A stretch of DNA of 64,000 nt, taken from NCBI GenBank assembly GCA_001603805.1, contig LUZY01000013.1, positions 248,001 through 312,000 on the forward strand. Direction: 5' to 3'. Positions 1-64,000 of this stretch are shown piece by piece. The notes under the pieces are model-generated. The model saw only the letters and a list, made by a program, of their open reading frames with translations. It made no database searches and was not told where the DNA came from. Position 1 is the first letter of the stretch; every line of letters begins with the position of its first letter. The DNA is from Deferribacterales bacterium Deferri_01 (GTDB taxonomy: Bacteria > Chrysiogenota > Deferribacteres > Deferribacterales > Geovibrionaceae). The translations under genes were made by a program, and so were the position numbers.

Positions 1-662
1 TCGGTGTTCTCTCCGGAGGGGAGAAGAGCAGGGTGATGTTAGGCAAACTCCTCGCCCAGCCTCTTAACTTCCTGATGCTTGATGAACCGACAAACCACCT
101 TGATATGCAGTCCTGCGATTCGCTGCTTGAGGCTCTGGATGATTTCCCCGGCACGCTTCTGCTGATTACCCATAATGAGATGTTTCTTCATGCTTTGGCG
201 GACAGGCTTATCGTTTTCAAAAACAACTGTATAAGCGTGTTTAACGGTACATACGCAGAGTTTCTTGAGAAAGAGGGATGGGATGAGGATGATGAATTCT
301 CCAAACCCAAGAAGAAAACAACCTCGGAAGGGAAACTGACAAAAAAAGAGTTGAGGAAAAGGCGTTCGGATCTTCTTTCTGAAAGAAACAGAACTCTAGC
401 ACCCCTTGAAAAGAGAGTTCATGACACTGAAACGGCAATTGAGACTGCCGAAAAAAGAGTTACAGAGCTAAATCAGCTTTTGATAAGCGCCTCGGAAAAA
501 GGGGAGTCGGATAAAATAAGTAAGCTTTCAAAAGAACTCACTGAATGGGAAAGTGAAATTGAAAAGCTTTTTACCCAGCTTGAGGGCGCAACCGAAGACT
601 TCGAGTTTGAATCCGCAAAATACGAAGCCAAGCTCAAAGAGCTTGGCGACGATGAAGATTAG
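1..662 (+). CDS. ABC-F family ATPase, C-terminal part (5' end outside window)
   Basis: This is the end of an ABC-F protein, a soluble twin-ATPase of the kind that acts on ribosomes. The frame is already open at the window edge and reads LSGGEKSRVM (ABC signature) at positions 9-38, so the ATG at 33 is internal and not the start. Walker B with the ABC-F hallmark follows (LMLDEPTNHLD), then the H-switch region LLITHNEMF. The last roughly 100 residues are charged and predicted coiled coil (KKELRKRRSDLLSERNR onward), resembling the C-terminal extension of YheS-like members. It converges on the sugar dehydrogenase gene with only 6 bases between stop codons. It differs clearly from the Uup-type ABC-F at 3-4.9 kb. 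The subfamily is inference because the N-terminal ATPase and linker are missing. Confidence 0.9.
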   Translation, partial: GVLSGGEKSRVMLGKLLAQPLNFLMLDEPTNHLDMQSCDSLLEALDDFPGTLLLITHNEMFLHALADRLIVFKNNCISVFNGTYAEFLEKEGWDEDDEFSKPKKKTTSEGKLTKKELRKRRSDLLSERNRTLAPLEKRVHDTETAIETAEKRVTELNQLLISASEKGESDKISKLSKELTEWESEIEKLFTQLEGATEDFEFESAKYEAKLKELGDDED

Positions 663-668
663 TATTTC

Positions 669-1790
669 TTAATTGGCGTTTTCTGATGCTTCAATGCGCA
701 GGAGACGCCCGTTTTTATTATCCGTCAGCAGATAAATCCATCCGTCTGGTCCCTGACGAACGTCTCTTATCCGTTCACCAAGTTCCTGAAGAAGCCGTTC
801 CTCGCCGGTGACCTTTCCGTCTGATATAGTGAGCCTCACAAGCATCTTAGCCGCCATAGCACCGACAAACACGTTCCCTTTCCATTTGGGAAAGCCGTCA
901 GCAGTGTAAAAGATCAGCCCGCTGGTGGCTATGGAAGGATTCCAGTAGTAAAAAGGTTCACGGAAACCTCTTTCCGCATGGTTGTCAGGAATAGGTACGC
1001 CATTATAGTGCGAACCGTAGCTGACTTCCGGCCATCCGTAGTTGACTCCGGCTTCGGTAATATTCAGCTCGTCACCGCCCATGGGACCGTGTTCAACAGT
1101 CCATAATCTGCCCGTTGCAGGCTCAAGTGCAGCTCCCTGAACATTTCGGTGTCCATATGACCATATTTCAGGCATTGCGCCTTCAACTCCCACAAAAGGA
1201 TTATCCGCAGGTATTGAACCATCCGTGCGGACACGTATGACTTTTCCTAAATGGTTATCAAGCTTCTGCGCCTGTTTACTGTAGTCAAACCTTTCTCCCA
1301 GCGTGATAAATATATTGCCGTCACCGGACAATACAAGGCGTGAACCCCAGTGATTTTTGCCGGTTACTTTGGGAAGCTGGCGGAAAATTACCTTTACGTT
1401 TTCCAGTTTTTCACCGTTCAGCTCTGCTCTGGCTACTGCAGTTCCGGCTTTACCGTTTTCTTCTTCAGAAAACGAGAAGTAGATTACCGGGCGTTCAGAC
1501 GATTTAGGGTCAACAATAACATCCAGAAGCCCGCCCTGACCCTGAACAAATATTTCAGGCAGACCTGACAGGGGCTTGGAAAGCACACCGTCAGAGACAA
1601 GCCTCATCCTTCCGGGACGTTCCGTAACCAGAATTCTGCCGTCTGGAAGAAAGGCAAGGCTCCATGGATTCTCTAAACCTGACACAACAACAGAAACATT
1701 AAGATTTCCTGCGCTGGATTTAAATTCATCAGCCTTCACCGAGGGGGCAACTAACAGCATGCAAGTTAGTATCAGAAGAAAATACCTCAT
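669..1790 (-). CDS. PQQ-dependent soluble aldose sugar dehydrogenase family protein
   Basis: The product is 373 residues with a Sec signal peptide (about 1-20, ending APSVKA), so it is periplasmic. The six-bladed beta-propeller family is recognisable from LENPWSLAFLPDGRILVTER near the N-terminus, SYGHRNVQG in the middle and EHGPMGGDELN, which matches the glucose/sorbosone and YliI-type aldose dehydrogenase signature. Known members oxidise sugars with PQQ and pass electrons to the respiratory chain. The start is an ATG preceded by AAGGAGG. No PQQ biosynthesis gene is in the window, so cofactor supply cannot be judged. The gene stands alone, convergent with the ABC-F end on one side. The substrate cannot be told from sequence. 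Confidence 0.85.
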   Translation of the reverse strand: MRYFLLILTCMLLVAPSVKADEFKSSAGNLNVSVVVSGLENPWSLAFLPDGRILVTERPGRMRLVSDGVLSKPLSGLPEIFVQGQGGLLDVIVDPKSSERPVIYFSFSEEENGKAGTAVARAELNGEKLENVKVIFRQLPKVTGKNHWGSRLVLSGDGNIFITLGERFDYSKQAQKLDNHLGKVIRVRTDGSIPADNPFVGVEGAMPEIWSYGHRNVQGAALEPATGRLWTVEHGPMGGDELNITEAGVNYGWPEVSYGSHYNGVPIPDNHAERGFREPFYYWNPSIATSGLIFYTADGFPKWKGNVFVGAMAAKMLVRLTISDGKVTGEERLLQELGERIRDVRQGPDGWIYLLTDNKNGRLLRIEASENAN

Positions 1791-1921
1791 AATAGCCTCC
1801 TTCTACTTCTATGGTTTTAGATATGTCAAACTTTATATATAGAATCTAGGTATAAGGGGACGATATGTACAGGATAATTTTGATATATGAACTCAAGTAA
1901 TAAAAATTATAAGGTTAATTA

Positions 1922-1948
1922 CGGGCTGAATGTGTTCACTCCAGCCCG
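1922..1948 (-). terminator. Candidate terminator hairpin behind the SnoaL-like gene
   Basis: A 7-bp stem (CGGGCTG at 1922-1928 with CAGCCCG at 1942-1948) lies 34 bases beyond the stop of the SnoaL-like gene, and the minus-strand transcript continues into T/A-rich sequence without a clean U-run. One arm lies inside the duplicated uup 3' end, so this hairpin may be the former uup terminator, now separated from uup by the cassette. Confidence 0.45.
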
Positions 1949-1968
1949 CTTAAATATTCCCATCTTTC
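1936..1968 (-). repeat. Copy 1 of duplicated uup 3' end (stop codon plus last ten codons)
   Basis: These 33 bases match 3049-3081 at 32 positions. Read on the minus strand they encode ERWEYLSGLE and a stop, identical in protein to the C-terminus of the Uup-like ATPase; the single difference is a synonymous Leu codon (CTG here, CTT there). Similarity ends abruptly on both sides. The two copies bracket the SnoaL/TetR gene pair. Confidence 0.9.
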
Positions 1969-1981
1969 TATAAATATTTAT

Positions 1982-2308
1982 TTAATCAATCCTTAAACCA
2001 GTTATAAGCCCTGCCTGCACTGTTATATTATAGTTCAGATCAACGGGGCTCCCTTCAAAGTTTCCTGATACTTCTGCTGTCATGAGACATCCATTGGCGG
2101 TTTCATTAACTTCGATCAGTCTCATTTTATGGCTGTACATCTCTTTGGCGGATTCAAACCATTTACCTATGGCATCTCTGCCTTTAATCGTTTTATTTTC
2201 ATCTGTAACTTCAGCATCCTCTGCAAAGCATGAAACAAATTCAGCTTTGTTGTTTTTATTGGATGCGTTGGTGTATTTCTCGATCAGTTCGGTGAGTTCT
2301 GCCCTCAT
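1982..2308 (-). CDS. SnoaL-like / NTF2-fold small protein
   Basis: The product has 108 residues and resembles the SnoaL-like, ketosteroid-isomerase-type NTF2 fold: an N-terminal helical part (LTELIEKYTNASNKNN), then AEFVSCFAEDAEVTD, KGRDAIGKWFESAKE and strands ending in LITGLRID. The fold covers enzymes and ligand-binding proteins, so no reaction can be named. I chose the ATG at 2308 over the longer frame (to 2413) because AAAGGAGGAG sits directly in front of it and the longer frame would translate the operator repeats. It is divergent from a TetR regulator and shares its promoter region, which suggests it is the regulator's target. No signal peptide is seen. Confidence 0.75.
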   Translation of the reverse strand: MRAELTELIEKYTNASNKNNKAEFVSCFAEDAEVTDENKTIKGRDAIGKWFESAKEMYSHKMRLIEVNETANGCLMTAEVSGNFEGSPVDLNYNITVQAGLITGLRID

Positions 2309-2366
2309 AGTCTCCTCCTTTAATTTATTTCTGGAACTGCCCAGTACGAAACTATGTGAAGAAAAT

Positions 2367-2386
2367 TTAATACAGACCTGCATCAA
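2367..2386. promoter_or_regulatory. Probable TetR operator, copy 1
   Basis: TTAATACAGACCTGCATCAA is an imperfect 20-bp palindrome lying between the divergent SnoaL-like and TetR genes. It matches copy 2 (2397-2416) at 18 of 20 positions, with centres 30 bp apart. Confidence 0.65.
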
Positions 2387-2396
2387 AAGCAACATT

Positions 2397-2416
2397 TTAA
2401 TACAGATCTGCATTAA
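2397..2416. promoter_or_regulatory. Probable TetR operator, copy 2
   Basis: TTAATACAGATCTGCATTAA is a near-perfect 20-bp palindrome around AGATCT, with one mismatched base pair. It is 44 bases upstream of the TetR start codon, well placed for autorepression as well as control of the divergent gene. Confidence 0.7.
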
Positions 2417-2460
2417 AAAATTTAGTGCATCTTACGCTATGTTATGCTATATCTTTTGTG

Positions 2461-3066
2461 ATGAAGACAAAAAAAGGCGAGAAAGAAAAACTTAGAAACG
2501 AGATTCTCGACAAATCTTTGGAGTATCTCAAAAAACACGGGCAGGGAGGTTCCGGTACTGATCATATAATGAAATCAGCCGGACTAACCAGAGGAGCGCT
2601 CTACAGCCACTTCAAATCGAAAGACGATCTTTTTGCTCAGGCAGTGTGCCATGATTTAAAACGCCTTGAAAAATCGCTGGAAAATAGATTCAGACTCCGC
2701 GGCAGGGAAGCCTTAAAAGAGATTATTGCTGACCACCTTTCAGAAGATAGCTTAAAAAACGTTGAGGAAGGGTGCGTATTCACATCTTTAAGTACGGATA
2801 TGCAGAGAAGCAAGCCGATGTACAGAGGCATGTATGAAGAAATAATGAACCGTATATATTCCCTGTTTGCCTTAATGATTCAGGAACAGTTTCCTGACAA
2901 CTCAAGGGAAGACTGCTTAGAAAAAGCACTGAACCTTTATTCCGGTCTGGTGGGTACACTAACTATGGCAAGAACCATGAAAGAGCCGGCAAAGGCACGT
3001 CAGATACTCTCTGCCGGAAGAAAATTTCTTACTGAGAATTTTACAGCCTCACTCAAGCCCGCTTAA
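2461..3066 (+). CDS. TetR/AcrR family transcriptional regulator
   Basis: The product has 201 residues from the ATG at 2461. The N-terminal DNA-binding domain is typical TetR: TDHIMKSAGLTRGALYSHF (about 33-51) is the helix-turn-helix followed by the FKSKDDLF turn. The remaining two thirds would be the ligand and dimer domain (LYSGLVGTLTMARTMKEP near the end). It is divergent from the SnoaL-like gene, with two palindromic operators between, so local repression with release by a small ligand is likely by family precedent. The longer in-frame start at 2425 would add 12 residues lacking family character. Its last codons (SLKPA) and stop lie inside the duplicated uup end, and it overlaps uup tail to tail by 18 bases. 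Confidence 0.88.
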   Translation: MKTKKGEKEKLRNEILDKSLEYLKKHGQGGSGTDHIMKSAGLTRGALYSHFKSKDDLFAQAVCHDLKRLEKSLENRFRLRGREALKEIIADHLSEDSLKNVEEGCVFTSLSTDMQRSKPMYRGMYEEIMNRIYSLFALMIQEQFPDNSREDCLEKALNLYSGLVGTLTMARTMKEPAKARQILSAGRKFLTENFTASLKPA

Positions 3067-3081
3067 ATATTCCCATCTTTC
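3049..3081 (-). repeat. Copy 2 of duplicated uup 3' end (genuine uup terminus)
   Basis: This is the real C-terminal coding end of the Uup-like gene, matching 1936-1968 at 32 of 33 bases. On the plus strand it supplies the last codons and the stop of the TetR gene. Confidence 0.9.
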
Positions 3082-4881
3082 CATTTTTTCCAGAAGCTCC
3101 ATTTCCTTAGCTTCTATTTTGGCTTGTAAATCCGTAAGGCGTGAATAGTCACTTCCTCCATGTTCAAGTTCCGCACTCAAATCAGCAAGCTCGCCTTCCA
3201 GAACGTTAATTTCAGCCTCAATACCTTCATATTCTTTCTTTTCAGCATAGGTAAGCTTACGCTTTTTCTCCTGCTTCGGAGACTCTTTCTTTTCAGAAGG
3301 CTTCTCTTTAACAATATTTCTGGATTCCATCCAGTTGGAATAGCTGCCGGGGAAATGCTCAAATATACCGTCACCTTTGAAAATAAACATAGTGTCACAT
3401 ACTCTGTCCATAAAGTATCTGTCGTGAGATACCACCACGGCGCACCCGCCAAAGTCCTCAAGGAAGTCCTCAAGCACGCTTAGTGTCTGTATATCAAGGT
3501 CGTTTGTCGGTTCATCCAGAATTATGAAGTTCGGATTCTTTATCAGCTCATTAACAAGATGAAGTCTGCGTTTTTCCCCGCCGGATAATTTGCCTATGGG
3601 GCGGTAGTGGCTGTCTTTGGGGAAAAGAAAGCGCTCAAGCATCAGTGTGGCGGACAGAGTGAGTCCGTTATCAAGTTTGATATTTTTTGCTGTTTCCTCA
3701 ATGTATTGAATAACCTTCATTTCGGGGTCAAGCTCTTTGCTGTGCTGATCAAACACCCCGAAGAATGTGTTTATTCCGATATCAACAATACCGTTGTCCG
3801 GTTGTTCCTCACCTGTGAGAACACGCAGAAAAGTTGACTTTCCGCTTCCGTTAGCGCCTGCTATACCAAGTTTTTCGCCTTTTTTGAACGAATAACTGAA
3901 ATTGCGGAACAGGACCTTATCTCCATAAGCTTTGGAAACATTTTTGAGATCAATTATTTTCCCTCCGAGCCTTCGCCCAAGTGTCTTAAGCTCAAGATCA
4001 CGCTCTGTCTTATGTACTATGCTGTCCTGTATAACCGCCGCACGGTCTATCCTTGCCTTCTGCTTTGTGGTGCGTGCCTTCGGGCTTCTGCGGAGCCATA
4101 CAAGTTCATTACGGAGTATATTGGAAAGTCTTTCCTGCCTCCGCTGTTCGTGGGCTTCTGTTTCGGCCTTTTTCTCAAGGTAAAAAGAGTAGTTCCCGTC
4201 ATAGCGGGTGAATTTTCCTTCGTCTATTTCAAATATTACATTGCAGACACTATCAAGGAAGTATCTGTCATGAGTAACAAGGAGAACAGCTTTTTTAGTG
4301 GATTCCAGATGGTTTTGAAGCCACTCCACTGTATCAATGTCAAGATGGTTTGTAGGTTCATCCAGAATAAGGAGATTGCCTTCATCGATCAACGCCTGTG
4401 CAAGTGAGACCTTCTTCGCCATACCTCCGGAAAGTTCGCCCATTTTAATGGTGTAATCGTGTATGCCAAGCTCACCAAGAACAGATTTTACGCTGTATTC
4501 GTATCCCCACGCATTTTTAGAATCAAGCTCCGACATTACCTTATGCAGTTCCGGGCTGTCCGTATGGCAGAGCTGTTCATAGCGTTTTATTAGGCGCATC
4601 GTAGGGGTATCTGATTTGAAGATGTAGTCAATTACACTGACTTGAGGCAGAACATCAGGTAACTGTGCTAAATAGTTGATAATACATGTCTTGTTGACAG
4701 CAACATTGCCGCCGTCCGACTCTTCTAATCCGGCTATAATTTTCAGCAGAGTTGATTTCCCGCTGCCGTTGATGCCGATTATTGCAGCTTTATCGCCTTC
4801 GTTAAGTCCGAATGTGACATTCTCAAAGATTGTCCTGTCGCCGTAGTTCTTTTTGAGTTTTTCAATTGATAAAAGATTCAT
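3049..4881 (-). CDS. uup: Uup-like ABC-F ATPase
   Basis: This 610-residue protein has two ABC ATPase domains. Domain 1 has Walker A GINGSGKST (36-44), signature LSGGMAKK and Walker B LLILDEPTNHLD; domain 2 has GANGSGKST (about 343), LSGGEKRR and FIILDEPTNDLD. The NDLD variant in domain 2 and the C-terminal charged coiled coil (about 540-610, KKESPKQEKKRKLTYAEKKEY) are typical of Uup, a cytoplasmic ABC-F protein linked in E. coli to ribosome function and tolerance of branched DNA. The start is an ATG at 4881. The 3' end overlaps the convergent TetR gene, and a second copy of its last codons lies at 1936-1968. No terminator is seen directly behind it, apparently because a gene pair has been inserted there. 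Confidence 0.88.
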   Translation of the reverse strand: MNLLSIEKLKKNYGDRTIFENVTFGLNEGDKAAIIGINGSGKSTLLKIIAGLEESDGGNVAVNKTCIINYLAQLPDVLPQVSVIDYIFKSDTPTMRLIKRYEQLCHTDSPELHKVMSELDSKNAWGYEYSVKSVLGELGIHDYTIKMGELSGGMAKKVSLAQALIDEGNLLILDEPTNHLDIDTVEWLQNHLESTKKAVLLVTHDRYFLDSVCNVIFEIDEGKFTRYDGNYSFYLEKKAETEAHEQRRQERLSNILRNELVWLRRSPKARTTKQKARIDRAAVIQDSIVHKTERDLELKTLGRRLGGKIIDLKNVSKAYGDKVLFRNFSYSFKKGEKLGIAGANGSGKSTFLRVLTGEEQPDNGIVDIGINTFFGVFDQHSKELDPEMKVIQYIEETAKNIKLDNGLTLSATLMLERFLFPKDSHYRPIGKLSGGEKRRLHLVNELIKNPNFIILDEPTNDLDIQTLSVLEDFLEDFGGCAVVVSHDRYFMDRVCDTMFIFKGDGIFEHFPGSYSNWMESRNIVKEKPSEKKESPKQEKKRKLTYAEKKEYEGIEAEINVLEGELADLSAELEHGGSDYSRLTDLQAKIEAKEMELLEKMERWEYLSGLE

Positions 4882-4920
4882 AGGAGTGAATTATTATATA
4901 TCTTCACATGATTTGGCAAT

Positions 4921-4958
4921 ATAAAAGCCCGCAGTGAGGGGTATGCTGCGGGCTTTTT
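4921..4958 (-). terminator. Rho-independent terminator behind the alkaline phosphatase gene
   Basis: An 8-bp stem, GCCCGCAG (4927-4934) with CTGCGGGC (4946-4953), is flanked by T-rich sequence on both strands. It lies 20 bases beyond the stop of the minus-strand phosphatase gene. Confidence 0.85.
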
Positions 4959-4977
4959 AGGGTTACAAGGGCAGAAA

Positions 4978-7899
4978 TTACTGGCTTACTGTTACTCCGA
5001 GGAAGTTAGCCATAGCCTTAAATATAAATGTGTTATCAATGATATCCGTCATTCCTTCGCTATACATCTTACCGTTGTATCTGCTGAAGGTTTCATTCGC
5101 AAAATCACCTTTTGCATACACTGAAACAAGCTCATTGGTGTGTCGGCCTGTTCCGTAGAACACTTCTCCGTCAGGGTAGATGAAGCTTCCGCACCATTCA
5201 CCGGAGCATGTATCTGTTGCGGAATTAAATGCCTGCTGAGTGGGAAGGTCACCAAGTGCGGGTTTAAGGGTGTTGTTCAACCTGAGGAAACTGTTGCCGT
5301 GGTCTGATGTTACAATGAGCATTGTGTTTGACCAGTCTATGCTGTCACCGGGTTTATCCACAAATTCAATTGCTTTTTTTACAGCGTATTCGAGGTCAAT
5401 GACGCCTCCCACCATACCGCTGTAGTTGTTGGCATGGTTGGACCAGTCTATATCACCCTGTTCAACCATAAGGAAAAAACCGTTAGGGTTCTGTGCAAGA
5501 ACTTTCAGAGCTGCTTCTGTTGATTCGGAAAGAAGTGGGCTTTCAGAGTCTGTTGTCGCAAATGAAGGCACACCCGGAGTGTCTGTAACAACAGGAGTGG
5601 CTATCTGACCGCCGGTTCCGCCGAAAAGACCGAAAAGCTTTTTCCCGCTGCTTACCGCATTGTCGGCAGCGCTCAAAAGTGCTGTTCCGCCTGTGATTCC
5701 GCTTGCCCGTTCAACAAAAACATAGCTGCCGTCAGCTTTTATTGAGTTATAGGCGGATTCGCTTATATATCCATAATTTGGTGCTGCGGGAGTGCCAACA
5801 TAAACAGGATGTCCTGCTCCGATAACGACTTCCGGTTTTGTGACATTTACGATCTCTTCTGCTATTTCGACGTAATTGTTTCTGTTTACATTATGAGATA
5901 CAAAAGCAGCAGGAGTGGCATGGGAAAAGGGTACAGTTGTGACAACACCTATAGCTCCCTTTCTCTGGTTTCTTACTTTTTCCGCTATTGTAGTAAGGTT
6001 GCCGTCAGCAAGATCACCCGGAAGCCACGCTATATTGCCATCTACTGTTTTATTTCCTGTGGCAATGGCAGTACCAGCTGAAGCAGAATCAGTTGCAGCA
6101 TATCTGCGTATGTATTCCTCCTCAAGGTAAGGATAAGCATAAGCTCCGGCAACAGCTACATCATAGCCCACAATGCCGTATTCAACCTTGTTGTTCATTT
6201 TCGCAACTGCGTATCTGTCTTTGCCTTTAACATTTGCGTATGAATTGTAGGTGTCAATGTCCCATGTCGTGCAGTTTGCTTTGAAATCAAATGAATGAAA
6301 GCTGAGTGCATCGTCAGTACCAAACATATATCTGGAACCGGCTATTTCATGGGCTTTCTGCATACCGTCACCTATGAAAAGGATAACATTGTGGTTATTG
6401 TCAGCCATTGATTTCATAGCTCTGAACAGATCTGTATTGTCGATGAGTTCTGTGCCGGGGTAGAGAACACCCTGACGGGCTTCTAACTCTGCAACATCTG
6501 CTCCTTTTGCGTAGACGGAAACAAGCTCGTTTGTGTGTCCGCCTGTGCCGTAGAATACTTCTCCGTCAGGATAAACATAAGATCCGCAATAGTTCCCTGC
6601 GGGGCAGTTGGATGCATTTTTGGCTTCCTGTGATGGAAGATCACCGATACCGTTGGTTTTCCCTCTGTTGAATCTAAGGTAACTGTTGCCGTGGTCTGAA
6701 GTTACTATGATTGTAGTGTTGTTCCAGTTCATGCCGTTGACACCGTTTTCAACCATCTCTTCAGCTTTTTGTACAGCATAGTGGAGATCAAGAACTCCGC
6801 CGACCATTTTTGTGTAGTCATTTGAATGGTTAGACCAGTCAATGTCTCCCTGCTCAAACATTACAAAGAAACCTCCTGTTCCCGTTGCGGTGCTGAGAAC
6901 ATTAAGCGCTGCTTCTGTGGATTCTTCAAGAACAGGGCTTTCAAGCTCTGCTTTTGTGAAAGAAGGGGTTCCGGGAGTATCGGTTACGGTAGGAGTCGTT
7001 ATCTGACCGCCTGCGCTGCCGAATACTCCAAAAAGTTTTGTACCGTTACTCACTGCGTTTGCAGCGGCGGTAGCCAGAGCAGCAGCACCGTCATCACCTG
7101 TGTTTCTTGCAACATATTCATATGAAGCATCTCCCTGAACTACCGCAAGCTGTGCATTTGACATGTACTGCTCGCTGTAAGCCTGCGGGTGTCCGCCTCC
7201 TATGACAACATCAGGCTTAGTTACTGTGCTAAGTTCTGTAAATATCTCATGGTAATTATTTCTGTAAACATTATGGCTTACAAATGCAGCGGGAGTTGCG
7301 TGAGATATGGGTACTGTTGTAACAACACCGATTTTACCCGGCGTTGTTTTTGACTGATAGTATTCAGCTATTGTTTCAATCTCTCCATTTGCAGGATCTC
7401 CGGTTTCCCATGCAATATTACCGGCGTCTGTTTTAACTCCTGTGGCTATTGCAGTGCCTGCCGATGCCGAGTCTGTAGCTGCAGCACCCATTGATGAATC
7501 AAGAAAGTATTTGTCTTTTGCAAGTGAAGCAAGCCCCATCCGGAGAACATCAAAACCGGTTCTTCCATTAATGGAATCCGCATTGTATTCCGCATCGCCT
7601 CTTTCGCCTGCTAAGGTATTATATGCCGTTACATCCCATGTTGTTGAGTAGTTGGAGTAGGGGAAAACCGATGAGTCTTTCCATACAAGTCCTGTTTCAT
7701 TGCCGTAAAAATAGCGGCTTGCGGCGGCTTCATGCTCTTCGTGCATTCCGTCACCAATGAAAAGAATCACGTTTTTAGGAAGAGACCAGCCGTCCTGTCC
7801 GTCTTTTCCCGCTGTTCCGTCATTTCCGTCTGAACCGCACGCAGCAAGAACACTGAGTGAAAGACCGAGAAGCAGAGTTTTGAAAAATTTCGCTTTCAA
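4978..7899 (-). CDS. Tandem (double-domain) alkaline phosphatase lipoprotein
   Basis: The product has 973 residues. A lipoprotein signal (LLLGLSLSVLAAC, Cys21) is followed by a short Gly-rich linker and then two complete PhoA-type domains in tandem, about 40-500 and 503-973. Each has the metal Asp (FIGDGM; Asp50 and Asp511), the nucleophile Ser (TDSASAGTA; Ser144 and Ser605), SHATPAAF, EQGDIDWSNH, VTSDHGNS and the distal His (GGHTNE in the first, GRHTNE in the second). Usual family members have one such domain of about 450-500 residues. I chose the TTG at 7899, with GGAGG just upstream; the longer frame also begins with TTG and would displace the lipoprotein signal. It should hydrolyse phosphomonoesters at the envelope surface or in the periplasm. 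UshA and OmpA lie upstream. Confidence 0.88.
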   Translation of the reverse strand: MKAKFFKTLLLGLSLSVLAACGSDGNDGTAGKDGQDGWSLPKNVILFIGDGMHEEHEAAASRYFYGNETGLVWKDSSVFPYSNYSTTWDVTAYNTLAGERGDAEYNADSINGRTGFDVLRMGLASLAKDKYFLDSSMGAAATDSASAGTAIATGVKTDAGNIAWETGDPANGEIETIAEYYQSKTTPGKIGVVTTVPISHATPAAFVSHNVYRNNYHEIFTELSTVTKPDVVIGGGHPQAYSEQYMSNAQLAVVQGDASYEYVARNTGDDGAAALATAAANAVSNGTKLFGVFGSAGGQITTPTVTDTPGTPSFTKAELESPVLEESTEAALNVLSTATGTGGFFVMFEQGDIDWSNHSNDYTKMVGGVLDLHYAVQKAEEMVENGVNGMNWNNTTIIVTSDHGNSYLRFNRGKTNGIGDLPSQEAKNASNCPAGNYCGSYVYPDGEVFYGTGGHTNELVSVYAKGADVAELEARQGVLYPGTELIDNTDLFRAMKSMADNNHNVILFIGDGMQKAHEIAGSRYMFGTDDALSFHSFDFKANCTTWDIDTYNSYANVKGKDRYAVAKMNNKVEYGIVGYDVAVAGAYAYPYLEEEYIRRYAATDSASAGTAIATGNKTVDGNIAWLPGDLADGNLTTIAEKVRNQRKGAIGVVTTVPFSHATPAAFVSHNVNRNNYVEIAEEIVNVTKPEVVIGAGHPVYVGTPAAPNYGYISESAYNSIKADGSYVFVERASGITGGTALLSAADNAVSSGKKLFGLFGGTGGQIATPVVTDTPGVPSFATTDSESPLLSESTEAALKVLAQNPNGFFLMVEQGDIDWSNHANNYSGMVGGVIDLEYAVKKAIEFVDKPGDSIDWSNTMLIVTSDHGNSFLRLNNTLKPALGDLPTQQAFNSATDTCSGEWCGSFIYPDGEVFYGTGRHTNELVSVYAKGDFANETFSRYNGKMYSEGMTDIIDNTFIFKAMANFLGVTVSQ

Positions 7900-7948
7900 T
7901 TTACATCCTCCGAAGATTATTTGGCGTAACAACGCAAAATTGAGGATA

Positions 7949-7966
7949 GTTAAAAAGTGTTAAAAA
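7949..7966 (-). promoter_or_regulatory. Short direct repeat upstream of the tandem phosphatase
   Basis: GTTAAAAA occurs twice, 10 bp apart, 50-67 bases upstream of the TTG start (minus strand TTTTTAAC twice). One-helical-turn direct repeats are the layout used by PhoB/PhoP response regulators, but the bases are not a clear match to a known Pho box. The rest of 7900-8158 is AT-rich, with nothing else I can name. Confidence 0.25.
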
Positions 7967-8160
7967 ACTTTCATAAGGATGTTTCATTTATTAAATCTCT
8001 ATTTACGGAAAATAAGTTTTATTTAACAATATCTTGTAATTTTAATAAAGATTTGGGGACTTAGTGTTATAATAACGTCAAAAACAGTAATAAGAAAAAT
8101 TATTAATGTACAGAAGATTAAAAAAAATGATATGAATATTCATTAAGTAAATGTCAGGAA

Positions 8161-8184
8161 AACCCGGCTCAATTAAGCCGGGTT
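8161..8184 (-). terminator. Terminator behind ushA-like gene
   Basis: A perfect 9-bp stem, AACCCGGCT (8161-8169) and AGCCGGGTT (8176-8184) with a 6-base loop, is followed on the minus strand by TTTT. It begins 2 bases after the stop codon. Confidence 0.85.
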
Positions 8185-8186
8185 AT

Positions 8187-9911
8187 TTAATTATTCATCT
8201 GTTTTAAATAATATTTCACAGGGAGCATATCTTCGGGAAGATTTTCCAGCTTTTTCCCAGAATTATAGAGATTTTGAAGGTAAGCTTTAAACACATCCCT
8301 GTAGTTTATGTACGTTTCCGGAGCAAAACCGTGCTTCTCCTGCGCTGTGCGGAAGGTTACATATCCCTCTCTGCCTCTGCCGGGAAAAGATGTGGTTGCT
8401 ATCAGGTATATTTTGTTATTATCCGGCTGCGTCCACTTTCCGGTGGCTTTATCTGTTATTCCAAGGGCTTCAACCCTTTGTCCGTAAGGCTTAGTCATGT
8501 TAATACCATAACGGAGACCATAAGCATAAGGGAACGAACGCATAGTATTCGTCTTGAGAGCATTATCCAGAGCGTCCTCAATGACTGCCTTTATTTCCTC
8601 TCCGGTCATTTGTATTTCCCACAGGGTGTCATGATGAGGCAGAAGATCAATCAGAGTTCCGAAGGTTATATTTTGATCTTTTACCACGCCGTCACGGGTA
8701 ACTGTAGCGTTTACCACCGCCGCATCAGCATTACCGGAATATTCAGCCATTGCCTTAGCAACAAGAGGAGCAAATAGCGAACCATGCGGCATTTCTGCAT
8801 CAGGTTCCCAATTCTGGGGAATATCATCAGCGGATACGCACAAAACTTTTTCTCTCATCGCTGACAATTCTTCTTCATAGTGATCCAGAACTTTCTGAGC
8901 CTGCGGGTCGGGGGTAACAAATTTTATATTAGGCGCACTGTCTACAGCCGCTTTTGCCTGTCCCGGTGATACTGAAGACTTGATAATATCCTGAATTATA
9001 ACAACAGGGCTGCCTGAACATGAAGTGACTTTGCCTTCATCATCAAAAACCACATCAAGATCTCCCACTGCAAAGCCGAAATATCCTGCCTGAACCACGC
9101 AGATGTTATTACCTTCTGCATCCGGTATAAACGTGGGGTAGGGACCTTCATATTTGAGACCAAGATTTGTGAAATCACCGAGAAGGGTATGTGAATCACC
9201 GTCAACGATAACATCCACGTCTTTCAGCTTATTTGCAAGCTCACCGATGCGCCCGTAACCATAATGGCTTAAAAGAACTATCTTGTTTATTCCCATTGAC
9301 TTAAGCTCTGCTGCATACTTTGAGACCGATTCATATTCGTCAAGAAAGGTTATTTCATCACTTGGCTTCGATGAACCCTGGGTTTTGCGTGAAACTGTAA
9401 GCCCGATTATACCGATCTTTTCCTCACCGATATTCTTAATGATGTACGGCTTTACTAATCCGTGAAGAGGACTTTTTTCTGACGCATTGATATTTGAGCT
9501 AATTAAGGGGAAATTGACTTCATCAATAAACTTTTTAAGCAGCCCGTCCCCTTCGTCAAACTCATGGTTACCCACTGCCATTGCATCAAATCCTGCAAGA
9601 TTCATCAAATCAGCGTTAGCTTTTTCCTTGAACACAGTAAAAAAAAGATGCTTGGAAAAAGCATCCCCGGCGTGAAGCACCAGACTATTGGGTATTTCAG
9701 CCCTTAAGCTGTTTATTTCACTGATAATAAGTGGAAAACCGCCCTGATTGACTTTCATTGTTATTCCGTCAATTGTGTAATCTGCCTGTTCTGCCCTTAA
9801 GTGTGAGTGATGATCGTTGATATGAATGATTTTAAGCTTGAAATCATCCGCGAATACATTAAATGAAACTAAAAAACTCATGGTGAAAATAAAAACGGAT
9901 AGTTTTTTCAT
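8187..9911 (-). CDS. UshA-type 5'-nucleotidase / UDP-sugar hydrolase, periplasmic
   Basis: This is a 574-residue secreted protein with a Sec signal peptide (about 1-21, ending FNVFA). The N-terminal calcineurin-like metallophosphatase domain shows IIHINDHHSH (29-37), HAGDAF and AVGNHEFDEG metal motifs, then VDGDSHTLLG. The C-terminal 5'-nucleotidase domain (from about 360) carries LLPHHDTLWEIQMTGEEI and the substrate-stacking region near the end. UshA-like enzymes dephosphorylate nucleotides and split UDP-sugars so the nucleoside and phosphate can be taken up. The start is an ATG after GCGGAGG. It has its own promoter and sits between ompA and the double phosphatase, an envelope phosphate-salvage group. 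The 545-550 residues usual for UshA agree with its length. Confidence 0.85.
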   Translation of the reverse strand: MKKLSVFIFTMSFLVSFNVFADDFKLKIIHINDHHSHLRAEQADYTIDGITMKVNQGGFPLIISEINSLRAEIPNSLVLHAGDAFSKHLFFTVFKEKANADLMNLAGFDAMAVGNHEFDEGDGLLKKFIDEVNFPLISSNINASEKSPLHGLVKPYIIKNIGEEKIGIIGLTVSRKTQGSSKPSDEITFLDEYESVSKYAAELKSMGINKIVLLSHYGYGRIGELANKLKDVDVIVDGDSHTLLGDFTNLGLKYEGPYPTFIPDAEGNNICVVQAGYFGFAVGDLDVVFDDEGKVTSCSGSPVVIIQDIIKSSVSPGQAKAAVDSAPNIKFVTPDPQAQKVLDHYEEELSAMREKVLCVSADDIPQNWEPDAEMPHGSLFAPLVAKAMAEYSGNADAAVVNATVTRDGVVKDQNITFGTLIDLLPHHDTLWEIQMTGEEIKAVIEDALDNALKTNTMRSFPYAYGLRYGINMTKPYGQRVEALGITDKATGKWTQPDNNKIYLIATTSFPGRGREGYVTFRTAQEKHGFAPETYINYRDVFKAYLQNLYNSGKKLENLPEDMLPVKYYLKQMNN

Positions 9912-9928
9912 AACTGCCTCCGCTTTAT

Positions 9929-9957
9929 ATTAATGAGAATATAACGAGAAAAGTCAA
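9929..9957 (-). promoter_or_regulatory. Sigma-70-like promoter for the ushA-like gene
   Basis: On the minus strand TTGACT (9952-9957) and ATTAAT (9929-9934) are separated by 17 bases, directly downstream of the ompA terminator and 18 bases before the start codon's edge. Confidence 0.5.
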
Positions 9958-9958
9958 A

Positions 9959-9981
9959 CAAAAAAGGGGGCTTTCGCCCCC
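9959..9981 (-). terminator. Terminator behind ompA-like gene
   Basis: Stem GGGGGC (9966-9971) and GCCCCC (9976-9981) with a TTTC/GAAA loop, followed on the minus strand by a T-run. It ends the ompA-like transcript. Confidence 0.85.
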
Positions 9982-10010
9982 CTCGTTGTATATTTTTATT
10001 TATAACGCAG

Positions 10011-11093
10011 TTATTCAGGCTTCTGAGACTGAACTCTCGTTCCGTCCTCATCAAGTGCAACAGCCTCAATACGTCTGTTTGCTGCTCTGCCTTCAATTGT
10101 ATCATTAGATGCAACAGGGTTGCTTTCTCCGTAGCCTTTTGTCTGAACTCTGTTAGCTTCTATCCCAAGCTTAATAAGCTCTGCTCCTACAGCTTTTGCT
10201 CTTTTTTCAGAAAGTTTCTGATTATAGGCTTCACTTCCTTTGCTGTCTGTATGTCCCTGAATTTCAACCTTAAGAACAGGGGTAGCCTTCATAAAGTCGG
10301 CAAATTCCTGAACCTTATTCATGGAAGCAGCGTCTATAACATCGCTGTTATTAGCAAAGTTGACAAGGAGTTTCATGCTTCTAAAGCATCCTTTCTCGTT
10401 AACGCTGAATTCCGCAGGAGTGCCGGGGCACAGATCCTGATCATCGTAAACACCGTCACCGTCAGTATCAACAGGGGCAATAACGGCAACTGCTTCCTCT
10501 TTTTTCTCTTCAACAGCGGCGGGTGCAGGAGCAGGTTCTTCCTTAACAGCAGCAACAGGAGCAGGGGCAGGTTTATCGGCAATTTTCTCTTTTACTCCAA
10601 AAAAGTAAGCAACAGATAAAGCCACAAGCTGATCATGTTTGCCTTCACCGTAGTAGATGTTTTTATAGGAAACATCACCTGCGAAGTTTTTAGTGAAAAG
10701 ATATTTAAGTCCTGCGCCAAGAGCAAGCCCGGTGTCTGTGTCATCGGCTACACGTGCTTCAATACCTGCCTGAAGAAAGGGAAGGAGACTTCTGTCCATT
10801 GAGGGTCTGAAATGATACAGGGCATGAAGTCCGGGAGTGAAAATATCTTCTGATTTATTTGTGCTGTCGTACTCAGCATCTACAAATCCGCCGGAGAGTT
10901 CGGCAGCCCAGTGTTCTGTAATGAAATATCCGAGTTTGATTCCCGCTTCAACGTCATTTTCAAAATCTGACTTATCATCGAAAATTTTATATCCGACGTA
11001 GGGACCGAAGTAGTATGAACCTTTCATTTCATATGCTGCGGCACTCATTACAGTGAACGCACATACAAGTAAAAATAATGTAATTTTTTTCAT
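10011..11093 (-). CDS. OmpA-family outer membrane protein
   Basis: This is a 360-residue protein with a signal peptide (about 1-20, ending MSAAA). Residues about 21-165 look like an eight-stranded OmpA-type barrel (KGSYYFGPYVGYKIFDD to VALSVAYFFG). A Pro/Ala/Glu-rich hinge (about 170-205) and one thrombospondin type-3-like calcium repeat (DTDGDGVYDDQDLCPGTP) follow, then an OmpA C-terminal peptidoglycan-binding domain (LKVEIQGHTDSKG, NQKLSEKRAKAVGAEL, NRRIEAV). This layout is the OprF-like subgroup, which ties the outer membrane to the cell wall. The ATG start has AGGTGA upstream. A strong terminator follows, so it is probably monocistronic. Confidence 0.9.
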   Translation of the reverse strand: MKKITLFLLVCAFTVMSAAAYEMKGSYYFGPYVGYKIFDDKSDFENDVEAGIKLGYFITEHWAAELSGGFVDAEYDSTNKSEDIFTPGLHALYHFRPSMDRSLLPFLQAGIEARVADDTDTGLALGAGLKYLFTKNFAGDVSYKNIYYGEGKHDQLVALSVAYFFGVKEKIADKPAPAPVAAVKEEPAPAPAAVEEKKEEAVAVIAPVDTDGDGVYDDQDLCPGTPAEFSVNEKGCFRSMKLLVNFANNSDVIDAASMNKVQEFADFMKATPVLKVEIQGHTDSKGSEAYNQKLSEKRAKAVGAELIKLGIEANRVQTKGYGESNPVASNDTIEGRAANRRIEAVALDEDGTRVQSQKPE

Positions 11094-11158
11094 CTTTCAC
11101 CTCGGATAAATATTCTCTTAATTATAACAGATATCAAACGGGTGTAAAGTAAATTACG

Positions 11159-12118
11159 TTAAGTGCTTTTAAAAGGTAAAAATAACATTTTATGGAAGAA
11201 ATCAGGGGTTATTGTTCTTATAAATCTTTGCAGGAGAACAACTATAATAATTGAGAACGCTATTCTTCCCCAGAAAATCCCTGAAAGATGCCCCCCGACA
11301 ACCATAAGCAGGAGAGTGTCTTCTATCAGACTGTGGCACAAGCCCAGCAGAGATATTGAAAAGAATATATCTTCTTCGGAAAGTTTACCGCTTTTTGCCT
11401 CGTTAATTATCATTCCCCCAGCGTAAGACAGACCGATTGTCAGCCCGAAGATGGTGAGAGTTGAAGCACGGGAGCTGACGCCGAAGAAACGGAGAACAGG
11501 GCTAAGTATCCGCTCCATGAGTTTTATGAGTCCCAGCGCATATAAAATACGCATTACAACAACCAGAGTAAAAATGATGCATGTAATCCATACCAGGTTT
11601 TTAAATTCTCCAACTGCCCATGCGATCCATGAAGTATCTTTAACCGGAGGAGCCCAGAGAATGTTCAGAGGGTTCTGGAGGGTGTCTGTAGCGGTGTAGA
11701 TAATATTCAGAATCCATCCGTAAAGCACTGCACCGCCCATACGCAGAGCAAGCATGGCACGGAGCCTCGGACCTGATTTACGCATTATCTGAAGTTCAAC
11801 CGGCATAGAATGGGCTATGAGAACTATGGACGCAAAAACTGTCGCCTGCGCTACAGTTAGGTTTAGCCCGTCAGAAAGGCTTATGAAAACTATTATTCCG
11901 CCGTAGATATTTGTGAAAAGAGCGGTTGCCCACGCAAGTCCAAGCTCGCCGGGCAGCCCCATAAGTTTCATGAAAGGATTGAGAATAGAGGAAAGAATAT
12001 TAACTATTCCCAACTCTGATAGTATCTTAACAGCTATTATGACAGGAATCATAATCCTGAAAAGAGTTTTGCAGATATTATAAGTTTCTTTCAGCAGTTC
12101 TGAAACAAGTTTAAACAT
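11159..12118 (-). CDS. Nucleoside recognition (Gate) domain membrane protein
   Basis: This 319-residue integral membrane protein has about eight hydrophobic segments. Two Gate-type repeats are visible: MIPVIIAVKILSELG...ALFTNIYGG in the first half and a Gly-rich GLTIGLSYAGGMIINEAKSG in the second. Pfam-type nucleoside recognition domains occur in concentrative nucleoside transporters, FeoB and spore maturation proteins; solitary double-Gate proteins of this size have no firmly assigned substrate. Upstream lie a 54-residue small ORF and, further off, pyrimidine genes; downstream is ompA. Nucleoside transport alongside UshA-like nucleotidase would make sense but is inference. The Shine-Dalgarno is weak. 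Confidence 0.75.
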   Translation of the reverse strand: MFKLVSELLKETYNICKTLFRIMIPVIIAVKILSELGIVNILSSILNPFMKLMGLPGELGLAWATALFTNIYGGIIVFISLSDGLNLTVAQATVFASIVLIAHSMPVELQIMRKSGPRLRAMLALRMGGAVLYGWILNIIYTATDTLQNPLNILWAPPVKDTSWIAWAVGEFKNLVWITCIIFTLVVVMRILYALGLIKLMERILSPVLRFFGVSSRASTLTIFGLTIGLSYAGGMIINEAKSGKLSEEDIFFSISLLGLCHSLIEDTLLLMVVGGHLSGIFWGRIAFSIIIVVLLQRFIRTITPDFFHKMLFLPFKST

Positions 12119-12168
12119 CAGTTATTTTAACATACACCCCTAAAACGGGCAATATGAGAAAACCGATC

Positions 12169-12333
12169 TCAGCGTACTGAAATTGTCAGCATTTTTTCTT
12201 CGATTGCATCCTTTTTTTCCTGTGCCGCTTTCACAGTGTCAAAGCCGATATGACCTTCAACAGCGCAGAATATTTCATCTTCAGAAATTTCAAAAAGGTT
12301 TTCTGTTTTTTCAATGAATTTTGCAGAGGACAT
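12169..12333 (-). CDS. Small hypothetical protein (54 residues)
   Basis: The reading frame runs from the ATG at 12333, preceded by GTGAGGTGGG, to a TGA at 12169-12171. It encodes a charged 54-residue protein (MSSAKFIEKTENLFEISEDE at the start, KDAIEEKMLTISVR at the end) with one Cys and no membrane segment. It lies 50 bases upstream of the Gate-domain membrane protein on the same strand and fills most of an otherwise empty 320-base gap. I do not recognise a family. Support is the good ribosome binding site and the codon pattern; there is no homology evidence. The rest of the gap (12334-12441) is AT-rich and contains a tandem GTTCTATT repeat near 12410-12424. Confidence 0.5.
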   Translation of the reverse strand: MSSAKFIEKTENLFEISEDEIFCAVEGHIGFDTVKAAQEKKDAIEEKMLTISVR

Positions 12334-12441
12334 AGCCCACCTCACATGTTTTATGGTGAACAGTATATATCTGAAAAAACAAAAGAAAAGAGAAATTAAA
12401 CAAAAATCGTTCTATTGTTCTATTTTAAAAAGTAATTATCA

Positions 12442-12858
12442 TTATCTGTCAGATAAAATACTCAGTTCAGCCCCTTTTGTTCCCGCATAAAACACAATGA
12501 TTTCCGCAGGCTCAATACCTGTGTTTTCACCCTTATGCCATGTATTTACTACTTCGATTATCGGATCCCCTGCGTGCAGAACAAGAGTATCTCCTTCCTT
12601 TGTAACAACAGTAAGCTCGCCTGATAAAAGCACTCCGGCATTTATTACAGGGTGTTTATGAAAAGGCAGAACAGCACCGGCAGGTATGGTTATTTTTAAT
12701 ATGGAAATTTCCGGCTCCCCCTTGGGGTATTCGGGCAGGTTTGCGCCGTTCCAGCTTGTGGGTGATTTAGCGAGAATAACGGCTTTTACGCCTTCTGATT
12801 CAGCGGCATAGGCGCAGAAACAGGATAACACCAAGATACAAATAAACAGTTTTTTCAT
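12442..12858 (-). CDS. Secreted cupin-domain protein
   Basis: This 138-residue protein has a signal peptide ([18 protein letters not shown]) and a single cupin barrel: [20 protein letters not shown] (motif 1, with His-x-His metal ligands), [22 protein letters not shown], and [10 protein letters not shown] (motif 2 His). The function of such small periplasmic cupins is not predictable; metal binding is likely. The ATG at 12858 is chosen because GAGG precedes it by 6 bases; the longer frame begins at a TTG four codons upstream. It is 46 bases downstream of pyrC on the same strand and may be read through from the pyr operon, but it has no known link to pyrimidine synthesis. Confidence 0.75.
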
Positions 12859-12904
12859 TGAAATCCTCAAAAAAAGAGGGCAGGGAACACCTGCCCATAT
12901 AATT

Positions 12905-14176
12905 TTATATATCTGCTTTATATACTTCTTTTCCGTTTTTAAATGTCAGAACGCAAAGTCCTTTCAAAGTTTTGCCCATGAAAGGTGAGTTGGTTGATTT
13001 AGATTTATTAAGCTTTGCGTCAAATACATACTCTTTATCAGGGTCAATAACTGCTATATCAGCCATTACTCCTTCTTCAATCACTCCTCTGCCTTTCTGG
13101 CGGAGCAGTTGCGCAGGGGCATAGCTGCAGAGCCTTGCAAAGTCATTTTCGTTTATCACTCCCTCACGGACAAGATTAAGGGTAAGAGGAACCATGGTCT
13201 GTAAGCCTGTTATACCGAAAGGAGCGAGATCAAACTCCTGAAACTTTTCGTCTCTGGCATGGGGGGCGTGGTCTGTGGCTATGCAGTCTATAGTGCCGTC
13301 CTTAAGTCCTTCCTTCATAGCCAGTACATCATCAGCAGTGCGGAGAGGAGGGTTCATTTTGCAGTTGGTATCATAACCCAGTAGCTCTTTTTCGGTGAGG
13401 GTAAAGTGGTGAGGAGTAACTTCGCATGTGACTTTGATTCCCTTCGCCTTGCCCCATCTGACAAGATCAACAGCGTCCCTTGTGCTTATGTGGCATATAT
13501 GAACATGTCCTCCAGTAAGCTTTGCGAGGAGAATGTCACGGGCTATCATTATCTCTTCTGTTTCCGAAGGGATACCTCTGAGACCGGTAATAGCGGAAAC
13601 TTCACCTTCGTGGATAACGCCTTCACCCGCAAGCTGCTTGTCCTCACTGTGGCTGAGTATCATTCCGCCGAAGCCGGATACATATTCCAGCGCCCTGCGC
13701 ATAACATCAGAACCGAGAACCGGCTTGCCGTCATCGGAAAAAGCGCATGCGCCTGCGGCAAACATTTCACCCATTTCAGTAAGCTCTTCACTGTGCATCC
13801 CTTTTGATACAGCGCCGACGGGCAGTATGTCGCATACTCCCAGCTCCTTGCCTTTATCAACCATGTATTTAGTGATAAAAGCATTATCGTTCACAGGTTT
13901 TGTGTTTGCCATAGGGCAGACAGCAGTAACCCCGCCCGCAGCAGCTGCATACGAGCCGGAGATGATGTCTTCCTTATACTCAAGCCCCGGATCGCGAAAA
14001 TGGACATGCATATCTATAAGACCGGGCAGAACCATTTTCCCTTTAAGATCATAGGTTTTATCCGCCGTAGGGGTATCATCGGTAAGTGACTTTATTATTC
14101 CGTCCTCAATGAGGATATTTTTGGTTATCGTCTTATCATAATTGACTATTTTGCAGTTTGTAAGCAGTGTTTTCAT
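12905..14176 (-). CDS. pyrC: Dihydroorotase (class I)
   Basis: The enzyme cyclises carbamoyl aspartate to dihydroorotate in UMP synthesis. The 423-residue protein has the amidohydrolase zinc motif [10 protein letters not shown] (His57, His59), the TNxKP-like ANTKPVND, zinc ligands in SHSEDK and HICHIST, and the catalytic Asp in CIATDHAPH. Length and the HFRDPG signature place it with the class I (long, Bacillus/Aquifex type) enzymes, which often work with aspartate carbamoyltransferase. The ATG overlaps the pyrB stop by one base, so the two are translationally coupled. Confidence 0.95.
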
Positions 14177-15105
14177 TATTCTCCCCCTCTCTGACCTGTT
14201 CCCAGTGTATAAAGAACCGCCATCCTCACCGCAACACCGCTTTCCACCTGCGGAAGAATCACGGACTGCGGGCAGTCAGCTATTTCGCTTGATATTTCGA
14301 CCCCTCGGTTGATAGGACCAGGGTGCATCACTATTGCGTTGTTGGAGAGCTTAAGCCTTGCGGCGTTCAGCCCGAAGTACCTTGCGTATTCCTTTACGGA
14401 AGGCAGAAGCAGCTTGCCCTGACGCTCTCTCTGGATGCGGAGTGTCATGATAACATCCGCTCCGTCCACCGCTTCCTCCATATTATTACATACTTTTACC
14501 CCGAAAGGAGATGTGCAGCGGGGAAGCATTGTTTTGGGTCCGAAAAGGCGGAGATTGATGCCGAGCCTAGGCATTGCCCATATGTTTGAGCGGGCAACCC
14601 TGCTGTGGGTGATATCGCCAATTATTGCGACATTAAGCCCATCAAGCCTGCCTTTGTGCTGTTTGATTGTGAGCATATCCAGAAGCGACTGGGTAGGGTG
14701 TTCATTAAGCCCGTCTCCGGCATTCACCACCGATGCGTTTGTGTTTTCAGCTATAAATTTAATGGCTCCGCTGTAGGCGTGGCGCACAACAAATATATCG
14801 GTCTTCATCGCTTCAATATTATGAACAGTGTCGATGAGGGTTTCACCCTTTGCTGTGCTGCTTGCGGATGCGGAAAAATTAATTGTATCCGCTGAAAGTC
14901 TTTTACCGGCTATCTCAAAGGAAGTTCTGGTACGGGTGGAGTTTTCAAAAAAAAGATTCACAATGGTTTTTCCCTTAAGTGTTGGAACCTTTTTTACATC
15001 CCTGTGGTTGATTTCCCTGAACTTTTCCGCCGTATCAAGCAGGTGGAGAATCTCATCTTTTGTGAGGTCTATCATACCTGTAAGGTCTTTTCTGCTGTAA
15101 GACAT
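14176..15105 (-). CDS. pyrB: Aspartate carbamoyltransferase catalytic subunit
   Basis: The product condenses carbamoyl phosphate with aspartate. It has 309 residues, the normal catalytic-chain length. The carbamoyl-phosphate motif [13 protein letters not shown] (about 53-65), the HPTQ signature in [14 protein letters not shown] and the late [12 protein letters not shown] are all intact. There is no pyrI regulatory-subunit gene next to it, consistent with the class that pairs with dihydroorotase. It lies 28 bases downstream of pyrR and overlaps pyrC by one base. Confidence 0.96.
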
Positions 15106-15133
15106 CTGTTACTCCTGAATGAAAATTAAAGAA

Positions 15134-15676
15134 TTATTTCTTTATTATGCAAACAGAGTCCGCTCCGGCGGTTTCTCTGAAATTTACCTGAACACATTCG
15201 CTTAAGGATGTCGGGACAGATTTTCCCACATAGTCCGGCTGAACAGGCAGTTCCCTGTGTCCTCTGTCAATGAGGGCTGCGAGGCTGATTTTGGAAGGTC
15301 TGCCGAAATCTGTAAGTGCATCCAGAGCCGCTCTGACAGTTCTCCCTGTGAAAACCACATCATCAACAAGAATAATGTGTCTGCCCGCTACATCAAAACC
15401 GATTTCTGTTCCCTGAACCAGGGGGAAATCCGCAATCTGCGTCTGGGCGAGGTCATCACGGTACAAGGTTATGTCCAGATAACCGACATCAGGACTTTTA
15501 CCGCTGTGCTTTGCTATCTCATCAGCAATTCTGCGTGCCAGCACGGCTCCGCCGCTTTTAATGCCTACGATTCCGAAATTGCCCGAAGAACGCACCGATT
15601 CAAGGATCTGAAAAACCATCCTTGTGATCATTCCTGCCATTTCTTCGCAGCTTAGAATCTCTTTTCCGTGACTCAT
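15134..15676 (-). CDS. pyrR: PyrR, pyrimidine operon attenuator / uracil phosphoribosyltransferase
   Basis: This 180-residue protein of the type I phosphoribosyltransferase fold has the PRPP-binding motif HIILVDDVVFTGRTVRAALDAL in its centre and the LIDRGHRELPVQPDYVGK segment typical of PyrR. In well-studied species PyrR binds nascent pyr mRNA when UMP is high and favours termination. The terminator hairpin in the leader (15703-15740) supports that role here. I chose the ATG at 15676 rather than the adjoining TTG at 15679 because GGAGGG is then 7 bases away. It is the first gene of pyrRBC. Confidence 0.93.
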   Translation of the reverse strand: MSHGKEILSCEEMAGMITRMVFQILESVRSSGNFGIVGIKSGGAVLARRIADEIAKHSGKSPDVGYLDITLYRDDLAQTQIADFPLVQGTEIGFDVAGRHIILVDDVVFTGRTVRAALDALTDFGRPSKISLAALIDRGHRELPVQPDYVGKSVPTSLSECVQVNFRETAGADSVCIIKK

Positions 15677-15702
15677 CAACGACCCTCCGCTGTCTTTTTA
15701 TT

Positions 15703-15740
15703 AAAAAAAAAGCCTTCCGTCCCAAAATGGGCAGAAGGCT
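15703..15740 (-). terminator. Leader terminator of pyrRBC, probable PyrR attenuator
   Basis: Between promoter and pyrR, the minus strand forms AGCCTTCtgCCC / GGGacGGAAGGCT (15711-15740) followed by eight or more T (15703-15710), a classic intrinsic terminator inside the 5' leader. Just upstream, TCCTTACAGAGAAACC is only loosely like the PyrR-binding loop consensus, so the attenuation model rests mainly on hairpin position and the presence of pyrR. Confidence 0.75.
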
Positions 15741-15794
15741 TAGGTTTCTCTGTAAGGATTTGTGAACTTTCTACGTTTTTTCATCTCAAAACTG

Positions 15795-15823
15795 ATATTA
15801 GATCCCGCCGGATAAGCTGTCAA
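15795..15823 (-). promoter_or_regulatory. Promoter of pyrRBC
   Basis: Minus-strand TTGACA (15818-15823), a 17-base spacer and TAATAT (15795-15800) make a near-consensus sigma-70 promoter. The leader would start near 15788, about 110 bases before pyrR. The plus-strand gene at 15950 is divergent, and the space 15824-15949 is AT-rich with a small CGGGG/CCCCG inverted repeat near 15882. Confidence 0.75.
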
Positions 15824-15949
15824 TAAATATCATTGATAAAATCCTAATTATTTCGTAATATTATACGATTATTAAAATGGCGGGGTTTTTCCCCGAGCAG
15901 AATGCGCAAGTTTATGATGTAAAAAATCAATCTGTATAATGAGGTAGAA

Positions 15950-16339
15950 ATGAAATTAAGAACCGTCCTTTTCGCCGCTGTGATCTCAATGTTTATGTAC
16001 GGGTGCCTTCCGGCTATTCTGGTAGTGGGAGCGGGTGCTGCAGGTGCAACTTACAGCGTGACCACTGACGGTGTTTCAGACACGATCACCGCAAGCCCCG
16101 AAACCGCTTTTGAAACCATGCTTGACGTTATTAAGAATGAAAGAGGCGTAATACGTGATTCCAGCATAGCCGAAGGCAAAATTGAGGCTGTTCTTCCCAA
16201 TGCCGACGTATTTGCATTCATAGAAGATCAGGGACTCGGCAAAGTTAAAGTAACCATAAAAGCCAGAAAGGGTCTTAACCTTCTTCCTGACAAAGAAACG
16301 GCAGTGTATCTCTATAAGCAGTTTATCAGGAACTTTTAA
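15950..16339 (+). CDS. Small DUF3568-like lipoprotein
   Basis: This 129-residue lipoprotein has a short signal ending in the lipobox MYGC (Cys19) and a Gly/Ala-rich stretch (VVGAGAAGATYSV). The mature part, with PETAFETMLDVIKNERGVI, then EGKIEAVLPNADVFAFIEDQ and KVKVTIKARKGLNLLPDKE, resembles the DUF3568 group of small envelope lipoproteins, whose job is not known. The stop overlaps the start of the next gene (TAATG), so it is coupled to the acetyltransferase. GAGG stands just before the ATG. Confidence 0.7.
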   Translation: MKLRTVLFAAVISMFMYGCLPAILVVGAGAAGATYSVTTDGVSDTITASPETAFETMLDVIKNERGVIRDSSIAEGKIEAVLPNADVFAFIEDQGLGKVKVTIKARKGLNLLPDKETAVYLYKQFIRNF

Positions 16340-16788
16340 TGCTCAGAAAAGCAACCCTCGCAGATACAAGAAAAATACAGAAGCTGGTTAATTCTTACGC
16401 TTCAAAGGGAGAAATGCTCCCTGTAAGTATAAGTGAGATATGCGAACGAATACTTGAGTTTATAGTGTGGGAGGAAAACGGCGAACTCCTTGGATGCTGC
16501 GCCATGCACCCATCATGGGAGGACTTGGTTGAGCTTCGCTCAATCGCCGTTGCCGAACACGTATCCAGACACGGAATAGGCAAAGCAATGGTGGAAAAGG
16601 TCATGGAAATGTCCAGAACCATCGGTGCAAAAAAAATATTTCTTCTGACTTATAAAGCTCATTTTTTCGCAAAATTCGGCTTTCAGGAAGTTGAAAAGGA
16701 TACCCTGCCCAAGAAAATCTGGTCGGACTGTCTTAAGTGCGCCAAATTCCCGGATTGCGATGAAACCGCAATGGTTCTGGAGCTTTGA
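16339..16788 (+). CDS. GNAT acetyltransferase, short ArgA-like (N-acetylglutamate synthase)
   Basis: This is a 149-residue single GNAT domain. The acetyl-CoA loop is RHGIGKAMVEKV (about 75-86, Q/R-x-x-G-x-G/A type), preceded by strand ELRSIAVAE. The tail, LPKKIWSDCLKCAKFPDCDE, with its KIW and spaced Cys residues, is characteristic of the short stand-alone N-acetylglutamate synthases that begin arginine synthesis in many non-enteric bacteria. No other arg gene is nearby, so the assignment rests on this motif. It overlaps the preceding stop by one base and the following start by one base. Confidence 0.75.
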   Translation: MLRKATLADTRKIQKLVNSYASKGEMLPVSISEICERILEFIVWEENGELLGCCAMHPSWEDLVELRSIAVAEHVSRHGIGKAMVEKVMEMSRTIGAKKIFLLTYKAHFFAKFGFQEVEKDTLPKKIWSDCLKCAKFPDCDETAMVLEL

Positions 16789-18095
16789 TGGATTTTTCCG
16801 GACGGCTCATTGACAGATACAAAGCAAGCTTTGACAGTATAGAAATACAGCTTTCTGAAGGAACTTCAAAAACTGTTGACATAAGAGACGGAGAGGTGGA
16901 AGACGTTACTGTCAACTCATCCTCCGGTCTGCGTGTGAGGGTTTTTAAAGAAGGCAGAACCCTGTACTATACTTCCGGCGGTGTAAACGAAGAGAGACTC
17001 AACGCTTTTCTGAGTGAAGCGCAGGAAGTCATCAGACTGACCCCGCAGGATGAAAAGGTGTATATTCCTTCATCACCGCAAGTTTATAAAGATATTACAG
17101 AACTAGCCGAACCGGATATTGAGACTCTCAAAAACTTTGCTCTTCTGACAGAAAGCGGTGCAAAAGGGTTTGACAAAAGGGTTAAATCTGTCAAATCAGC
17201 TTCATGCTCATATATTAATCAGAAAACATTAATCACCGGAACACATATAGCCCGTAAGTTATGGAATAAACAGATGATTTCATCTTTCTGCCAGTGTCTT
17301 GCAGAAGAAAACGGAGACATTCAGGAGGGTTATGAGGGTGATACTGTCTATCTTGATAAACACTTTGAACCATCCCTAATCGGCAGAAGAGCGGCAGAGA
17401 CAGCAACCAGCCTTCTGGGCGGGAAACCGCTTAAAACAGGGAAGTACAACATACTCTTTGACTCCGGTACTGCTGCGCAGTTTTTTGAGCTTATTTCGGA
17501 AATGTGCGATGCTGAAAATGTACTTAAAAAGATGAGCCTTTTTGCCGGAAAACTCGGGAAAACAGTAGCGTCTGACATTTTAAACATAACTGATGATCCC
17601 TTTCACGGGGATGCCATAGGTTCATTCCGCTTTGATGATGAAGGAACCGAAGCAAGGGAAACACACCTTGTTACAAAAGGAAAGCTTGAATCATACCTTC
17701 ATAACGGCTACACTTCGGCATTGATGAACGCTGAAAATACGGCGAATGCGGTGAGAACCGGTTCGGGTAAAATAGGCGTAGGAACCTCCAACCTTGTTGT
17801 TGAACCCACTGAAGATGTATCCGCCGTTGCTTTAATAAAAGGTGATGTGGTCAAGGTTCTTGATGTGATGGGACTCCATATGGCAGACACCGTCAGCGGT
17901 GATTTTTCTTTGGGGATTTCAGGCGTGGTGCTGCGTAGTGGCGAGGCAGTTTCATCATTCAGAGAATCCGTTCTTACAGGAAACCTGAAAGATCTGCTTT
18001 GTGCTGCAAAAGCTGTGTACAGCAATACACGAATCCACGGAAACATAGTCACAGGCGATGTTCTTTTTGACGCAATGATTGTCAGCGGAAGCTGA
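16788..18095 (+). CDS. TldD/PmbA-family protein (TldE/PmbA side)
   Basis: The product is 435 residues from the ATG overlapping the previous stop (TGATG). The family begins with a strand-rich domain (IEIQLSEGTSKTVDIRDGEVE, GLRVRVFKEGRT) and ends with a barrel-like domain (VKVLDVMGLHMADTVSGDFSLGISG). It lacks the HExxxH metal motif of TldD and has FHGDAIGSFRFDDEGTEAR, so it fits the PmbA/TldE partner, the inactive half of the TldD/E protease. A TldD gene is not in the window. In characterised systems the pair degrades unfolded peptides and matures some ribosomal peptides. Confidence 0.82.
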   Translation: MDFSGRLIDRYKASFDSIEIQLSEGTSKTVDIRDGEVEDVTVNSSSGLRVRVFKEGRTLYYTSGGVNEERLNAFLSEAQEVIRLTPQDEKVYIPSSPQVYKDITELAEPDIETLKNFALLTESGAKGFDKRVKSVKSASCSYINQKTLITGTHIARKLWNKQMISSFCQCLAEENGDIQEGYEGDTVYLDKHFEPSLIGRRAAETATSLLGGKPLKTGKYNILFDSGTAAQFFELISEMCDAENVLKKMSLFAGKLGKTVASDILNITDDPFHGDAIGSFRFDDEGTEARETHLVTKGKLESYLHNGYTSALMNAENTANAVRTGSGKIGVGTSNLVVEPTEDVSAVALIKGDVVKVLDVMGLHMADTVSGDFSLGISGVVLRSGEAVSSFRESVLTGNLKDLLCAAKAVYSNTRIHGNIVTGDVLFDAMIVSGS

Positions 18096-18163
18096 ATAAA
18101 CCCATACCAGATATTAAATCAAACGGACTGGACGTACCGTTTAAATATATAAGGAATACATTA

Positions 18164-19285
18164 ATGAGTATTGAAGAGTCACAAAGCTTATTTTCAGAAC
18201 TTAAAGAGCAGGTCAAAGGATTTTACTCTGTAGTAAACGAAGAAGATATATCGGAAAGAATACGCAGAGTAGATGAAATGTCCATAAACGAGCCTGACTT
18301 CTGGACAAAGAAGGAATCCAAAGCCCTTCTCAAAGAACAGTCAAACATGAAAAAGTTCCTTGAAGAATGGACGGATGTCAAAGACCTTGTGGACGAGGTG
18401 GAAACCCTTCTTGAACTCTATGATGAGGGTGCGGAAGAAGTTGCTGACGATATAATTTCCGTCACAGACAAGCTTGAGGCAACTATCAGGCAGTTTGAGC
18501 TTAAGCTTATCCTTGATGACCCCCATGATCCGAACAATGCTATCCTTACAATACATTCCGGCGCAGGCGGAACAGAATCTAACGACTGGGCGCAGATGCT
18601 TTACCGCATGTACACCCGTTATGCGGAAAGAATGGGTTTTAAGTGTGAGCTTATGGACATGATAGAAGGCGAGGAAGCGGGCATAAAATCTGTTACTTTT
18701 AATATTATAGGCGCATACGCCTTTGGTTATCTGAAAGGTGAGATAGGTGTTCACAGGCTTGTCCGCATATCCCCGTTTGACTCGCAAAGCAGGCGTCATA
18801 CATCCTTTGCATCTGTTTTTGTTCTGCCGGAGATTGATGACGATATCGAAATAGATATAAACGAATCTGACCTTCAGATAGATACATACCGTGCCAGCGG
18901 CGCAGGCGGGCAGCACATCAACACAACCGATTCTGCTGTAAGAATCACCCATATGCCCACGGGAATAGTGGTTACATGCCAGAATGAGCGCAGCCAGCAT
19001 AAAAACAAGGCTCACGCCATGAAGCTTCTGAAAGCTAAATTATATGACCATGAGATGAAAAAACGCAACGAAGAGCGTGACAAGCTGGAAAGTACCAAAA
19101 CGGACATAGGGTGGGGAAGCCAGATACGCAGTTATGTAATGCACCCATATAAAATGGTTAAAGACCTGCGCACAAGACACGAGACAGGAAACGTTGACAG
19201 CGTCATGGACGGCGGACTTGAACCATTTATAAGATCTTATCTTCTTCATTCAGCAGGTATAGAAAGTGATACAAAAGAGAATTGA
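18164..19285 (+). CDS. prfB: Peptide chain release factor 2
   Basis: This 373-residue class I release factor recognises UGA and UAA. The tripeptide anticodon region ISPFDSQSRRHTS (SPF at about 203-205) identifies RF2 rather than RF1, and AGGQHINTTDS carries the catalytic GGQ (about 246-248). The reading frame is continuous from ATG at 18164: there is no in-frame UGA near codon 25 and no CTTTGA slip site, so the autoregulatory +1 frameshift used by many prfB genes is absent. The start has AAGGA upstream. Its 3' end overlaps alr by 20 bases. Confidence 0.96.
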   Translation: MSIEESQSLFSELKEQVKGFYSVVNEEDISERIRRVDEMSINEPDFWTKKESKALLKEQSNMKKFLEEWTDVKDLVDEVETLLELYDEGAEEVADDIISVTDKLEATIRQFELKLILDDPHDPNNAILTIHSGAGGTESNDWAQMLYRMYTRYAERMGFKCELMDMIEGEEAGIKSVTFNIIGAYAFGYLKGEIGVHRLVRISPFDSQSRRHTSFASVFVLPEIDDDIEIDINESDLQIDTYRASGAGGQHINTTDSAVRITHMPTGIVVTCQNERSQHKNKAHAMKLLKAKLYDHEMKKRNEERDKLESTKTDIGWGSQIRSYVMHPYKMVKDLRTRHETGNVDSVMDGGLEPFIRSYLLHSAGIESDTKEN

Positions 19286-20357
19286 GTCTCTCAGACCGAC
19301 ATATGCCCAGATAGATTTAAAAGCCTTCGGACATAATATAGAACAGGCAAGAAAACTCAGCGGAACAGACATTATAGCCATAATCAAAGCGGACGGTTAC
19401 GGGCACGGGGCAGTCAGACTGGCAGAATATGCCATTAAAAACTGTGGTGTCAGAAAATTCGGAGTGGCGACAGTTCTGGAGGGGATAGTTCTAAGAAAAT
19501 CCCTTGGTCCTGAACCGGAAATTTTTCTCCTCGGATATGTTGATCAGTATTTACATGAGGAAGTATTCATAAACAAGCTTATACCAGCCGTTTTTGACGA
19601 TGAAATAGCAGAAGCATACCATTCTTTCCTTGAGCAGAATAACCTGAAGGCAGACATAACCCTGAAGATTGATACAGGAATGCACAGGCTGGGTTACTCT
19701 CCGGAGATGGATTATCAGGAATTTTTAAAAAAATACCCACGTTTTCATGTTTGTCATGTGATGAGCCATCTTTCTAGTGCAGATTCAGACATTGAATACA
19801 GCTATCAGCAGAAAGAGCGGTTCTGTTCCTTTATCAAGAATAATAATATCACCGCAGAAACAAGCCTTCTGAACTCCTCCGGCATAGCTAATATCAGCAA
19901 TGAATGTACTCTGGCACGCCCCGGAATCATGCTTTACGGATACTTATACGGTAATAATAATGTTGATTTAAAGAAAGTTATGAGGATATACTCGAAAGTG
20001 GTTCACATAAAAAGAATCCCGAAAGGCGAAACTGTGAGCTACAACAGGCGTTTCACCGCAGACAAGGATATGACAGTCGGCGTTGTCCCCATTGGTTATG
20101 CTGACGGCTATTCCAGAAACTTTTCAAACAGGGCTGAAATGCGTGTAAACGGTGTAAACTGTCCGGTTCTTGGAACTGTCTGTATGGATATGACTATGAT
20201 AGACCTGACGAATGTTCCCCTTGACGGCTCATACCCTGAAGTGGAGATTCTAGGCGATAATATATCTGCTGAAAAGTGGGCGGAGCTCGCCGATACTATC
20301 AGCTATGAAATTCTCTGCGGTATTTCAGATCGAATACCCCGAATCTACAAAGACTAA
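19266..20357 (+). CDS. alr: Alanine racemase
   Basis: The enzyme is PLP-dependent and supplies D-alanine for peptidoglycan. The 363-residue protein has the cofactor lysine in AIIKADGYGHG (Lys41), the barrel residues KIDTGMHRLGY, the catalytic tyrosine region ETVSYNRRF (about 262) in the second domain, and GYADGYSR. The start used is a GTG at 19266 inside the end of prfB, with AGGT in front; no ATG gives a full N-terminus. It lies 17 bases upstream of mlaE. Confidence 0.94.
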   Translation: MIQKRIESLRPTYAQIDLKAFGHNIEQARKLSGTDIIAIIKADGYGHGAVRLAEYAIKNCGVRKFGVATVLEGIVLRKSLGPEPEIFLLGYVDQYLHEEVFINKLIPAVFDDEIAEAYHSFLEQNNLKADITLKIDTGMHRLGYSPEMDYQEFLKKYPRFHVCHVMSHLSSADSDIEYSYQQKERFCSFIKNNNITAETSLLNSSGIANISNECTLARPGIMLYGYLYGNNNVDLKKVMRIYSKVVHIKRIPKGETVSYNRRFTADKDMTVGVVPIGYADGYSRNFSNRAEMRVNGVNCPVLGTVCMDMTMIDLTNVPLDGSYPEVEILGDNISAEKWAELADTISYEILCGISDRIPRIYKD

Positions 20358-20374
20358 AGGAGAAAACCTCTCTG

Positions 20375-21145
20375 ATGAACGAAATTCTGGCATTTGTAGG
20401 CAGACCTTTTACAGTTATGAGTGTCGGTGCGGGCAGGCTGTTTCTGCTTTTCTGGGAAACACTGAAAATGACCTTTGTACCGCCTTTCAGGTTCAGGCTG
20501 TTTATTAAACAGATCGAGTTCATAGGCGTAAACTCTCTCTCTGTTATCATACTCACAGGCAGCTTTACAGGCATGGTATTTGCCTTTCAGAGTTATATAG
20601 GCTTCAGCAAATTCGGCGCAGAATATCTTGTGGGAACTGTTGTCACACTGGGCATGGCCCGTGAGCTTGGTCCGGTTCTTTCTGCCATAATGGTTGCAGC
20701 AAGGGCAGGGTCTGCTATTACGGCAGAGATAGGCACAATGAAAGTCACAGAGCAGATAGATGCGTTATCATCCCTCGCTGTTGATCCAGTGCAGTACCTC
20801 TGCGTACCCCGCATACTTGCAGGAATATTCGTCATGCCCCTCCTGAACGCAATAGCTGTTTTCTGCGGCACTGTTGGCGGAGTATTTGTCGGGGTTTATA
20901 TACTGGGTATCAATAAAACACTCTATCTCGATAATATGTATCGCTATATAGACCTTTCGGACTTTATGAACGGAATGATAAAGTCAGTTGTTTTCGGTCT
21001 TCTGGTAACTTTAGTCGGCTGCTACAAAGGCTATTACACTTCAGGCGGCGCAGAAGGGGTTGGAAAGGCGACCACAGAGTCTGTGGTGCTTGCCTGTATA
21101 CTCATTCTTGTTTTTGACTATATTCTCACGGCATTCATGTTTTAG
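20375..21145 (+). CDS. mlaE: MlaE-type ABC permease
   Basis: This 256-residue inner-membrane protein of the MlaE/YrbE family has about five to six hydrophobic helices. The family hallmark GMARELGPVLSAIMVAARAGSAITAEIGTM is present, shared with lipid transporters of the Mla and TGD type. It should form the membrane channel with MlaF (ATPase) and MlaD (MCE) encoded immediately downstream, moving phospholipid between inner and outer membrane. AAAGGAG stands 12 bases before the ATG. Spacing to mlaF is 9 bases. Confidence 0.93.
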   Translation: MNEILAFVGRPFTVMSVGAGRLFLLFWETLKMTFVPPFRFRLFIKQIEFIGVNSLSVIILTGSFTGMVFAFQSYIGFSKFGAEYLVGTVVTLGMARELGPVLSAIMVAARAGSAITAEIGTMKVTEQIDALSSLAVDPVQYLCVPRILAGIFVMPLLNAIAVFCGTVGGVFVGVYILGINKTLYLDNMYRYIDLSDFMNGMIKSVVFGLLVTLVGCYKGYYTSGGAEGVGKATTESVVLACILILVFDYILTAFMF

Positions 21146-21154
21146 GCGGTCTTA

Positions 21155-21910
21155 ATGGAATTTGCGATAGAACTGAAAGACGTACATAAAAGCTTTGGTG
21201 AATATAAAATCCATAAAGGGATTGATATTCAGGTGCGTAAAAATGCAATTACGTACATAATAGGTCCCTCCGGTACGGGAAAAAGCGTACTCCTGAAACA
21301 GATGTGCGGACTTATGCCGCCCACAAAAGGCGATGTTCTGGTGGACGGCAAAAGTATAGTAGGACTCAAAGGCAAAGAGCTTCTGGATATACGCAAAAAA
21401 TTCGGCATCCTCTTCCAGAATGCAGCATTGTTTGACTCCATGACTGTATTTGAGAATGTTGCCTTTCCGCTTGTGGAACATACCAAACTTACTAAAAAAC
21501 AAATTCATGACATAGTTATAGAGAAACTCCGCCTTGTTGGGCTCCGTGATGTGGAGAAAAAAATGCCGTCAGAACTTTCCGGCGGTATGAGAAAAAGAGT
21601 AGGGCTGGCAAGAGCAATAGCCCTTGAACCGCAGATTATTCTTTACGACGAACCCACCACAGGGCTTGACCCTATCATGTGTGATGTGGTGGATAACCTT
21701 ATACATGATACGCAGAAAGAGCTGGATATAACCTCTGTTGTCATTTCGCACGATATAGACAGCGCATTGAAAATAGCTGACTATATGGCGATGCTGTATG
21801 ACGGCAAAGTGGTTTTATTCGGTACTCCAGATGAGTTTAAATCCACGGATAACCCGTATGTCCGTCAGTTCCTTTCCGCCTCGATGGAAGGACCTATAAA
21901 AGTAATATAA
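21155..21910 (+). CDS. mlaF: MlaF-type ABC ATPase
   Basis: This 251-residue ABC ATPase energises the Mla lipid transporter. Walker A GPSGTGKS is at 37-44, the Q-loop in GILFQNAALFD, the signature SELSGGMRKR at about 143-152, and Walker B IILYDEPTTGLDP at about 165. The GMRKR form after the signature is the usual MlaF/Ttg2A version. It lies between mlaE and mlaD with gaps of 9 and 13 bases. No MlaB-like STAS protein follows. Confidence 0.94.
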   Translation: MEFAIELKDVHKSFGEYKIHKGIDIQVRKNAITYIIGPSGTGKSVLLKQMCGLMPPTKGDVLVDGKSIVGLKGKELLDIRKKFGILFQNAALFDSMTVFENVAFPLVEHTKLTKKQIHDIVIEKLRLVGLRDVEKKMPSELSGGMRKRVGLARAIALEPQIILYDEPTTGLDPIMCDVVDNLIHDTQKELDITSVVISHDIDSALKIADYMAMLYDGKVVLFGTPDEFKSTDNPYVRQFLSASMEGPIKVI

Positions 21911-21923
21911 CGAGGGGTAATAG

Positions 21924-23486
21924 ATGAAAGCAGGACTCGAAGCCAAGGTTGGAGCCTTCGTAATTATATGTTTTGTGCTTATAGGCTTTATGTCTCTTAA
22001 AGCAGGCTCATTCTCCATAGGCGGACATAAGGGAATGGAAATAAAGGCGGAACTCAGCAACGCTTCAGGGCTTACGCAGGACTCCGCTGTTATGTTCAAC
22101 GGTGTTAAAGTTGGAAAGGTCACAGAGGTCAGGCTTGTAAACGGTAAACCTGTAATCACCATGGTTATAGATGAACAGTATGAGATCCCTTCTAATGTCA
22201 TTTTAGCAGTCCGTTCCAGCGGCTTCCTTGGAGAAAAATACGCCGAACTCCAGATGAAAACCAATGAACTTGCAGGCGCTCTTAAACAGGACGATGTTAT
22301 CAGAGAATCAGCAAGCTCAACTGATTTTGATGAGCTTGGAAACCAACTCGGCGATATAGCCGGAGACGTTAAGGAAATTACATCTGCGCTCAAAGAGGTT
22401 CTCGCTACTGCGGAAGCTAAAGAAAACATGAAAATGACACTTGAAAACGCCCGCTACACCACAGATATGCTTCGTGACATCCTCGCTCAAAATGAAATGA
22501 GAGTTAATGCTATCATGCGTAATGTTGAATCACTCACAGGTTCTCTTAACAATTTGGCTGTGAGTAATCAGCAGAATATGAATGATATAATAGCAAATAT
22601 ACGTTTAATAACAGAAGATTTGAGGATGCAGACCCCTGCGATAGCAGAAAACCTCAGAAACGTTACCGGTGACATAGACGATATTGTCGGCGGAAATAAA
22701 ACCGACATCAACGATACAATCAAAAACCTCCGAGCTGTAACAGCCAAGCTTGAAACAACCGTTGATAACATGAATGACATTACCGGACAGATAAAATCCG
22801 GTGAAGGCACAGTCGGCAAACTAATATATGACAACAATACGATTGATAATGTTAATGAAACCCTCACAAGCCTGAAGAATACAGTTGGCAAGCTTGACAA
22901 GATGCAGGTTTACCTCTCATTTGAAGGTCAGCATAACTTTGAAGAGAGCGAAAACAAAGGTTATTTCAGACTTAAGCTTGTTCCTAATGAAAAAAGATAT
23001 TATCTCCTCGGTCTTGAAAGCCACCCCAACGGAAGAGATACCACTGAAAAATTTACCCAGAAGATACACAGCGGCGGCAACCCTGCCGGTGGTGACGGGT
23101 ATTGGGTTGATGTCGAAGGAGAAAAAACCGTCAATAAAGATGAACTTACATTTACTGCAATGTACGCCCACAGATTTTTTGACAACTTCTACTTCCGCAT
23201 AGGGCTTATGGAATCAGAATTCGGTGTCGGAGCTGATTTTTATCCCATATCAAAAAACAAAAACTTTGAGCTTAAGCTTGATGTGTATGACTTCCCCGAT
23301 GAGGATGAGGACAGAAACGTAAATGTCAAAGCATACGCCAGATACAAATTCTTTGAGAACTTCTTCATCACAGGCGGTGTGGACAACATAGCAAACAGCG
23401 ATACGAGAACACTTTTCCTCGGCGGCGGTGTTGAGTTTAAGGATGATGACCTCAAGTATCTGCTGGGGAGTATTCCGTCATTCTAA
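21924..23486 (+). CDS. mlaD: MlaD-type MCE protein with long helical region and C-terminal barrel-like domain
   Basis: The product has 520 residues, against about 180 for E. coli MlaD. An N-terminal membrane anchor (about 8-28) is followed by one MCE domain (ELSNASGLTQDSAVMFNGVKVGKVTEVRL, about 38-115). About 130-330 is helical/coiled coil with Asn- and Ile-rich repeats, and 335-520 alternates aromatic and polar residues in beta-strand fashion (FFDNFYFRIGLMESEFGVGADFYPI, ending SIPSF). The same plan is known for diderm Firmicute MlaD (Veillonella), which was proposed to span the periplasm and insert in the outer membrane. It would therefore replace MlaA and MlaC, neither of which is nearby. 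Confidence 0.88.
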   Translation: MKAGLEAKVGAFVIICFVLIGFMSLKAGSFSIGGHKGMEIKAELSNASGLTQDSAVMFNGVKVGKVTEVRLVNGKPVITMVIDEQYEIPSNVILAVRSSGFLGEKYAELQMKTNELAGALKQDDVIRESASSTDFDELGNQLGDIAGDVKEITSALKEVLATAEAKENMKMTLENARYTTDMLRDILAQNEMRVNAIMRNVESLTGSLNNLAVSNQQNMNDIIANIRLITEDLRMQTPAIAENLRNVTGDIDDIVGGNKTDINDTIKNLRAVTAKLETTVDNMNDITGQIKSGEGTVGKLIYDNNTIDNVNETLTSLKNTVGKLDKMQVYLSFEGQHNFEESENKGYFRLKLVPNEKRYYLLGLESHPNGRDTTEKFTQKIHSGGNPAGGDGYWVDVEGEKTVNKDELTFTAMYAHRFFDNFYFRIGLMESEFGVGADFYPISKNKNFELKLDVYDFPDEDEDRNVNVKAYARYKFFENFFITGGVDNIANSDTRTLFLGGGVEFKDDDLKYLLGSIPSF

Positions 23487-23496
23487 GGGAATTAAA

Positions 23497-24285
23497 ATGA
23501 ACTTTAACATAGGCATATCCACTTGCCCTAACGACACATATATTTTCGGCGCCCTCCTTGAAGGGCACATCAGAACGGCTCACAGCTTTGAGCCGTTTAT
23601 GGATGATATTGAAGTGCTGAACAATAAGGCTCTCGACCGTGAGCTGGATATAGTCAAGGTTTCCTACGGAATGATTCCGCAGGTTCTGAATGATTACTCT
23701 GTTCTGAAAGCCGGCGGTGCCCTCGGCTTCGGCTGCGGACCACTGATTGTGTCGGTGAAAGAGACAGATATAGCTTCAGCAAAAGGTGCCAAAATAGCCA
23801 TACCCGGCATCCACACCAGTGCATTCAGGTTTTTCAGACATTTTTTCGGTTCAGACTATGAGTTTATCGAAATGCGTTTTGATGAAATAATGCCTGCTGT
23901 GAAAGAGGGCAGAGTACTTGCCGGAGTTGTAATCCATGAGGGCAGGTTCATCTACAGGGAGGAAGGGCTTGTTAAGCTCTTTGACCTTGGCGAGCTCTGG
24001 GAGGAAAAATATAAAGCTCCGATTCCCTTGGGAGCTATTTTAATAAGGAAGACTCTCACTCAATATGCAGATGAAATAAACAGGCTGCTCAGACAGTCGA
24101 TCTCCTTTGCTGAAAACAACTATACAGAGATACAGCAGTACATCAAAAAACACGCACAAGAGCTTGATGATAAAGTGATAAAAAGCCATATAGATTTATA
24201 TGTAAATGATTATTCTGTTGATATGTCACCCGCTATAGACGGTCTCTGCGGCTTCCTCGGATGCAGACCGGAAGATTTTGTATAA
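23497..24285 (+). CDS. mqnD: 1,4-dihydroxy-6-naphthoate synthase (futalosine menaquinone pathway)
   Basis: This 262-residue MqnA/MqnD-fold enzyme releases the naphthoate ring from cyclic de-hypoxanthine futalosine. The MqnD family opening ISTCPNDTYIFGALLEG, the HTSAFRFFRHFF segment with its conserved His and Thr, and GRVLAGVVIHEGRF are clear. The ATG at 23497 has AAGG upstream; the longer frame overlaps mlaD by 59 bases and is rejected. It tells us the organism makes menaquinone by the futalosine route. It is placed 10 bases after mlaD, and ptsP follows 65 bases on. Other mqn genes are not in the window, unless the mtaD-like gene takes part. Confidence 0.88.
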   Translation: MNFNIGISTCPNDTYIFGALLEGHIRTAHSFEPFMDDIEVLNNKALDRELDIVKVSYGMIPQVLNDYSVLKAGGALGFGCGPLIVSVKETDIASAKGAKIAIPGIHTSAFRFFRHFFGSDYEFIEMRFDEIMPAVKEGRVLAGVVIHEGRFIYREEGLVKLFDLGELWEEKYKAPIPLGAILIRKTLTQYADEINRLLRQSISFAENNYTEIQQYIKKHAQELDDKVIKSHIDLYVNDYSVDMSPAIDGLCGFLGCRPEDFV

Positions 24286-24350
24286 AAGGACATTAAACCG
24301 CCGTAATTTCCACTTGCACATAGCGTTGTAACGCTTTAAAATCAATCGTT

Positions 24351-26462
24351 ATGAGAAAAATTGAACTTTTGCTTGAAATCAGCAATATCATTCTGGATGC
24401 CGAAAGCATGGAGGATGTCCTTACCAGGACAGTGACCCATCTCAGGCGTGGTCTGGGCAGTGACGTCTGCTCTGTTTACCTTTTAAGCAAATTCAAAAAA
24501 GATACTCTCACCCTCATGGCGACCGATGGTTTGAGCCAGTCTGCTGTGGGAAATGTTACCATGAAAACCTCTGAAGGTCTCACCGGCTTAAGTTTTACCG
24601 GAGGGGAGTATACCTTTATCCGAAATGCTTCCAAACACAGCAGATTCAACTACTTCCCAGGAATTAACGAAGAACCCTTTAACACCTTCATCGGTGTTCC
24701 GCTTAAGGGACGCTCCCACATCATAGGGGTTCTTGTTTTTCAGTTTCAGAAAGATAAAAAGAACACAGAAGCAATGAAAGCTCTAATAAAAGCGGCAGCA
24801 GCGCAGGTTTCCACCATAATGATGAAGCATTATCTTTATGAGCCGCACAACGATGATGATATGTATGAAGGAGAGATAAGTGTTAGAGGAATTCCTCTTT
24901 CCGGCGGAATAGCAATCGGCTCTCCCGCAATGGTACTCTCAAGATTTCTGGAAAAAAACACAGGGGATCTAGATATCCAAAGAGAGCTTGAAGAGCTTGA
25001 GAGTGCTTTTCTTAAAACAAAAGCTGATCTTCTGAAACTTATTGATGATCTTGACCAAAGCAGTGAAAATATTGACTCGGAAATTTTCCAGACACACCTG
25101 CTGATGCTTGAAGACAGCATGTTCAGGGAAGATATAAAAAAACACGTAACAGACCACCGAAAGAGCGCTGCTTTCAGCGTGCGCCACGTTGCGGATAAGG
25201 TTATCAAGCGTTTTTTATCTATACCCGACCGTTATTTAAGGGAAAGAGCAGGAGACATTGAAGATATATCAAAACGCCTCCTAAGTCATCTTGGCGTAAT
25301 GAAGCGGGACGTGGAACTTGGTGAAAACAGTATCCTGATGGCAGACGCCCTCACTCCCGGAGAAACAGCGTCACTTGATCTTGAAAAAGTTACAGGCTTC
25401 ATCACCTCCAAAGACGGCGCAACAAGCCACACGGCAATACTTGCAAAAAGCAGGCACATTCCCGCAGTGAGCGGAATCAAAAAGCTTTCAGAGCTTATGG
25501 AAGTGGCAAAAACAATCATTCTTGACGGCGACAACGGCGAAATTTTCATTAATCCCACACCTGAGAGGCTCAGGGAATATCAGGAAAAAATAAACAGCAT
25601 AAAACAAAAACCTGATCTCGGTGAAGCAGATCCGGATATCAGACTACCGGATGGGGAAAGCGTGTATTTTTATGCTAACGTTTCAAGCCTTCTGGATGCG
25701 GAAAGAGCCCGAAGCCTCAATGCGGACGGAATAGGGCTTGTGCGTACAGAGATTTTCTATCTTCAGAACCCTTCCGGCTTCGGGTTTGATGAACAGGTGA
25801 AAACCTACGAAGAAATACTTTCCATGTTCCCCGGAGAGGTTGTTTTCCGCTTGTTTGACATAGGTGCGGATAAAAAAAGCGATCTTGAAATCCCTGAAGA
25901 TAATCCGGCTCTCGGCAACAGAGGAATACGCCTTCTCTTAAACGGCAGAAACATGCTTGAGGAGCAGTTGAGAGCCCTTATTGAGGTGTATTCGTCTTAT
26001 CCTTCCCTCAAAATCATGATTCCGTTTGTTTCCACTCCGGATGAACTGCGTGATGTTGTTCAGCTTGGCAGGCAGATTGCAGAGGAAAGGGGAGTCAAAG
26101 CTCCGTCATTCGGCACTATGATAGAAATTCCATCAGCTGTTTTTTACATTGAAGAGCTTGCTGAATACTGCGATTTCTTCAGCATAGGTTCAAATGACCT
26201 TTTCCAGTATTTTTTTGCGGTGGACAGAACAAACCCGGCGGTTAGTTCACTGTATCAAACTAATAATAAAGCGTTTCTTGCGCTTTTAGAAAATATCTAC
26301 AACAGAGTTAAAAAAACAGGACTCAGACTTGAAATCTGCGGTGAAATAGCAGCAGATGAACGTATTTTAAGCCATCTTATTAAAACCGGCTACAGGACAT
26401 TCAGTCTGAATCCATATGTTATTAACGATTTAAGACACTTCGTAAGAAACACGCTCTGTTAA
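24351..26462 (+). CDS. ptsP: PtsP: GAF-domain PEP-protein phosphotransferase (nitrogen PTS enzyme I)
   Basis: This 703-residue cytoplasmic enzyme has an N-terminal GAF domain (about 1-155; VLTRTVTHLRRGLGSDVCSVYLL) and then a full enzyme I: HPr-binding helical region, phospho-histidine domain (KDGATSHTAILAKS, His about 359) and PEP-binding TIM barrel (FRLFDIGADKKSD, IGSNDLFQY, and the active-site Cys in LEICGE near 662). It takes phosphate from PEP and passes it to NPr in the regulatory PTS-Ntr chain, tuned in known systems by glutamine through the GAF domain. No NPr or EIIA gene is nearby. It ends a long co-directional run. Confidence 0.92.
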   Translation: MRKIELLLEISNIILDAESMEDVLTRTVTHLRRGLGSDVCSVYLLSKFKKDTLTLMATDGLSQSAVGNVTMKTSEGLTGLSFTGGEYTFIRNASKHSRFNYFPGINEEPFNTFIGVPLKGRSHIIGVLVFQFQKDKKNTEAMKALIKAAAAQVSTIMMKHYLYEPHNDDDMYEGEISVRGIPLSGGIAIGSPAMVLSRFLEKNTGDLDIQRELEELESAFLKTKADLLKLIDDLDQSSENIDSEIFQTHLLMLEDSMFREDIKKHVTDHRKSAAFSVRHVADKVIKRFLSIPDRYLRERAGDIEDISKRLLSHLGVMKRDVELGENSILMADALTPGETASLDLEKVTGFITSKDGATSHTAILAKSRHIPAVSGIKKLSELMEVAKTIILDGDNGEIFINPTPERLREYQEKINSIKQKPDLGEADPDIRLPDGESVYFYANVSSLLDAERARSLNADGIGLVRTEIFYLQNPSGFGFDEQVKTYEEILSMFPGEVVFRLFDIGADKKSDLEIPEDNPALGNRGIRLLLNGRNMLEEQLRALIEVYSSYPSLKIMIPFVSTPDELRDVVQLGRQIAEERGVKAPSFGTMIEIPSAVFYIEELAEYCDFFSIGSNDLFQYFFAVDRTNPAVSSLYQTNNKAFLALLENIYNRVKKTGLRLEICGEIAADERILSHLIKTGYRTFSLNPYVINDLRHFVRNTLC

Positions 26463-26482
26463 GGTCTGTTATATAACAAACC
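26463..26482. repeat. 20-bp near-perfect inverted repeat after ptsP
   Basis: GGTCTGTTATATAACAAACC is palindromic with one mismatched pair. It begins directly after the ptsP stop. No U-run follows, so an operator or a weak hairpin are both possible. Confidence 0.5.
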
Positions 26483-26537
26483 GCTTCCCTTTTCAGCATC
26501 ACTAAACACTTACCATGCTACTTTTTTCTCAAAACAA

Positions 26538-26549
26538 TATCGTGCGATA
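26538..26549. promoter_or_regulatory. Candidate operator upstream of the flavoprotein gene
   Basis: TATCGTGCGATA is a 5+2+5 inverted repeat flanked by AAAAC and GTTTTTT, 60-71 bases before the flavoprotein ATG. Its size suits a Crp/Fnr-type dimer such as the regulator encoded at 28206, but no second copy was seen to confirm that. Confidence 0.35.
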
Positions 26550-26608
26550 GTTTTTTGCTCATAATTTAATGCTACCCTGCTTTTACACTATAAAAAGGAG
26601 GAAGCACA

Positions 26609-28150
26609 ATGTTGCGTAATTTATTTGTTTATTTAACAGTAATGATGCTGTGTGCATCGTCAGTTTTTGCTGCACCTAAGCGGCAAATCATTGAAACAGA
26701 TGTTGTTGTTGTCGGTTCAGGGCTTGCAGGTCTTTCTGCGGCTGCTGTCGCTTCGGAAAACGGGCTTAAAGTTTATCTTATCGAAAAAATGCCTACATTA
26801 GGCGGGGCTGCTCCGTTTGTTGAAGGCACATTCGCAGTTGAAAGCTACATGCAGCGGCAGTCTTCTGACAGAATCACAACAGATCAGGCATGGAACATGG
26901 CGATGGAGTTCAGCCACTGGAAAGCGAATGGAGCTGTGCTGAGAGCATTGATTAACCGTTCAGCGGAAAATGTCGACTGGATGAAGGCGCGTGGTGTTGT
27001 CTTTGAAAAGGTACATACTGTCATATATAACGGTCCTAAAACATGGCATTTATTTCATGAAGGTTCCGGTGCGACAGCAGTGAAAACCCTTGTCGATATT
27101 ATCCATAAAACGGGTAATAAAACTATGACAGAAACTGCCGGTAAAAAGCTTATTACCGACTCAAAAGGCAATGTTGTCGGAATCATAGCAGAAGATACGG
27201 ACAGCGGCGATGAAATAGAGTTTCATACAAAAGGCGGTGTAATCCTTTGCACAGGCGGGTTTGCCAACAACCTCAATATGATGAAAAAATATATTGCCAA
27301 TGCAGAACAGCTTGTTGCGGGTCCGAAAGCAGGGCGTGAAGGTGATGGAATAAATATGGCACTGGCTGTAGGAGCAGGAACAGAGAGCATGAGTTCTCTC
27401 CTTGTGCTCGGCGGTATTCCCATAGGCGAAGACCCGAATAAAACCCTTACAGACACAACACCTCTTGGACAAATCACAAGTGTTCTCCGTCAGCCTCTTC
27501 TTTGGGTAAGCAAAGCAGGAGACCGCTTTTTTAACGAACAGCACTCATCAGACTGGACTGTTTCACAAAATGCAATAGAACGTGTCGGTAAAAGATATTT
27601 TGTAGTTATGGATCAGAATACAGTTGATGAACTGAAAACAAAAGGAACATTTATGCCATATAGTGACTGGGTTCCCGCAGGAACAAAGCTCAATCTTATT
27701 GATCAGGGCATAAAAGAGGGCGAGAAAAAGGGCTATGCATTCAAAGCTAATACAATTGATGCTCTTGCTCAGAAAATGGGTGTTCCTGCAGGTAATCTTA
27801 AAAAAACAGTTGCTGATATTAACAGATACACTGAATACAACTACGATGAAGTATTCGGTAAAGACAGAAGATTTCTCCGCAAAGTGGAACAAGGTCCGTT
27901 CTATGCTGTAGAGGGCGAACCTTCATTTATGAGTACAATCGGCGGCGTGCGCATTAATGCTAATATGCAGGCGGTTACAGATCAAGACAAACCCATAAAT
28001 GGTCTTTATGCTGCCGGAATAGACGCCGGGGGGATGTTTGGTGATACCTATGACCTCATCATGCCCGGTTCTCTCTCAAGCTATGCGGCAACAGGAGGCA
28101 GAATAGCTTCGGAACATATTGCTGTAAAACTTGGCAAAATAAAAAAATAG
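26609..28150 (+). CDS. Secreted FAD-dependent reductase, fumarate-reductase flavoprotein superfamily, substrate unknown
   Basis: This is a 513-residue flavoprotein with a Sec signal peptide (about 1-22, ending SSVFA). It has an FAD-binding Rossmann motif VVVGSGLAGLSAAAVASENG (about 33-52) and the C-terminal FAD segment GLYAAGIDAGGMFGDTYD (about 465-485). It belongs with flavocytochrome c, urocanate and ketosteroid dehydrogenase-type enzymes but has no fused haem or FMN domain. By rough alignment the fumarate reductase proton-donor Arg is Ser (NEQHSSDW, about 309-316), and the His and Arg that hold the dicarboxylate are also missing, so fumarate is not the expected substrate. Electrons probably come from the cytochrome encoded at 28996. 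AAAGGAGG precedes the ATG. Confidence 0.85.
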   Translation: MLRNLFVYLTVMMLCASSVFAAPKRQIIETDVVVVGSGLAGLSAAAVASENGLKVYLIEKMPTLGGAAPFVEGTFAVESYMQRQSSDRITTDQAWNMAMEFSHWKANGAVLRALINRSAENVDWMKARGVVFEKVHTVIYNGPKTWHLFHEGSGATAVKTLVDIIHKTGNKTMTETAGKKLITDSKGNVVGIIAEDTDSGDEIEFHTKGGVILCTGGFANNLNMMKKYIANAEQLVAGPKAGREGDGINMALAVGAGTESMSSLLVLGGIPIGEDPNKTLTDTTPLGQITSVLRQPLLWVSKAGDRFFNEQHSSDWTVSQNAIERVGKRYFVVMDQNTVDELKTKGTFMPYSDWVPAGTKLNLIDQGIKEGEKKGYAFKANTIDALAQKMGVPAGNLKKTVADINRYTEYNYDEVFGKDRRFLRKVEQGPFYAVEGEPSFMSTIGGVRINANMQAVTDQDKPINGLYAAGIDAGGMFGDTYDLIMPGSLSSYAATGGRIASEHIAVKLGKIKK

Positions 28151-28161
28151 CTTTACTTTAA

Positions 28162-28186
28162 TAGCGGCGGCTGTTTACCGCCGCTA
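28162..28186 (+). terminator. Hairpin between flavoprotein and Crp/Fnr genes
   Basis: TAGCGGCGG (28162-28170) pairs with CCGCCGCTA (28178-28186) around a 7-base loop, followed by ATTTAATTAAC rather than a pure U-run. It may terminate, or lower, transcription into the regulator gene. Confidence 0.55.
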
Positions 28187-28205
28187 ATTTAATTAACGGT
28201 AGATT

Positions 28206-28895
28206 ATGAGACAGGTATTTTTTCAGAAACCATGGATCTACAGTGAAGAACCGCCTCAACTCCGTGATATTTATTTGAAATATGGTTCCCTTGAACTACT
28301 GGGACGTGGAACCCCGTTAATGAACGGAGGACCAGAAGGAAAATTTTATTATCTGAAAAAAGGATTGGCAGCATTCTCGTTTCAGGACAAGCACGAACGA
28401 AGCTTTATCTTCAGCCTGGTTATCCCCGGGCGAGCCTTGGCCGATATCGATGGACTGACAAGAGAATTAGTCAATGTCACAGACAGCGTAATAAGACCTT
28501 CAGAAGTTTTAAGCATCACATACGATGTATGGCAAAAACATATAGGAAATAACCCGGAGCTGATGCTTCTTTATACAAAAGGAGTGGTGGCAAAAGAGGA
28601 AACCCACATGGAAGCCATGATCGCCAACTATACTCTCAGTGTCCCGGAAAGATTGAGGGTATTTTTGAAAGTGCTTGTAACTTCATATAACCCGGAAATT
28701 AAAGAAGGCTGGAACATGCTTCCAATTTATCTCAGTCACAGGGAATATGCACAAATTCTGGGAGCATCAGAGGTTACGGTTTGCCGCACTGTTGTAGAAA
28801 TGTATGAAAAGAAACTGATGAGCAGAAACAAGCGTAACATCTATGTTCATTCGTCACTCTTTGAAAACATGTACGACTGGACAGAAATGCAATAA
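28206..28895 (+). CDS. Crp/Fnr family transcriptional regulator
   Basis: This 229-residue protein has an N-terminal cyclic-nucleotide-like sensor barrel (about 25-120; GKFYYLKKGLAAFSFQD, VIPGRALADIDGL), a long dimer helix, and a Crp-type winged helix (LSHREYAQILGASEVTVCRTV, about 178-198). There is no N-terminal Cys cluster, so it is not an oxygen-sensing FNR; the signal may be a small molecule or haem/NO, as for other branches of this family. It sits between the flavoprotein and cytochrome genes and probably regulates them. The Shine-Dalgarno is weak. Confidence 0.85.
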   Translation: MRQVFFQKPWIYSEEPPQLRDIYLKYGSLELLGRGTPLMNGGPEGKFYYLKKGLAAFSFQDKHERSFIFSLVIPGRALADIDGLTRELVNVTDSVIRPSEVLSITYDVWQKHIGNNPELMLLYTKGVVAKEETHMEAMIANYTLSVPERLRVFLKVLVTSYNPEIKEGWNMLPIYLSHREYAQILGASEVTVCRTVVEMYEKKLMSRNKRNIYVHSSLFENMYDWTEMQ

Positions 28896-28995
28896 ACACG
28901 ACGTAAGATTTTACTGCTTGTATTTTTTTTATCTTTTTCTTTTTACAGTGAAAAAATGCCAAAATTGTTAAACAGCATACAACATGGAGAAATAG

Positions 28996-29367
28996 ATGTT
29001 AAATATCAAATATATAAATATTGTTTTCTTAGTTGTTTTCTTTGCCTCTGTTTATTGTTTTGCAGGAAATTCAGATAATCAGATTAGTGAAAAACATATA
29101 GAAGCAGGTCTTCAATGTATTGACTGTCATATGACAGAAACACCTGTCAGAGCTGCTTCACAAAAATCATGCAAAGCATGTCATGAGGGCGTTGAGACCG
29201 GTGAAAAAATTATTCTTAAAGATATTAATAGTAAAGAATATTTAGTAAATCCGCATAATGCTCACACCGGGGCTTTGCGGTGTACTATCTGTCATCACAT
29301 CCATACATCCTCAGAATTATACTGTAATAAGGAATGCCATCATTCATTCACAATAAGTGTTCCGTAA
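28996..29367 (+). CDS. Small secreted tetrahaem c-type cytochrome
   Basis: This 123-residue protein has a signal peptide (about 1-23). Three CXXCH haem sites (CIDCH 41-45, CKACH 59-63, CTICH 96-100) are followed by a fourth site spelled CNKECH (110-115), a CX3CH motif. Extra His residues (34, 87, 90, 101, 103) could be distal ligands. The spacing and the order match the N-terminal tetrahaem domain of flavocytochrome c fumarate reductases, where the last site is a normal CXXCH. Here that domain is a separate protein, so it is the likely electron donor to the flavoprotein two genes upstream. The next gene starts 13 bases later. Confidence 0.88.
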   Translation: MLNIKYINIVFLVVFFASVYCFAGNSDNQISEKHIEAGLQCIDCHMTETPVRAASQKSCKACHEGVETGEKIILKDINSKEYLVNPHNAHTGALRCTICHHIHTSSELYCNKECHHSFTISVP

Positions 29368-29380
29368 AAGGTATTTACTC

Positions 29381-30571
29381 ATGCAGAATAATAAACAAAA
29401 GCAAAGGTTTTTGATTCTTTTTGCAATAAATTTCATCATAACACTTGCTTTTGCAGCAAATGACTCACTTTTTCCGATATTTTACAATAAATATTACTCA
29501 CAAAGCGCCACATTAGGATTTGCATTTGCTTTTTATTCCGCATCCAAAATTATATTCTCTCCACTGGCGGGCAGTACAATTGACAGGTACGGTACTAAAA
29601 CTGTCCTGATTGCTTCGATTCTGCTGTTTACAGCAGTTTCTTGCATGTTCAGCTTGGTTCATGATGCAAAAGCCATTTTGATATTAAGAGCGGTTCAGGG
29701 AGTATCATGTGCCATGTTCCGTCCTGTTATGTACTGCCTGCTTGAGTTTTCGGGAAAGAAAAAAGGTAATATTCTGGGTATTTTCGACATATCCTTTTAT
29801 TCTGCCATTGCTGCAGCACCATTCGCAGGAAGCATTATTGTAGAAAGCTTCGGATTCAGTTATTTATTCATTTTTACGATGTTTTGTTGCTGCATTTGTC
29901 TTTTCTTTGCCTTTTTTATTGAAAATAATGGAAGAAATAAGCCTTCTTATATTGATAAAAAATGCAATATCTCTCAAAAAACAGATATTAATATCATGAT
30001 GTTTTATATTTTTTGCAGAGCATGGGGCATATCAACTGTCACTGTTTTTTTACCCATATATTTATTGGAATTATCCGTGTCTATAAAGGGAATAGGGGTA
30101 GCCTTAAGCCTGTCCGCACTGCTGACCGCCATGTTCCTGCCTTTTACGGGAAGGCTTGCAGACCGTTTCCATAAAGAAATACTCATTTATTGCGGCGGAT
30201 TAGTGGTGTCGTCACTGCTGATAGTTACTGTAATGCTTGACAACTATACATATATACTCACAGCGCTGCTTTTCAGCGGAATATTCAGCGCAGTTTCACA
30301 ACCGGCATGTCTTGCCTTTCTACTGGAACACAGCGAAAATTCGGGGTATGGCAGTGTTCTGGGGAAATTCAATATGTTTATGGGGTTGGGGTTCGCCTGC
30401 AGCCCTGTTTTCAGTTCACTTATTCTTAAATATACAGGAATTAAATCAGTTTTTATTTTTTCCGGACTGGTGGGAATAACGTCTGTAATAGTTTTCTGCC
30501 TGAAGAGATCAAATAAGGTTTCAACTCAAACTGATTCGGGATGGAGTACAGGTAGTATTACAAGGATATAA
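29381..30571 (+). CDS. MFS transporter
   Basis: This 396-residue inner-membrane carrier has about 12 hydrophobic helices in two halves. The MFS loop motif is recognisable in GSTIDRYGTKTVL (after helix 2) and again as GRLADRFHKEILI in the second half. The ATG at 29381 has AAAAGG upstream; a GTG at 29357 overlapping the cytochrome gene is less likely. It is the last gene of the flavoprotein-Crp-cytochrome block, so it may carry the reductase substrate or product, or a sugar or drug; the sequence does not decide. Confidence 0.82.
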   Translation: MQNNKQKQRFLILFAINFIITLAFAANDSLFPIFYNKYYSQSATLGFAFAFYSASKIIFSPLAGSTIDRYGTKTVLIASILLFTAVSCMFSLVHDAKAILILRAVQGVSCAMFRPVMYCLLEFSGKKKGNILGIFDISFYSAIAAAPFAGSIIVESFGFSYLFIFTMFCCCICLFFAFFIENNGRNKPSYIDKKCNISQKTDINIMMFYIFCRAWGISTVTVFLPIYLLELSVSIKGIGVALSLSALLTAMFLPFTGRLADRFHKEILIYCGGLVVSSLLIVTVMLDNYTYILTALLFSGIFSAVSQPACLAFLLEHSENSGYGSVLGKFNMFMGLGFACSPVFSSLILKYTGIKSVFIFSGLVGITSVIVFCLKRSNKVSTQTDSGWSTGSITRI

Positions 30572-30596
30572 AAAAGCGGGCTTTAAATCGCCCGCT
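30571..30596 (-). terminator. Bidirectional terminator between MFS gene and purB
   Basis: AGCGGGC (30575-30581) and GCCCGCT (30590-30596) form a 7-bp stem with a strong U-run on the minus strand (end of purB) and a weak one on the plus strand. Confidence 0.8.
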
Positions 30597-30605
30597 TACA
30601 TTTTG

Positions 30606-32039
30606 CTAAACTTTTATATCCACATCAAGACCTATGCAGTCTTTGTATTTATCAAGAACAGGGCGAACCTCGCCTTCAACAAAATCAATTACCTGCTCAG
30701 GCGCTCTGCCTACAAACTTTGAAGGCTCCAGAAGCTTGTTTATCTCATCACGGTTAAGAGGTACACCGGAGTGATTGGCAAGCCTGTCTAACAAGTCATT
30801 GTCCAAACCTTCGGATTTTACTCGTTTTCCTGCTTCCATTGATGCTTCACGAATTATCTCATGAAGCTCCTGTCTGTCACCGCCTCGCTTAACGGATTCC
30901 ATAATGATGTTTTCCGTTGCCATAAATGGCAGCTCATCCATTACACGCCTGTTGATCATCCTTTCGTACACAACAAGACCGTCTGTTATATTGTAAAGCA
31001 GCTCAAGAACGGCATCCATTGTGAGGAACGCTTCTGAATTGCTTATTCTGCGGTTCGCAGAGTCGTCCAGAGTGCGTTCAAACCACTGGGTAGCGTGTGT
31101 CATATAAGGATTAAGGCTCAGTGCTATTACGTGTCTTGAGAGGGAGCATACACGCTCACTGCGCATGGGGTTGCGTTTATAAGCCATTGCGCTTGAACCT
31201 ATCTGGTTTTTCTCAAATGGTTCTTCAACTTCTTTAAGATTTGCAAGGAGTCTGATATCTGTTGCCATCTTATGAGCAGACTCAGCAAGGGAGGCGAGGG
31301 CGGCAAGCACTCTTGAATCCTGTTTTCTGGTATATGTCTGCCCGGTGATGGTCAGAACCTTGTCAAAATCCATTTTAGCAGATACCGTTTTATCGAGTCG
31401 GCGCACCTTGTCGTGATCTCCTTCAAACAGATGAAGGAAAGAAGCCTGAGTTCCGGTGGTTCCCTTTACGCCTCTGAACCGGATGTTTTCGATTGCGAAT
31501 TCAAGTGCTTCAAAGTCCAGCATGAAATCCTGAAGCCACAGGCAGGCGCGTTTACCCACAGTTGTAAGCTGTGCAGGTTGAAAGTGGGTGAAACCGAGGG
31601 CGGGCATATCTTTATATTTCACTGCGAATTTTGCTATGTTATTCATAACACTGACAAGTTTTTTACGAGTCAGAATCATTGCCTCTTTCAGCACAATAAG
31701 ATCAGTGTTGTCACCCACATAGGCGCTTGTGGCACCGAGGTGAATTATTGGCATTGCTTTCGGGCATACTTTACCGAATGTATGAACATGCGCCATAACA
31801 TCATGACGAAATTTTCTTTCCATTTCAGCAGCATAGGCGAAGTCTATATTGTCTACGTTAGCCTTCATCTCTGCTATCTGTTCATCGCTGATGTTCAGCC
31901 CAAGTTCTTTTTCAGATTCAGCAAGGGCAATCCAAAGCTTTCTCCATGTTGAGAATTTTTTGTGAGGAGAGAAGAGATAAAGCATCTCTTTGCTGGCATA
32001 TCTCTCATTAAGAGGGTTGGAGTAAGTGTTAATATCCAT
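30606..32039 (-). CDS. purB: Adenylosuccinate lyase
   Basis: The enzyme acts twice in purine synthesis, releasing fumarate from SAICAR and adenylosuccinate. The 477-residue protein carries the superfamily signature [15 protein letters not shown] and the conserved [15 protein letters not shown] and [14 protein letters not shown] segments with the catalytic His. It follows mtaD by 7 bases and gph upstream of that, forming gph-mtaD-purB on the minus strand. Its terminator is shared with the MFS gene. Confidence 0.95.
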
Positions 32040-32046
32040 TATTAAT

Positions 32047-33327
32047 TTATCCTTTAATTTTTGCCGCCCATGAACGGGCTTTTTCTTTTATTTCATTTTC
32101 ATCAACTATTGTGATAACCCCATTATCCATAAGGCATTTACCATTGACATAAACATCAGTGACATCACGCTGATTTGCAGAATATACAAGATGGGAAACA
32201 GGGTTGTAGACAGGGGTCATATTCACTGCATCAAAAGACAGAACAAAGAAATCAGCTTTATAACCCGCTTTCAATTCGCCGCATTTATCAAGCCCAAGGG
32301 CTTTTGCGGCGTTTTTGGTGGACATATCAAGAACAGTCTTCGCATCCAGGACTGTGGCATCCTGAGAAAATGCCTTATGAAATTTAGCCACAGAACTCAT
32401 TTCACCAATCATATCAATATCATTGTTGCTTGCCTGACCGTCAGTACCTATTGTTACATTCATTCCTGCATCAAGCATTCTTTTCACAGGTGAAAAACCA
32501 CTGGCAAGCTTCATATTGCTTTCAAGGCAGTGAGAAGTACAAACACCTTTTGTACCCATAAGTTCTATCTCTTCATCAGTAGGGTGGATTGTGTGAGCAA
32601 ATATCGACTTTATATCAAAAGCACCCACTTCATTCATAAGCTCAACTGGTGATTTGCCGTACCTTGCGATTATATCATCCCGTTCGGTCGGCGCTTCAAG
32701 AAGGTGTGTATGCAGCAGGATGTCATGCTTGCCGCAGAACTCGACACATTTGCGGAAATTATCCGGATTAACAGTGTAGGGCGCATGAGGGCAGAGAGAG
32801 ATATCTATAAGCTCATGATCTTTATATTTCTGATAAAGAACAGAGCCTTTTGCTATGTAGTCATCAGCTCCTTTGCCGGTTTTGGTGGGGAAGTCCAGCA
32901 CCCCAACACCGACAACACCGCGTAATCCGCATTTTTCAAGCGCTGAAGCGACATGGTCAGAGAAGAAGTACATGTCATTAGCACAGACAGTTCCGCAGCG
33001 TATCATCTCCACAGCGGCAAGAAGGGTGGCATCATGGACAAAAGATTCTGAAAGCCATTTTGACTCAACAGGCCATATATGGTTTTTAAGCCAGTCCATA
33101 AGCATTAAATCATCTGCAAGACCTCTGAATATAGACATTGGAAGGTGGGCATGGGTATTTATTAATCCGGAGAAAATAGCCGAGTTCTCCCGCCTTATAA
33201 TCTCACAGTCATTCTCTGGTTTATCTGCAAGTCCTTCGATAATATTACCATTTATTATCAGATACTTGTTCTCCTTAATCTCACCGTCATAGTATATCCA
33301 GTCTGCGTATACAGCTTTTTTTGTCAT
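32047..33327 (-). CDS. mtaD: 5-methylthioadenosine / S-adenosylhomocysteine deaminase family amidohydrolase
   Basis: This 426-residue COG0402-type amidohydrolase has zinc motif [10 protein letters not shown] (about 56-65), [16 protein letters not shown], the [12 protein letters not shown] segment with a further His, and the late catalytic [11 protein letters not shown]. Family members deaminate MTA, SAH or related nucleosides. Since mqnD shows a futalosine pathway, deamination of aminodeoxyfutalosine (MqnX activity, same superfamily) is a real alternative. The ATG overlaps the gph stop by 4 bases. metK and ahcY further along the window make SAH handling relevant too. Confidence 0.82.
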
Positions 33328-33959
33328 TTAATACCTGCTATCTGAAGAATTTCCGAAGGCGAATCAATGAAATAATCCGCCTGAACTGACCTCAATTTAC
33401 CATAGCCGTATTTGCAAAAGCAAGTTTTTATCCCTGCGCCGGCTCCGCTTTCAATATCTGTATAATTGTCACCAATCATGATCGATTCATCGGCAGAAAA
33501 GTGCTTTGCTTTCAATATCTCACGTACAGGCAGGGGAGAAGGCTTTTTCTCATGGAAACAATCAAAACCGTACCATCCGTCCAGATATTTATCTAATCCG
33601 AAGTGACGTACTATAGAATCGGTGTATTCTGTGGCTTTGTTAGAAAGGACAACCTGACAGACACCTTCAGTTTTCAATCTCTCCAAAACATCGGTAATAC
33701 CTTCATAAGGCTTTGTTGTTTCAACTAAACGCTTATTGTAAACAAACCTGAAGTAATCCTCTATTCTCTTAGTATATCTTTCTGATGTTACGGCTCTTTC
33801 GACAAGCTTGCTTATACCGTCACCCACATAGGTTTTTGTAACATCAATTGAAAATTTATCAAACCCGAATTTATCAAGAGTATCCATCATAGAGGAGTGA
33901 ATATCATCCAAAGTATTAAGAACCGTACCATCAAGGTCAAAGATTATCATTCTAAACAT
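33324..33959 (-). CDS. HAD-superfamily phosphatase, Gph-like
   Basis: This is a 211-residue HAD hydrolase. Motif I is IIFDLDGTVLNTLDD (about 4-18, nucleophile Asp), motif II VVLSNKAT, and the Lys/acidic motifs HEKKPSPLPV and MIGDNYTDIESG. The helical cap and length fit phosphoglycolate phosphatase (Gph) or the PpaX type, but substrates in this family cannot be read from sequence. It is the first gene of gph-mtaD-purB and overlaps mtaD by 4 bases. Confidence 0.82.
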   Translation of the reverse strand: MFRMIIFDLDGTVLNTLDDIHSSMMDTLDKFGFDKFSIDVTKTYVGDGISKLVERAVTSERYTKRIEDYFRFVYNKRLVETTKPYEGITDVLERLKTEGVCQVVLSNKATEYTDSIVRHFGLDKYLDGWYGFDCFHEKKPSPLPVREILKAKHFSADESIMIGDNYTDIESGAGAGIKTCFCKYGYGKLRSVQADYFIDSPSEILQIAGIK

Positions 33960-34081
33960 TGCATTATCCGTTAATTTTTTTTATCTTATTTTAAATGTAA
34001 GTGAATTATATATTATAAGAATGCAGAGAGTTTTTTAAAGTTCAAAATAGAAAAAACAAATAAATTTTATGAGGCATCGTA

Positions 34082-34519
34082 ATGAGAATGTCAAAAAAGA
34101 CAGAATATGCAGTGCATAGTCTGGTGATTATCGCCTGTAACAGTGGCAGCCATATTCAGCTTGAGGAGCTAGCGGAAAGGCAGAACATTTCAAAATCATA
34201 TCTTGCAAAGGTGATGCAGGAGCTTTCCAAAACAGGTGTAATCAAGGCGAACCCTGGCGTAAACGGTGGATATTACATGGGTAAAGAGCCTGTAGATATA
34301 ACATTGGCAGATATTTTCCGCATTTTTGAGGATACGCCTAAAAGCATTTCATGCCAGTTTACAAATAGAAGCTGTGATGCTGAAGGAATGTGCGAAATTA
34401 CAAAAAGAGTCGGTAAAGCCTTTGAAAAGCTTTACGAAGAACTGGAACAAACAACTCTGGCAGATCTTATCGTCAAAGCAGATATATCAAGATTTTCTCT
34501 CAATTGGCTTAAAGGCTGA
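34082..34519 (+). CDS. Rrf2-family transcriptional regulator with Cys triad
   Basis: This is a 145-residue Rrf2 protein. The winged helix (TEYAVHSLVIIACN, LEELAERQNISKSYLAKVMQ, VNGGYYM) is followed by three Cys (91, 98, 104 in CQFTNRSCDAEGMC), the arrangement that holds an Fe-S cluster in IscR, NsrR and RsrR. It could therefore sense iron, NO or redox state. The next plus-strand genes, after a 730-base gap, are cydAB, a bd oxidase often controlled by such signals, so regulation of cydAB is a fair inference. No isc genes are nearby. Confidence 0.85.
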   Translation: MRMSKKTEYAVHSLVIIACNSGSHIQLEELAERQNISKSYLAKVMQELSKTGVIKANPGVNGGYYMGKEPVDITLADIFRIFEDTPKSISCQFTNRSCDAEGMCEITKRVGKAFEKLYEELEQTTLADLIVKADISRFSLNWLKG

Positions 34520-34540
34520 ATCTTCACCTGAATTTTCATT

Positions 34541-34580
34541 GTAAGGCAAGGAAGAGCATAGGCGCTTGTCCTTGCCTTAC
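34541..34580 (+). terminator. Perfect 12-bp inverted repeat after the Rrf2 gene
   Basis: GTAAGGCAAGGA (34541-34552) pairs exactly with TCCTTGCCTTAC (34569-34580) around a 16-base loop, 22 bases past the stop. There is no U-run, so it may be a terminator of atypical form or another structured element. Confidence 0.45.
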
Positions 34581-35131
34581 CGGAATCTCAAAACTATCCT
34601 TAAAAAGCAAAATATGCTGCCGTTTTTTCATTAAAGGGGAGCGCTGTTTTTATTTCTGACATCCAGCATTACTGTTTTTTTTGAATAAGCAGGAAAAACC
34701 TGAAATAGCTCAAAATCATCAAATCATCTTATAATCCCTTTAATCCTGCCTGTTGCCGCTATTCTGTTTAACATAATATATCTTATCAGACGTTTTTAAA
34801 ATAGAAATCCCTGTCCCCTGCCAGATAAATCTAACTAGATCTACAGAATTATAAAACAGCAATTAGATGTCAAAAATACAGGGCTCTATTTTGGGTTCTA
34901 AGAGGATTTAAATAAAAAACACAGCCAAAGACCTTTTCTGCTCGCAAAAATCATCGCACAAGGCATTTTGGCAACCTGAATGCCTTCAATAGTATTTGTA
35001 AAATCTTTAGCATGGAATAATATATAGCATTTGCTCTTTATTATATCCTTTTTTTATCTTTTAATAGATAAAATTTAATTTTGCATTAAAATACTCTTCT
35101 TAATCATAGTTATCTTATATGATTGATTTTA
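34581..35131. other. Non-coding AT-rich stretch before cydA
   Basis: About 550 bases without a credible gene on either strand. I looked for short frames with ribosome binding sites, tRNA-like folds and repeats and found none. It could hold regulator sites or a small RNA for the cyd operon, but nothing specific can be claimed. Confidence 0.5.
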
Positions 35132-35160
35132 TTGAATATTTTTATTGCAGCCCATATTTA
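35132..35160 (+). promoter_or_regulatory. Possible promoter for cydAB
   Basis: TTGAAT (35132-35137), 17-base spacer, TATTTA (35155-35160), about 95 bases before cydA. Both boxes are only moderate matches in an AT-rich region. Confidence 0.35.
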
Positions 35161-35255
35161 AAGTGCTATTCTTATTTGTATGCACCACCCTGTATTGGTT
35201 GCAGGTTCTGCATGAGTACACCAATTATATATCTTAATAATAGGAGGTTTTGGCT

Positions 35256-36593
35256 ATGGATGCCTTGATGCTGTCACGAATCCAATTTGCCGTAACTGCC
35301 GGATTCCACTTTATCTTTGTTCCCCTCACTCTTGGGCTGGTAGTTCTTATCGCCTTTATGCAGACGGTATATGTCAGAACGGGTGATCGTGACTATCTCA
35401 GAATGACAAAATTCTGGGGCAAACTATTCCTGATAAACTTCGCAATCGGAGTTGTCACAGGGATAACTCTTGAGTTTCAGTTCGGTATGAACTGGGCCGA
35501 ATATTCAAAATATGTCGGAGATATTTTCGGCGCACCACTCGCTATCGAAGCCACAGTTGCTTTTTTCCTCGAATCTGTTTTCCTTGGAATATGGATTTTC
35601 GGCTGGAAAAAGGTATCAAAAAGAGTCCATCTTTTCTCAATATGGATGGTAGCTCTCGGCTCTAATCTTTCCGCACTATGGATTCTTATAGCAAACGGCT
35701 GGATGCAGCATCCGGTGGGCTATACACTAACAAACGGAAGAGCAGAGCTGACAGATTTCACTGCGGTTATCCTATCTCCTTACGCATGGCTTAAATTTTT
35801 CCATACTGTAACAAGCGGATGGGTAATAGGAGCATTCTTTGTGATGGGTGTTTCGGCCTACCATCTGATGAAAAAGAATGAAATTGCAGTTTTCAAAAAA
35901 TCTATAAAAGTTGCCGCCATATTCGGACTTTTTTCATCTCTGGCAGTTGCGGGTATAGGAGATTTCCACGCTGCGGAAGTTGCTAAAACTCAGCCGTCAA
36001 AATTTGCAGCAATGGAATCTATCTGGGAAACAAAAGAAGGCGCCCCTGTGGTTCTTTTCGCTGTACCTGATGTGGAAAATGAGCGTAATTCAATTGAAAT
36101 AGGCTCAATACCGAAACTGGCAAGTTTTATGGCATTCAAAGAATGGAATGCAGAAGTAACAGGACTCCGTGACATACCAGTGAAGGATCGTCCGCCTGTT
36201 ACACCGGTATTTATCGGATTCCGCCTTATGGTCTTTCTGGGCGGATTATTCATAATTCTCGCAGCAGCAGTAATATACTATTCCCGCAAAAACAGTGTTG
36301 AGAATAAAACATGGCTCCTCCGCACCCTTCTTTATTGCATACCGCTACCATATATTGCTGCACAACTTGGCTGGATAGTGGCAGAGGTCGGACGGCAGCC
36401 ATGGATAGTTTATGGTCTGATGCGTACTGAAGACGGCGTTTCCATGAACATTACTCCTCAACAGGTGGCAATGTCACTTGCAGGTTTTTTCATTTTCTAT
36501 GGGACACTTATGATAATAGACTTCTACCTTTTATTTAAATTCTCCAAAAAAGGACCTGAAAAAGAAATCCACAGAACAATAGAGGCGGTGTAA
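35256..36593 (+). CDS. cydA: Cytochrome bd quinol oxidase subunit I
   Basis: This 445-residue inner-membrane subunit holds the three haems and reduces oxygen with quinol. The haem ligand His is in AGFHFIFVPL (His18), the second in LKFFHTVTSGW, and the proton-path acids in EATVAFFLESVF. The quinol-binding loop (between ESIWETKEGAP and PPVTPVFIGFR) is short, as in the Geobacillus-like class, and explains the length below the 520 residues of E. coli. I chose the ATG at 35256, 8 bases after AGGAGG, over a TTG two codons earlier. cydB follows after one base. Confidence 0.95.
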   Translation: MDALMLSRIQFAVTAGFHFIFVPLTLGLVVLIAFMQTVYVRTGDRDYLRMTKFWGKLFLINFAIGVVTGITLEFQFGMNWAEYSKYVGDIFGAPLAIEATVAFFLESVFLGIWIFGWKKVSKRVHLFSIWMVALGSNLSALWILIANGWMQHPVGYTLTNGRAELTDFTAVILSPYAWLKFFHTVTSGWVIGAFFVMGVSAYHLMKKNEIAVFKKSIKVAAIFGLFSSLAVAGIGDFHAAEVAKTQPSKFAAMESIWETKEGAPVVLFAVPDVENERNSIEIGSIPKLASFMAFKEWNAEVTGLRDIPVKDRPPVTPVFIGFRLMVFLGGLFIILAAAVIYYSRKNSVENKTWLLRTLLYCIPLPYIAAQLGWIVAEVGRQPWIVYGLMRTEDGVSMNITPQQVAMSLAGFFIFYGTLMIIDFYLLFKFSKKGPEKEIHRTIEAV

Positions 36594-36594
36594 C

Positions 36595-37620
36595 ATGCTC
36601 CAGTCATTATGGTTTGGTTTATGGGGACTCCTCTGGGCTGTTTATTTCATGCTGGATGGATTTGATTTCGGTGCAGGCATGCTCCACCCTTTCATAGGCA
36701 GAACAGATATGGAGCGCAGACAGATAATTAATTCTCTGGGTCCGGTATGGGACGGAAATGAGGTATGGCTTGTTACCGCAGGCGGAGCAACATTTGCTGC
36801 TTTTCCCGCAACATATGCTTATATGTTCAGCTGGTTTTACACCCCGCTTCTTATAATCCTTTTCGGGCTTATTGTCAGAGGTGTGTCTTTTGAATTCAGA
36901 GGCAAAGCTGATTCTGAGAAATGGAAAAAAACATGGGATTTCCTTATATCCGTGAGTAGTTTTGTTCCCCCTCTTCTTTTCGGTGTTGCTTTCGGCAATA
37001 TCTTTCAGGGGCTCTTAATAGATGGATACGGATATTTCGGAACGACCTTAAGCCTTCTTAATCCTTACGGACTGCTTACCGGCGTAGTATTTGTAATATT
37101 TTTTCTTGCGCACGGTGCATTATGGATTGGCCTGAAGACAGAAGGCGGCTCCGCAGAAAGAGCGAAATCCCTCCTGCCTTATCTGCTTCCGCTCCTGGCA
37201 TTTGCAGTGGTTATGTTCCTTACAGCGACTTATTTCTCGACACCTCTGTTTGATAACTTCTTCAAAATGCCAGTGCTTTTTATCCTGCCGATGGTATGCG
37301 CAGCGGGAATAATTTATGCCTATTTCATATACAAAAAATCTATGTTTCAGGCGTTTCTTACTTCATGTCTCTCTGTATTCACCTTTGTATTCACAGGCAT
37401 AGCGGGGCTTTATCCGAACCTGCTGCCATCAAAAGTGAATGATGCTTACAATATTACCGCCTTCAATTCATCATCCAGTGACTATACTCTGAAGATAATG
37501 ACTGTGGTTGTGCTGATCTTCGTTCCGATTGTAATAGCCTATCAAATATGGACTTATTACATATTCAGACACCCGGTAAAACCGGAGGATGTCACAGATC
37601 CGGATGTTGAGACCTACTGA
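36595..37620 (+). CDS. cydB: Cytochrome bd quinol oxidase subunit II
   Basis: This 341-residue membrane partner of CydA has about eight to nine helices. The N-terminal LWFGLWGLLWAVYFMLDGFDFG and LGPVWDGNEVWLV segments are highly characteristic. The complex gives high-affinity, low-oxygen respiration and protects anaerobes or microaerophiles. Start ATG at 36595, directly after the cydA stop; a strong terminator follows. No small CydX-type frame is evident before the terminator. Confidence 0.95.
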   Translation: MLQSLWFGLWGLLWAVYFMLDGFDFGAGMLHPFIGRTDMERRQIINSLGPVWDGNEVWLVTAGGATFAAFPATYAYMFSWFYTPLLIILFGLIVRGVSFEFRGKADSEKWKKTWDFLISVSSFVPPLLFGVAFGNIFQGLLIDGYGYFGTTLSLLNPYGLLTGVVFVIFFLAHGALWIGLKTEGGSAERAKSLLPYLLPLLAFAVVMFLTATYFSTPLFDNFFKMPVLFILPMVCAAGIIYAYFIYKKSMFQAFLTSCLSVFTFVFTGIAGLYPNLLPSKVNDAYNITAFNSSSSDYTLKIMTVVVLIFVPIVIAYQIWTYYIFRHPVKPEDVTDPDVETY

Positions 37621-37646
37621 GAAAATTAATCATTCCTTAATTTAAT

Positions 37647-37668
37647 GGAGCCTTCGGGCTCCTTTTTT
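37647..37668 (+). terminator. Terminator of cydAB
   Basis: GGAGCC-TTCG-GGCTCC (37647-37662) followed by six T. Confidence 0.92.
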
Positions 37669-37702
37669 GTTATAATCACCTGTTATTTGAGGGGAAGCTG
37701 AA

Positions 37703-38152
37703 ATGAATGAAATAATTGCACGGTTTAAAGAAAGATTTGAAACACTCAGTCCTTTTCAGAAGCTTCTGGGCATGAAGCTGGAAGTTACAGACAGCTTCAC
37801 TCCTGTCATTACATTTGATATGAGAAATGACTTAATAGGCAATTTCGACTACGGTATTCTCCATGGCGGGGTTATAGCCTCGGTTATGGATGTTACAGCG
37901 GGAATTTCCGCCCTGCTCTGCCTTCCATCAAAATATCCTTCAGAATCAGCAGACCAGATAATGAAACGAGTCAGCAAAGTCGGCACTATTGATCTGCGCA
38001 TTGACTATATTCAGCCCGGCAGAGGCAAATCGTTCACAGCAACAGGTGAAACCCTGAGAGCAGGAAATAAGATAGCCGTCTCCACCGCTAAACTGCATAA
38101 TGATGAAGGCGTGCTTATCGCCGCCGGAACAGGAACTTATTTGATCGGGTAA
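37703..38152 (+). CDS. Hotdog-fold thioesterase, YigI/PaaI-like
   Basis: This 149-residue single hotdog domain has the central motif ILHGGVIASVMDVTAG (HGG...D) and the later strands TIDLRIDYIQPGRGKSFTATGE typical of PaaI/YigI acyl-CoA thioesterases. The acyl substrate is unknown. It is transcribed alone after the cyd terminator, with AGGGGAAG before its ATG, and ends at the convergent pyrD terminator. Confidence 0.8.
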   Translation: MNEIIARFKERFETLSPFQKLLGMKLEVTDSFTPVITFDMRNDLIGNFDYGILHGGVIASVMDVTAGISALLCLPSKYPSESADQIMKRVSKVGTIDLRIDYIQPGRGKSFTATGETLRAGNKIAVSTAKLHNDEGVLIAAGTGTYLIG

Positions 38153-38178
38153 GAAAAAAGGCAGCCCTGAGGCTGCCT
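38153..38178 (-). terminator. Terminator of carB-pyrK-pyrD
   Basis: AGGCAGCC-CTGA-GGCTGCCT (38159-38178), with TTTTTTC on the minus-strand side. Confidence 0.88.
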
Positions 38179-38182
38179 CTGA

Positions 38183-39100
38183 TTATTTGCTTAAATCCAC
38201 CTTTCCGGTGAGTTCTGATATGTTTGAGAGCTTCTGCTCACTGACGTATTTCTCAAGTCCGTCAATGATTTTGATCGGGATTTCAGGGTCAACAAAGTTC
38301 GCAGTGCCGACCTGAACCGCAGATGCGCCAACGAGGAAAAACTCTGCCGCATCCTCCCACTTTATAATACCACCCATGCCGACTATGGGGATTTTAACGA
38401 CCTTTGATACCTCATGCACCATGCGCACAGCAACAGGCTTGATAGCCGGACCGCTCAATCCGCCAGTTACATTTGATATATAAGGCTTTTTTGTATTTAT
38501 ATTCACAGCCATGCCGAGCAGAGTGTTTATGGCGCTGATTCCGTCTGCACCGTTGTCCTCACATGCTTTTGCAAAAGGCTTAATATCAGTGACATTAGGA
38601 GAAAGCTTCACCAGTAAAGGCTTGTTCTTTATGACCTTTCTGCACTGATCCACAACCTTTGACGTCATAGCAGGATCAGACCCGAATGCTATTCCGCCTT
38701 CTTTGACGTTGGGGCATGAAATATTCATTTCAAGCATATCAATATCAGCATTATCAAGAATTTCTGCAACCTGAACATATTCCTCAATGGATTTGCCCCA
38801 GAAGTTTACGATTATTCTGGTATCGTATTTTCTTAAAAGAGGCAGTTTTTCCTTGAGAAACCTGTGGACGCCGACATTCTGCAAGCCGATGGCGTTCAGC
38901 ATGCCGGAAGTGGTTTCCATGATTCTGGGCATTAGGTTACCCTGAACCTCGTTGTATGAGATACCCTTGACAGAGATTCCGCCAAGCCTTGATATATCTG
39001 TGAAACGTGCATATTCGAGCCCGTAGCCGAAAGTTCCGCTTGCCGTGATAACAGGGTTTTTAAATTCCACCCCGCAGATGTTTACTTTCAATCCGGACAT
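38183..39100 (-). CDS. pyrD: Dihydroorotate dehydrogenase, catalytic subunit (class 1B)
   Basis: This 305-residue FMN barrel oxidises dihydroorotate. FKNPVITASGTFGYG opens it and NISCPNVKEGG carries the catalytic Cys of class 1 enzymes; ISAINTLLGMAVN and GMGGIIKWEDAAEF complete the site. The upstream PyrK shows it is the 1B type, which passes electrons to NAD. The ATG at 39100, one base after the pyrK stop, is preferred; the open frame extends 82 codons further but runs through pyrK in the wrong frame. Confidence 0.95.
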   Translation of the reverse strand: MSGLKVNICGVEFKNPVITASGTFGYGLEYARFTDISRLGGISVKGISYNEVQGNLMPRIMETTSGMLNAIGLQNVGVHRFLKEKLPLLRKYDTRIIVNFWGKSIEEYVQVAEILDNADIDMLEMNISCPNVKEGGIAFGSDPAMTSKVVDQCRKVIKNKPLLVKLSPNVTDIKPFAKACEDNGADGISAINTLLGMAVNINTKKPYISNVTGGLSGPAIKPVAVRMVHEVSKVVKIPIVGMGGIIKWEDAAEFFLVGASAVQVGTANFVDPEIPIKIIDGLEKYVSEQKLSNISELTGKVDLSK

Positions 39101-39101
39101 A

Positions 39102-39890
39102 TCACCCCACCCTGCAAACAGAATCCCAGACAACTTTTGAGCCGTCAAATACGGGACCTTCAACACAGCACCGCTTCTGAACAGTGCCCTCACCTTCTCT
39201 AACATAAATAATGCAGCCGAGACAGGCGCCCATACCGCAAGCCATGCGTTCATCAAGTGAAACATCCACCGGAACATCACTGCTGACGCATATTTCGCTG
39301 ACGGCCTGAAGCATTCTTTTCGGACCGCAGGCATAGACACGGTCAAAGCTTTTTACATCTCTGCCGAAAGGGGCAGTAACAAGAGCTTTTTCACCTATGC
39401 TGCCGTCATCGGTGGTGATGATAAGATTATCTATATGCGGACGGAATTCATCAGCAAGCACAATGTCTTCCTGATTTCTGCCGCCGAAATACAAGCTAAC
39501 GGTGCATCCGTCATCTTTCAGAAGTTTTGCTATCCAGAGCAGAGGCGCTATCCCTACTCCTCCAGCGACAAGAGCCACATTTTTTCCCTTAACAGACTTA
39601 AAGCCGTTTCCGAGGCTGGATGAAAACTCTATGGCAGAACCTGCAAGGCTTTCTGTCATAAGGCGTGTACCTTTGCCGACAAGCATATACAACAGACGGA
39701 AAGTGTTACCACGCACATCTACAACGCCGAAAGGACGCCTGAGAAGAGGGTCTGCAAGATAATCCTGCAAACCTGTCTTCACCATGACAAACTGTCCGGG
39801 TTTTGCATCTTTAACAAACTCCGGTGATTCGATTTCCATCAGGCGATATTTATCATTAAGTCTTTCGTTTTTAAGGATAATTCCTTTCAT
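39102..39890 (-). CDS. pyrK: Dihydroorotate dehydrogenase electron transfer subunit
   Basis: This 262-residue ferredoxin-reductase-like protein has an FAD domain (LLRRPFGVVDV, MLVGKGTRLM), an NAD domain (AGGVGIAPLLWIAKLL, YACGPKRML), and a C-terminal [2Fe-2S] site with Cys in MACGMGACLGCIIY and KRCCVEGPVF. It pairs with PyrD to send electrons to NAD+. It lies between carB and pyrD with one-base gaps, so the three are clearly one operon. Confidence 0.94.
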   Translation of the reverse strand: MKGIILKNERLNDKYRLMEIESPEFVKDAKPGQFVMVKTGLQDYLADPLLRRPFGVVDVRGNTFRLLYMLVGKGTRLMTESLAGSAIEFSSSLGNGFKSVKGKNVALVAGGVGIAPLLWIAKLLKDDGCTVSLYFGGRNQEDIVLADEFRPHIDNLIITTDDGSIGEKALVTAPFGRDVKSFDRVYACGPKRMLQAVSEICVSSDVPVDVSLDERMACGMGACLGCIIYVREGEGTVQKRCCVEGPVFDGSKVVWDSVCRVG

Positions 39891-39891
39891 G

Positions 39892-42800
39892 TTATTTCCC
39901 GAAATATTGCTGAATCGGTTTTACTGTCATCCCTTTATGGATTTTTGACTCAATAGCAGTCACAACAGCCTGCGCCGCTTCAAGAGTTGTTGCGTAGGGT
40001 ACGCTGTAGCTTAGTATAGCTCTGCGGATAGATTCAGAATCAAGCCTTGAGCGCCTTCCCGCAGGAATATTCAGGCAGAAGCTGATCTCCCTGTTTTTAA
40101 CAGCATCAACAATATTGGGTCTGCCTTCGCTGACCTTTTTGATGCGCTCGACCGCTATTCCGTGTCCGGCAAGAAAATCATAGGTTCCTGCGGTGGAAAC
40201 AACGGTGAAACCAAGTTCAACAAACTTCTTGGCAACTTCCAGAATGCCGTCCTTGCAGGCGTCTTTAACGCTTATAAAGACTTTTCCTTTTTCGGGAAGT
40301 TTATTGCCCGCAGCAAGCTGTGACTTGTAAAAAGCCATGCCGAAATCGGTATCTATCCCCATAACTTCGCCTGTGGACTTCATTTCGGGTCCGAGGACAA
40401 GGTCAGTTCCGGGAAATTTTACAAACGGGAACACCGCTTCTTTAACTGTATAGTATTCAGGGTAAATTTCTTCTGTGAAACCCAGCTCTTTTAATTTGAT
40501 GCCCACCATCACCTTACTTGCGATTTTGGCGAGGGGGCGTCCGATTGTCTTGCTGACATAGGGGACAGTTCTGGATGCTCTGGGGTTTACCTCAAGGATA
40601 TAAAGCTCATCGCCCTTAATCGCCCACTGAACATTCATCAGACCTATTACTTTAAGTTCTGTAGCTAACTTCTTGGTTTCAGAGATAATTTTAGCCTGCA
40701 TATCTTTATTTATTGTGCGTGCGGGTATGGAACATGCCGAGTCACCGGAGTGTATTCCGGCTTCTTCAATATGCTGCATGATGCCGCCGATAACAACTCT
40801 CTCACCGTCACTGACAGAATCCACGTCAACTTCAATGGCGTTTTCAAGGAATTTATCAATGAGTACAGGGTGATCATCACTGGCTTCAACGGCATATTTC
40901 ATATAGTTCACAAGAGCTTCACGCTCATAAACTATCTCCATCGCACGTCCGCCGAGTACATATGATGGACGCACAACTACCGGGTAGCCTATTCTGTCGG
41001 CTATTTCAAATGCCTGCTGGTCGTTTTTGGCTATTCCGTTGGGCGGCTGTTTGATATTCAGCCTCTCTATAAGGTCTTTAAATCTCTCTCTGTCTTCAGC
41101 TATATCAATACTGTCGGGGCTTGTTCCGAGAATCGGAACTCCAGCTTTTTCAAGGGGTACAGCGAGTTTAAGGGGTGTCTGCCCGCCGAACTGAACAATA
41201 ACACCAATGGGTTTTTCCTTTTCGACTATGTTGAGAACATGCTCTTTGGTGAGCGGTTCAAAGTAAAGTCTGTCGGATGTGTCATAGTCCGTACTGACAG
41301 TCTCAGGGTTACAGTTAACCATGATGGTCTCATAGCCCGCTTCTTCCAGAGCGAACGAAGCGTGGACACAGCAATAGTCAAACTCTATCCCCTGACCTAT
41401 CCTGTTGGGTCCGCCGCCGAGGATTATAACCTTTTTTCTGTCTGTGGGTTCGGATTCACACTCATCCTCAAAGGTTGAGTAGAGATAAGGCGTATTTGAT
41501 TCAAATTCAGCGGCGCATGTATCAACTCTTTTATAAACCGCTTTGCGGCGAGAGCTTCTTACATCATCCTCATGTGTTTTCAGGAGCTTAGCGAGTCTTT
41601 TATCAGAAAAGCCGAGCCTTTTGGCTTTTTCCATCATGTCAGCTTCGACAGTCTTAAGGGAACCTTTTGCCTTGAGTTCTGCTTCAAACTCGATAATTTC
41701 CTGAATATTATCAAGAAACCAAGGGTCAATTGCACTGATAGAGTGTATTTCCTCTGTCGTATAGCCGGCCCTGAAAGCATCGCCTATGTACCACATGCGT
41801 TTGTCTGTGGGGCGGCGGAGGTATTTTTCTATCTCTTCCCTGACAGACTCCTTATGAAGCTCTTCTGCGGAGAAAACCTCGTCAAAACCTGTTTTGCCTG
41901 TTTCAAGGGAGTTTATAGCCTTCTGGAGAGACTCCTTGAAGGTTCTGCCTATGGACATAACCTCGCCAACTGATTTCATCTGTGTTGTCAGTCTGTCATC
42001 AGCGCCGGGGAATTTCTCAAAGGTAAATCTGGGGAATTTCACCACACAGTAATCTATTGTGGGCTCAAAGGAAGCGGGAGTCTTTTTGGTAATGTCGTTG
42101 GGAATTTCATCCAGAGTATAGCCAACAGCAAGCTTGGCGGCTATTTTAGCTATGGGGAAGCCAGTTGCTTTTGAAGCAAGAGCGGAGCTTCTGGAAACTC
42201 TGGGGTTCATTTCGATGATGATCTGGCGTCCGTTTGCGGGGTTCACAGCGAACTGAACATTTGAACCGCCCGTATCAACACCTATTTCACGCATAACTTT
42301 GATAGAGGCGTTGCGAAGCTCCTGATATTCTTTATCCGTAAGTGTCTGCGCCGGAGCAACAGTAATACTGTCTCCAGTGTGTACACCCATGGGGTCAAAG
42401 TTTTCTATTGAGCAGATAATAACCACGTTGTCATTAAGGTCACGCATTACCTCAAGCTCATATTCCTTCCAGCCGAGAGCGGATTCCTCCACCAGTATTT
42501 CGTGTACGGGTGAGGCTTCGAGTCCCCATTCAACGTAGTTTTTATATTCTTCTATGTTATAGGCAACGTTTCCGCCTGTTCCGCCGAGTGTGAATGAGGG
42601 ACGGATAATAGCGGGAAAACCTATGGAGTCAACACAGTCCATCGCCTGCTGATATGTGCGTACGATGGCGCTTTTCGGCATATCAAGACCGATTTTTGCC
42701 ATTGCCTCTTTGAAAAGCTCACGATCTTCAGCCTTTCTGATAGCCTGAACATTGGCGCCTATAAGCTCAACCTTGTGTTTATCAAGCACACCTGCATCAT

Positions 42801-43107
42801 AAGCAGCAAGGGCAAGGTTAAGCGCTGTCTGCCCACCCACAGTGGGGAGGATGGCGTCAGGCTTCTCCACTTCGAGGATTTTATCCAAAATTTCAACCGT
42901 AAGAGGTTCGATGTACGTTGCGTCGGCTATTTCGGGGTCTGTCATAATTGTGGCAGGGTTAGAGTTTATAAGTACAACTCTGTATCCTTCCTCTTTAAGA
43001 GCTTTAACAGCCTGTGTTCCCGAATAGTCAAATTCGCAGGCCTGACCAATAACAATGGGTCCTGAACCTATAACCAGAATGGTTTTGATGTCGTTTCTTC
43101 TTGGCAA
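39892..43107 (-). CDS. carB: Carbamoyl-phosphate synthase large subunit
   Basis: This 1071-residue enzyme makes carbamoyl phosphate for pyrimidines and arginine. The duplicated ATP-grasp halves are obvious ([16 protein letters not shown] at the start and [20 protein letters not shown] at about 555), with [20 protein letters not shown] and a C-terminal MGS-like allosteric domain ([19 protein letters not shown]). The start is TTG at 43107, 5 bases after GGAGG. The small subunit gene carA is not adjacent and not in the window, which is unusual for an otherwise complete carB-pyrK-pyrD cluster. Confidence 0.96.
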
Positions 43108-43191
43108 CTCATCCTCCGAAATATATGGGCAAAATTGGAGTTTTATATCAGAATTATTTCTCTTTTACAACACTTGAAGATCAAAAAAATT

Positions 43192-43221
43192 ATACAAAAA
43201 AAAACCCCTGAAATACAGGGG
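43192..43221 (-). terminator. Terminator behind SWIM-domain gene
   Basis: CCCCTG-AAATA-CAGGGG (43205-43221) followed on the minus strand by a run of T. It separates the SWIM gene from carB. Confidence 0.9.
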
Positions 43222-43238
43222 CTTTTCTAGTTTAATCT

Positions 43239-43775
43239 TTATTTTTGACTGCACAGAAGATACAGGCAGGCAATTTTAAGAGGGTCTGTCAATACATGGT
43301 TTTTTCCGTTCAGATCCTCTTTCACGATGGAAGAGAGCTGCTGCATGGAAATTCCTGCAAGATCCGCCACCTGTGAGGAGCTGACATTTTTTCCCCGCAC
43401 ATCATCAAGAAGTGATTTGAGGGAAGTGGTTTTAATATAAAATTTAATATCGTCAAAAGTCTTTATATTTTTCCTTTCCAGTTTCCGGCTGCTGGCAAAG
43501 ACCCACGGTGTATATATGTAAGTCAGGCCGAGAGCAGCGGCATGCTTGCAGAAAACCTCCTTGGAGTTATTACATTCGCATGAAAACCGGATTGGATCTG
43601 AACTGATTTCGAGGGTGGTGACATAAGCACCGTGATTACCTTTGATCGTTCCCTTGAGAAGAGAGCCCTCAACGGAACAGTCGATAAATTTACCGACATA
43701 GTTTTCCGCTCTCTGAAGGTTCAGAGGAGTGGAAATATTCCTGAGCTGTTCTTCGCTAAGCTTTGGCAACTGCAT
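43239..43775 (-). CDS. SWIM zinc-finger domain protein
   Basis: This 178-residue protein has a SWIM motif, FSCECNNSKEVFCKHAAAL (C-x-C-x7-C-x-H), at about 72-90, a zinc-binding module found in proteins that touch DNA or other proteins. The C-terminal part (KSLLDDVRGKNVSSSQVADLAG onward) may be helical. Function unknown. The ATG at 43775 has AGGAGG in front; the longer frame to 43928 is rejected for lack of a ribosome binding site. It lies between recG and carB, with its own terminator, so it is probably monocistronic. Confidence 0.75.
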   Translation of the reverse strand: MQLPKLSEEQLRNISTPLNLQRAENYVGKFIDCSVEGSLLKGTIKGNHGAYVTTLEISSDPIRFSCECNNSKEVFCKHAAALGLTYIYTPWVFASSRKLERKNIKTFDDIKFYIKTTSLKSLLDDVRGKNVSSSQVADLAGISMQQLSSIVKEDLNGKNHVLTDPLKIACLYLLCSQK

Positions 43776-43901
43776 CGGTGACCTCCTTAATTGATGATAA
43801 AAATTTTTCCCGTCAGAGGGGACGCAATGGGTTAATAAATTAATGACAACCAAGCTTTCCTTAAGTTGACTATAAAAACCATTCCGCCCGTGAAAAATTT
43901 T

Positions 43902-43933
43902 TATACACGCTCGCGGTTTGCAAAGCAAACGGC
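43902..43933 (-). repeat. Hairpin/GCGAGCGTGTAT repeat, copy C
   Basis: On the minus strand, stem GTTTGC-TTT-GCAAAC is followed by CGCGAGCGTGTATAA, a tail matching copy B (49204 onward) at 14 of 15 bases. It lies between recG and the SWIM gene. The conserved prefix of copies A and B is not retained. Confidence 0.6.
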
Positions 43934-43967
43934 ATACAGATATATATTAGTCCGACAAACTGACCGT

Positions 43968-46262
43968 CTACCCGATGTTAAGAAAGTCTATACCGTCCTT
44001 CCAGCGGGTTTTCAGGGCTTCCAGAACCGTTTTATTAACAGGTTTTGCCAATTCAGGATCTTCAGACAGAAGCTCTTCCGCTTCCGCTCTTGCCCTATGT
44101 AATATTTTGACATCTTTTACGATATTTGAAAACCGAAACTGTGGCAAACCTGACTGTCTGGTTCCGAAAAAATCTCCTGGACCACGAAGTTCAAGATCTA
44201 TCTCACTTAGCTTAAAACCGTCCGCATGCTGTTCCATTGCCTTTATTCGTGCTTTTCCGTCTTCGCTTATCTGTTTTGAGTAAACCAAAACACAGTAGGA
44301 CTGTTCCGCTCCCCTGCCCACTCTGCCTCTTAGCTGATGAAGCTGTGAAAGACCGAACCTTTCGGCATTTTCTATCACCATAACTGTGGCATCCGGCACA
44401 TCCACTCCGACTTCAATAACAGTAGTGGATACAAGAACTTTCAGACTGCCGTTCTTAAACCCGTCCATCATAGCACGTTTTTCATCCGCCTTCATACGAC
44501 CATGGAGCAGTCCGGTTACATTTTCTCCGAAATATGCAGCTATTTCCTCAAAACCTTCAGTTGCAGCCTTCAGAGCAAGTTTATCACTTGCATCGATCAG
44601 CGGATATATGAAATATGCCTTATGCCCTTTATCCAGCTCTTTCTTAACCGACTCAAATATCCTGTTACGGGAAGTCTCAGGGAATGCTTTGGTAATAATG
44701 GGCTTTCTGCCCGGCGGCATAGCATCAATAACACTTATATCAAGATCACCGTAAAAGGTGAGTGAAAGCGTTCTAGGGATCGGGGTTGCTGTCATCAGAA
44801 GTATATCAGGAGTATAACCCTTCTCCACCAGTGTCTTACGCTGTAAAACACCGAAGCGGTGCTGTTCATCAATCACCACAAAGCCGAGAGAGGCAAACTC
44901 AGTATCCTCCTGAATTAAAGCGTGGGTTCCCACCACAAAATTTATATGCCCTTCCCTTATCAATTCTTTGGAAGCTTTTTTATCCTTATCAGCCGTTGAG
45001 CCCGTGAGGAGCGCTGCGGTGTATTTTGTGCCGTTAAGAAAGTTAAGCAGACTGCGGAAATGCTGTTCCGCCAAAACCTCTGTAGGAGCAATTATTGCAG
45101 CCTGACATCCGTTTTTAACCGCAATCATGGCAGCAGTGAAGCAGACAATCGTTTTTCCGCTTCCCACGTCTCCCTGAATAAGTCTGTTCATTTGTTTCGG
45201 GCGTTTCATATCATTAAAAATATCAGCCAATACTCTTTTCTGGGCGGATGTAAGTTTAAAGGGCATCATGTTCCCGATTTCGTCGAGATATTCTGTTTTA
45301 ACATCAAAAGCTATGCCAGTGATCTCCTGATAAGTTCTCTTTTTCATCAGAAGTCCAAGCTGCAGATAAAAAAGCTCTTCAAATACAAAACGCTCGTAAG
45401 CCGGGTGGCTCCTTGTCTGAAGTTTGCCAAGCTGGCTTATATCATCCGGAAAATGCAGTGTCTTTACGGCGGAACGTATGTCAGGATATGAATATTTATC
45501 AGCCAGACGAAGCGGCAGAGTATCCGGCATATATTCCAAATAGTCATGAACAGCACGAAATACTGCAGAAGCATAGGTTTTATGGTTAACTGCTGTAGGC
45601 AGGCTGTAGACAGCACGTATCCTACCTATATCTGCCTCGCTGATCATCTCAGGATGCACAATGGAATATGAACCGTCCATCCGGCCTATATTCCCGTACA
45701 AATGATATTTTGTGCCGATTGTAAGTCCTGATGCGGGGTAAGATTTGGAAAAGTTAAACCACAAGGCGGAAAAAAAGCCTGCTTCAGAGCGGAAAACAGC
45801 CTTATAGATACGTTTTTTGCCTCTGGTGAATGTTGGTCCGTGAGTTTCCAGAACACCGGTGAGAACGCCCTTCTCACCGCCTTCATAACCTATTGCCTCG
45901 TAGCGGAAAGGAAAATGGAGAAGCACATCCTCCATATTTGTTATTCCGGCTTTTTCCAGTGCTTCCGCTGTTTTACCGCCAATGCCTTTGACTGTGGCAA
46001 CAGAAGTCTGGAGTAAAACAGCCGCTTTAGTGTTTGAGGATGAACCTGCAATAAACATTGCAAGCTCATGGACAACAGCATCCAGCTCTGATAAGGATGG
46101 GTTTCCCTTCTCCGCTGTTTTTGCGGCAATTGATGAGAGCGTAGGGCTTAATTTTGCGGTATATTCTGCGATTGATAAAAGATATGAGGTCGGATTCTTT
46201 ACGAAATCCGACCTGTTTTTCCCTATTGAATTAAGGAGTTTGCGAAGATTTCCAAGCTCCAT
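43968..46262 (-). CDS. recG: ATP-dependent DNA helicase RecG
   Basis: This 764-residue fork-remodelling helicase has an N-terminal extension, a wedge OB domain (VLTGVLETHGPTFTRGKKRIY), and the motor: Walker A LIQGDVGSGKT, DEQH box FVVIDEQHRFGVLQRK, TATPIPRTLSLT, and motif VI QLHQLRGRVGRG. The N-terminal roughly 80-residue helical extension agrees with RecG of species outside the enterics. It starts 9 bases after cheW, so the two are likely co-transcribed. Confidence 0.95.
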   Translation of the reverse strand: MELGNLRKLLNSIGKNRSDFVKNPTSYLLSIAEYTAKLSPTLSSIAAKTAEKGNPSLSELDAVVHELAMFIAGSSSNTKAAVLLQTSVATVKGIGGKTAEALEKAGITNMEDVLLHFPFRYEAIGYEGGEKGVLTGVLETHGPTFTRGKKRIYKAVFRSEAGFFSALWFNFSKSYPASGLTIGTKYHLYGNIGRMDGSYSIVHPEMISEADIGRIRAVYSLPTAVNHKTYASAVFRAVHDYLEYMPDTLPLRLADKYSYPDIRSAVKTLHFPDDISQLGKLQTRSHPAYERFVFEELFYLQLGLLMKKRTYQEITGIAFDVKTEYLDEIGNMMPFKLTSAQKRVLADIFNDMKRPKQMNRLIQGDVGSGKTIVCFTAAMIAVKNGCQAAIIAPTEVLAEQHFRSLLNFLNGTKYTAALLTGSTADKDKKASKELIREGHINFVVGTHALIQEDTEFASLGFVVIDEQHRFGVLQRKTLVEKGYTPDILLMTATPIPRTLSLTFYGDLDISVIDAMPPGRKPIITKAFPETSRNRIFESVKKELDKGHKAYFIYPLIDASDKLALKAATEGFEEIAAYFGENVTGLLHGRMKADEKRAMMDGFKNGSLKVLVSTTVIEVGVDVPDATVMVIENAERFGLSQLHQLRGRVGRGAEQSYCVLVYSKQISEDGKARIKAMEQHADGFKLSEIDLELRGPGDFFGTRQSGLPQFRFSNIVKDVKILHRARAEAEELLSEDPELAKPVNKTVLEALKTRWKDGIDFLNIG

Positions 46263-46271
46263 GAGCCGTCA

Positions 46272-46724
46272 TCAGAAATAGCTGAGAGCGCTTGCTTCGT
46301 TAGGGTTGAATATTTTATGAACATCAAGAATGATGATCATACCGTGCTTTGTTCTGGCTACTCCGTCAATATAGCCGGAGTTGACTCCAGTGGAGGCGCC
46401 GGGAGCTTTGTCAATTACTTCGGGGTCAAGGCGCAAAACTTCGTCAACGCAGTCAACCACAAAGCCGATCTTTTTGCCTTTTATATTAACGTTGATAATC
46501 CTTGTTTGCCCGCTTTCTTCAGGAACAGCTATACCGAGCTTCTTGCGAAGATCTACAATCGGGATAACCTGACCACGCAGATTTATAATCCCTTCCACAA
46601 ATGACGGAGCTTTGGGAACTTTTGTAATATCCATCATGCGGAGTATTTCTTCTATATCCATTATATTGATGCCGTATTTTTCACCGCTCAGCATCAGACT
46701 GACTATTTGTCTCATTTCAGCCAT
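46272..46724 (-). CDS. cheW: CheW chemotaxis coupling protein
   Basis: This 150-residue CheW/SH3-like protein couples chemoreceptors to CheA kinase. VSLMLSGEKYGINIMDIEEIL, GIINLRGQVIPIVDLRKKLG and VVDCVDEVLRL are standard CheW segments. It is separated from any che operon here; panD is 73 bases upstream and recG 9 bases downstream. Its presence supports a motile or at least tactic organism. Confidence 0.93.
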   Translation of the reverse strand: MAEMRQIVSLMLSGEKYGINIMDIEEILRMMDITKVPKAPSFVEGIINLRGQVIPIVDLRKKLGIAVPEESGQTRIINVNIKGKKIGFVVDCVDEVLRLDPEVIDKAPGASTGVNSGYIDGVARTKHGMIIILDVHKIFNPNEASALSYF

Positions 46725-46797
46725 GTGTAAACCTCTAAGCCCGTTTTATAAATAAATAATAACAGGATAACGGGTTGTTGGCAAGAACGAGGTTCTT

Positions 46798-47166
46798 CTA
46801 GACCAGAACCCCGTCTTTCGCCACGATCTTATTATGCTCATCAAGCTGAACAACAGTGGGTTTGAAACCCTCAAGCTCTTTTTCATCCATCATGGCAAAT
46901 GTGGCTATAATCACCCTGTCTCCAACCTGAACAAGTCTGGCTGCTGCGCCGTTGAGGCAGATTTCTCCGCTTCCTCTGCGCCCTTCAAGCACATAAGTTG
47001 AGAAACGGGCTCCGTTTGTTATGTTCCAGATATCAACCTTTTCAAACTCGATAATTCCTGAAGCGTCAAGGAGATCCTTGTCGATTGTGACGCTGCCTTC
47101 ATAGTTGAGGTCTGCATCAGTTACGGTGGCTCTGTGGAGTTTTGCTTTAAACATATTTCTGAGCAT
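46798..47166 (-). CDS. panD: Aspartate 1-decarboxylase
   Basis: This 122-residue pyruvoyl enzyme gives beta-alanine for pantothenate. The self-cleavage site YEGSVTID (Gly24-Ser25) is intact, as are the catalytic region around Lys9 ([11 protein letters not shown]) and [17 protein letters not shown]. The ATG directly abuts the panC stop. Last gene of panBCD. Confidence 0.96.
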
Positions 47167-48015
47167 TTACATCACCTTAAAGATATTATTATCTATTAGC
47201 CTCGCTTTGCCTACATAAACAGCAAGAGCAAGCAGAAAGTCTTTTGTGAGATCCTTTACAGGCTTAAGAGTTTCAGGGTCCACAAACTGAACATAATCTA
47301 TGCGTGTGTGAGGATGATCTTTTATAAAATTTTCAACGATTGTCTTAACTTCGGAAACTTCCGTCTCGCCGCCTTCAAGAGCTTCACAAACAAGAGCAAA
47401 TGATCTGCTAAGGCAGAGGGCTGACCTTCTTTCATCAGCGTTCAGATAAATGTTTCTGGAACTTAAAGCGAGCCCGTCCGTTTCTCTGATTATCGGCATA
47501 CCAATAATTTTTGTATTCATATTCAAATCAGCAACAAACCGTTTGATAACCTGAAGCTGCTGATAGTCTTTCATTCCGAAATACGCCTTATGAGGCATGA
47601 TTATATTAAGAAGTTTGGTAACAACCAAAGCAACTCCGTCAAAATGTCCGGGTCTTGAGCTTCCGCAAAGTCCGTCACTTATACCGGAAACGCTTATGGC
47701 AGTGCTGAAGCCTTCGGGGTACATTTCTTCCACTGACGGAGTAAAGAGGAAGTCCACCCCTGCTCCCTGAAGAAGAGCTGCATCTTTTTTAAGATCCTTA
47801 GGATAACACTCAAAATCTTCCCCTGCGCCAAACTGGGTGGGGTTAACAAAAATGCTCACCACCACGATATCGTTCTCCTCTCTGCATTTTTTTACAAGGC
47901 TTAAATGCCCTTCATGCAGATACCCCATTGTGGGCACAAAGCCTATCCTCTTGCCCACACATCTGAAAACATTAATTTCATCTCTTGATTCGGAAATCTT
48001 GGTTATAATTTTCAC
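47167..48015 (-). CDS. panC: Pantothenate synthetase
   Basis: This 282-residue enzyme joins pantoate and beta-alanine with ATP. The nucleotide-binding HIGH-like motif is MGYLHEGHLSLVK, followed by VSIFVNPTQFG, FGMKDYQQLQVIKR and the KMSKS-like region GLALSSRN. The chosen start is GTG at 48015 with GAGG in front, inside the end of panB's ribosome-binding spacing; a TTG at 48027 is also open but overlaps the panB stop. Confidence 0.95.
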   Translation of the reverse strand: MKIITKISESRDEINVFRCVGKRIGFVPTMGYLHEGHLSLVKKCREENDIVVVSIFVNPTQFGAGEDFECYPKDLKKDAALLQGAGVDFLFTPSVEEMYPEGFSTAISVSGISDGLCGSSRPGHFDGVALVVTKLLNIIMPHKAYFGMKDYQQLQVIKRFVADLNMNTKIIGMPIIRETDGLALSSRNIYLNADERRSALCLSRSFALVCEALEGGETEVSEVKTIVENFIKDHPHTRIDYVQFVDPETLKPVKDLTKDFLLALAVYVGKARLIDNNIFKVM

Positions 48016-48023
48016 TAAGCACC

Positions 48024-48833
48024 TCAAAAACTGTGCTTTTCATCAGGAAAGGCGCAGCTTTTAACCTCTTCTATATAATTTTCTACCGCTTTTACAGCAA
48101 CCTCTCTGAGGTTAGCATATCTTTTAACAAATTTTGGTGTAAAGTCATTGAATAATCCGAGCATGTCATGATAAACAAGCACCTGTCCGTCACAGTTTAC
48201 ACTTGCGCCGATTCCGATTGTAGGGATAGTGACAGCATCAGTTATCTTTTTAGCAGTTTCAGCGACTACGCCTTCAACCACAATTGAGAAAGCACCGGCC
48301 TTTTCCAGCGCAACGGCATCTTTTACAAGCTGTTCACTGCCGTTTTTACCCTGAATCTTGTATCCGCCCATTACATGAACTGACTGCGGCATGAGACCTA
48401 TATGCCCCATAACATTGACACCCGCCTTCACAAGTTTTTCAACCAGAGGCGCTATCTCTTCACCGCCTTCAAGCTTTATAGCCTCAGCGCCGGATTCCTT
48501 AATCACACGGACACAGTTTTCGATAGCTTTTTCTGTGCTTACATTATACGTGCCGAACGGCAGGTCAGTTACAAGAAAAGCTCTTTTTAAACCTCTTTTC
48601 ACCGCTTTAGTGTGATAAATCATTTCATCAAGAGTGACAGGGATGGTGTTTTCATAACCGTTCATCACCATCCCAAGGGAATCACCGACCAGAACTATGT
48701 CAACACCGGCCTGATCCAGAATCTGTGCAGCAGTATAATCATATCCTGTAACGCATGTCACTTTTTCATTTTTTGATTTCTTATTACGAATGGTAGAGAC
48801 AGTAATCTTCTTGATTTCAGCGTGTTTGCTCAC
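48024..48833 (-). CDS. panB: 3-methyl-2-oxobutanoate hydroxymethyltransferase
   Basis: This 269-residue enzyme makes ketopantoate. VLVGDSLGMVMNGYENTIPVT and DEMIYHTKAVKRG are standard, with VEGV and TIGIGASVNCDGQVLVYHDMLG around the active site. Start is GTG at 48833; GGGAG lies 9 bases upstream but can pair with CTCCC in the leader (see 48843-48879). First gene of panBCD; upstream on the same strand is an XRE-cupin regulator gene. Confidence 0.95.
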   Translation of the reverse strand: MSKHAEIKKITVSTIRNKKSKNEKVTCVTGYDYTAAQILDQAGVDIVLVGDSLGMVMNGYENTIPVTLDEMIYHTKAVKRGLKRAFLVTDLPFGTYNVSTEKAIENCVRVIKESGAEAIKLEGGEEIAPLVEKLVKAGVNVMGHIGLMPQSVHVMGGYKIQGKNGSEQLVKDAVALEKAGAFSIVVEGVVAETAKKITDAVTIPTIGIGASVNCDGQVLVYHDMLGLFNDFTPKFVKRYANLREVAVKAVENYIEEVKSCAFPDEKHSF

Positions 48834-48842
48834 TTAGGCACG

Positions 48843-48879
48843 CTCCCATATCTTTTTTGCGAAGATCCGCAAGCGGGAG
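48843..48879 (-). promoter_or_regulatory. Structured panB leader that could hide the ribosome binding site
   Basis: On the minus strand CTCCC (48875-48879) pairs with the presumed Shine-Dalgarno GGGAG (48843-48847), enclosing an inner hairpin TTGCG-GATCTT-CGCAA (48857-48872). A further CTTAAC/GTTAAG inverted pair lies just upstream. Base pairing is seen; regulation is inference, and no known riboswitch was recognised. Confidence 0.4.
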
Positions 48880-49083
48880 GCTTAACGAGGATATATTGAA
48901 TTGTTAAGTCTCGGTCTTTTGAAGGATCCAAGCTGTGCTACATATAAGTAGTTATGAACCATATGTCAAGAAAAAATATATAAGGTTAAAATTGAGCAGA
49001 TAAAAGTATGCTTTTTTGATTTGAATATCAGTTTGAAGATGAGCAACATTAAGAACCAAGCAAACATCATAGGATGTGCCGAC

Positions 49084-49131
49084 GCCGTGCGAACGAAGGG
49101 CGGTTAAACCGCCCGCGAGTGTGTATCACAA
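49084..49131 (+). repeat. Hairpin/GCGAG-GTGTAT repeat, copy A
   Basis: Prefix CCGTGCGAACGAAG, then stem GGGCGGTT-A-AACCGCCC (49098-49114), then GCGAGTGTGTATCA. Compared with copy B the prefix and tail are conserved while the stem bases differ but still pair. It lies in the 415-base gap between panB and the XRE-cupin gene. Confidence 0.65.
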
Positions 49132-49173
49132 TTTATGCAGTGCTTTATAAACGCTCCCAAGGACGGGAGCGCA

Positions 49174-49220
49174 CCGTGTGAAGCGAAGCCGCATTTAATG
49201 CGGCGCGAGCGTGTATTAGA
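49174..49220 (+). repeat. Hairpin/GCGAG-GTGTAT repeat, copy B
   Basis: Prefix CCGTGTGAAGCGAAG, stem GCCGCATT-T-AATGCGGC (49188-49204), tail GCGAGCGTGTATTA. It is 90 bases downstream of copy A in the same orientation. Between them is another hairpin, CGCTCCC-AAGGAC-GGGAGCG (49152-49171). Confidence 0.65.
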
Positions 49221-49245
49221 AACAGACAGGATGTTCTGTTTCTAA
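49216..49245 (-). terminator. Perfect 11-bp inverted repeat after the XRE-cupin gene
   Basis: TTAGAAACAGA (49216-49226) and TCTGTTTCTAA (49235-49245) with an 8-base loop begin 3 bases beyond the gene's stop and overlap the tail of repeat copy B. There is no U-run, so termination is uncertain. Confidence 0.45.
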
Positions 49246-49248
49246 TTA

Positions 49249-49785
49249 TCAAAATGAAGGTGGTGTATCAACCCAGAAAGCTTTAGCCGGTTTATCCGTC
49301 CTGTTGCGTATCCTGTGTGGAAGGTTTGAGCTGAAGTATATTGATTCGCCCTGTTTGACTTTGTATTCTTCTGTTCCTATTACGACAACAATCTCTCCTT
49401 CAAGCACATAGCCGAATTCTTCACCCACATGGTGATAGCTGTCCGTACCTGTTTCTGAATAAGGTTCAAGATCGATTATGATAGGCTCAAGTTTTCTGTT
49501 AACAACCTTGGAGGCAGGAAAAGTCATCGTAATGCTTTTGTTCTTGAGTACATTATAGTCTTCGTATGAAAAGGTGTTAACTATATTGCGTTCATCTTCA
49601 AAAAGCTCACTGATAGTAGTTCCCAGAGCATAACAGATTTTTTTAAGAGAAGCTATGGAAGGCGAGTTTTTGCCGTTTTCAATCTGGCTGATAAAACTCT
49701 TGGTAAACCCCGTCTTCTGTGAAATATCCTCCAGCGTAAGCCCCAGTCTTTTTCTGATGTCTCTCAGCTTGGTTCCGTATCCCAT
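49249..49785 (-). CDS. XRE-family regulator with C-terminal cupin domain
   Basis: This is a 178-residue regulator. Residues about 5-60 are a Cro/C1-type helix-turn-helix (GLTLEDISQKTGFTKSFISQIENGKNSPS); residues about 105-175 are a cupin sensor (HHVGEEFGYVLEGEIVVVIG, KVKQGESIYFSSNLPHRIRN). This architecture is shared by PuuR-like and other metabolite-responsive repressors. Targets are unknown; panBCD lies downstream on the same strand after 415 bases of hairpin-rich spacer. Confidence 0.87.
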   Translation of the reverse strand: MGYGTKLRDIRKRLGLTLEDISQKTGFTKSFISQIENGKNSPSIASLKKICYALGTTISELFEDERNIVNTFSYEDYNVLKNKSITMTFPASKVVNRKLEPIIIDLEPYSETGTDSYHHVGEEFGYVLEGEIVVVIGTEEYKVKQGESIYFSSNLPHRIRNRTDKPAKAFWVDTPPSF

Positions 49786-49999
49786 TAATAACCCCTGAAT
49801 CTGATTTAATAATTATCCCTATTTCTATTATATATTAAACAGAGAAGTTTATGTCAAGTTATTTATTAACAGTGTTATTATAAAAATATCTATAAACCTA
49901 AGATATTTACGTAACAAATATATTTAACTGATGCGTGTTTTTGTGCGTAATGTTATATTAACTGCAAAATATTTCCATAACTTTTCAGGAGGTTACGCA

Positions 50000-50527
50000 G
50001 TGGAGAGAATGATTGCCAGACTGAACAAGGGTGCAACAAAGGGAGAGAAAGTATTCATAGCCGACAATGCAGTTATAATCGGAGACGTCACTCTGGGGGA
50101 TGATTCAAGCATATGGTACAGTGTGGTATTAAGAGGCGATGTTGAACGGATCGAAATCGGAAAATGTACTAACGTGCAGGATGGGAGCGTTATCCACGTT
50201 ACAAAAGATAAGTACCCCACTGTTCTCAAAGATTATGTAACTATAGGACACAGCGTAACACTTCATGGATGTACCATAGAAAACAATGTACTGGTAGGTA
50301 TCGGGTCGGTCATTCTTGACAATTCCGTCATAGGCGAAAACAGTATAGTAGCTGCAGGAAGCCTCGTACCGCCTAATAAAACCTATGAACCGGGCTCACT
50401 TATTATGGGCAGCCCTGCCAAAGCGGTCAAAAAACTTTCAGAAGCTGAAATACAAAGCATCCGAGACTATGCCGACAGATATGTGATGTATAAAAATGTT
50501 TACCTAGACCGAAAAATATCCGGATAA
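50000..50527 (+). CDS. Gamma-carbonic anhydrase family hexapeptide-repeat protein
   Basis: This is a 175-residue left-handed beta-helix protein. Repeats such as VIIGDVTLGDDSSIWYSVVLRGD and IGKCTNVQDGSVIHVT, with the zinc-type His set (HVTKD, GHSVTLHGC), match the YrdA/gamma-CA group; catalytic activity is proven only in some members. Start is GTG at 50000, seven bases after AGGAGG; the longer frame from 49931 lacks a binding site. A bidirectional terminator follows. Confidence 0.85.
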   Translation: MERMIARLNKGATKGEKVFIADNAVIIGDVTLGDDSSIWYSVVLRGDVERIEIGKCTNVQDGSVIHVTKDKYPTVLKDYVTIGHSVTLHGCTIENNVLVGIGSVILDNSVIGENSIVAAGSLVPPNKTYEPGSLIMGSPAKAVKKLSEAEIQSIRDYADRYVMYKNVYLDRKISG

Positions 50528-50540
50528 CGAAAATAAAAAA

Positions 50541-50570
50541 GCCGCACCCGTTATGAGTGCGGCTTTTTTT
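50541..50570 (+). terminator. Bidirectional terminator
   Basis: GCCGCAC (50541-50547) pairs with GTGCGGC (50557-50563), with seven T after it and six A before it. It serves both the carbonic anhydrase-like gene and the convergent LysM lipoprotein gene. Confidence 0.92.
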
Positions 50571-50591
50571 ATATGATTCTAACTTATGCTC

Positions 50592-51428
50592 TTATTTGCC
50601 ATCGAAGAGTGACCAAGGTCCTCTGTTACGAGAGAACTTCTCAGCCTTGTCTTTGTCAGCAGCAGGAACATCTTTCATGATATCAAATACCTGACCGGGG
50701 AAAATAAGGTCGGGGTCTTTGATAGATGCTTCGTTAGCCCAGTAGATGATCGGCCACATAAAGGGGTTCATGTACTTAGCTTTAGATATGTTCCAAAGGT
50801 TGTCGCCTTTTACAACAGTGTACTTTTCAGAAGCAACAGCTTCTGATTCTGCCGTTTTTGAAGCTTCAGCAGCGGCAAGCTCGGCAGCTTTAGCAGCGGC
50901 AAATTCTTCCTCAGCGTTTTTGAGGTCTTCGTTAGCCTGAGCTATGAGAGCGAGAGCTTCTTCACCTTTGCATTTTTCTGCAAGTTCTTTAGCTTTGTTA
51001 TACTTATCAACGGCAGCCTTGTATGACGGAAGGTCATATTTTTCACCGTTCTCTTTATATCTGTCGATATTAGCTTTGAGAGCGGAAAGCTCAGCCTGAA
51101 CTTTAGCATCGGTAGCTTTATAAGCATCGGCGTTTGCCTTAGCTTTTTCAAAGTCAGCTATTGCAGCAAGAAGATCTGCTTTTGCTGATTCGTAAAGTTC
51201 ACCTTTTTTGCCGCCTTTTTCAGCTTCATCCATTTTCTTCTGAGCGGCTTCAAGCTTAGCTTTAGCTTCAAGATATTCGGGGAGCTGGCACTTCTCGGCT
51301 CCGCTATCCTTAGCTGCCTGCATGGCCGTCTTGGCCTGATCGAGTTCCTGAACGGGCGGTTTGCTGCATCCGGCAAGAGCGAAAGCAGAAAGCACCACAA
51401 CCAGGAGCAGAAGTTTGTAGGTCTTCAT
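50592..51428 (-). CDS. LysM-domain lipoprotein with helical Ala/Lys/Glu-rich region
   Basis: This 278-residue lipoprotein has signal and lipobox LSAFALAGC (Cys21). Residues about 25-200 are Ala/Lys/Glu-rich heptad-like helices with two related segments (CQLPEYLEAKAKLEAAQKKM and YDLPSYKAAVDKYNKAKELA). The C-terminus has a LysM peptidoglycan-binding module (YTVVKGDNLWNISKAKYMNP, about 206-250). It probably sits between membrane and cell wall as a structural or scaffolding protein; similar LysM/DUF4398-type lipoproteins have no fixed enzymatic role. Monocistronic by its flanking terminator and long upstream space. Confidence 0.85.
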   Translation of the reverse strand: MKTYKLLLLVVVLSAFALAGCSKPPVQELDQAKTAMQAAKDSGAEKCQLPEYLEAKAKLEAAQKKMDEAEKGGKKGELYESAKADLLAAIADFEKAKANADAYKATDAKVQAELSALKANIDRYKENGEKYDLPSYKAAVDKYNKAKELAEKCKGEEALALIAQANEDLKNAEEEFAAAKAAELAAAEASKTAESEAVASEKYTVVKGDNLWNISKAKYMNPFMWPIIYWANEASIKDPDLIFPGQVFDIMKDVPAADKDKAEKFSRNRGPWSLFDGK

Positions 51429-51525
51429 ACGGAATCCTCCCTTTTTCTTAATTATCTATTAAGATAATACCTTCTAAGGCTAACACAAGCCTAAAGGTCT
51501 GTCAAACCAATGACAGTTAAATCTT

Positions 51526-53319
51526 CTATTTGTTCTCAGCAACTTCAAATTTCATGTAAAGCTCTTTGAGCTGTTTATCATCAATGAAACTTGGGGCGTC
51601 GCTCATCAGGCATGTTGCTTTCTGAGTTTTGGGGAAAGCTATTACATCTCTGATAGATGTGGATTTTGTAAGGATAGTAGCTACCCTGTCCACGCCGAAG
51701 GCAATGCCGCCATGGGGCGGAGTGCCGTACTTAAGCGCATCAATGAAGAAACCGAATTTGTACGCTTTCTCCTCTTCAGTGAGACCGAGAGTGGCAAACA
51801 TTTTCTCCTGAACATCGCTTCTGTGAATTCTGATACTTCCACCGCCGATCTCAGAACCGTTAAGTACGAGGTCATAGGCTTTCGCACGCATTTTACCCGG
51901 ATCCGTATCAAACAGAGCCACATCTTCATCAAGGGGAGACGTGAACGGATGGTGCATAGCCGCCCAGCGTTTACCATCTGCATCCCATTCAAGGAGCGGA
52001 AAGTCAAGAACCCATACGAAGGAGTGTTTATCTCTGTCTATGAGACCGAGCATTGCGCCGAGTTTCAGCCTGAGCTTGGACATATAGAGATTCACAGTAT
52101 ATTTGTCGCCGGCTCCGAAGAAGATAATATCTCCCGGTTTGGCGTCCATTTCTTTAACAACAGCAGCCGCAACATCTTCGCCGAGGAATTTAACTATAGG
52201 TGACTGAAGTCCGTCCTCGTTAACTTTGATGTAAGCAAGACCGCCTGCGCCGAGTGAAACAACGAAATCAGTAAGATCATCTATATCTTTTCTGGAAAAT
52301 GCCTTGCCTGCGCCAATGGCGTTTAAAGCTTTAACACATCCGTTTTTCTCAACTGCTTCATTAAACACCTTAAATCCGCAGCCTTTTACTGTTTCGTTTA
52401 TGGTTTTAAGATAAAGCTCAAAACGAGTATCAGGAGCGTCATGACCGTATTTTTCCATAGCTTCATCATAGCTCATAGTGGGGAAGCCTTTTTCAAGCTT
52501 AACGCCAAGAACCTGATCGAAGATTGTTATGAAAAGCTCTTCCATGATGCCCATGAGATCTTTAGAGTCAATGAATGACATCTCAATATCAAGCTGAGTG
52601 AATTCGGGCTGTCTGTCTGCACGAAGGTCTTCATCACGGAAGCATCTAACTATCTGGAAGTAACGCTCGAACCCTGCGATCATCAGAAGCTGTTTGAACA
52701 TCTGAGGAGACTGGGGCAGAGCATAACATTTGCCGGGGTTTACCCTGCTGGGTACAAGATAATCCCTTGCGCCTTCAGGTGTGCTTTTTGTAAGGAAAGG
52801 CGTTTCAACATCTATAAATCCTTTGGAATAAAGGAATTCTCTCATAGTTTTGGTTATCTGGTGTCTCATGATCAGGTTGCTTTTCAGCTCTGGTCTTCTG
52901 AGGTCGAGATAACGGTATTTCAGTCTGACGTCTTCACTAACATTGCTGTATTCATCAAGCATGAAGGGAGGAACTATAGATGTGTTGAGGATTTTAAGTT
53001 CCTCAACATTCACTTCCACTTCGCCTGTGGGGAGTTTTTCATTAAGTGAGCCTTCGGGTCTGGCTGCTACTTCACCTTTGATAGCTATAACAAATTCGCT
53101 TCTGAGGTTTTCAGCTTTTTCATGAACAGCCTTATTGAGTTCAGGGCTCATAACTATCTGTGTTAAGCCTTCTCTGTCTCTGAGATCCACAAAAATAACG
53201 CCGCCGTGGTCTCTTCTTCTCTGAACCCACCCCATGAGGGTAACCTTTTTCCCTATATCTGACGCTCTGAGAGCATTACAATCGTGCGTCCGTCTCCAGT
53301 CGCCAAGGTTTGAAACCAA
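51526..53319 (-). CDS. aspS: Aspartyl-tRNA synthetase (bacterial type)
   Basis: This 597-residue class II synthetase begins with an OB anticodon domain (VTLMGWVQRRRDHGGVIFVDLRD); motif 2 (FRDEDLRADRQPEFTQLDIEMSF) and motif 3 (GGIAFGVDRVATIL) of the catalytic core are intact, and the bacterial GAD insertion lies between them. Start is TTG at 53319 with AGGAGG upstream and 13 bases after the hisS stop; the longer frame reads back into hisS. Whether it also charges tRNA-Asn cannot be told here; no gatCAB gene is in the window. Confidence 0.95.
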   Translation of the reverse strand: MVSNLGDWRRTHDCNALRASDIGKKVTLMGWVQRRRDHGGVIFVDLRDREGLTQIVMSPELNKAVHEKAENLRSEFVIAIKGEVAARPEGSLNEKLPTGEVEVNVEELKILNTSIVPPFMLDEYSNVSEDVRLKYRYLDLRRPELKSNLIMRHQITKTMREFLYSKGFIDVETPFLTKSTPEGARDYLVPSRVNPGKCYALPQSPQMFKQLLMIAGFERYFQIVRCFRDEDLRADRQPEFTQLDIEMSFIDSKDLMGIMEELFITIFDQVLGVKLEKGFPTMSYDEAMEKYGHDAPDTRFELYLKTINETVKGCGFKVFNEAVEKNGCVKALNAIGAGKAFSRKDIDDLTDFVVSLGAGGLAYIKVNEDGLQSPIVKFLGEDVAAAVVKEMDAKPGDIIFFGAGDKYTVNLYMSKLRLKLGAMLGLIDRDKHSFVWVLDFPLLEWDADGKRWAAMHHPFTSPLDEDVALFDTDPGKMRAKAYDLVLNGSEIGGGSIRIHRSDVQEKMFATLGLTEEEKAYKFGFFIDALKYGTPPHGGIAFGVDRVATILTKSTSIRDVIAFPKTQKATCLMSDAPSFIDDKQLKELYMKFEVAENK

Positions 53320-53332
53320 GTGGTCCTCCTGC

Positions 53333-54586
53333 TTACAGTTTATTTTGGATATATTCGACAACTTCATCGAGCTTAACAGAGGTCTGCTCACCAGTTTCCA
53401 TATTTTTAACGGAAACCTCGCCTCTGTCCATTTCTTCATCCCCCAGTATCAGGGTGAAGCGCGCGCCGGATGAATCCGCCGATTTAATCTGCTTTTTCAT
53501 GGCACGGAAAGCGTAATCAATCTCAGCAATAATCGACCTTTCTCTGAAATTCTTTACCAGTTCCGCACATTTTACATCCGAAACATCCTTGAAGGCTATG
53601 ATGAAAACATCCGCCCCTTTGTCTTTGAGATTGTCCTTCTGCATGGCAAGAGCCACCAGACGGTCAATTCCCAAAGCGAAGCCTATTCCGGGCACTTCAG
53701 GTCCGCCGAGGAGCTTGATAAGTCCGTCATACCTTCCGCCTGCGCCCACGGCATTCTGCGAGCCGAGATGATTTGTGACCATCTCAAAGGCGGTTCGGAC
53801 ATAATAATCCAGCCCTCTGACCATCATCTTATTTATATTATACTCCACACCAAAGGCTGTGAGGTACTTTTTTACATCAGAAAAATGATTTTCACATTCA
53901 TTACAGAGATAATCAAGCATAACAGGAGCATTTTTTGTCACTGCTCTGCACGATTCCACTTTGCAGTCAAGAATACGCATAGGGTTTTTGCCCAATCTGC
54001 GTTTGCAGTCTTCACAAAGACTTTCCTTATGCTCCTCAAAGTATGCAACGAGGGTTTTATAATACGCAGGTCTGCACTCAGGACAGCCTATGGAGTTTAT
54101 CTCCATTGTAACCATATCACCTATGCCTGCTTTATCTGCAAGGGTACGGAGCAGATATATCACTTCCGCATCAGCGGCTGCGCCTTCAGCGCCGAATACC
54201 TCTATTCCTGCCTGATAAAACTGACGGAAACGCCCTTTCTGCGGACGTTCCCTTCTGAACATGGGTCCGATGTAGTAATATTTTTTGACTGAAGGAGGGT
54301 TGTAGAGCTTGTTTTCAACATAGGCACGCACCAGAGAAGCAGTCCCTTCAGGGCGGAGAGCCACCATTGTGTCGTCTCTGTCCTTAAAGGCAAACATCTC
54401 TTTTTCGACTATGTCTGTTGTATCGCCTATTCCACGATGAAAAACATCGGCTCGTTCAAGCACAGGAAGAATAAATTCCCTGAAGTTGAATGTATGAAAA
54501 GTTTCCTTGAAAATTCTTTCTATTCTTTCCCAATACACGGCTTCTTCGCCGTATATGTCTCTGAATCCTTTGACTCTGCTGAACAA
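53333..54586 (-). CDS. hisS: Histidyl-tRNA synthetase
   Basis: This 417-residue class II synthetase has motif 1 region ILPVLERADVFHRGIGDTTDIV, motif 2 YYYIGPMFRRERPQKGRFRQFYQ, the histidine-specific LDYYVRTAFE and GAGGRYDGL, and a C-terminal anticodon domain (ADVFIIAFKDVSDVKCAEL). Start is TTG at 54586, five bases after GGAGG. A good promoter lies just upstream and aspS follows, so hisS-aspS is one transcript, a common pairing. Confidence 0.95.
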   Translation of the reverse strand: MFSRVKGFRDIYGEEAVYWERIERIFKETFHTFNFREFILPVLERADVFHRGIGDTTDIVEKEMFAFKDRDDTMVALRPEGTASLVRAYVENKLYNPPSVKKYYYIGPMFRRERPQKGRFRQFYQAGIEVFGAEGAAADAEVIYLLRTLADKAGIGDMVTMEINSIGCPECRPAYYKTLVAYFEEHKESLCEDCKRRLGKNPMRILDCKVESCRAVTKNAPVMLDYLCNECENHFSDVKKYLTAFGVEYNINKMMVRGLDYYVRTAFEMVTNHLGSQNAVGAGGRYDGLIKLLGGPEVPGIGFALGIDRLVALAMQKDNLKDKGADVFIIAFKDVSDVKCAELVKNFRERSIIAEIDYAFRAMKKQIKSADSSGARFTLILGDEEMDRGEVSVKNMETGEQTSVKLDEVVEYIQNKL

Positions 54587-54609
54587 AACAACCTCCGCAT
54601 AAGAATACA

Positions 54610-54638
54610 GGTATATTCCAAATCACGCAGACAGTCAA
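54610..54638 (-). promoter_or_regulatory. Promoter of hisS-aspS
   Basis: Minus-strand TTGACT (54633-54638), 17 bases, TATACC (54610-54615), about 24 bases before the hisS start codon. Confidence 0.55.
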
Positions 54639-54699
54639 TGATTTTAAGCTTGACAGTAAAGGCTTTCCGGCTGTGTTGCCGGTAATTTTAAAACACGTA

Positions 54700-55395
54700 T
54701 CAGAACTTCAGAAAGGATTTCGCAGAGGCAATTATCATATCTGCCAACTGCTCATTTGATGACTTACTCAGGTTAAAAACGGCATGATACAGACTAATAT
54801 CGTCAATATCCTTTTTATAATAATGTCTTATATAACTTTTCTTATGTTTTTCTATAGCTTTTATCTGCTCAGATGCCACAGCCTCTTCAAGACCCTCTTT
54901 GTCCATAAGCCAATTCACACGGCTTTCAAAAGGTGCAGTAAGCCTGAGATGCAGGCAGTTAGGTTCATCCTCAAGAATACACTGGCTGCCCCGCCCCATA
55001 ATTACACAGTTGGTATCCGAAGCAAGATTCTTTATAATAAGCTCCACCATTGAGCTGAACTTTTTACTGTCGAAAACAGGCTCCTGATCAGCATAGGTAT
55101 CAAAGAACGACAGTGTTTCGTCGTTTTTGATCATGTCATTTACCTTATCGATTTTTTCATCTTTAAATACATTTGAGAACAGATCAGCATCAAAGTAGCT
55201 GGACATAAATGAACGGAAATTTGAGTGGTGTTCTTCGTCAAATTTATTAACCTTTTCCTCATCAGTATCAGTGAGAATGGCTATATATTTAATAAGTTCC
55301 TTATGAAAAAACTTGAACCCCAGTTTTTCCGCAATTTTTTCCGCAACGTACTCGCCGCCGCACCCGAACTGCCTTGAAACTGTAATCACCGCCAT
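54700..55395 (-). CDS. Cytidylate kinase-like family protein
   Basis: This 231-residue P-loop kinase-like protein opens with AVITVSRQFGCGGEYVAEKIAEKLG, a Gly-rich nucleotide loop of the cytidylate-kinase-like (AAA_26) group, rather than the canonical GxxGxGKS of CMP kinase. Later, CVIMGRGSQCILEDEPNCLHLRL and RVNWLMDKEGL are family segments. True CMP kinase activity is doubtful; these proteins occur widely in anaerobes with unknown substrates. It overlaps folK by 10 bases and ends the ahcY-to-kinase run. Confidence 0.72.
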   Translation of the reverse strand: MAVITVSRQFGCGGEYVAEKIAEKLGFKFFHKELIKYIAILTDTDEEKVNKFDEEHHSNFRSFMSSYFDADLFSNVFKDEKIDKVNDMIKNDETLSFFDTYADQEPVFDSKKFSSMVELIIKNLASDTNCVIMGRGSQCILEDEPNCLHLRLTAPFESRVNWLMDKEGLEEAVASEQIKAIEKHKKSYIRHYYKKDIDDISLYHAVFNLSKSSNEQLADMIIASAKSFLKF

Positions 55396-55889
55396 GGTAA
55401 CTCTCCGTTTAATGTGATGTCGAGATCGTCTTTAAGCTCATTGATAAGAGTATCTATGCTTTTAAGGCTTAACGGGTGAATGTAATCGGCATCCACATCC
55501 CTAAGCGGATAAAGAACAAAGCTGCGGTTTGTCATCTCTCTGTGAGGAATAACGAGATTCTCTGAATCGTACGATTCTTTGTTGTAGTCGATAATATCTA
55601 TATCTATCAGTCTGCTCTGCCATCTTGCAGATTTTTCTCTGCCAAGCTTTTTTTCTGTCTCTTTAACAAAAGAAAGAAGCTCATCAGGAGTAAGCTCAGT
55701 TGTGCCTGAACAGCAGATGTTGCAGTAATCCGCCTGTCCGTCCCTAAGCAGAGATGCAGTGGAGTAGACAGACGATACTTTCTCTATACAAACAGCCGGA
55801 GTCATGGCATCAAGAGCATCAACTAAGTTCTGCTCCCTGTCGCCAATGTTACTCCCCAGTGCTAAGATTATCCTTCTGACCGAGTTCAT
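55386..55889 (-). CDS. folK: HPPK, 2-amino-4-hydroxy-6-hydroxymethyldihydropteridine pyrophosphokinase
   Basis: This 167-residue folate enzyme transfers pyrophosphate from ATP to the pterin. RIILALGSNIGDREQNLVDAL opens it; SRLIDIDIIDYN (Asp metal ligands) and IPHREMTNRSFVLYPL are the diagnostic motifs. Its start lies 41 bases inside plsC, with no other in-frame ATG that keeps the ALGSN motif, so the overlap is real. Confidence 0.94.
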   Translation of the reverse strand: MNSVRRIILALGSNIGDREQNLVDALDAMTPAVCIEKVSSVYSTASLLRDGQADYCNICCSGTTELTPDELLSFVKETEKKLGREKSARWQSRLIDIDIIDYNKESYDSENLVIPHREMTNRSFVLYPLRDVDADYIHPLSLKSIDTLINELKDDLDITLNGELPWR

Positions 55890-56571
55890 TCAGCATCACA
55901 CCACGCACATGTTCAAGAAGTTCTTTATCCTTCATGCCGCCGGGATTCATTGGTTCAAGAAATTTTAAATGGACTTTTTTAAAGGGATAAACTCTGAAAC
56001 CATGTTTAGGAACAGCGTCAGATGTCCCCCTTATTATAAAAGGAGCAATCCTGTTGCCTGTTCTTCCCGCCAAAACAAAAGCACCCCGTTTAAAGCTGCC
56101 CAGTCTGCCGTCTGAGGATCTGGTTCCTTCGGGAAAAAGCAGAACTGAAAAGCCTTCACTGATTTTTTTTGCCGCATTAAGCAAACTTTTCAGTCCATCC
56201 TTGTGGTCCCCTCTTTCTATGGGGATCATGCCTATCTTTTTAAGAGCAAAGCCGAAAAAAGGAATTTTGAACAGCTCCTTTTTAGCCATAAAAAGAAACT
56301 GTCTTTCTGAGAACACATGAAGCAGAACGAAAATATCCGCATAGCTTAAATGGTTGCCCATAAAGACATAATGAGAGTTTTTATCAAGTTTTTCCAAACC
56401 TTCGGTGCTGACACTGATACCGAGAAACAGAAGGAGCATTTTTGCCCATATCCGGCTCATAAGCTTATAAGGGTGCTTTGAAAAGAATATGGACGGTATC
56501 CCAATGATAACAAGCACAGCGGTAAGAAGTGCCAGATATATCCAGAAAAGGACACTGTAAACAGCTATCAC
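55849..56571 (-). CDS. plsC: 1-acylglycerol-3-phosphate acyltransferase family protein
   Basis: This 240-residue membrane enzyme of phosphatidic acid synthesis has a hydrophobic N-terminus (about 5-30), the catalytic NHLSYADIF (H-x4-D) and substrate motif LFPEGTRSSDG. The usual product would be phosphatidate. Start is GTG at 56571, overlapping the stop of the upstream oxidoreductase by 4 bases; folK begins within its 3' end. Confidence 0.9.
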   Translation of the reverse strand: MIAVYSVLFWIYLALLTAVLVIIGIPSIFFSKHPYKLMSRIWAKMLLLFLGISVSTEGLEKLDKNSHYVFMGNHLSYADIFVLLHVFSERQFLFMAKKELFKIPFFGFALKKIGMIPIERGDHKDGLKSLLNAAKKISEGFSVLLFPEGTRSSDGRLGSFKRGAFVLAGRTGNRIAPFIIRGTSDAVPKHGFRVYPFKKVHLKFLEPMNPGGMKDKELLEHVRGVMLNELGQKDNLSTGE

Positions 56572-57935
56572 TGCTTCACCTTGCTTGCTATATCATTAAG
56601 CACTTCCGCATATGTGGGATGATTGAAAACATAGTCGGAGATCTTATCTATGGTGATGCCGGACTGTATCAGAAGCGAAAACATTGAGCATATCTGCCCT
56701 GCTCCGTCCCCTATAACATGGCATCCGAGGATTTTTCTGGAGTCTTTGTCGTAAACAACTTTCATGTAACCCTTCTGGGCGCCGCTGATAAGAGTTTTTT
56801 CAAGGTCTGTAATGTTGTATTTTATACACGCATATTCGCCTTCGCTGTCTTTGAGTTCATCTTCAGTTGATCCGACTTTGGCTATCTCAGGATCAAGATA
56901 AAGCACTCTGGGCATCGTTTCCCAAGGTTTTGCTGTTTTGTTGCCGATTATGGCATCCGCAGCTATTTCAGAAGTGGTGTAAGCCCAGCTTACAAGCATG
57001 TTTCCGCCTGACGCATCACCCGCAGCGTAAACATTGGGGTTTGTAGTACGCATCTTTTTAGTGAGCTTCAGGTTTCCGTTTTCATCAAGCTTAATGCCTG
57101 CTTTATCCAAATCAAGGCAGCAGATGTTGGACTTCCTGCCTACAGCTACAAAAACTTCCTCAGTCTCAAGCTTCACACCGCCGGAAAGGAAAAGGATATA
57201 TTTGTTCCCAACCTTTTCCGCTTTATCAACCTTTGTATTTTTGAGGATTTCTATGCCGCTTTTCTTAAATTTTTCTTCCAGTTTTTTGACAACCTGCTGA
57301 TCCATATCACGGAGAATTTCATCTTTTGTCTCTATAATAGTTACAACAGAGCCCAGTCTTCTGAAAATAGTGGCAAATTCACACCCCACAAAGCCGCCGC
57401 CGAGGATGGTGATCTTTGAAGGCACTTTTTCAAGCTCACTGATGCTTGATACGGTAAGAAGTTTTACAGAAGAGCTTAAACCGGGGTTAATGTCAGACGA
57501 ACCGGTGGCAATGATGCAGAAATCAAACTTGATCTCCACATCACCATCCACACTTGTGACTGTCATAGAATTTTCAGAAGCAAATTTACCAAATCCGTAA
57601 ACAAACTGAATGTCAAGGTTTTCAATATCTTCATTGAGAGCCTTGCGTATTCTGGTCACGGACTGCTCCGTAAGTTTCCTTGATTTTTTAAAGTCAAAAT
57701 TAACAGATGAGCATTCATCTCCGCTTACCAGAGACGACATTTTCTCCGAACAGCTAGCAAATATTTTGCTCTGATACAGGAGTGAGTTAGAAATAACACT
57801 ACCGGAACGGCAGTAGTTGCCGCCTATCTCCCTGTCAACAATAGTTACACGAAATCCCTGCGTTGCCAGAAGCTTTGCGGCATTGAGTCCCGCAGGACCC
57901 GCACCCAGTATCAGAACGTTTTTATTATTTTCCAT
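56568..57935 (-). CDS. Lipoamide-dehydrogenase-like flavoprotein lacking the redox disulphide
   Basis: This 455-residue two-dinucleotide-fold flavoprotein has FAD motif VLILGAGPAGLNAAKLLATQG, NAD motif ITILGGGFVGCEFATIFRRLG (about 170), the second FAD motif NVYAAGDASGG, and the C-terminal HPT-E dyad (NHPTYAEVLNDIA) of the lipoamide dehydrogenase family. Where the family has GGTCLNxGCxPSK, this one reads GGNYCRSGSVISNSLL: a single Cys and no partner, so the normal dithiol chemistry is not possible. Soluble transhydrogenase SthA also lacks the pair. Its neighbours are ahcY (6 bases upstream) and plsC. Function unassigned. Confidence 0.8.
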   Translation of the reverse strand: MENNKNVLILGAGPAGLNAAKLLATQGFRVTIVDREIGGNYCRSGSVISNSLLYQSKIFASCSEKMSSLVSGDECSSVNFDFKKSRKLTEQSVTRIRKALNEDIENLDIQFVYGFGKFASENSMTVTSVDGDVEIKFDFCIIATGSSDINPGLSSSVKLLTVSSISELEKVPSKITILGGGFVGCEFATIFRRLGSVVTIIETKDEILRDMDQQVVKKLEEKFKKSGIEILKNTKVDKAEKVGNKYILFLSGGVKLETEEVFVAVGRKSNICCLDLDKAGIKLDENGNLKLTKKMRTTNPNVYAAGDASGGNMLVSWAYTTSEIAADAIIGNKTAKPWETMPRVLYLDPEIAKVGSTEDELKDSEGEYACIKYNITDLEKTLISGAQKGYMKVVYDKDSRKILGCHVIGDGAGQICSMFSLLIQSGITIDKISDYVFNHPTYAEVLNDIASKVKQ

Positions 57936-57941
57936 TATACC

Positions 57942-59351
57942 TTAATACCTGTAGTGACCCGGCTTATAAGGACCCTCTACAGGCACGCCTATATAGTCTG
58001 CCTGTTCTTTTGTAAGAGTTGTGAGCTTAACGCCGATCTTCTCAAGGTGGAGCCTGGCAACTTCTTCGTCAAGGACTTTCGGAAGCATATATACACCAGG
58101 TTTGTATTGTTCTCTGTTCTCCCATAGATCAAGCTGGGCAAGAGTCTGATTTGCGAATGAGTTTGACATTACAAATGAGGGATGTCCCATAGCGCAGCCA
58201 AGGTTCACAAGCCTTCCTTCTGCCAGAAGGAATATTTCATGTCCGTCAGGGAATGTATATTTATCTACCTGAGGTTTAATATTCAACCTCTTAATTCCTT
58301 TATAGTTTTCAAGCTTTTCAACCTGAATTTCGTTATCAAAGTGACCGATGTTGCAGACAATAGCCTGATCTTTCATTTTTTCCATATGCTCAATGCGGAT
58401 AATATCCCTGTTGCCGGTAGTGGTAACATAGATATCTGCTCTGCCGAGAGTAGCCTCGACAGTGGTAACTTCATAACCTTCCATAGCAGCCTGAAGAGCG
58501 CATATAGGGTCAATTTCAGTTACAATAACCCTGGCGCCCTGCCCTCTGAGGGACTGCGCAGAGCCTTTGCCCACATCACCATAGCCGCATACCACGGCAA
58601 CTTTGCCAGCGATCATCACATCGGTTGCACGCTTAATTCCGTCAATAAGAGATTCACGGCAGCCGTAAAGATTGTCGAATTTGGATTTTGTTACAGAGTC
58701 ATTCACGTTTATCGCAGGAACAAGCAGCTCGCCCTTTTCAAGCATTTGATAGAGGCGGTGAACACCGGTTGTTGTTTCTTCGGAAACACCTTTCCAGTCT
58801 GCAACAGTTCTTGCCCAACGGGTTGAATCTTCCTTAAATATATTTTTAAGCAGCCCGAAAAGCTGTTTTTCATCTTCAGTATCTACCTGTTTATCAAAAA
58901 AAGAAGGCTCTTTTTCACCCTTATAGCCAAGGTGGATCATAAGTGTGGCATCTCCGCCGTCATCAACAATAAGTTCAGGACCTTTTCCACTGGGAAACCT
59001 CAGCGCCTTATCAGTACACCACCAGTATTCCTCAAGGGTTTCACCTTTCCATGCAAAAACAGGAACACCCGCAGCCGCTATTGCCGCAGCAGCATGATCC
59101 TGCGTGGAAAAGATATTACAGCTGCACCAGCGGACATCAGCTCCGAGAGCAACAAGAGTTTCAATCAGAACTGCAGTCTGAACTGTCATGTGGAGAGAGC
59201 CCATAATCCTCACATTTTTCAATGGTTTGGATGCAGCATACTTCTCTCTGACAGCCATGAGACCGGGCATTTCATGCTCCGCAATCTGGATCTCTTTTCT
59301 ACCGAACTCGGCGAGGGAAATATCCCTGATTTTATAATCGCTAAAACTCAT
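57942..59351 (-). CDS. ahcY: S-adenosylhomocysteine hydrolase (adenosylhomocysteinase)
   Basis: This 469-residue NAD-dependent enzyme splits SAH to adenosine and homocysteine. [38 protein letters not shown]-type substrate region, [20 protein letters not shown] motif [21 protein letters not shown], and the C-terminal [10 protein letters not shown] with the Lys/Tyr reaching the neighbouring subunit are all present. Length with a roughly 40-residue insertion is the bacterial form. It lies downstream of metK but after its terminator, so it is probably transcribed separately with the lpd-like, plsC, folK and kinase genes. Confidence 0.96.
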
Positions 59352-59390
59352 TTTTACCTCTTAAAATACACGGCAGGAATGCCATAAAAG

Positions 59391-59422
59391 AAAAAAACGG
59401 ACTTTCCTTCTCAGAAAGTCCG
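59391..59422 (-). terminator. Terminator of metK
   Basis: CGGACTTTC (59398-59406) pairs with GAAAGTCCG (59414-59422), followed on the minus strand by seven T. Confidence 0.92.
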
Positions 59423-59435
59423 CAAACATTTGCTG

Positions 59436-60578
59436 TTAGCCTATGATTTTCTTAAGTTCATCGACTTTGTCAGTCTTTTCCCATGAAAATTCGCTTCTGC
59501 CGAAATGACCGTAAGCTGCTGTTTTTCTGAAAATTGGTTTTCTTAAGTCAAGGGATTCCATGATACCTTTGGGAGTAAGGTCAAACACCGTCTTAACTGC
59601 ATTTTCTATTTCACATTCAGGCACTGTTGAAGTTCCGAAGGTATTTACGTTCACAGAAACAGGCTCTGCGACACCGATTGCGTAAGCAAGCTGAATTTCG
59701 CATCTTTTAGCAAATCCGCCAGCCACTATGTTTTTCGCAACCCATCTCGCAGCGTAAGCGGCACTTCTGTCCACTTTAGACGGATCCTTACCGCTGAATG
59801 CACCGCCGCCGTGTCTTCCTGCACCGCCGTATGTATCTACTATAATCTTCCTTCCGGTAAGACCGCAGTCACCCATCGGACCGCCTATTACAAATCTTCC
59901 GGTAGGGTTGATATGATATTTTATGTGTTCTTCATCAAGAAGATCCGCAGGGATAACAGGTCTGATTACTTTTTCTATAATATCTTCTCTCAGGTCTTGC
60001 AGTTTTATTTCATTTGAATGCTGGGAAGATATAACCACAGTATCAACTCTTACAGGGTTGTAGCCGTCATATTCTATTGTAACCTGAGATTTTCCGTCCG
60101 GTCTGAGGTAGGGAAGAACTTCGTTTTTACGAACTTTTGAAAGCTGCATAGTAAGTTTGTGGGCAAGCATGATGGGAAGAGGCATAAGCTCCTCGGTTTC
60201 ATCGCATGCGAAACCGAACATAAGCCCCTGATCTCCGGCACCGCCAGTGTCAACGCCCATTGCTATATCCGGAGACTGCTTGTCTATAGTGGAGATAACT
60301 CCGCAGGTTTCGTAGTCAAAGCCGTATTTGGCTCTTGTATACCCTATGTCTTTAACTGTTTCTCTGACCACTCCGGGAATATCCACATAGGTTCTTGTGG
60401 TGACTTCTCCGGCAACTATAACAAGCCCTGTCGTAACCATGGTTTCGCAGGCAACCCTGCTCATTGGATCGTCAGTGAGCATGGCGTCAAGAATGGCATC
60501 GGAAATCTGGTCTGCTATCTTATCAGGGTGTCCTTCCGTAACTGACTCGGAAGTAAACACATATTTCTTTTGATCCAT
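59436..60578 (-). CDS. metK: S-adenosylmethionine synthetase
   Basis: This 380-residue enzyme makes SAM from methionine and [29 protein letters not shown] opens it; [14 protein letters not shown], the hexapeptide-like [18 protein letters not shown] and [10 protein letters not shown] phosphate loop are present. Two ATGs stand side by side at 60581 and 60578; the second has better spacing from AGAGGG. A terminator follows. A YdcH-like gene is 16 bases upstream. Confidence 0.96.
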
Positions 60579-60594
60579 CATTACCCTCTGTATT

Positions 60595-60831
60595 TCAGTT
60601 TGAAGAGTTTCGCTTGGCGTACTCCACAGCGATCCTCTCCATTTTGTCTTTTCCGATAAGTTTCTGCTTTTTAATTTCTTTTATTTTTGCTTCCACTTCT
60701 GGGGGATAATATTTCAGGCTGAGGAGAGCTTCCAGATCCTGTTCCATCCTCACATGCTCATTAAAAAGTTCTCTGAACTCCGGGCTATCATTCTTAATGC
60801 TCTCAATAAGTTCAGTATTGCTTTTCAACAT
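60595..60831 (-). CDS. YdcH-family small protein (DUF465)
   Basis: This 78-residue protein has two predicted helices. [33 protein letters not shown] and [15 protein letters not shown] resemble the YdcH/DUF465 fold, a small helical hairpin with no known enzymatic role. GAGGTGAG precedes the ATG, and it overlaps rimI by 20 bases. Confidence 0.8.
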
Positions 60832-61267
60832 TTCTCACCTCATTATTAATGTCGAGCTTCATTATGTAGGCGTCGCAGCCCTGACCGTAATAGTCTTTTA
60901 TATAACCGACTTTTTCAAAGCCGAAAGATTCATATAAACCAACAGCAGAAGTATTATCCACTGCCGCTTCAAGGAACATAACCGAAGCTCTGCGTGCCGA
61001 TCTCACCGCTTCTGCCAGCAGAAGCTTTCCATAGCCTTTTCCTCTGTGTTTGGGAGCAACAGCTATGTCAGCAAGCTCAGATTCGTCCAAAACTGTGTAT
61101 ATAACAAAATATCCGCAGATTTCCCCTTCTTCTTCAAGAAGTTTAAAAACACTGCGTTTTCGGGTTATCTCCGTTTCAAAGTCCGCCTTTGACCACGGTT
61201 TCTTAAATGATTCTCTTTCAATTTCTGTCACGGAGTCAAGATCATCCGCAAGCACGTCTCTGATCAA
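60812..61267 (-). CDS. rimI: Ribosomal protein alanine N-acetyltransferase, RimI-like
   Basis: This is a 151-residue GNAT domain. ELADIAVAPKHRGKGYGKLLL with the R-x-x-G-x-G acetyl-CoA loop and LEAAVDNTSAVGLYESFGFEKVGYIKDYY match RimI, which acetylates the N-terminus of S18 in E. coli. The start appears to be TTG at 61267 inside the end of tsaB; the arrangement tsaB-rimI is common. Confidence 0.88.
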   Translation of the reverse strand: MIRDVLADDLDSVTEIERESFKKPWSKADFETEITRKRSVFKLLEEEGEICGYFVIYTVLDESELADIAVAPKHRGKGYGKLLLAEAVRSARRASVMFLEAAVDNTSAVGLYESFGFEKVGYIKDYYGQGCDAYIMKLDINNEVRNVEKQY

Positions 61268-61835
61268 AGTTTATTTCCGCCTCGGATTTCCTGAAATACA
61301 AAGGCTCGTAGCCGCATCCGAATTTAGTAAAGTATTTATGTTTTACAGCATGAGTCAGGTTAAGACTGCTTTTCTGCTCACGGTTTACAATATGAGTTAT
61401 GGAATCTTCATTTTCCGCCGTCACGGTCTCATAATCTGAAAATACCATATTTTTAAAGTCATAGCTTTTTTTTACATAACTTTTCATTCTAAGCTTTGCC
61501 CATACATCCAGCTGCTCACTCCCGCAGACAAGGGCATAAGCATCCATAGATGAAATCCCTTTAAGTTTTTTTCCAAGAGATGAGGCAAGCCCAAGCATAG
61601 TAGAAACGCCTATCCTGATGCCCGTGAACGAACCGGGTCCGGTTACTGTATAAAAATGTTCAATTTCATTGAGTGAGGTTCCCGAAGTTTCCAGGAGGAA
61701 ATCAACGGTTTTAAGAAGATTCTCATTAATATTAGATTTCATCTTCACTCCGGTTTCAGCCAAAACAGCCCCGCAGGAAGAACCCAGCGAGGCAAAAAGC
61801 ATATCACCTGAAGTGTCTACGATTAATGTATTCAT
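61242..61835 (-). CDS. tsaB: tRNA threonylcarbamoyladenosine complex protein TsaB
   Basis: This is a 197-residue ASKHA-fold protein needed with TsaD and TsaE for the t6A modification. MNTLIVDTSGDMLFASLG opens it and YTVTGPGSFTGIRIGVSTMLGLASSLG is the family core. It overlaps rimI by 26 bases. The last third differs from the E. coli protein in sequence, which is usual. Confidence 0.9.
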   Translation of the reverse strand: MNTLIVDTSGDMLFASLGSSCGAVLAETGVKMKSNINENLLKTVDFLLETSGTSLNEIEHFYTVTGPGSFTGIRIGVSTMLGLASSLGKKLKGISSMDAYALVCGSEQLDVWAKLRMKSYVKKSYDFKNMVFSDYETVTAENEDSITHIVNREQKSSLNLTHAVKHKYFTKFGCGYEPLYFRKSEAEINFDQRRACG

Positions 61836-61910
61836 TATTAAAGCATAGTATCATATTTAATGCGGAAGTCAATAACCGAGGGACGCTGTCGGAGTATAGA
61901 AATCATCCTC

Positions 61911-62540
61911 TTATATCTTTCTCAGATACGGATTATTCTTTTTCTCCCAGCCTATTGTGCTGAATTCTTCATGTCCGGGGTGAACTGTCACCGCATCATC
62001 AAGAGTAAGTAGTTTTTCAGCAATGCCGTTTATCAGTTCAAGGTGGTTGGCATATGGAAAATCGCTGCGTCCTACCCCTTCGCAGAAGAGCGTATCGCCT
62101 GTTATCACAGCATTGATCGGCTCGATAAAATAACAAACTCCGCCGGGGGTGTGCCCGGGAGTATGGAGAACTCTGATTTTTCCGCCGCCGAACTCGATTT
62201 CATCCCCGTCTTTAACATATCCGTCCGCAGCAGGCACAGGTGCAGGTTCTGCGCCGAATAGAGAAGCATGGCTTTTGGACTGTCCGAGAAGGAATTCATC
62301 ATCTTTATGTATATAAAATGGTATACCGTATTTTTCTTTCAACTCGCTCACTGCGCCGATATGATCAAAATGCCCGTGGGTATTAAGAATCATCTTTGGC
62401 TTAAGGTTTTCGGATTCTATCTTATCTATAATAAGATCTGCATCTCCGCCCGGATCAAAAACAATCAGGTTTCCGTCATCATCAGATAAGAAAAAACAAT
62501 TTACAAAAAGGGGGCGAACCACCATATGATCAAGCTTCAT
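61911..62540 (-). CDS. Metallo-beta-lactamase-fold hydrolase, glyoxalase II-like
   Basis: This 209-residue hydrolase has the zinc motif MILNTHGHFDHIGAVSELK (THGHFDH), the downstream VLHTPGHTPGGVCYFIE and ITGDTLFCEGVGRSDFP (Asp bridging metal), and a final HPGHEEFSTIGWEKKNNP. Small single-domain proteins of this type hydrolyse thioesters; a role with glutathione or another thiol cannot be told. It is 75 bases upstream of tsaB. Confidence 0.87.
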   Translation of the reverse strand: MKLDHMVVRPLFVNCFFLSDDDGNLIVFDPGGDADLIIDKIESENLKPKMILNTHGHFDHIGAVSELKEKYGIPFYIHKDDEFLLGQSKSHASLFGAEPAPVPAADGYVKDGDEIEFGGGKIRVLHTPGHTPGGVCYFIEPINAVITGDTLFCEGVGRSDFPYANHLELINGIAEKLLTLDDAVTVHPGHEEFSTIGWEKKNNPYLRKI

Positions 62541-62570
62541 CTAAAATACCTTCCTCGTAATATTGCCCAT

Positions 62571-63023
62571 TCAGGGCTGCCTTTTCTCTAAGATTATAGT
62601 CACAGGACCGTCATTAACAAGCCCCACTTCCATTTCCGCACGAAAAATGCCTGTACCAACCCTTTCTGAACCAAGTTCCTCACGGCATACATCAGCAAAC
62701 TTTTCGTAATATTTCTCAGCAAGTTCCGGCTCAAGAGCGTTGCCGAAATCCGGTCTCAGACCCTTCCGGCAGTCCGCAGCGAGGGTAAACTGACTTACCA
62801 CTATTACGCTGCCGCCTGTATCTTTTACAGAAAGACTCATCTTTCCGTTATCATCCTCAAATATTCTTAAGGCACATGCTTTTTTGGCAAGAAAGCTGAT
62901 GTAGTCCTCTTTATCGCCCTTCTCTGCCCCAAAAAGAATCAGAAGCCCATCTTTTATTTCCGCAACAGAATCACCATTAACACGTACGAAAGCGGAGCTG
63001 ACCCTCTGTATGCAAAGCTTCAT
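62571..63023 (-). CDS. dtd: D-aminoacyl-tRNA deacylase
   Basis: This 150-residue enzyme removes D-amino acids from tRNA. Nearly every block matches: MKLCIQRVSSAFVRVNGDSV, SVIVVSQFTLAADCRKGLRPDF (SQFTL) and the terminal VNDGPVTIILE (GPVT). It overlaps the murJ stop by 4 bases and is 30 bases before the MBL hydrolase. Confidence 0.96.
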   Translation of the reverse strand: MKLCIQRVSSAFVRVNGDSVAEIKDGLLILFGAEKGDKEDYISFLAKKACALRIFEDDNGKMSLSVKDTGGSVIVVSQFTLAADCRKGLRPDFGNALEPELAEKYYEKFADVCREELGSERVGTGIFRAEMEVGLVNDGPVTIILEKRQP

Positions 63024-64000
63024 CTAAGCACCTTTCTTAAATTCACTCCTGTTATTTTGAGAGCAGCAAAATAAAGCACAGCCGCTGCTGCTATATTTAT
63101 AAGCAGATGAACCCCTGCCGCGGAAAGTCCCACAGCACAAAAGCCCATAAGCGCACAGGCAAAAATAATCTTAGCTATGAGAAAGGCATTGCCCCTGAAA
63201 TTAAACCTGTATTCACGCAGTCTGGAATAAAGATAAAACGAATTAGCCGAAGCAGATATACCTGACGCAAGAGCTATGCCCGCGTGCCCGAACGGCTTAA
63301 TAAGAATCAGGTTTGATACTGCATACACACAAAGCCCGATAAAAGCACCTTTGACCGGAGTACGCATATCCTTTTCGGAAAAAAACACTTTGGCAAGCAG
63401 TCCAACGTATGAAAAGAATATCATTCCCACACTGAACATCACAAGAGCCTGAGCCGTATTATAAACATCCACTCCGGTAAACTGATTGCGGGCATATATA
63501 AAAGAGGTGATTTCATCCGCCAGAAGCACAAGCCCCAGTGTTGCAGGCATTATTATTACAAAAATTGCAATAAAAGCCTTATCTATAAGCGTATTTCTGT
63601 AAGAGAAGTTTCCGGCGGAGTTTGCTTTGCTTATCTCTGTCAGTGAAACAGCACCAACCGCTATTGAAAAAACGCCCAGAGGAAGCTGGAAAATTCTATC
63701 CGCATAATATAAATAAGAGATGCTGCCCGCAGCAAGGAAAGAGGCAATTATTCTGCCGAGGGTAAAATAAAGCTGATTTATCCCCAGCCCGGCGAGGGAA
63801 GGAACCAGAAGGCGGAATGTTTTTTTAACATCAGGGTGCATTCCGTCCCACCGGAAACGGAAACCTTTTATAAACGAATACGTAAATATATATAAAAGCT
63901 GGAGCGCTCCACCCAGAATTACCCCGTAACAAAGCCAAAGAATATCTCCGCCGAATTTATAGCCGGCAAAAGCACCTGCAATCATTGATATATTAAGCAA
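63020..64000 (-). CDS. murJ: Lipid II flippase MurJ (C-terminal part; 5' end outside window)
   Basis: At least 326 residues are visible and the frame runs off the window end, so this is the C-terminal half or more of the 14-helix MOP-family flippase. RLLVPSLAGLGINQLYFTLGRIIASFLAAGSISYLYYADRIFQLPLGVFSIAVG is the highly characteristic MurJ segment; the last helices (LLINIAAAAVLYFAALKI) are complete. It is the first gene on this strand end and overlaps dtd by 4 bases. Confidence 0.93.
   Translation of the reverse strand: MLNISMIAGAFAGYKFGGDILWLCYGVILGGALQLLYIFTYSFIKGFRFRWDGMHPDVKKTFRLLVPSLAGLGINQLYFTLGRIIASFLAAGSISYLYYADRIFQLPLGVFSIAVGAVSLTEISKANSAGNFSYRNTLIDKAFIAIFVIIMPATLGLVLLADEITSFIYARNQFTGVDVYNTAQALVMFSVGMIFFSYVGLLAKVFFSEKDMRTPVKGAFIGLCVYAVSNLILIKPFGHAGIALASGISASANSFYLYSRLREYRFNFRGNAFLIAKIIFACALMGFCAVGLSAAGVHLLINIAAAAVLYFAALKITGVNLRKVLR

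Follow-up and report, generated by a model that had tools for sequence, protein, structure and literature searches.

Alkaline phosphatase is a textbook two-chain enzyme, and the known alkaline phosphatase structures are single-domain homodimers. For circular permutations, the permutation-by-duplication model expects a functional doubled intermediate (PMC3320104), and the available text of that paper contains 0 occurrences of the word 'phosphatase'. A Chlorobia signature has been located in an 'alkaline phosphatase family protein', and the accessible part of the paper does not mention a change of order (PMC9318685). No description of a tandem or permuted alkaline phosphatase was found in the literature searched, which covered few subscription papers; database records with two PF00245 matches may exist. 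Here, a tandem alkaline phosphatase gene was analysed in a 64 000-nucleotide stretch of contig LUZY01000013.1 of Deferribacterales bacterium Deferri_01 (hereafter the window, meaning this whole stretch). Its features are collected in Table 1.

A preliminary description had placed two complete catalytic domains in one lipoprotein gene. This was borne out by two PF00245 stretches, by 13 of 13 site positions in each half and by the lipobox LAAC. The coordinates given for the gene were correct, and its strand, which had been left out, is minus. The whole protein matched PF00245 (Pfam) in two stretches with 253.9 bits (cut-off 24.4), and either half passed by itself as well (122.6 and 104.3 bits). 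NF007810 (NCBIfam), the equivalog model of E. coli PhoA, was not reached (182.6 bits against a cut-off of 540). Judged by these profile scores, the protein belongs to the same superfamily as E. coli PhoA and lies outside the PhoA equivalog. With N for the Asp-strand segment and C for the nucleophile/metal core, its order is N-C-N-C. A circularly permuted alkaline phosphatase was defined as one in which the core comes first, with no Asp strand before it. In the window protein an Asp strand precedes the first core, and the permuted C-N order occurs only as an internal stretch.

Table 1. Features of the tandem alkaline phosphatase gene and its surroundings (positions in the window).
Feature	Position	Strand	Basis or remark
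Tandem alkaline phosphatase lipoprotein gene	4978..7899	minus	973 aa, TTG start; PF00245 3.6e-75, 2 stretches
Shine-Dalgarno GGAGG	7907..7911	minus	7 nt 5' of TTG; GGAGG and AAATTG kept in three species
Signal peptide and lipobox LAAC, residues 1-21 (predicted)	7837..7899	minus	read from sequence; kept in G001 and G002
Gly-X-X tether GSDGNDGTAGKDGQDG, residues 22-37	7789..7836	minus	sequence comparison; G003 version longer
N1, Asp-strand segment of domain 1 (ILFIGDGM, D50), residues 42-130	7510..7776	minus	N profile 105 bits
C1, nucleophile/metal core of domain 1 (S144 ... H455), residues 137-499	6403..7491	minus	C profile 530 bits
Domain junction IDNTDLFRAMKSMADNNHNV, residues 486-505	6385..6444	minus	profile matches and alignment with permuted relatives
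N2, Asp-strand segment of domain 2 (ILFIGDGM, D511), residues 503-596	6112..6393	minus	N profile 114 bits
C2, nucleophile/metal core of domain 2 (S605 ... H920), residues 595-969	4993..6117	minus	C profile 571 bits
Secreted 5'-nucleotidase-like metallophosphoesterase, upstream neighbour	8187..9911	minus	PF00149 and PF02872
Imperfect inverted repeat TTTTGCGTTGTTACGCCAAA	7920..7939	minus	directly 5' of Shine-Dalgarno; alignment, by eye

The TTG start codon lies at 7899-7897, and GGAGG with TTG was also present in two congeneric genomes (G001 and G002). The lipobox LSVLAAC (residues 15-21) was recognized by eye, without a predictor, and is kept in the three species. Cys21 is the predicted lipidated residue. 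Directly after it comes a collagen-like tether of five Gly-X-X triplets. Neither a signal nor a tether precedes the second copy.

Active-site positions were mapped by alignment to solved structures, used as a yardstick, and are named after the PhoA residues (Zn1, Zn2 and Mg ligands, nucleophilic Ser, Arg166). A global alignment of residues 38-500 with residues 501-973, the two halves, gave 246 identities over 455 columns (54%), and 13 PhoA-equivalent site positions were present in both. Given as PhoA position to half 1/half 2, these are D51 to D50/D511, D101 to D143/D604, S102 to S144/S605, 153 to H200/H660, T155 to T202/T662, R166 to R213/R673, E322 to E349/E813, D327 to D354/D818, 328 to W355/W819, H331 to H358/H822, D369 to D402/D866, H370 to H403/H867 and H412 to H455/H920. 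The last His lay beyond the best PhoA alignment and was placed via a profile alignment with VAP (VAP chain position 465), in a stretch that is a weak match alone (3.8 bits). Both halves have His and Trp at the equivalents of 153 and 328, as do VAP and TAB5, and the best solved match by sequence was the E. coli D153H/K328W mutant 1y7a. All 13 positions were identical in the six halves of the window protein and its two intact congeners. The motifs named beforehand (Asp50/511, Ser144/605 and others) are thus kept in both halves in three species, and no essential ligand was missing from either half upon alignment. Loss of one active site was rejected, on the 13 of 13 positions in both halves and a low dN/dS for both.

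The GRHT motif of the second half, against GGHT in the first, had been put forward as a possible sign of divergence of the second site. This was not upheld because R919 is a substitution of one species: it was present in the window protein only, whereas the second half reads GGHT in both intact relatives and in a broken copy in G003, a genome of another genus of the same family. The two halves could still have drifted to different substrates, one being directed for example to nucleotides and the other to other esters. Their identity of only 54% and their differing insertions would fit such a division, but the 13 site positions are the same in both, and we consider it unlikely.

Identity between the halves was 67, 70 and 36% at the first, second and third codon positions. 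The duplication is far too old for a doubled assembly, because only 36% of third positions agree. The same tandem was present in other genomes, in two of them at 84-85% identity, and there was no second locus in the genome. Assembly doubling was rejected on these grounds, and with it the assembly error raised in the preliminary description. That the second half stems from a sequencing or assembly artefact, or from duplication in the very recent past, is contradicted by the same third-codon identity and by the two other genomes; nothing was found in its favour, and its probability is negligible. Between species, half 1 had dN/dS values of 0.061, 0.068 and 0.070 and half 2 values of 0.071, 0.069 and 0.035, with underlying dS values of 0.87-1.56, near saturation. 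Both halves are under purifying selection.

Of 59 relatives searched, 17 gave any match; among them are the two congeners, with the complete tandem at the identity given above. In G003 the tandem was found at about 63-66% identity, broken by a TAA codon and a frameshift. This copy (locus L004), with one in-frame stop, one frameshift and most of both halves readable, may reflect decay or sequencing error. Twelve genomes of the family, the window's own included, were searched with profiles, and the tandem was intact in three, which are all the genomes of the genus that the search covered. G003 has the broken tandem plus a separate single-domain alkaline phosphatase, two genomes have a single-domain enzyme only, and six have no PF00245 match. 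The tandem is the sole PF00245 gene of the window's genome, and a profile search of that genome gave no match for PhoD or PhoX. Among plasmids, 153 records matched the tandem, none with a single place spanning more than 80% of it. Since intact N-C-N-C was found only in the genus, with one broken copy in G003, this distribution speaks for a narrow, partly lost trait. The duplication is older than the split between the genus and G003, because the first core of G003 clustered with the first-domain rows in the core tree (99/94).

Upstream on the same strand lie the 5'-nucleotidase-like gene and an OmpA-type gene, and downstream an ABC-F-like ATPase gene. In G001 the OmpA-type gene is directly upstream and the ABC-F-like gene downstream, with no nucleotidase between. 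In G002 a metallophosphoesterase also adjoins the tandem, but on the opposite side. A terminator-like hairpin was seen by eye at the end of the 5'-nucleotidase gene, so the phosphatase gene probably has its own promoter. The inverted repeat at 7920-7939 is kept in three species, with TTTGG...CCAAA in two relatives, and is a candidate operator or leader hairpin. Nucleotide salvage outside the cytoplasm would be a reasonable setting for the tandem phosphatase.

Relatives were collected in a scan that covered a single genome for each species and used the aligned six halves as query, and the best 80 of 518 confirmed stretches were taken. N and C profiles were built from 15 single-domain relatives together with both halves of the window protein, and the order of their matches was determined on every open frame of 200 aa or more in these best 80 of 518 loci. 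Of the 80 loci, 23 had one N-C protein in which 70 or more N positions matched, and 14 had C followed by N; L061 was cut by a contig end, and the other 42 were more distant or partial. N-C-N-C was restricted, among the best 80 of 518, to the tandems of the genus (L001-L003), with L004 in pieces. The search for further tandems proposed in the preliminary description thus added the two congeners and the broken G003 copy, and the other multi-copy members (L045, L048, G216 and G232) proved to have the permuted order. Multi-copy phosphatases of the subfamily are not confined to the window's genus; the others found are permuted. Two adjacent but separate alkaline phosphatase genes of a distant subfamily were seen in a Thermoguttaceae MAG (L069).

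The 14 permuted loci comprised 12 from Chlorobiota, one from Chloroflexota (L048) and one from Fermentibacterota (L063). In these proteins the Asp51 strand follows the nucleophile core, to which it is connected by a short linker nearly like the domain junction of the window protein. A six-frame search for pieces of any length found no N piece before the first core in 15 loci (the 14 and L061); this is no test in L045, L055 and L065, because they begin at a contig end. Searches of the whole genomes of L056, L057, L048 and L063 returned the same permuted order. The 13 site residues were present in all 15 permuted rows, apart from two positions missing in L055, whose contig starts late.

Evenly drawn samples of three phyla, not whole phyla, were searched further. 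Among the matches listed for 198 genomes of the phylum of the Chlorobaculum strain, its own included, at least 12 cores above 390 bits were present in at least 10 genomes, and all 12 of these were followed 15-21 nt later by an N piece in the same frame; weaker, more distant enzymes of this sample are uncounted, and overlap with the earlier loci is possible. In 395 genomes of the phylum of the Geobacteraceae strain, including that of L028, 12 cores exceeded 560 bits (up to four candidates scored per genome): 11 were N-C, one was a core only, and none had the tandem order. Across 400 Chloroflexota genomes, cores above 450 bits were found only in the L048 genome; two others had weaker cores of 190-199 bits, for which the threshold was too high for an N piece to appear.

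Several permuted proteins hold more than one copy, two in L045, G216 and G232 (in one frame each in the latter two) and three in L048. In the Chloroflexota MAG (L048:1244-7522), a single frame of 2093 aa holds the three permuted copies and, after them, BACON_2 and choice-of-anchor I. The two permuted units of L045:1-3462, offset by 1731 nt, are identical over their first 1418 nt, which may be a very recent duplication or an assembly repeat. L063:3776-5323, from a Fermentibacterota MAG, encodes a small free-standing permuted enzyme (516-aa frame) that appears to fall outside the permuted clade of Chlorobiota.

Pfam searches of five Chlorobiota proteins found He_PIG in all five, and a SWM repeat and choice-of-anchor I before the phosphatase in four. 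The best He_PIG stretch was the first part of the domain, before the phosphatase, in L050, L054 and L057, and the last part, after it, in L045 and L047; the missing partner parts were read by eye. Because the first part precedes the phosphatase and the last part follows it, the enzyme sits within the Ig domain. This layout, a permuted phosphatase in the He_PIG loop (WLxF / AP / GTP), was seen in L047, L050, L051, L054, L056-L059 and L064, in frames of 1364-1629 aa; Pfam was run on four of these nine loci and on L045, the rest were read by eye, and L059 is cut before the second part. Long C-terminal parts were also noted on the single-domain proteins L028, L030, L031, L037 and L044. By Pfam that of L028 is choice-of-anchor I and that of L037 phytase-like; by eye, L030 and L031 resemble L028 and the part of L044 appeared metallophosphoesterase-like, the latter with no match in Pfam.

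The junction IDNTDLFRAMKSMADNNHNV of the window protein occupies the same place as the core-to-Asp-strand linker of the permuted relatives and is slightly shorter. Window residues 125-590 (core 1, junction and Asp strand 2) were colinear with the permuted proteins, and the C match was separated from the following N match by 3 residues, against 5-7 in 15 of 17 permuted copies and 4 and 11 in the other two. With this alignment across the junction and the similar gap, the internal stretch of the tandem is already permuted in layout, which is what the permutation-by-duplication model expects of its intermediate. In form the window protein corresponds to the doubled stage of this process, whose end products exist among its subfamily relatives.

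The permuted module of L057 was modelled with AlphaFold2 from 36 rows (pLDDT 85.8, pTM 0.80). Ten-residue means of its Asp-strand segment were 84-98 at residues 441-520 and 57-75 at residues 521-540. Its core (residues 76-440) was superposed on E. coli residues 96-447 with Z 31.3 and an rmsd of 3.2 Å over 305 aligned residues (VIA-align); the aligners used on this model were sequential. Model confidence and the family alignment suggest that the Asp strand lies beside the Ser in this module. In a MAFFT trial, all 37 single, permuted and multi-copy relatives were placed on the second half of the tandem only, and the AlphaFold2 model of the window tandem, from three rows, had a pLDDT of 31, too low for use.

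Because only 3 residues separate the profile matches at the junction, a second pairing of the parts is also conceivable, in which the D511 strand would complete site 1 via the short junction and the D50 strand site 2, so that the two heads would be interlocked. Colinearity over the junction with real permuted enzymes, a gap shorter than in the permuted copies and the confident folding of one relative in the permuted order would all fit this exchange. However, ordinary pairing is the default for tandem domains, and core 2 would have to take its strand from far off in the chain; the exchange is improbable in our estimation. The combined proposal of a living doubled stage of phosphatase permutation with reciprocal sharing, the Asp511 strand serving site 1 and the Asp50 strand site 2, is likewise held to be a long shot. 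If it were true, trimming the gene ends would release a permuted enzyme like that of green sulfur bacteria.

In a core-only tree of 62 rows, the tandem group and the permuted group (Chlorobiota and Chloroflexota) each formed one clade (100/99). The bootstrap of this tree was not fully settled (0.986 of 0.99), and it leaves out L018, all loci numbered higher than L075, cores that matched fewer than 250 profile positions, and identical copies. In a tree of 39 rows with N and C in one order, the tandem joined six single-domain proteins (93/87), four from Desulfuromonadales, one from Desulfonema and one from Burkholderiaceae, and the tandem, single-domain and permuted groups came together at 95/92. 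Rows left out of it were L004, the second of the identical copies in L045, three partial sequences (L055, L061 and L065), and long or partial single proteins (L043, L049, L052, L060 and L062 among others). A clade of tandem and permuted forms was neither supported nor rejected (AU p 0.088). The window protein as direct ancestor of the permuted clade was not supported, the tandem being nearest to single-domain proteins. Since the trees place it there, its duplication was probably an event separate from that of the permuted forms. A single origin of all permuted forms including L063 was rejected (AU p 0.0054). As the AU test keeps L063 outside the permuted clade, this suggests a second permutation, with the caveat that L063 comes from a single MAG and forms a long branch of deviating composition.

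The reading that we favour, and regard as likely, is a lipid-anchored, two-headed alkaline phosphatase whose halves pack as an internal pseudo-dimer, each with its own Asp strand. It would have arisen when a single-domain ancestor, belonging to a large PF00245 subfamily of bacteria, was duplicated within its own gene. The product would be exported and carry a lipid at Cys21, with the Gly-X-X tether keeping it away from the membrane. Each half would bind two zinc ions and one magnesium ion, and phosphomonoesters would be hydrolysed at S144 and S605 by the usual serine-phosphate mechanism. Most likely D50 serves site 1 and D511 site 2, and the halves would pack together in place of the usual two-chain dimer. 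The covalently fused dimer suggested in the preliminary description is plausible. The halves might instead be unpaired, each working alone or dimerising with halves of other molecules; no interface within the chain was seen, the sole tandem model being unusable, but the short junction leaves little freedom, and this arrangement seems to us possible though doubtful.

As a natural one-chain double phosphatase with both sites kept, the protein would let communication between the sites be studied by mutating one site at a time within the same chain. With the other members of its subfamily, which are single, permuted, double-permuted or triple-permuted, it forms a rare permutation-by-duplication series for a two-metal enzyme, and this series carries a prediction on which Asp serves which Ser. 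Also unusual is the architecture in which an Ig domain encloses a permuted phosphatase.

Like E. coli PhoA, VAP and TAB5, the window protein has all 13 site positions examined, with His at 153 and Trp at 328 as in VAP and TAB5. It differs from these enzymes in having two domains per chain, a predicted lipid anchor and a Gly-X-X tether; the core superposed on E. coli PhoA (Z 31.3) belongs to the modelled permuted relative, not to the window protein. The single-domain proteins L028, L030, L031, L037 and L044 have the N-C order, are 46-51% identical to its second half and are its tree neighbours (93/87). All five have one phosphatase domain, which in L028 is fused to a choice-of-anchor I part and in L037 to a phytase-like part, not to a second phosphatase. 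The permuted enzymes of Chlorobiota, L048 and L063 belong to the same subfamily, with the same site residues and a similar linker between core and Asp strand. Their order, in contrast, is C-N, those of Chlorobiota lying inside a He_PIG Ig domain and the longer ones behind choice-of-anchor I. For DNA methyltransferases and for saposin/swaposin, a functional doubled protein is the predicted intermediate, as far as the accessible part of the source goes (PMC3320104), and it is this doubled form that the window protein resembles.
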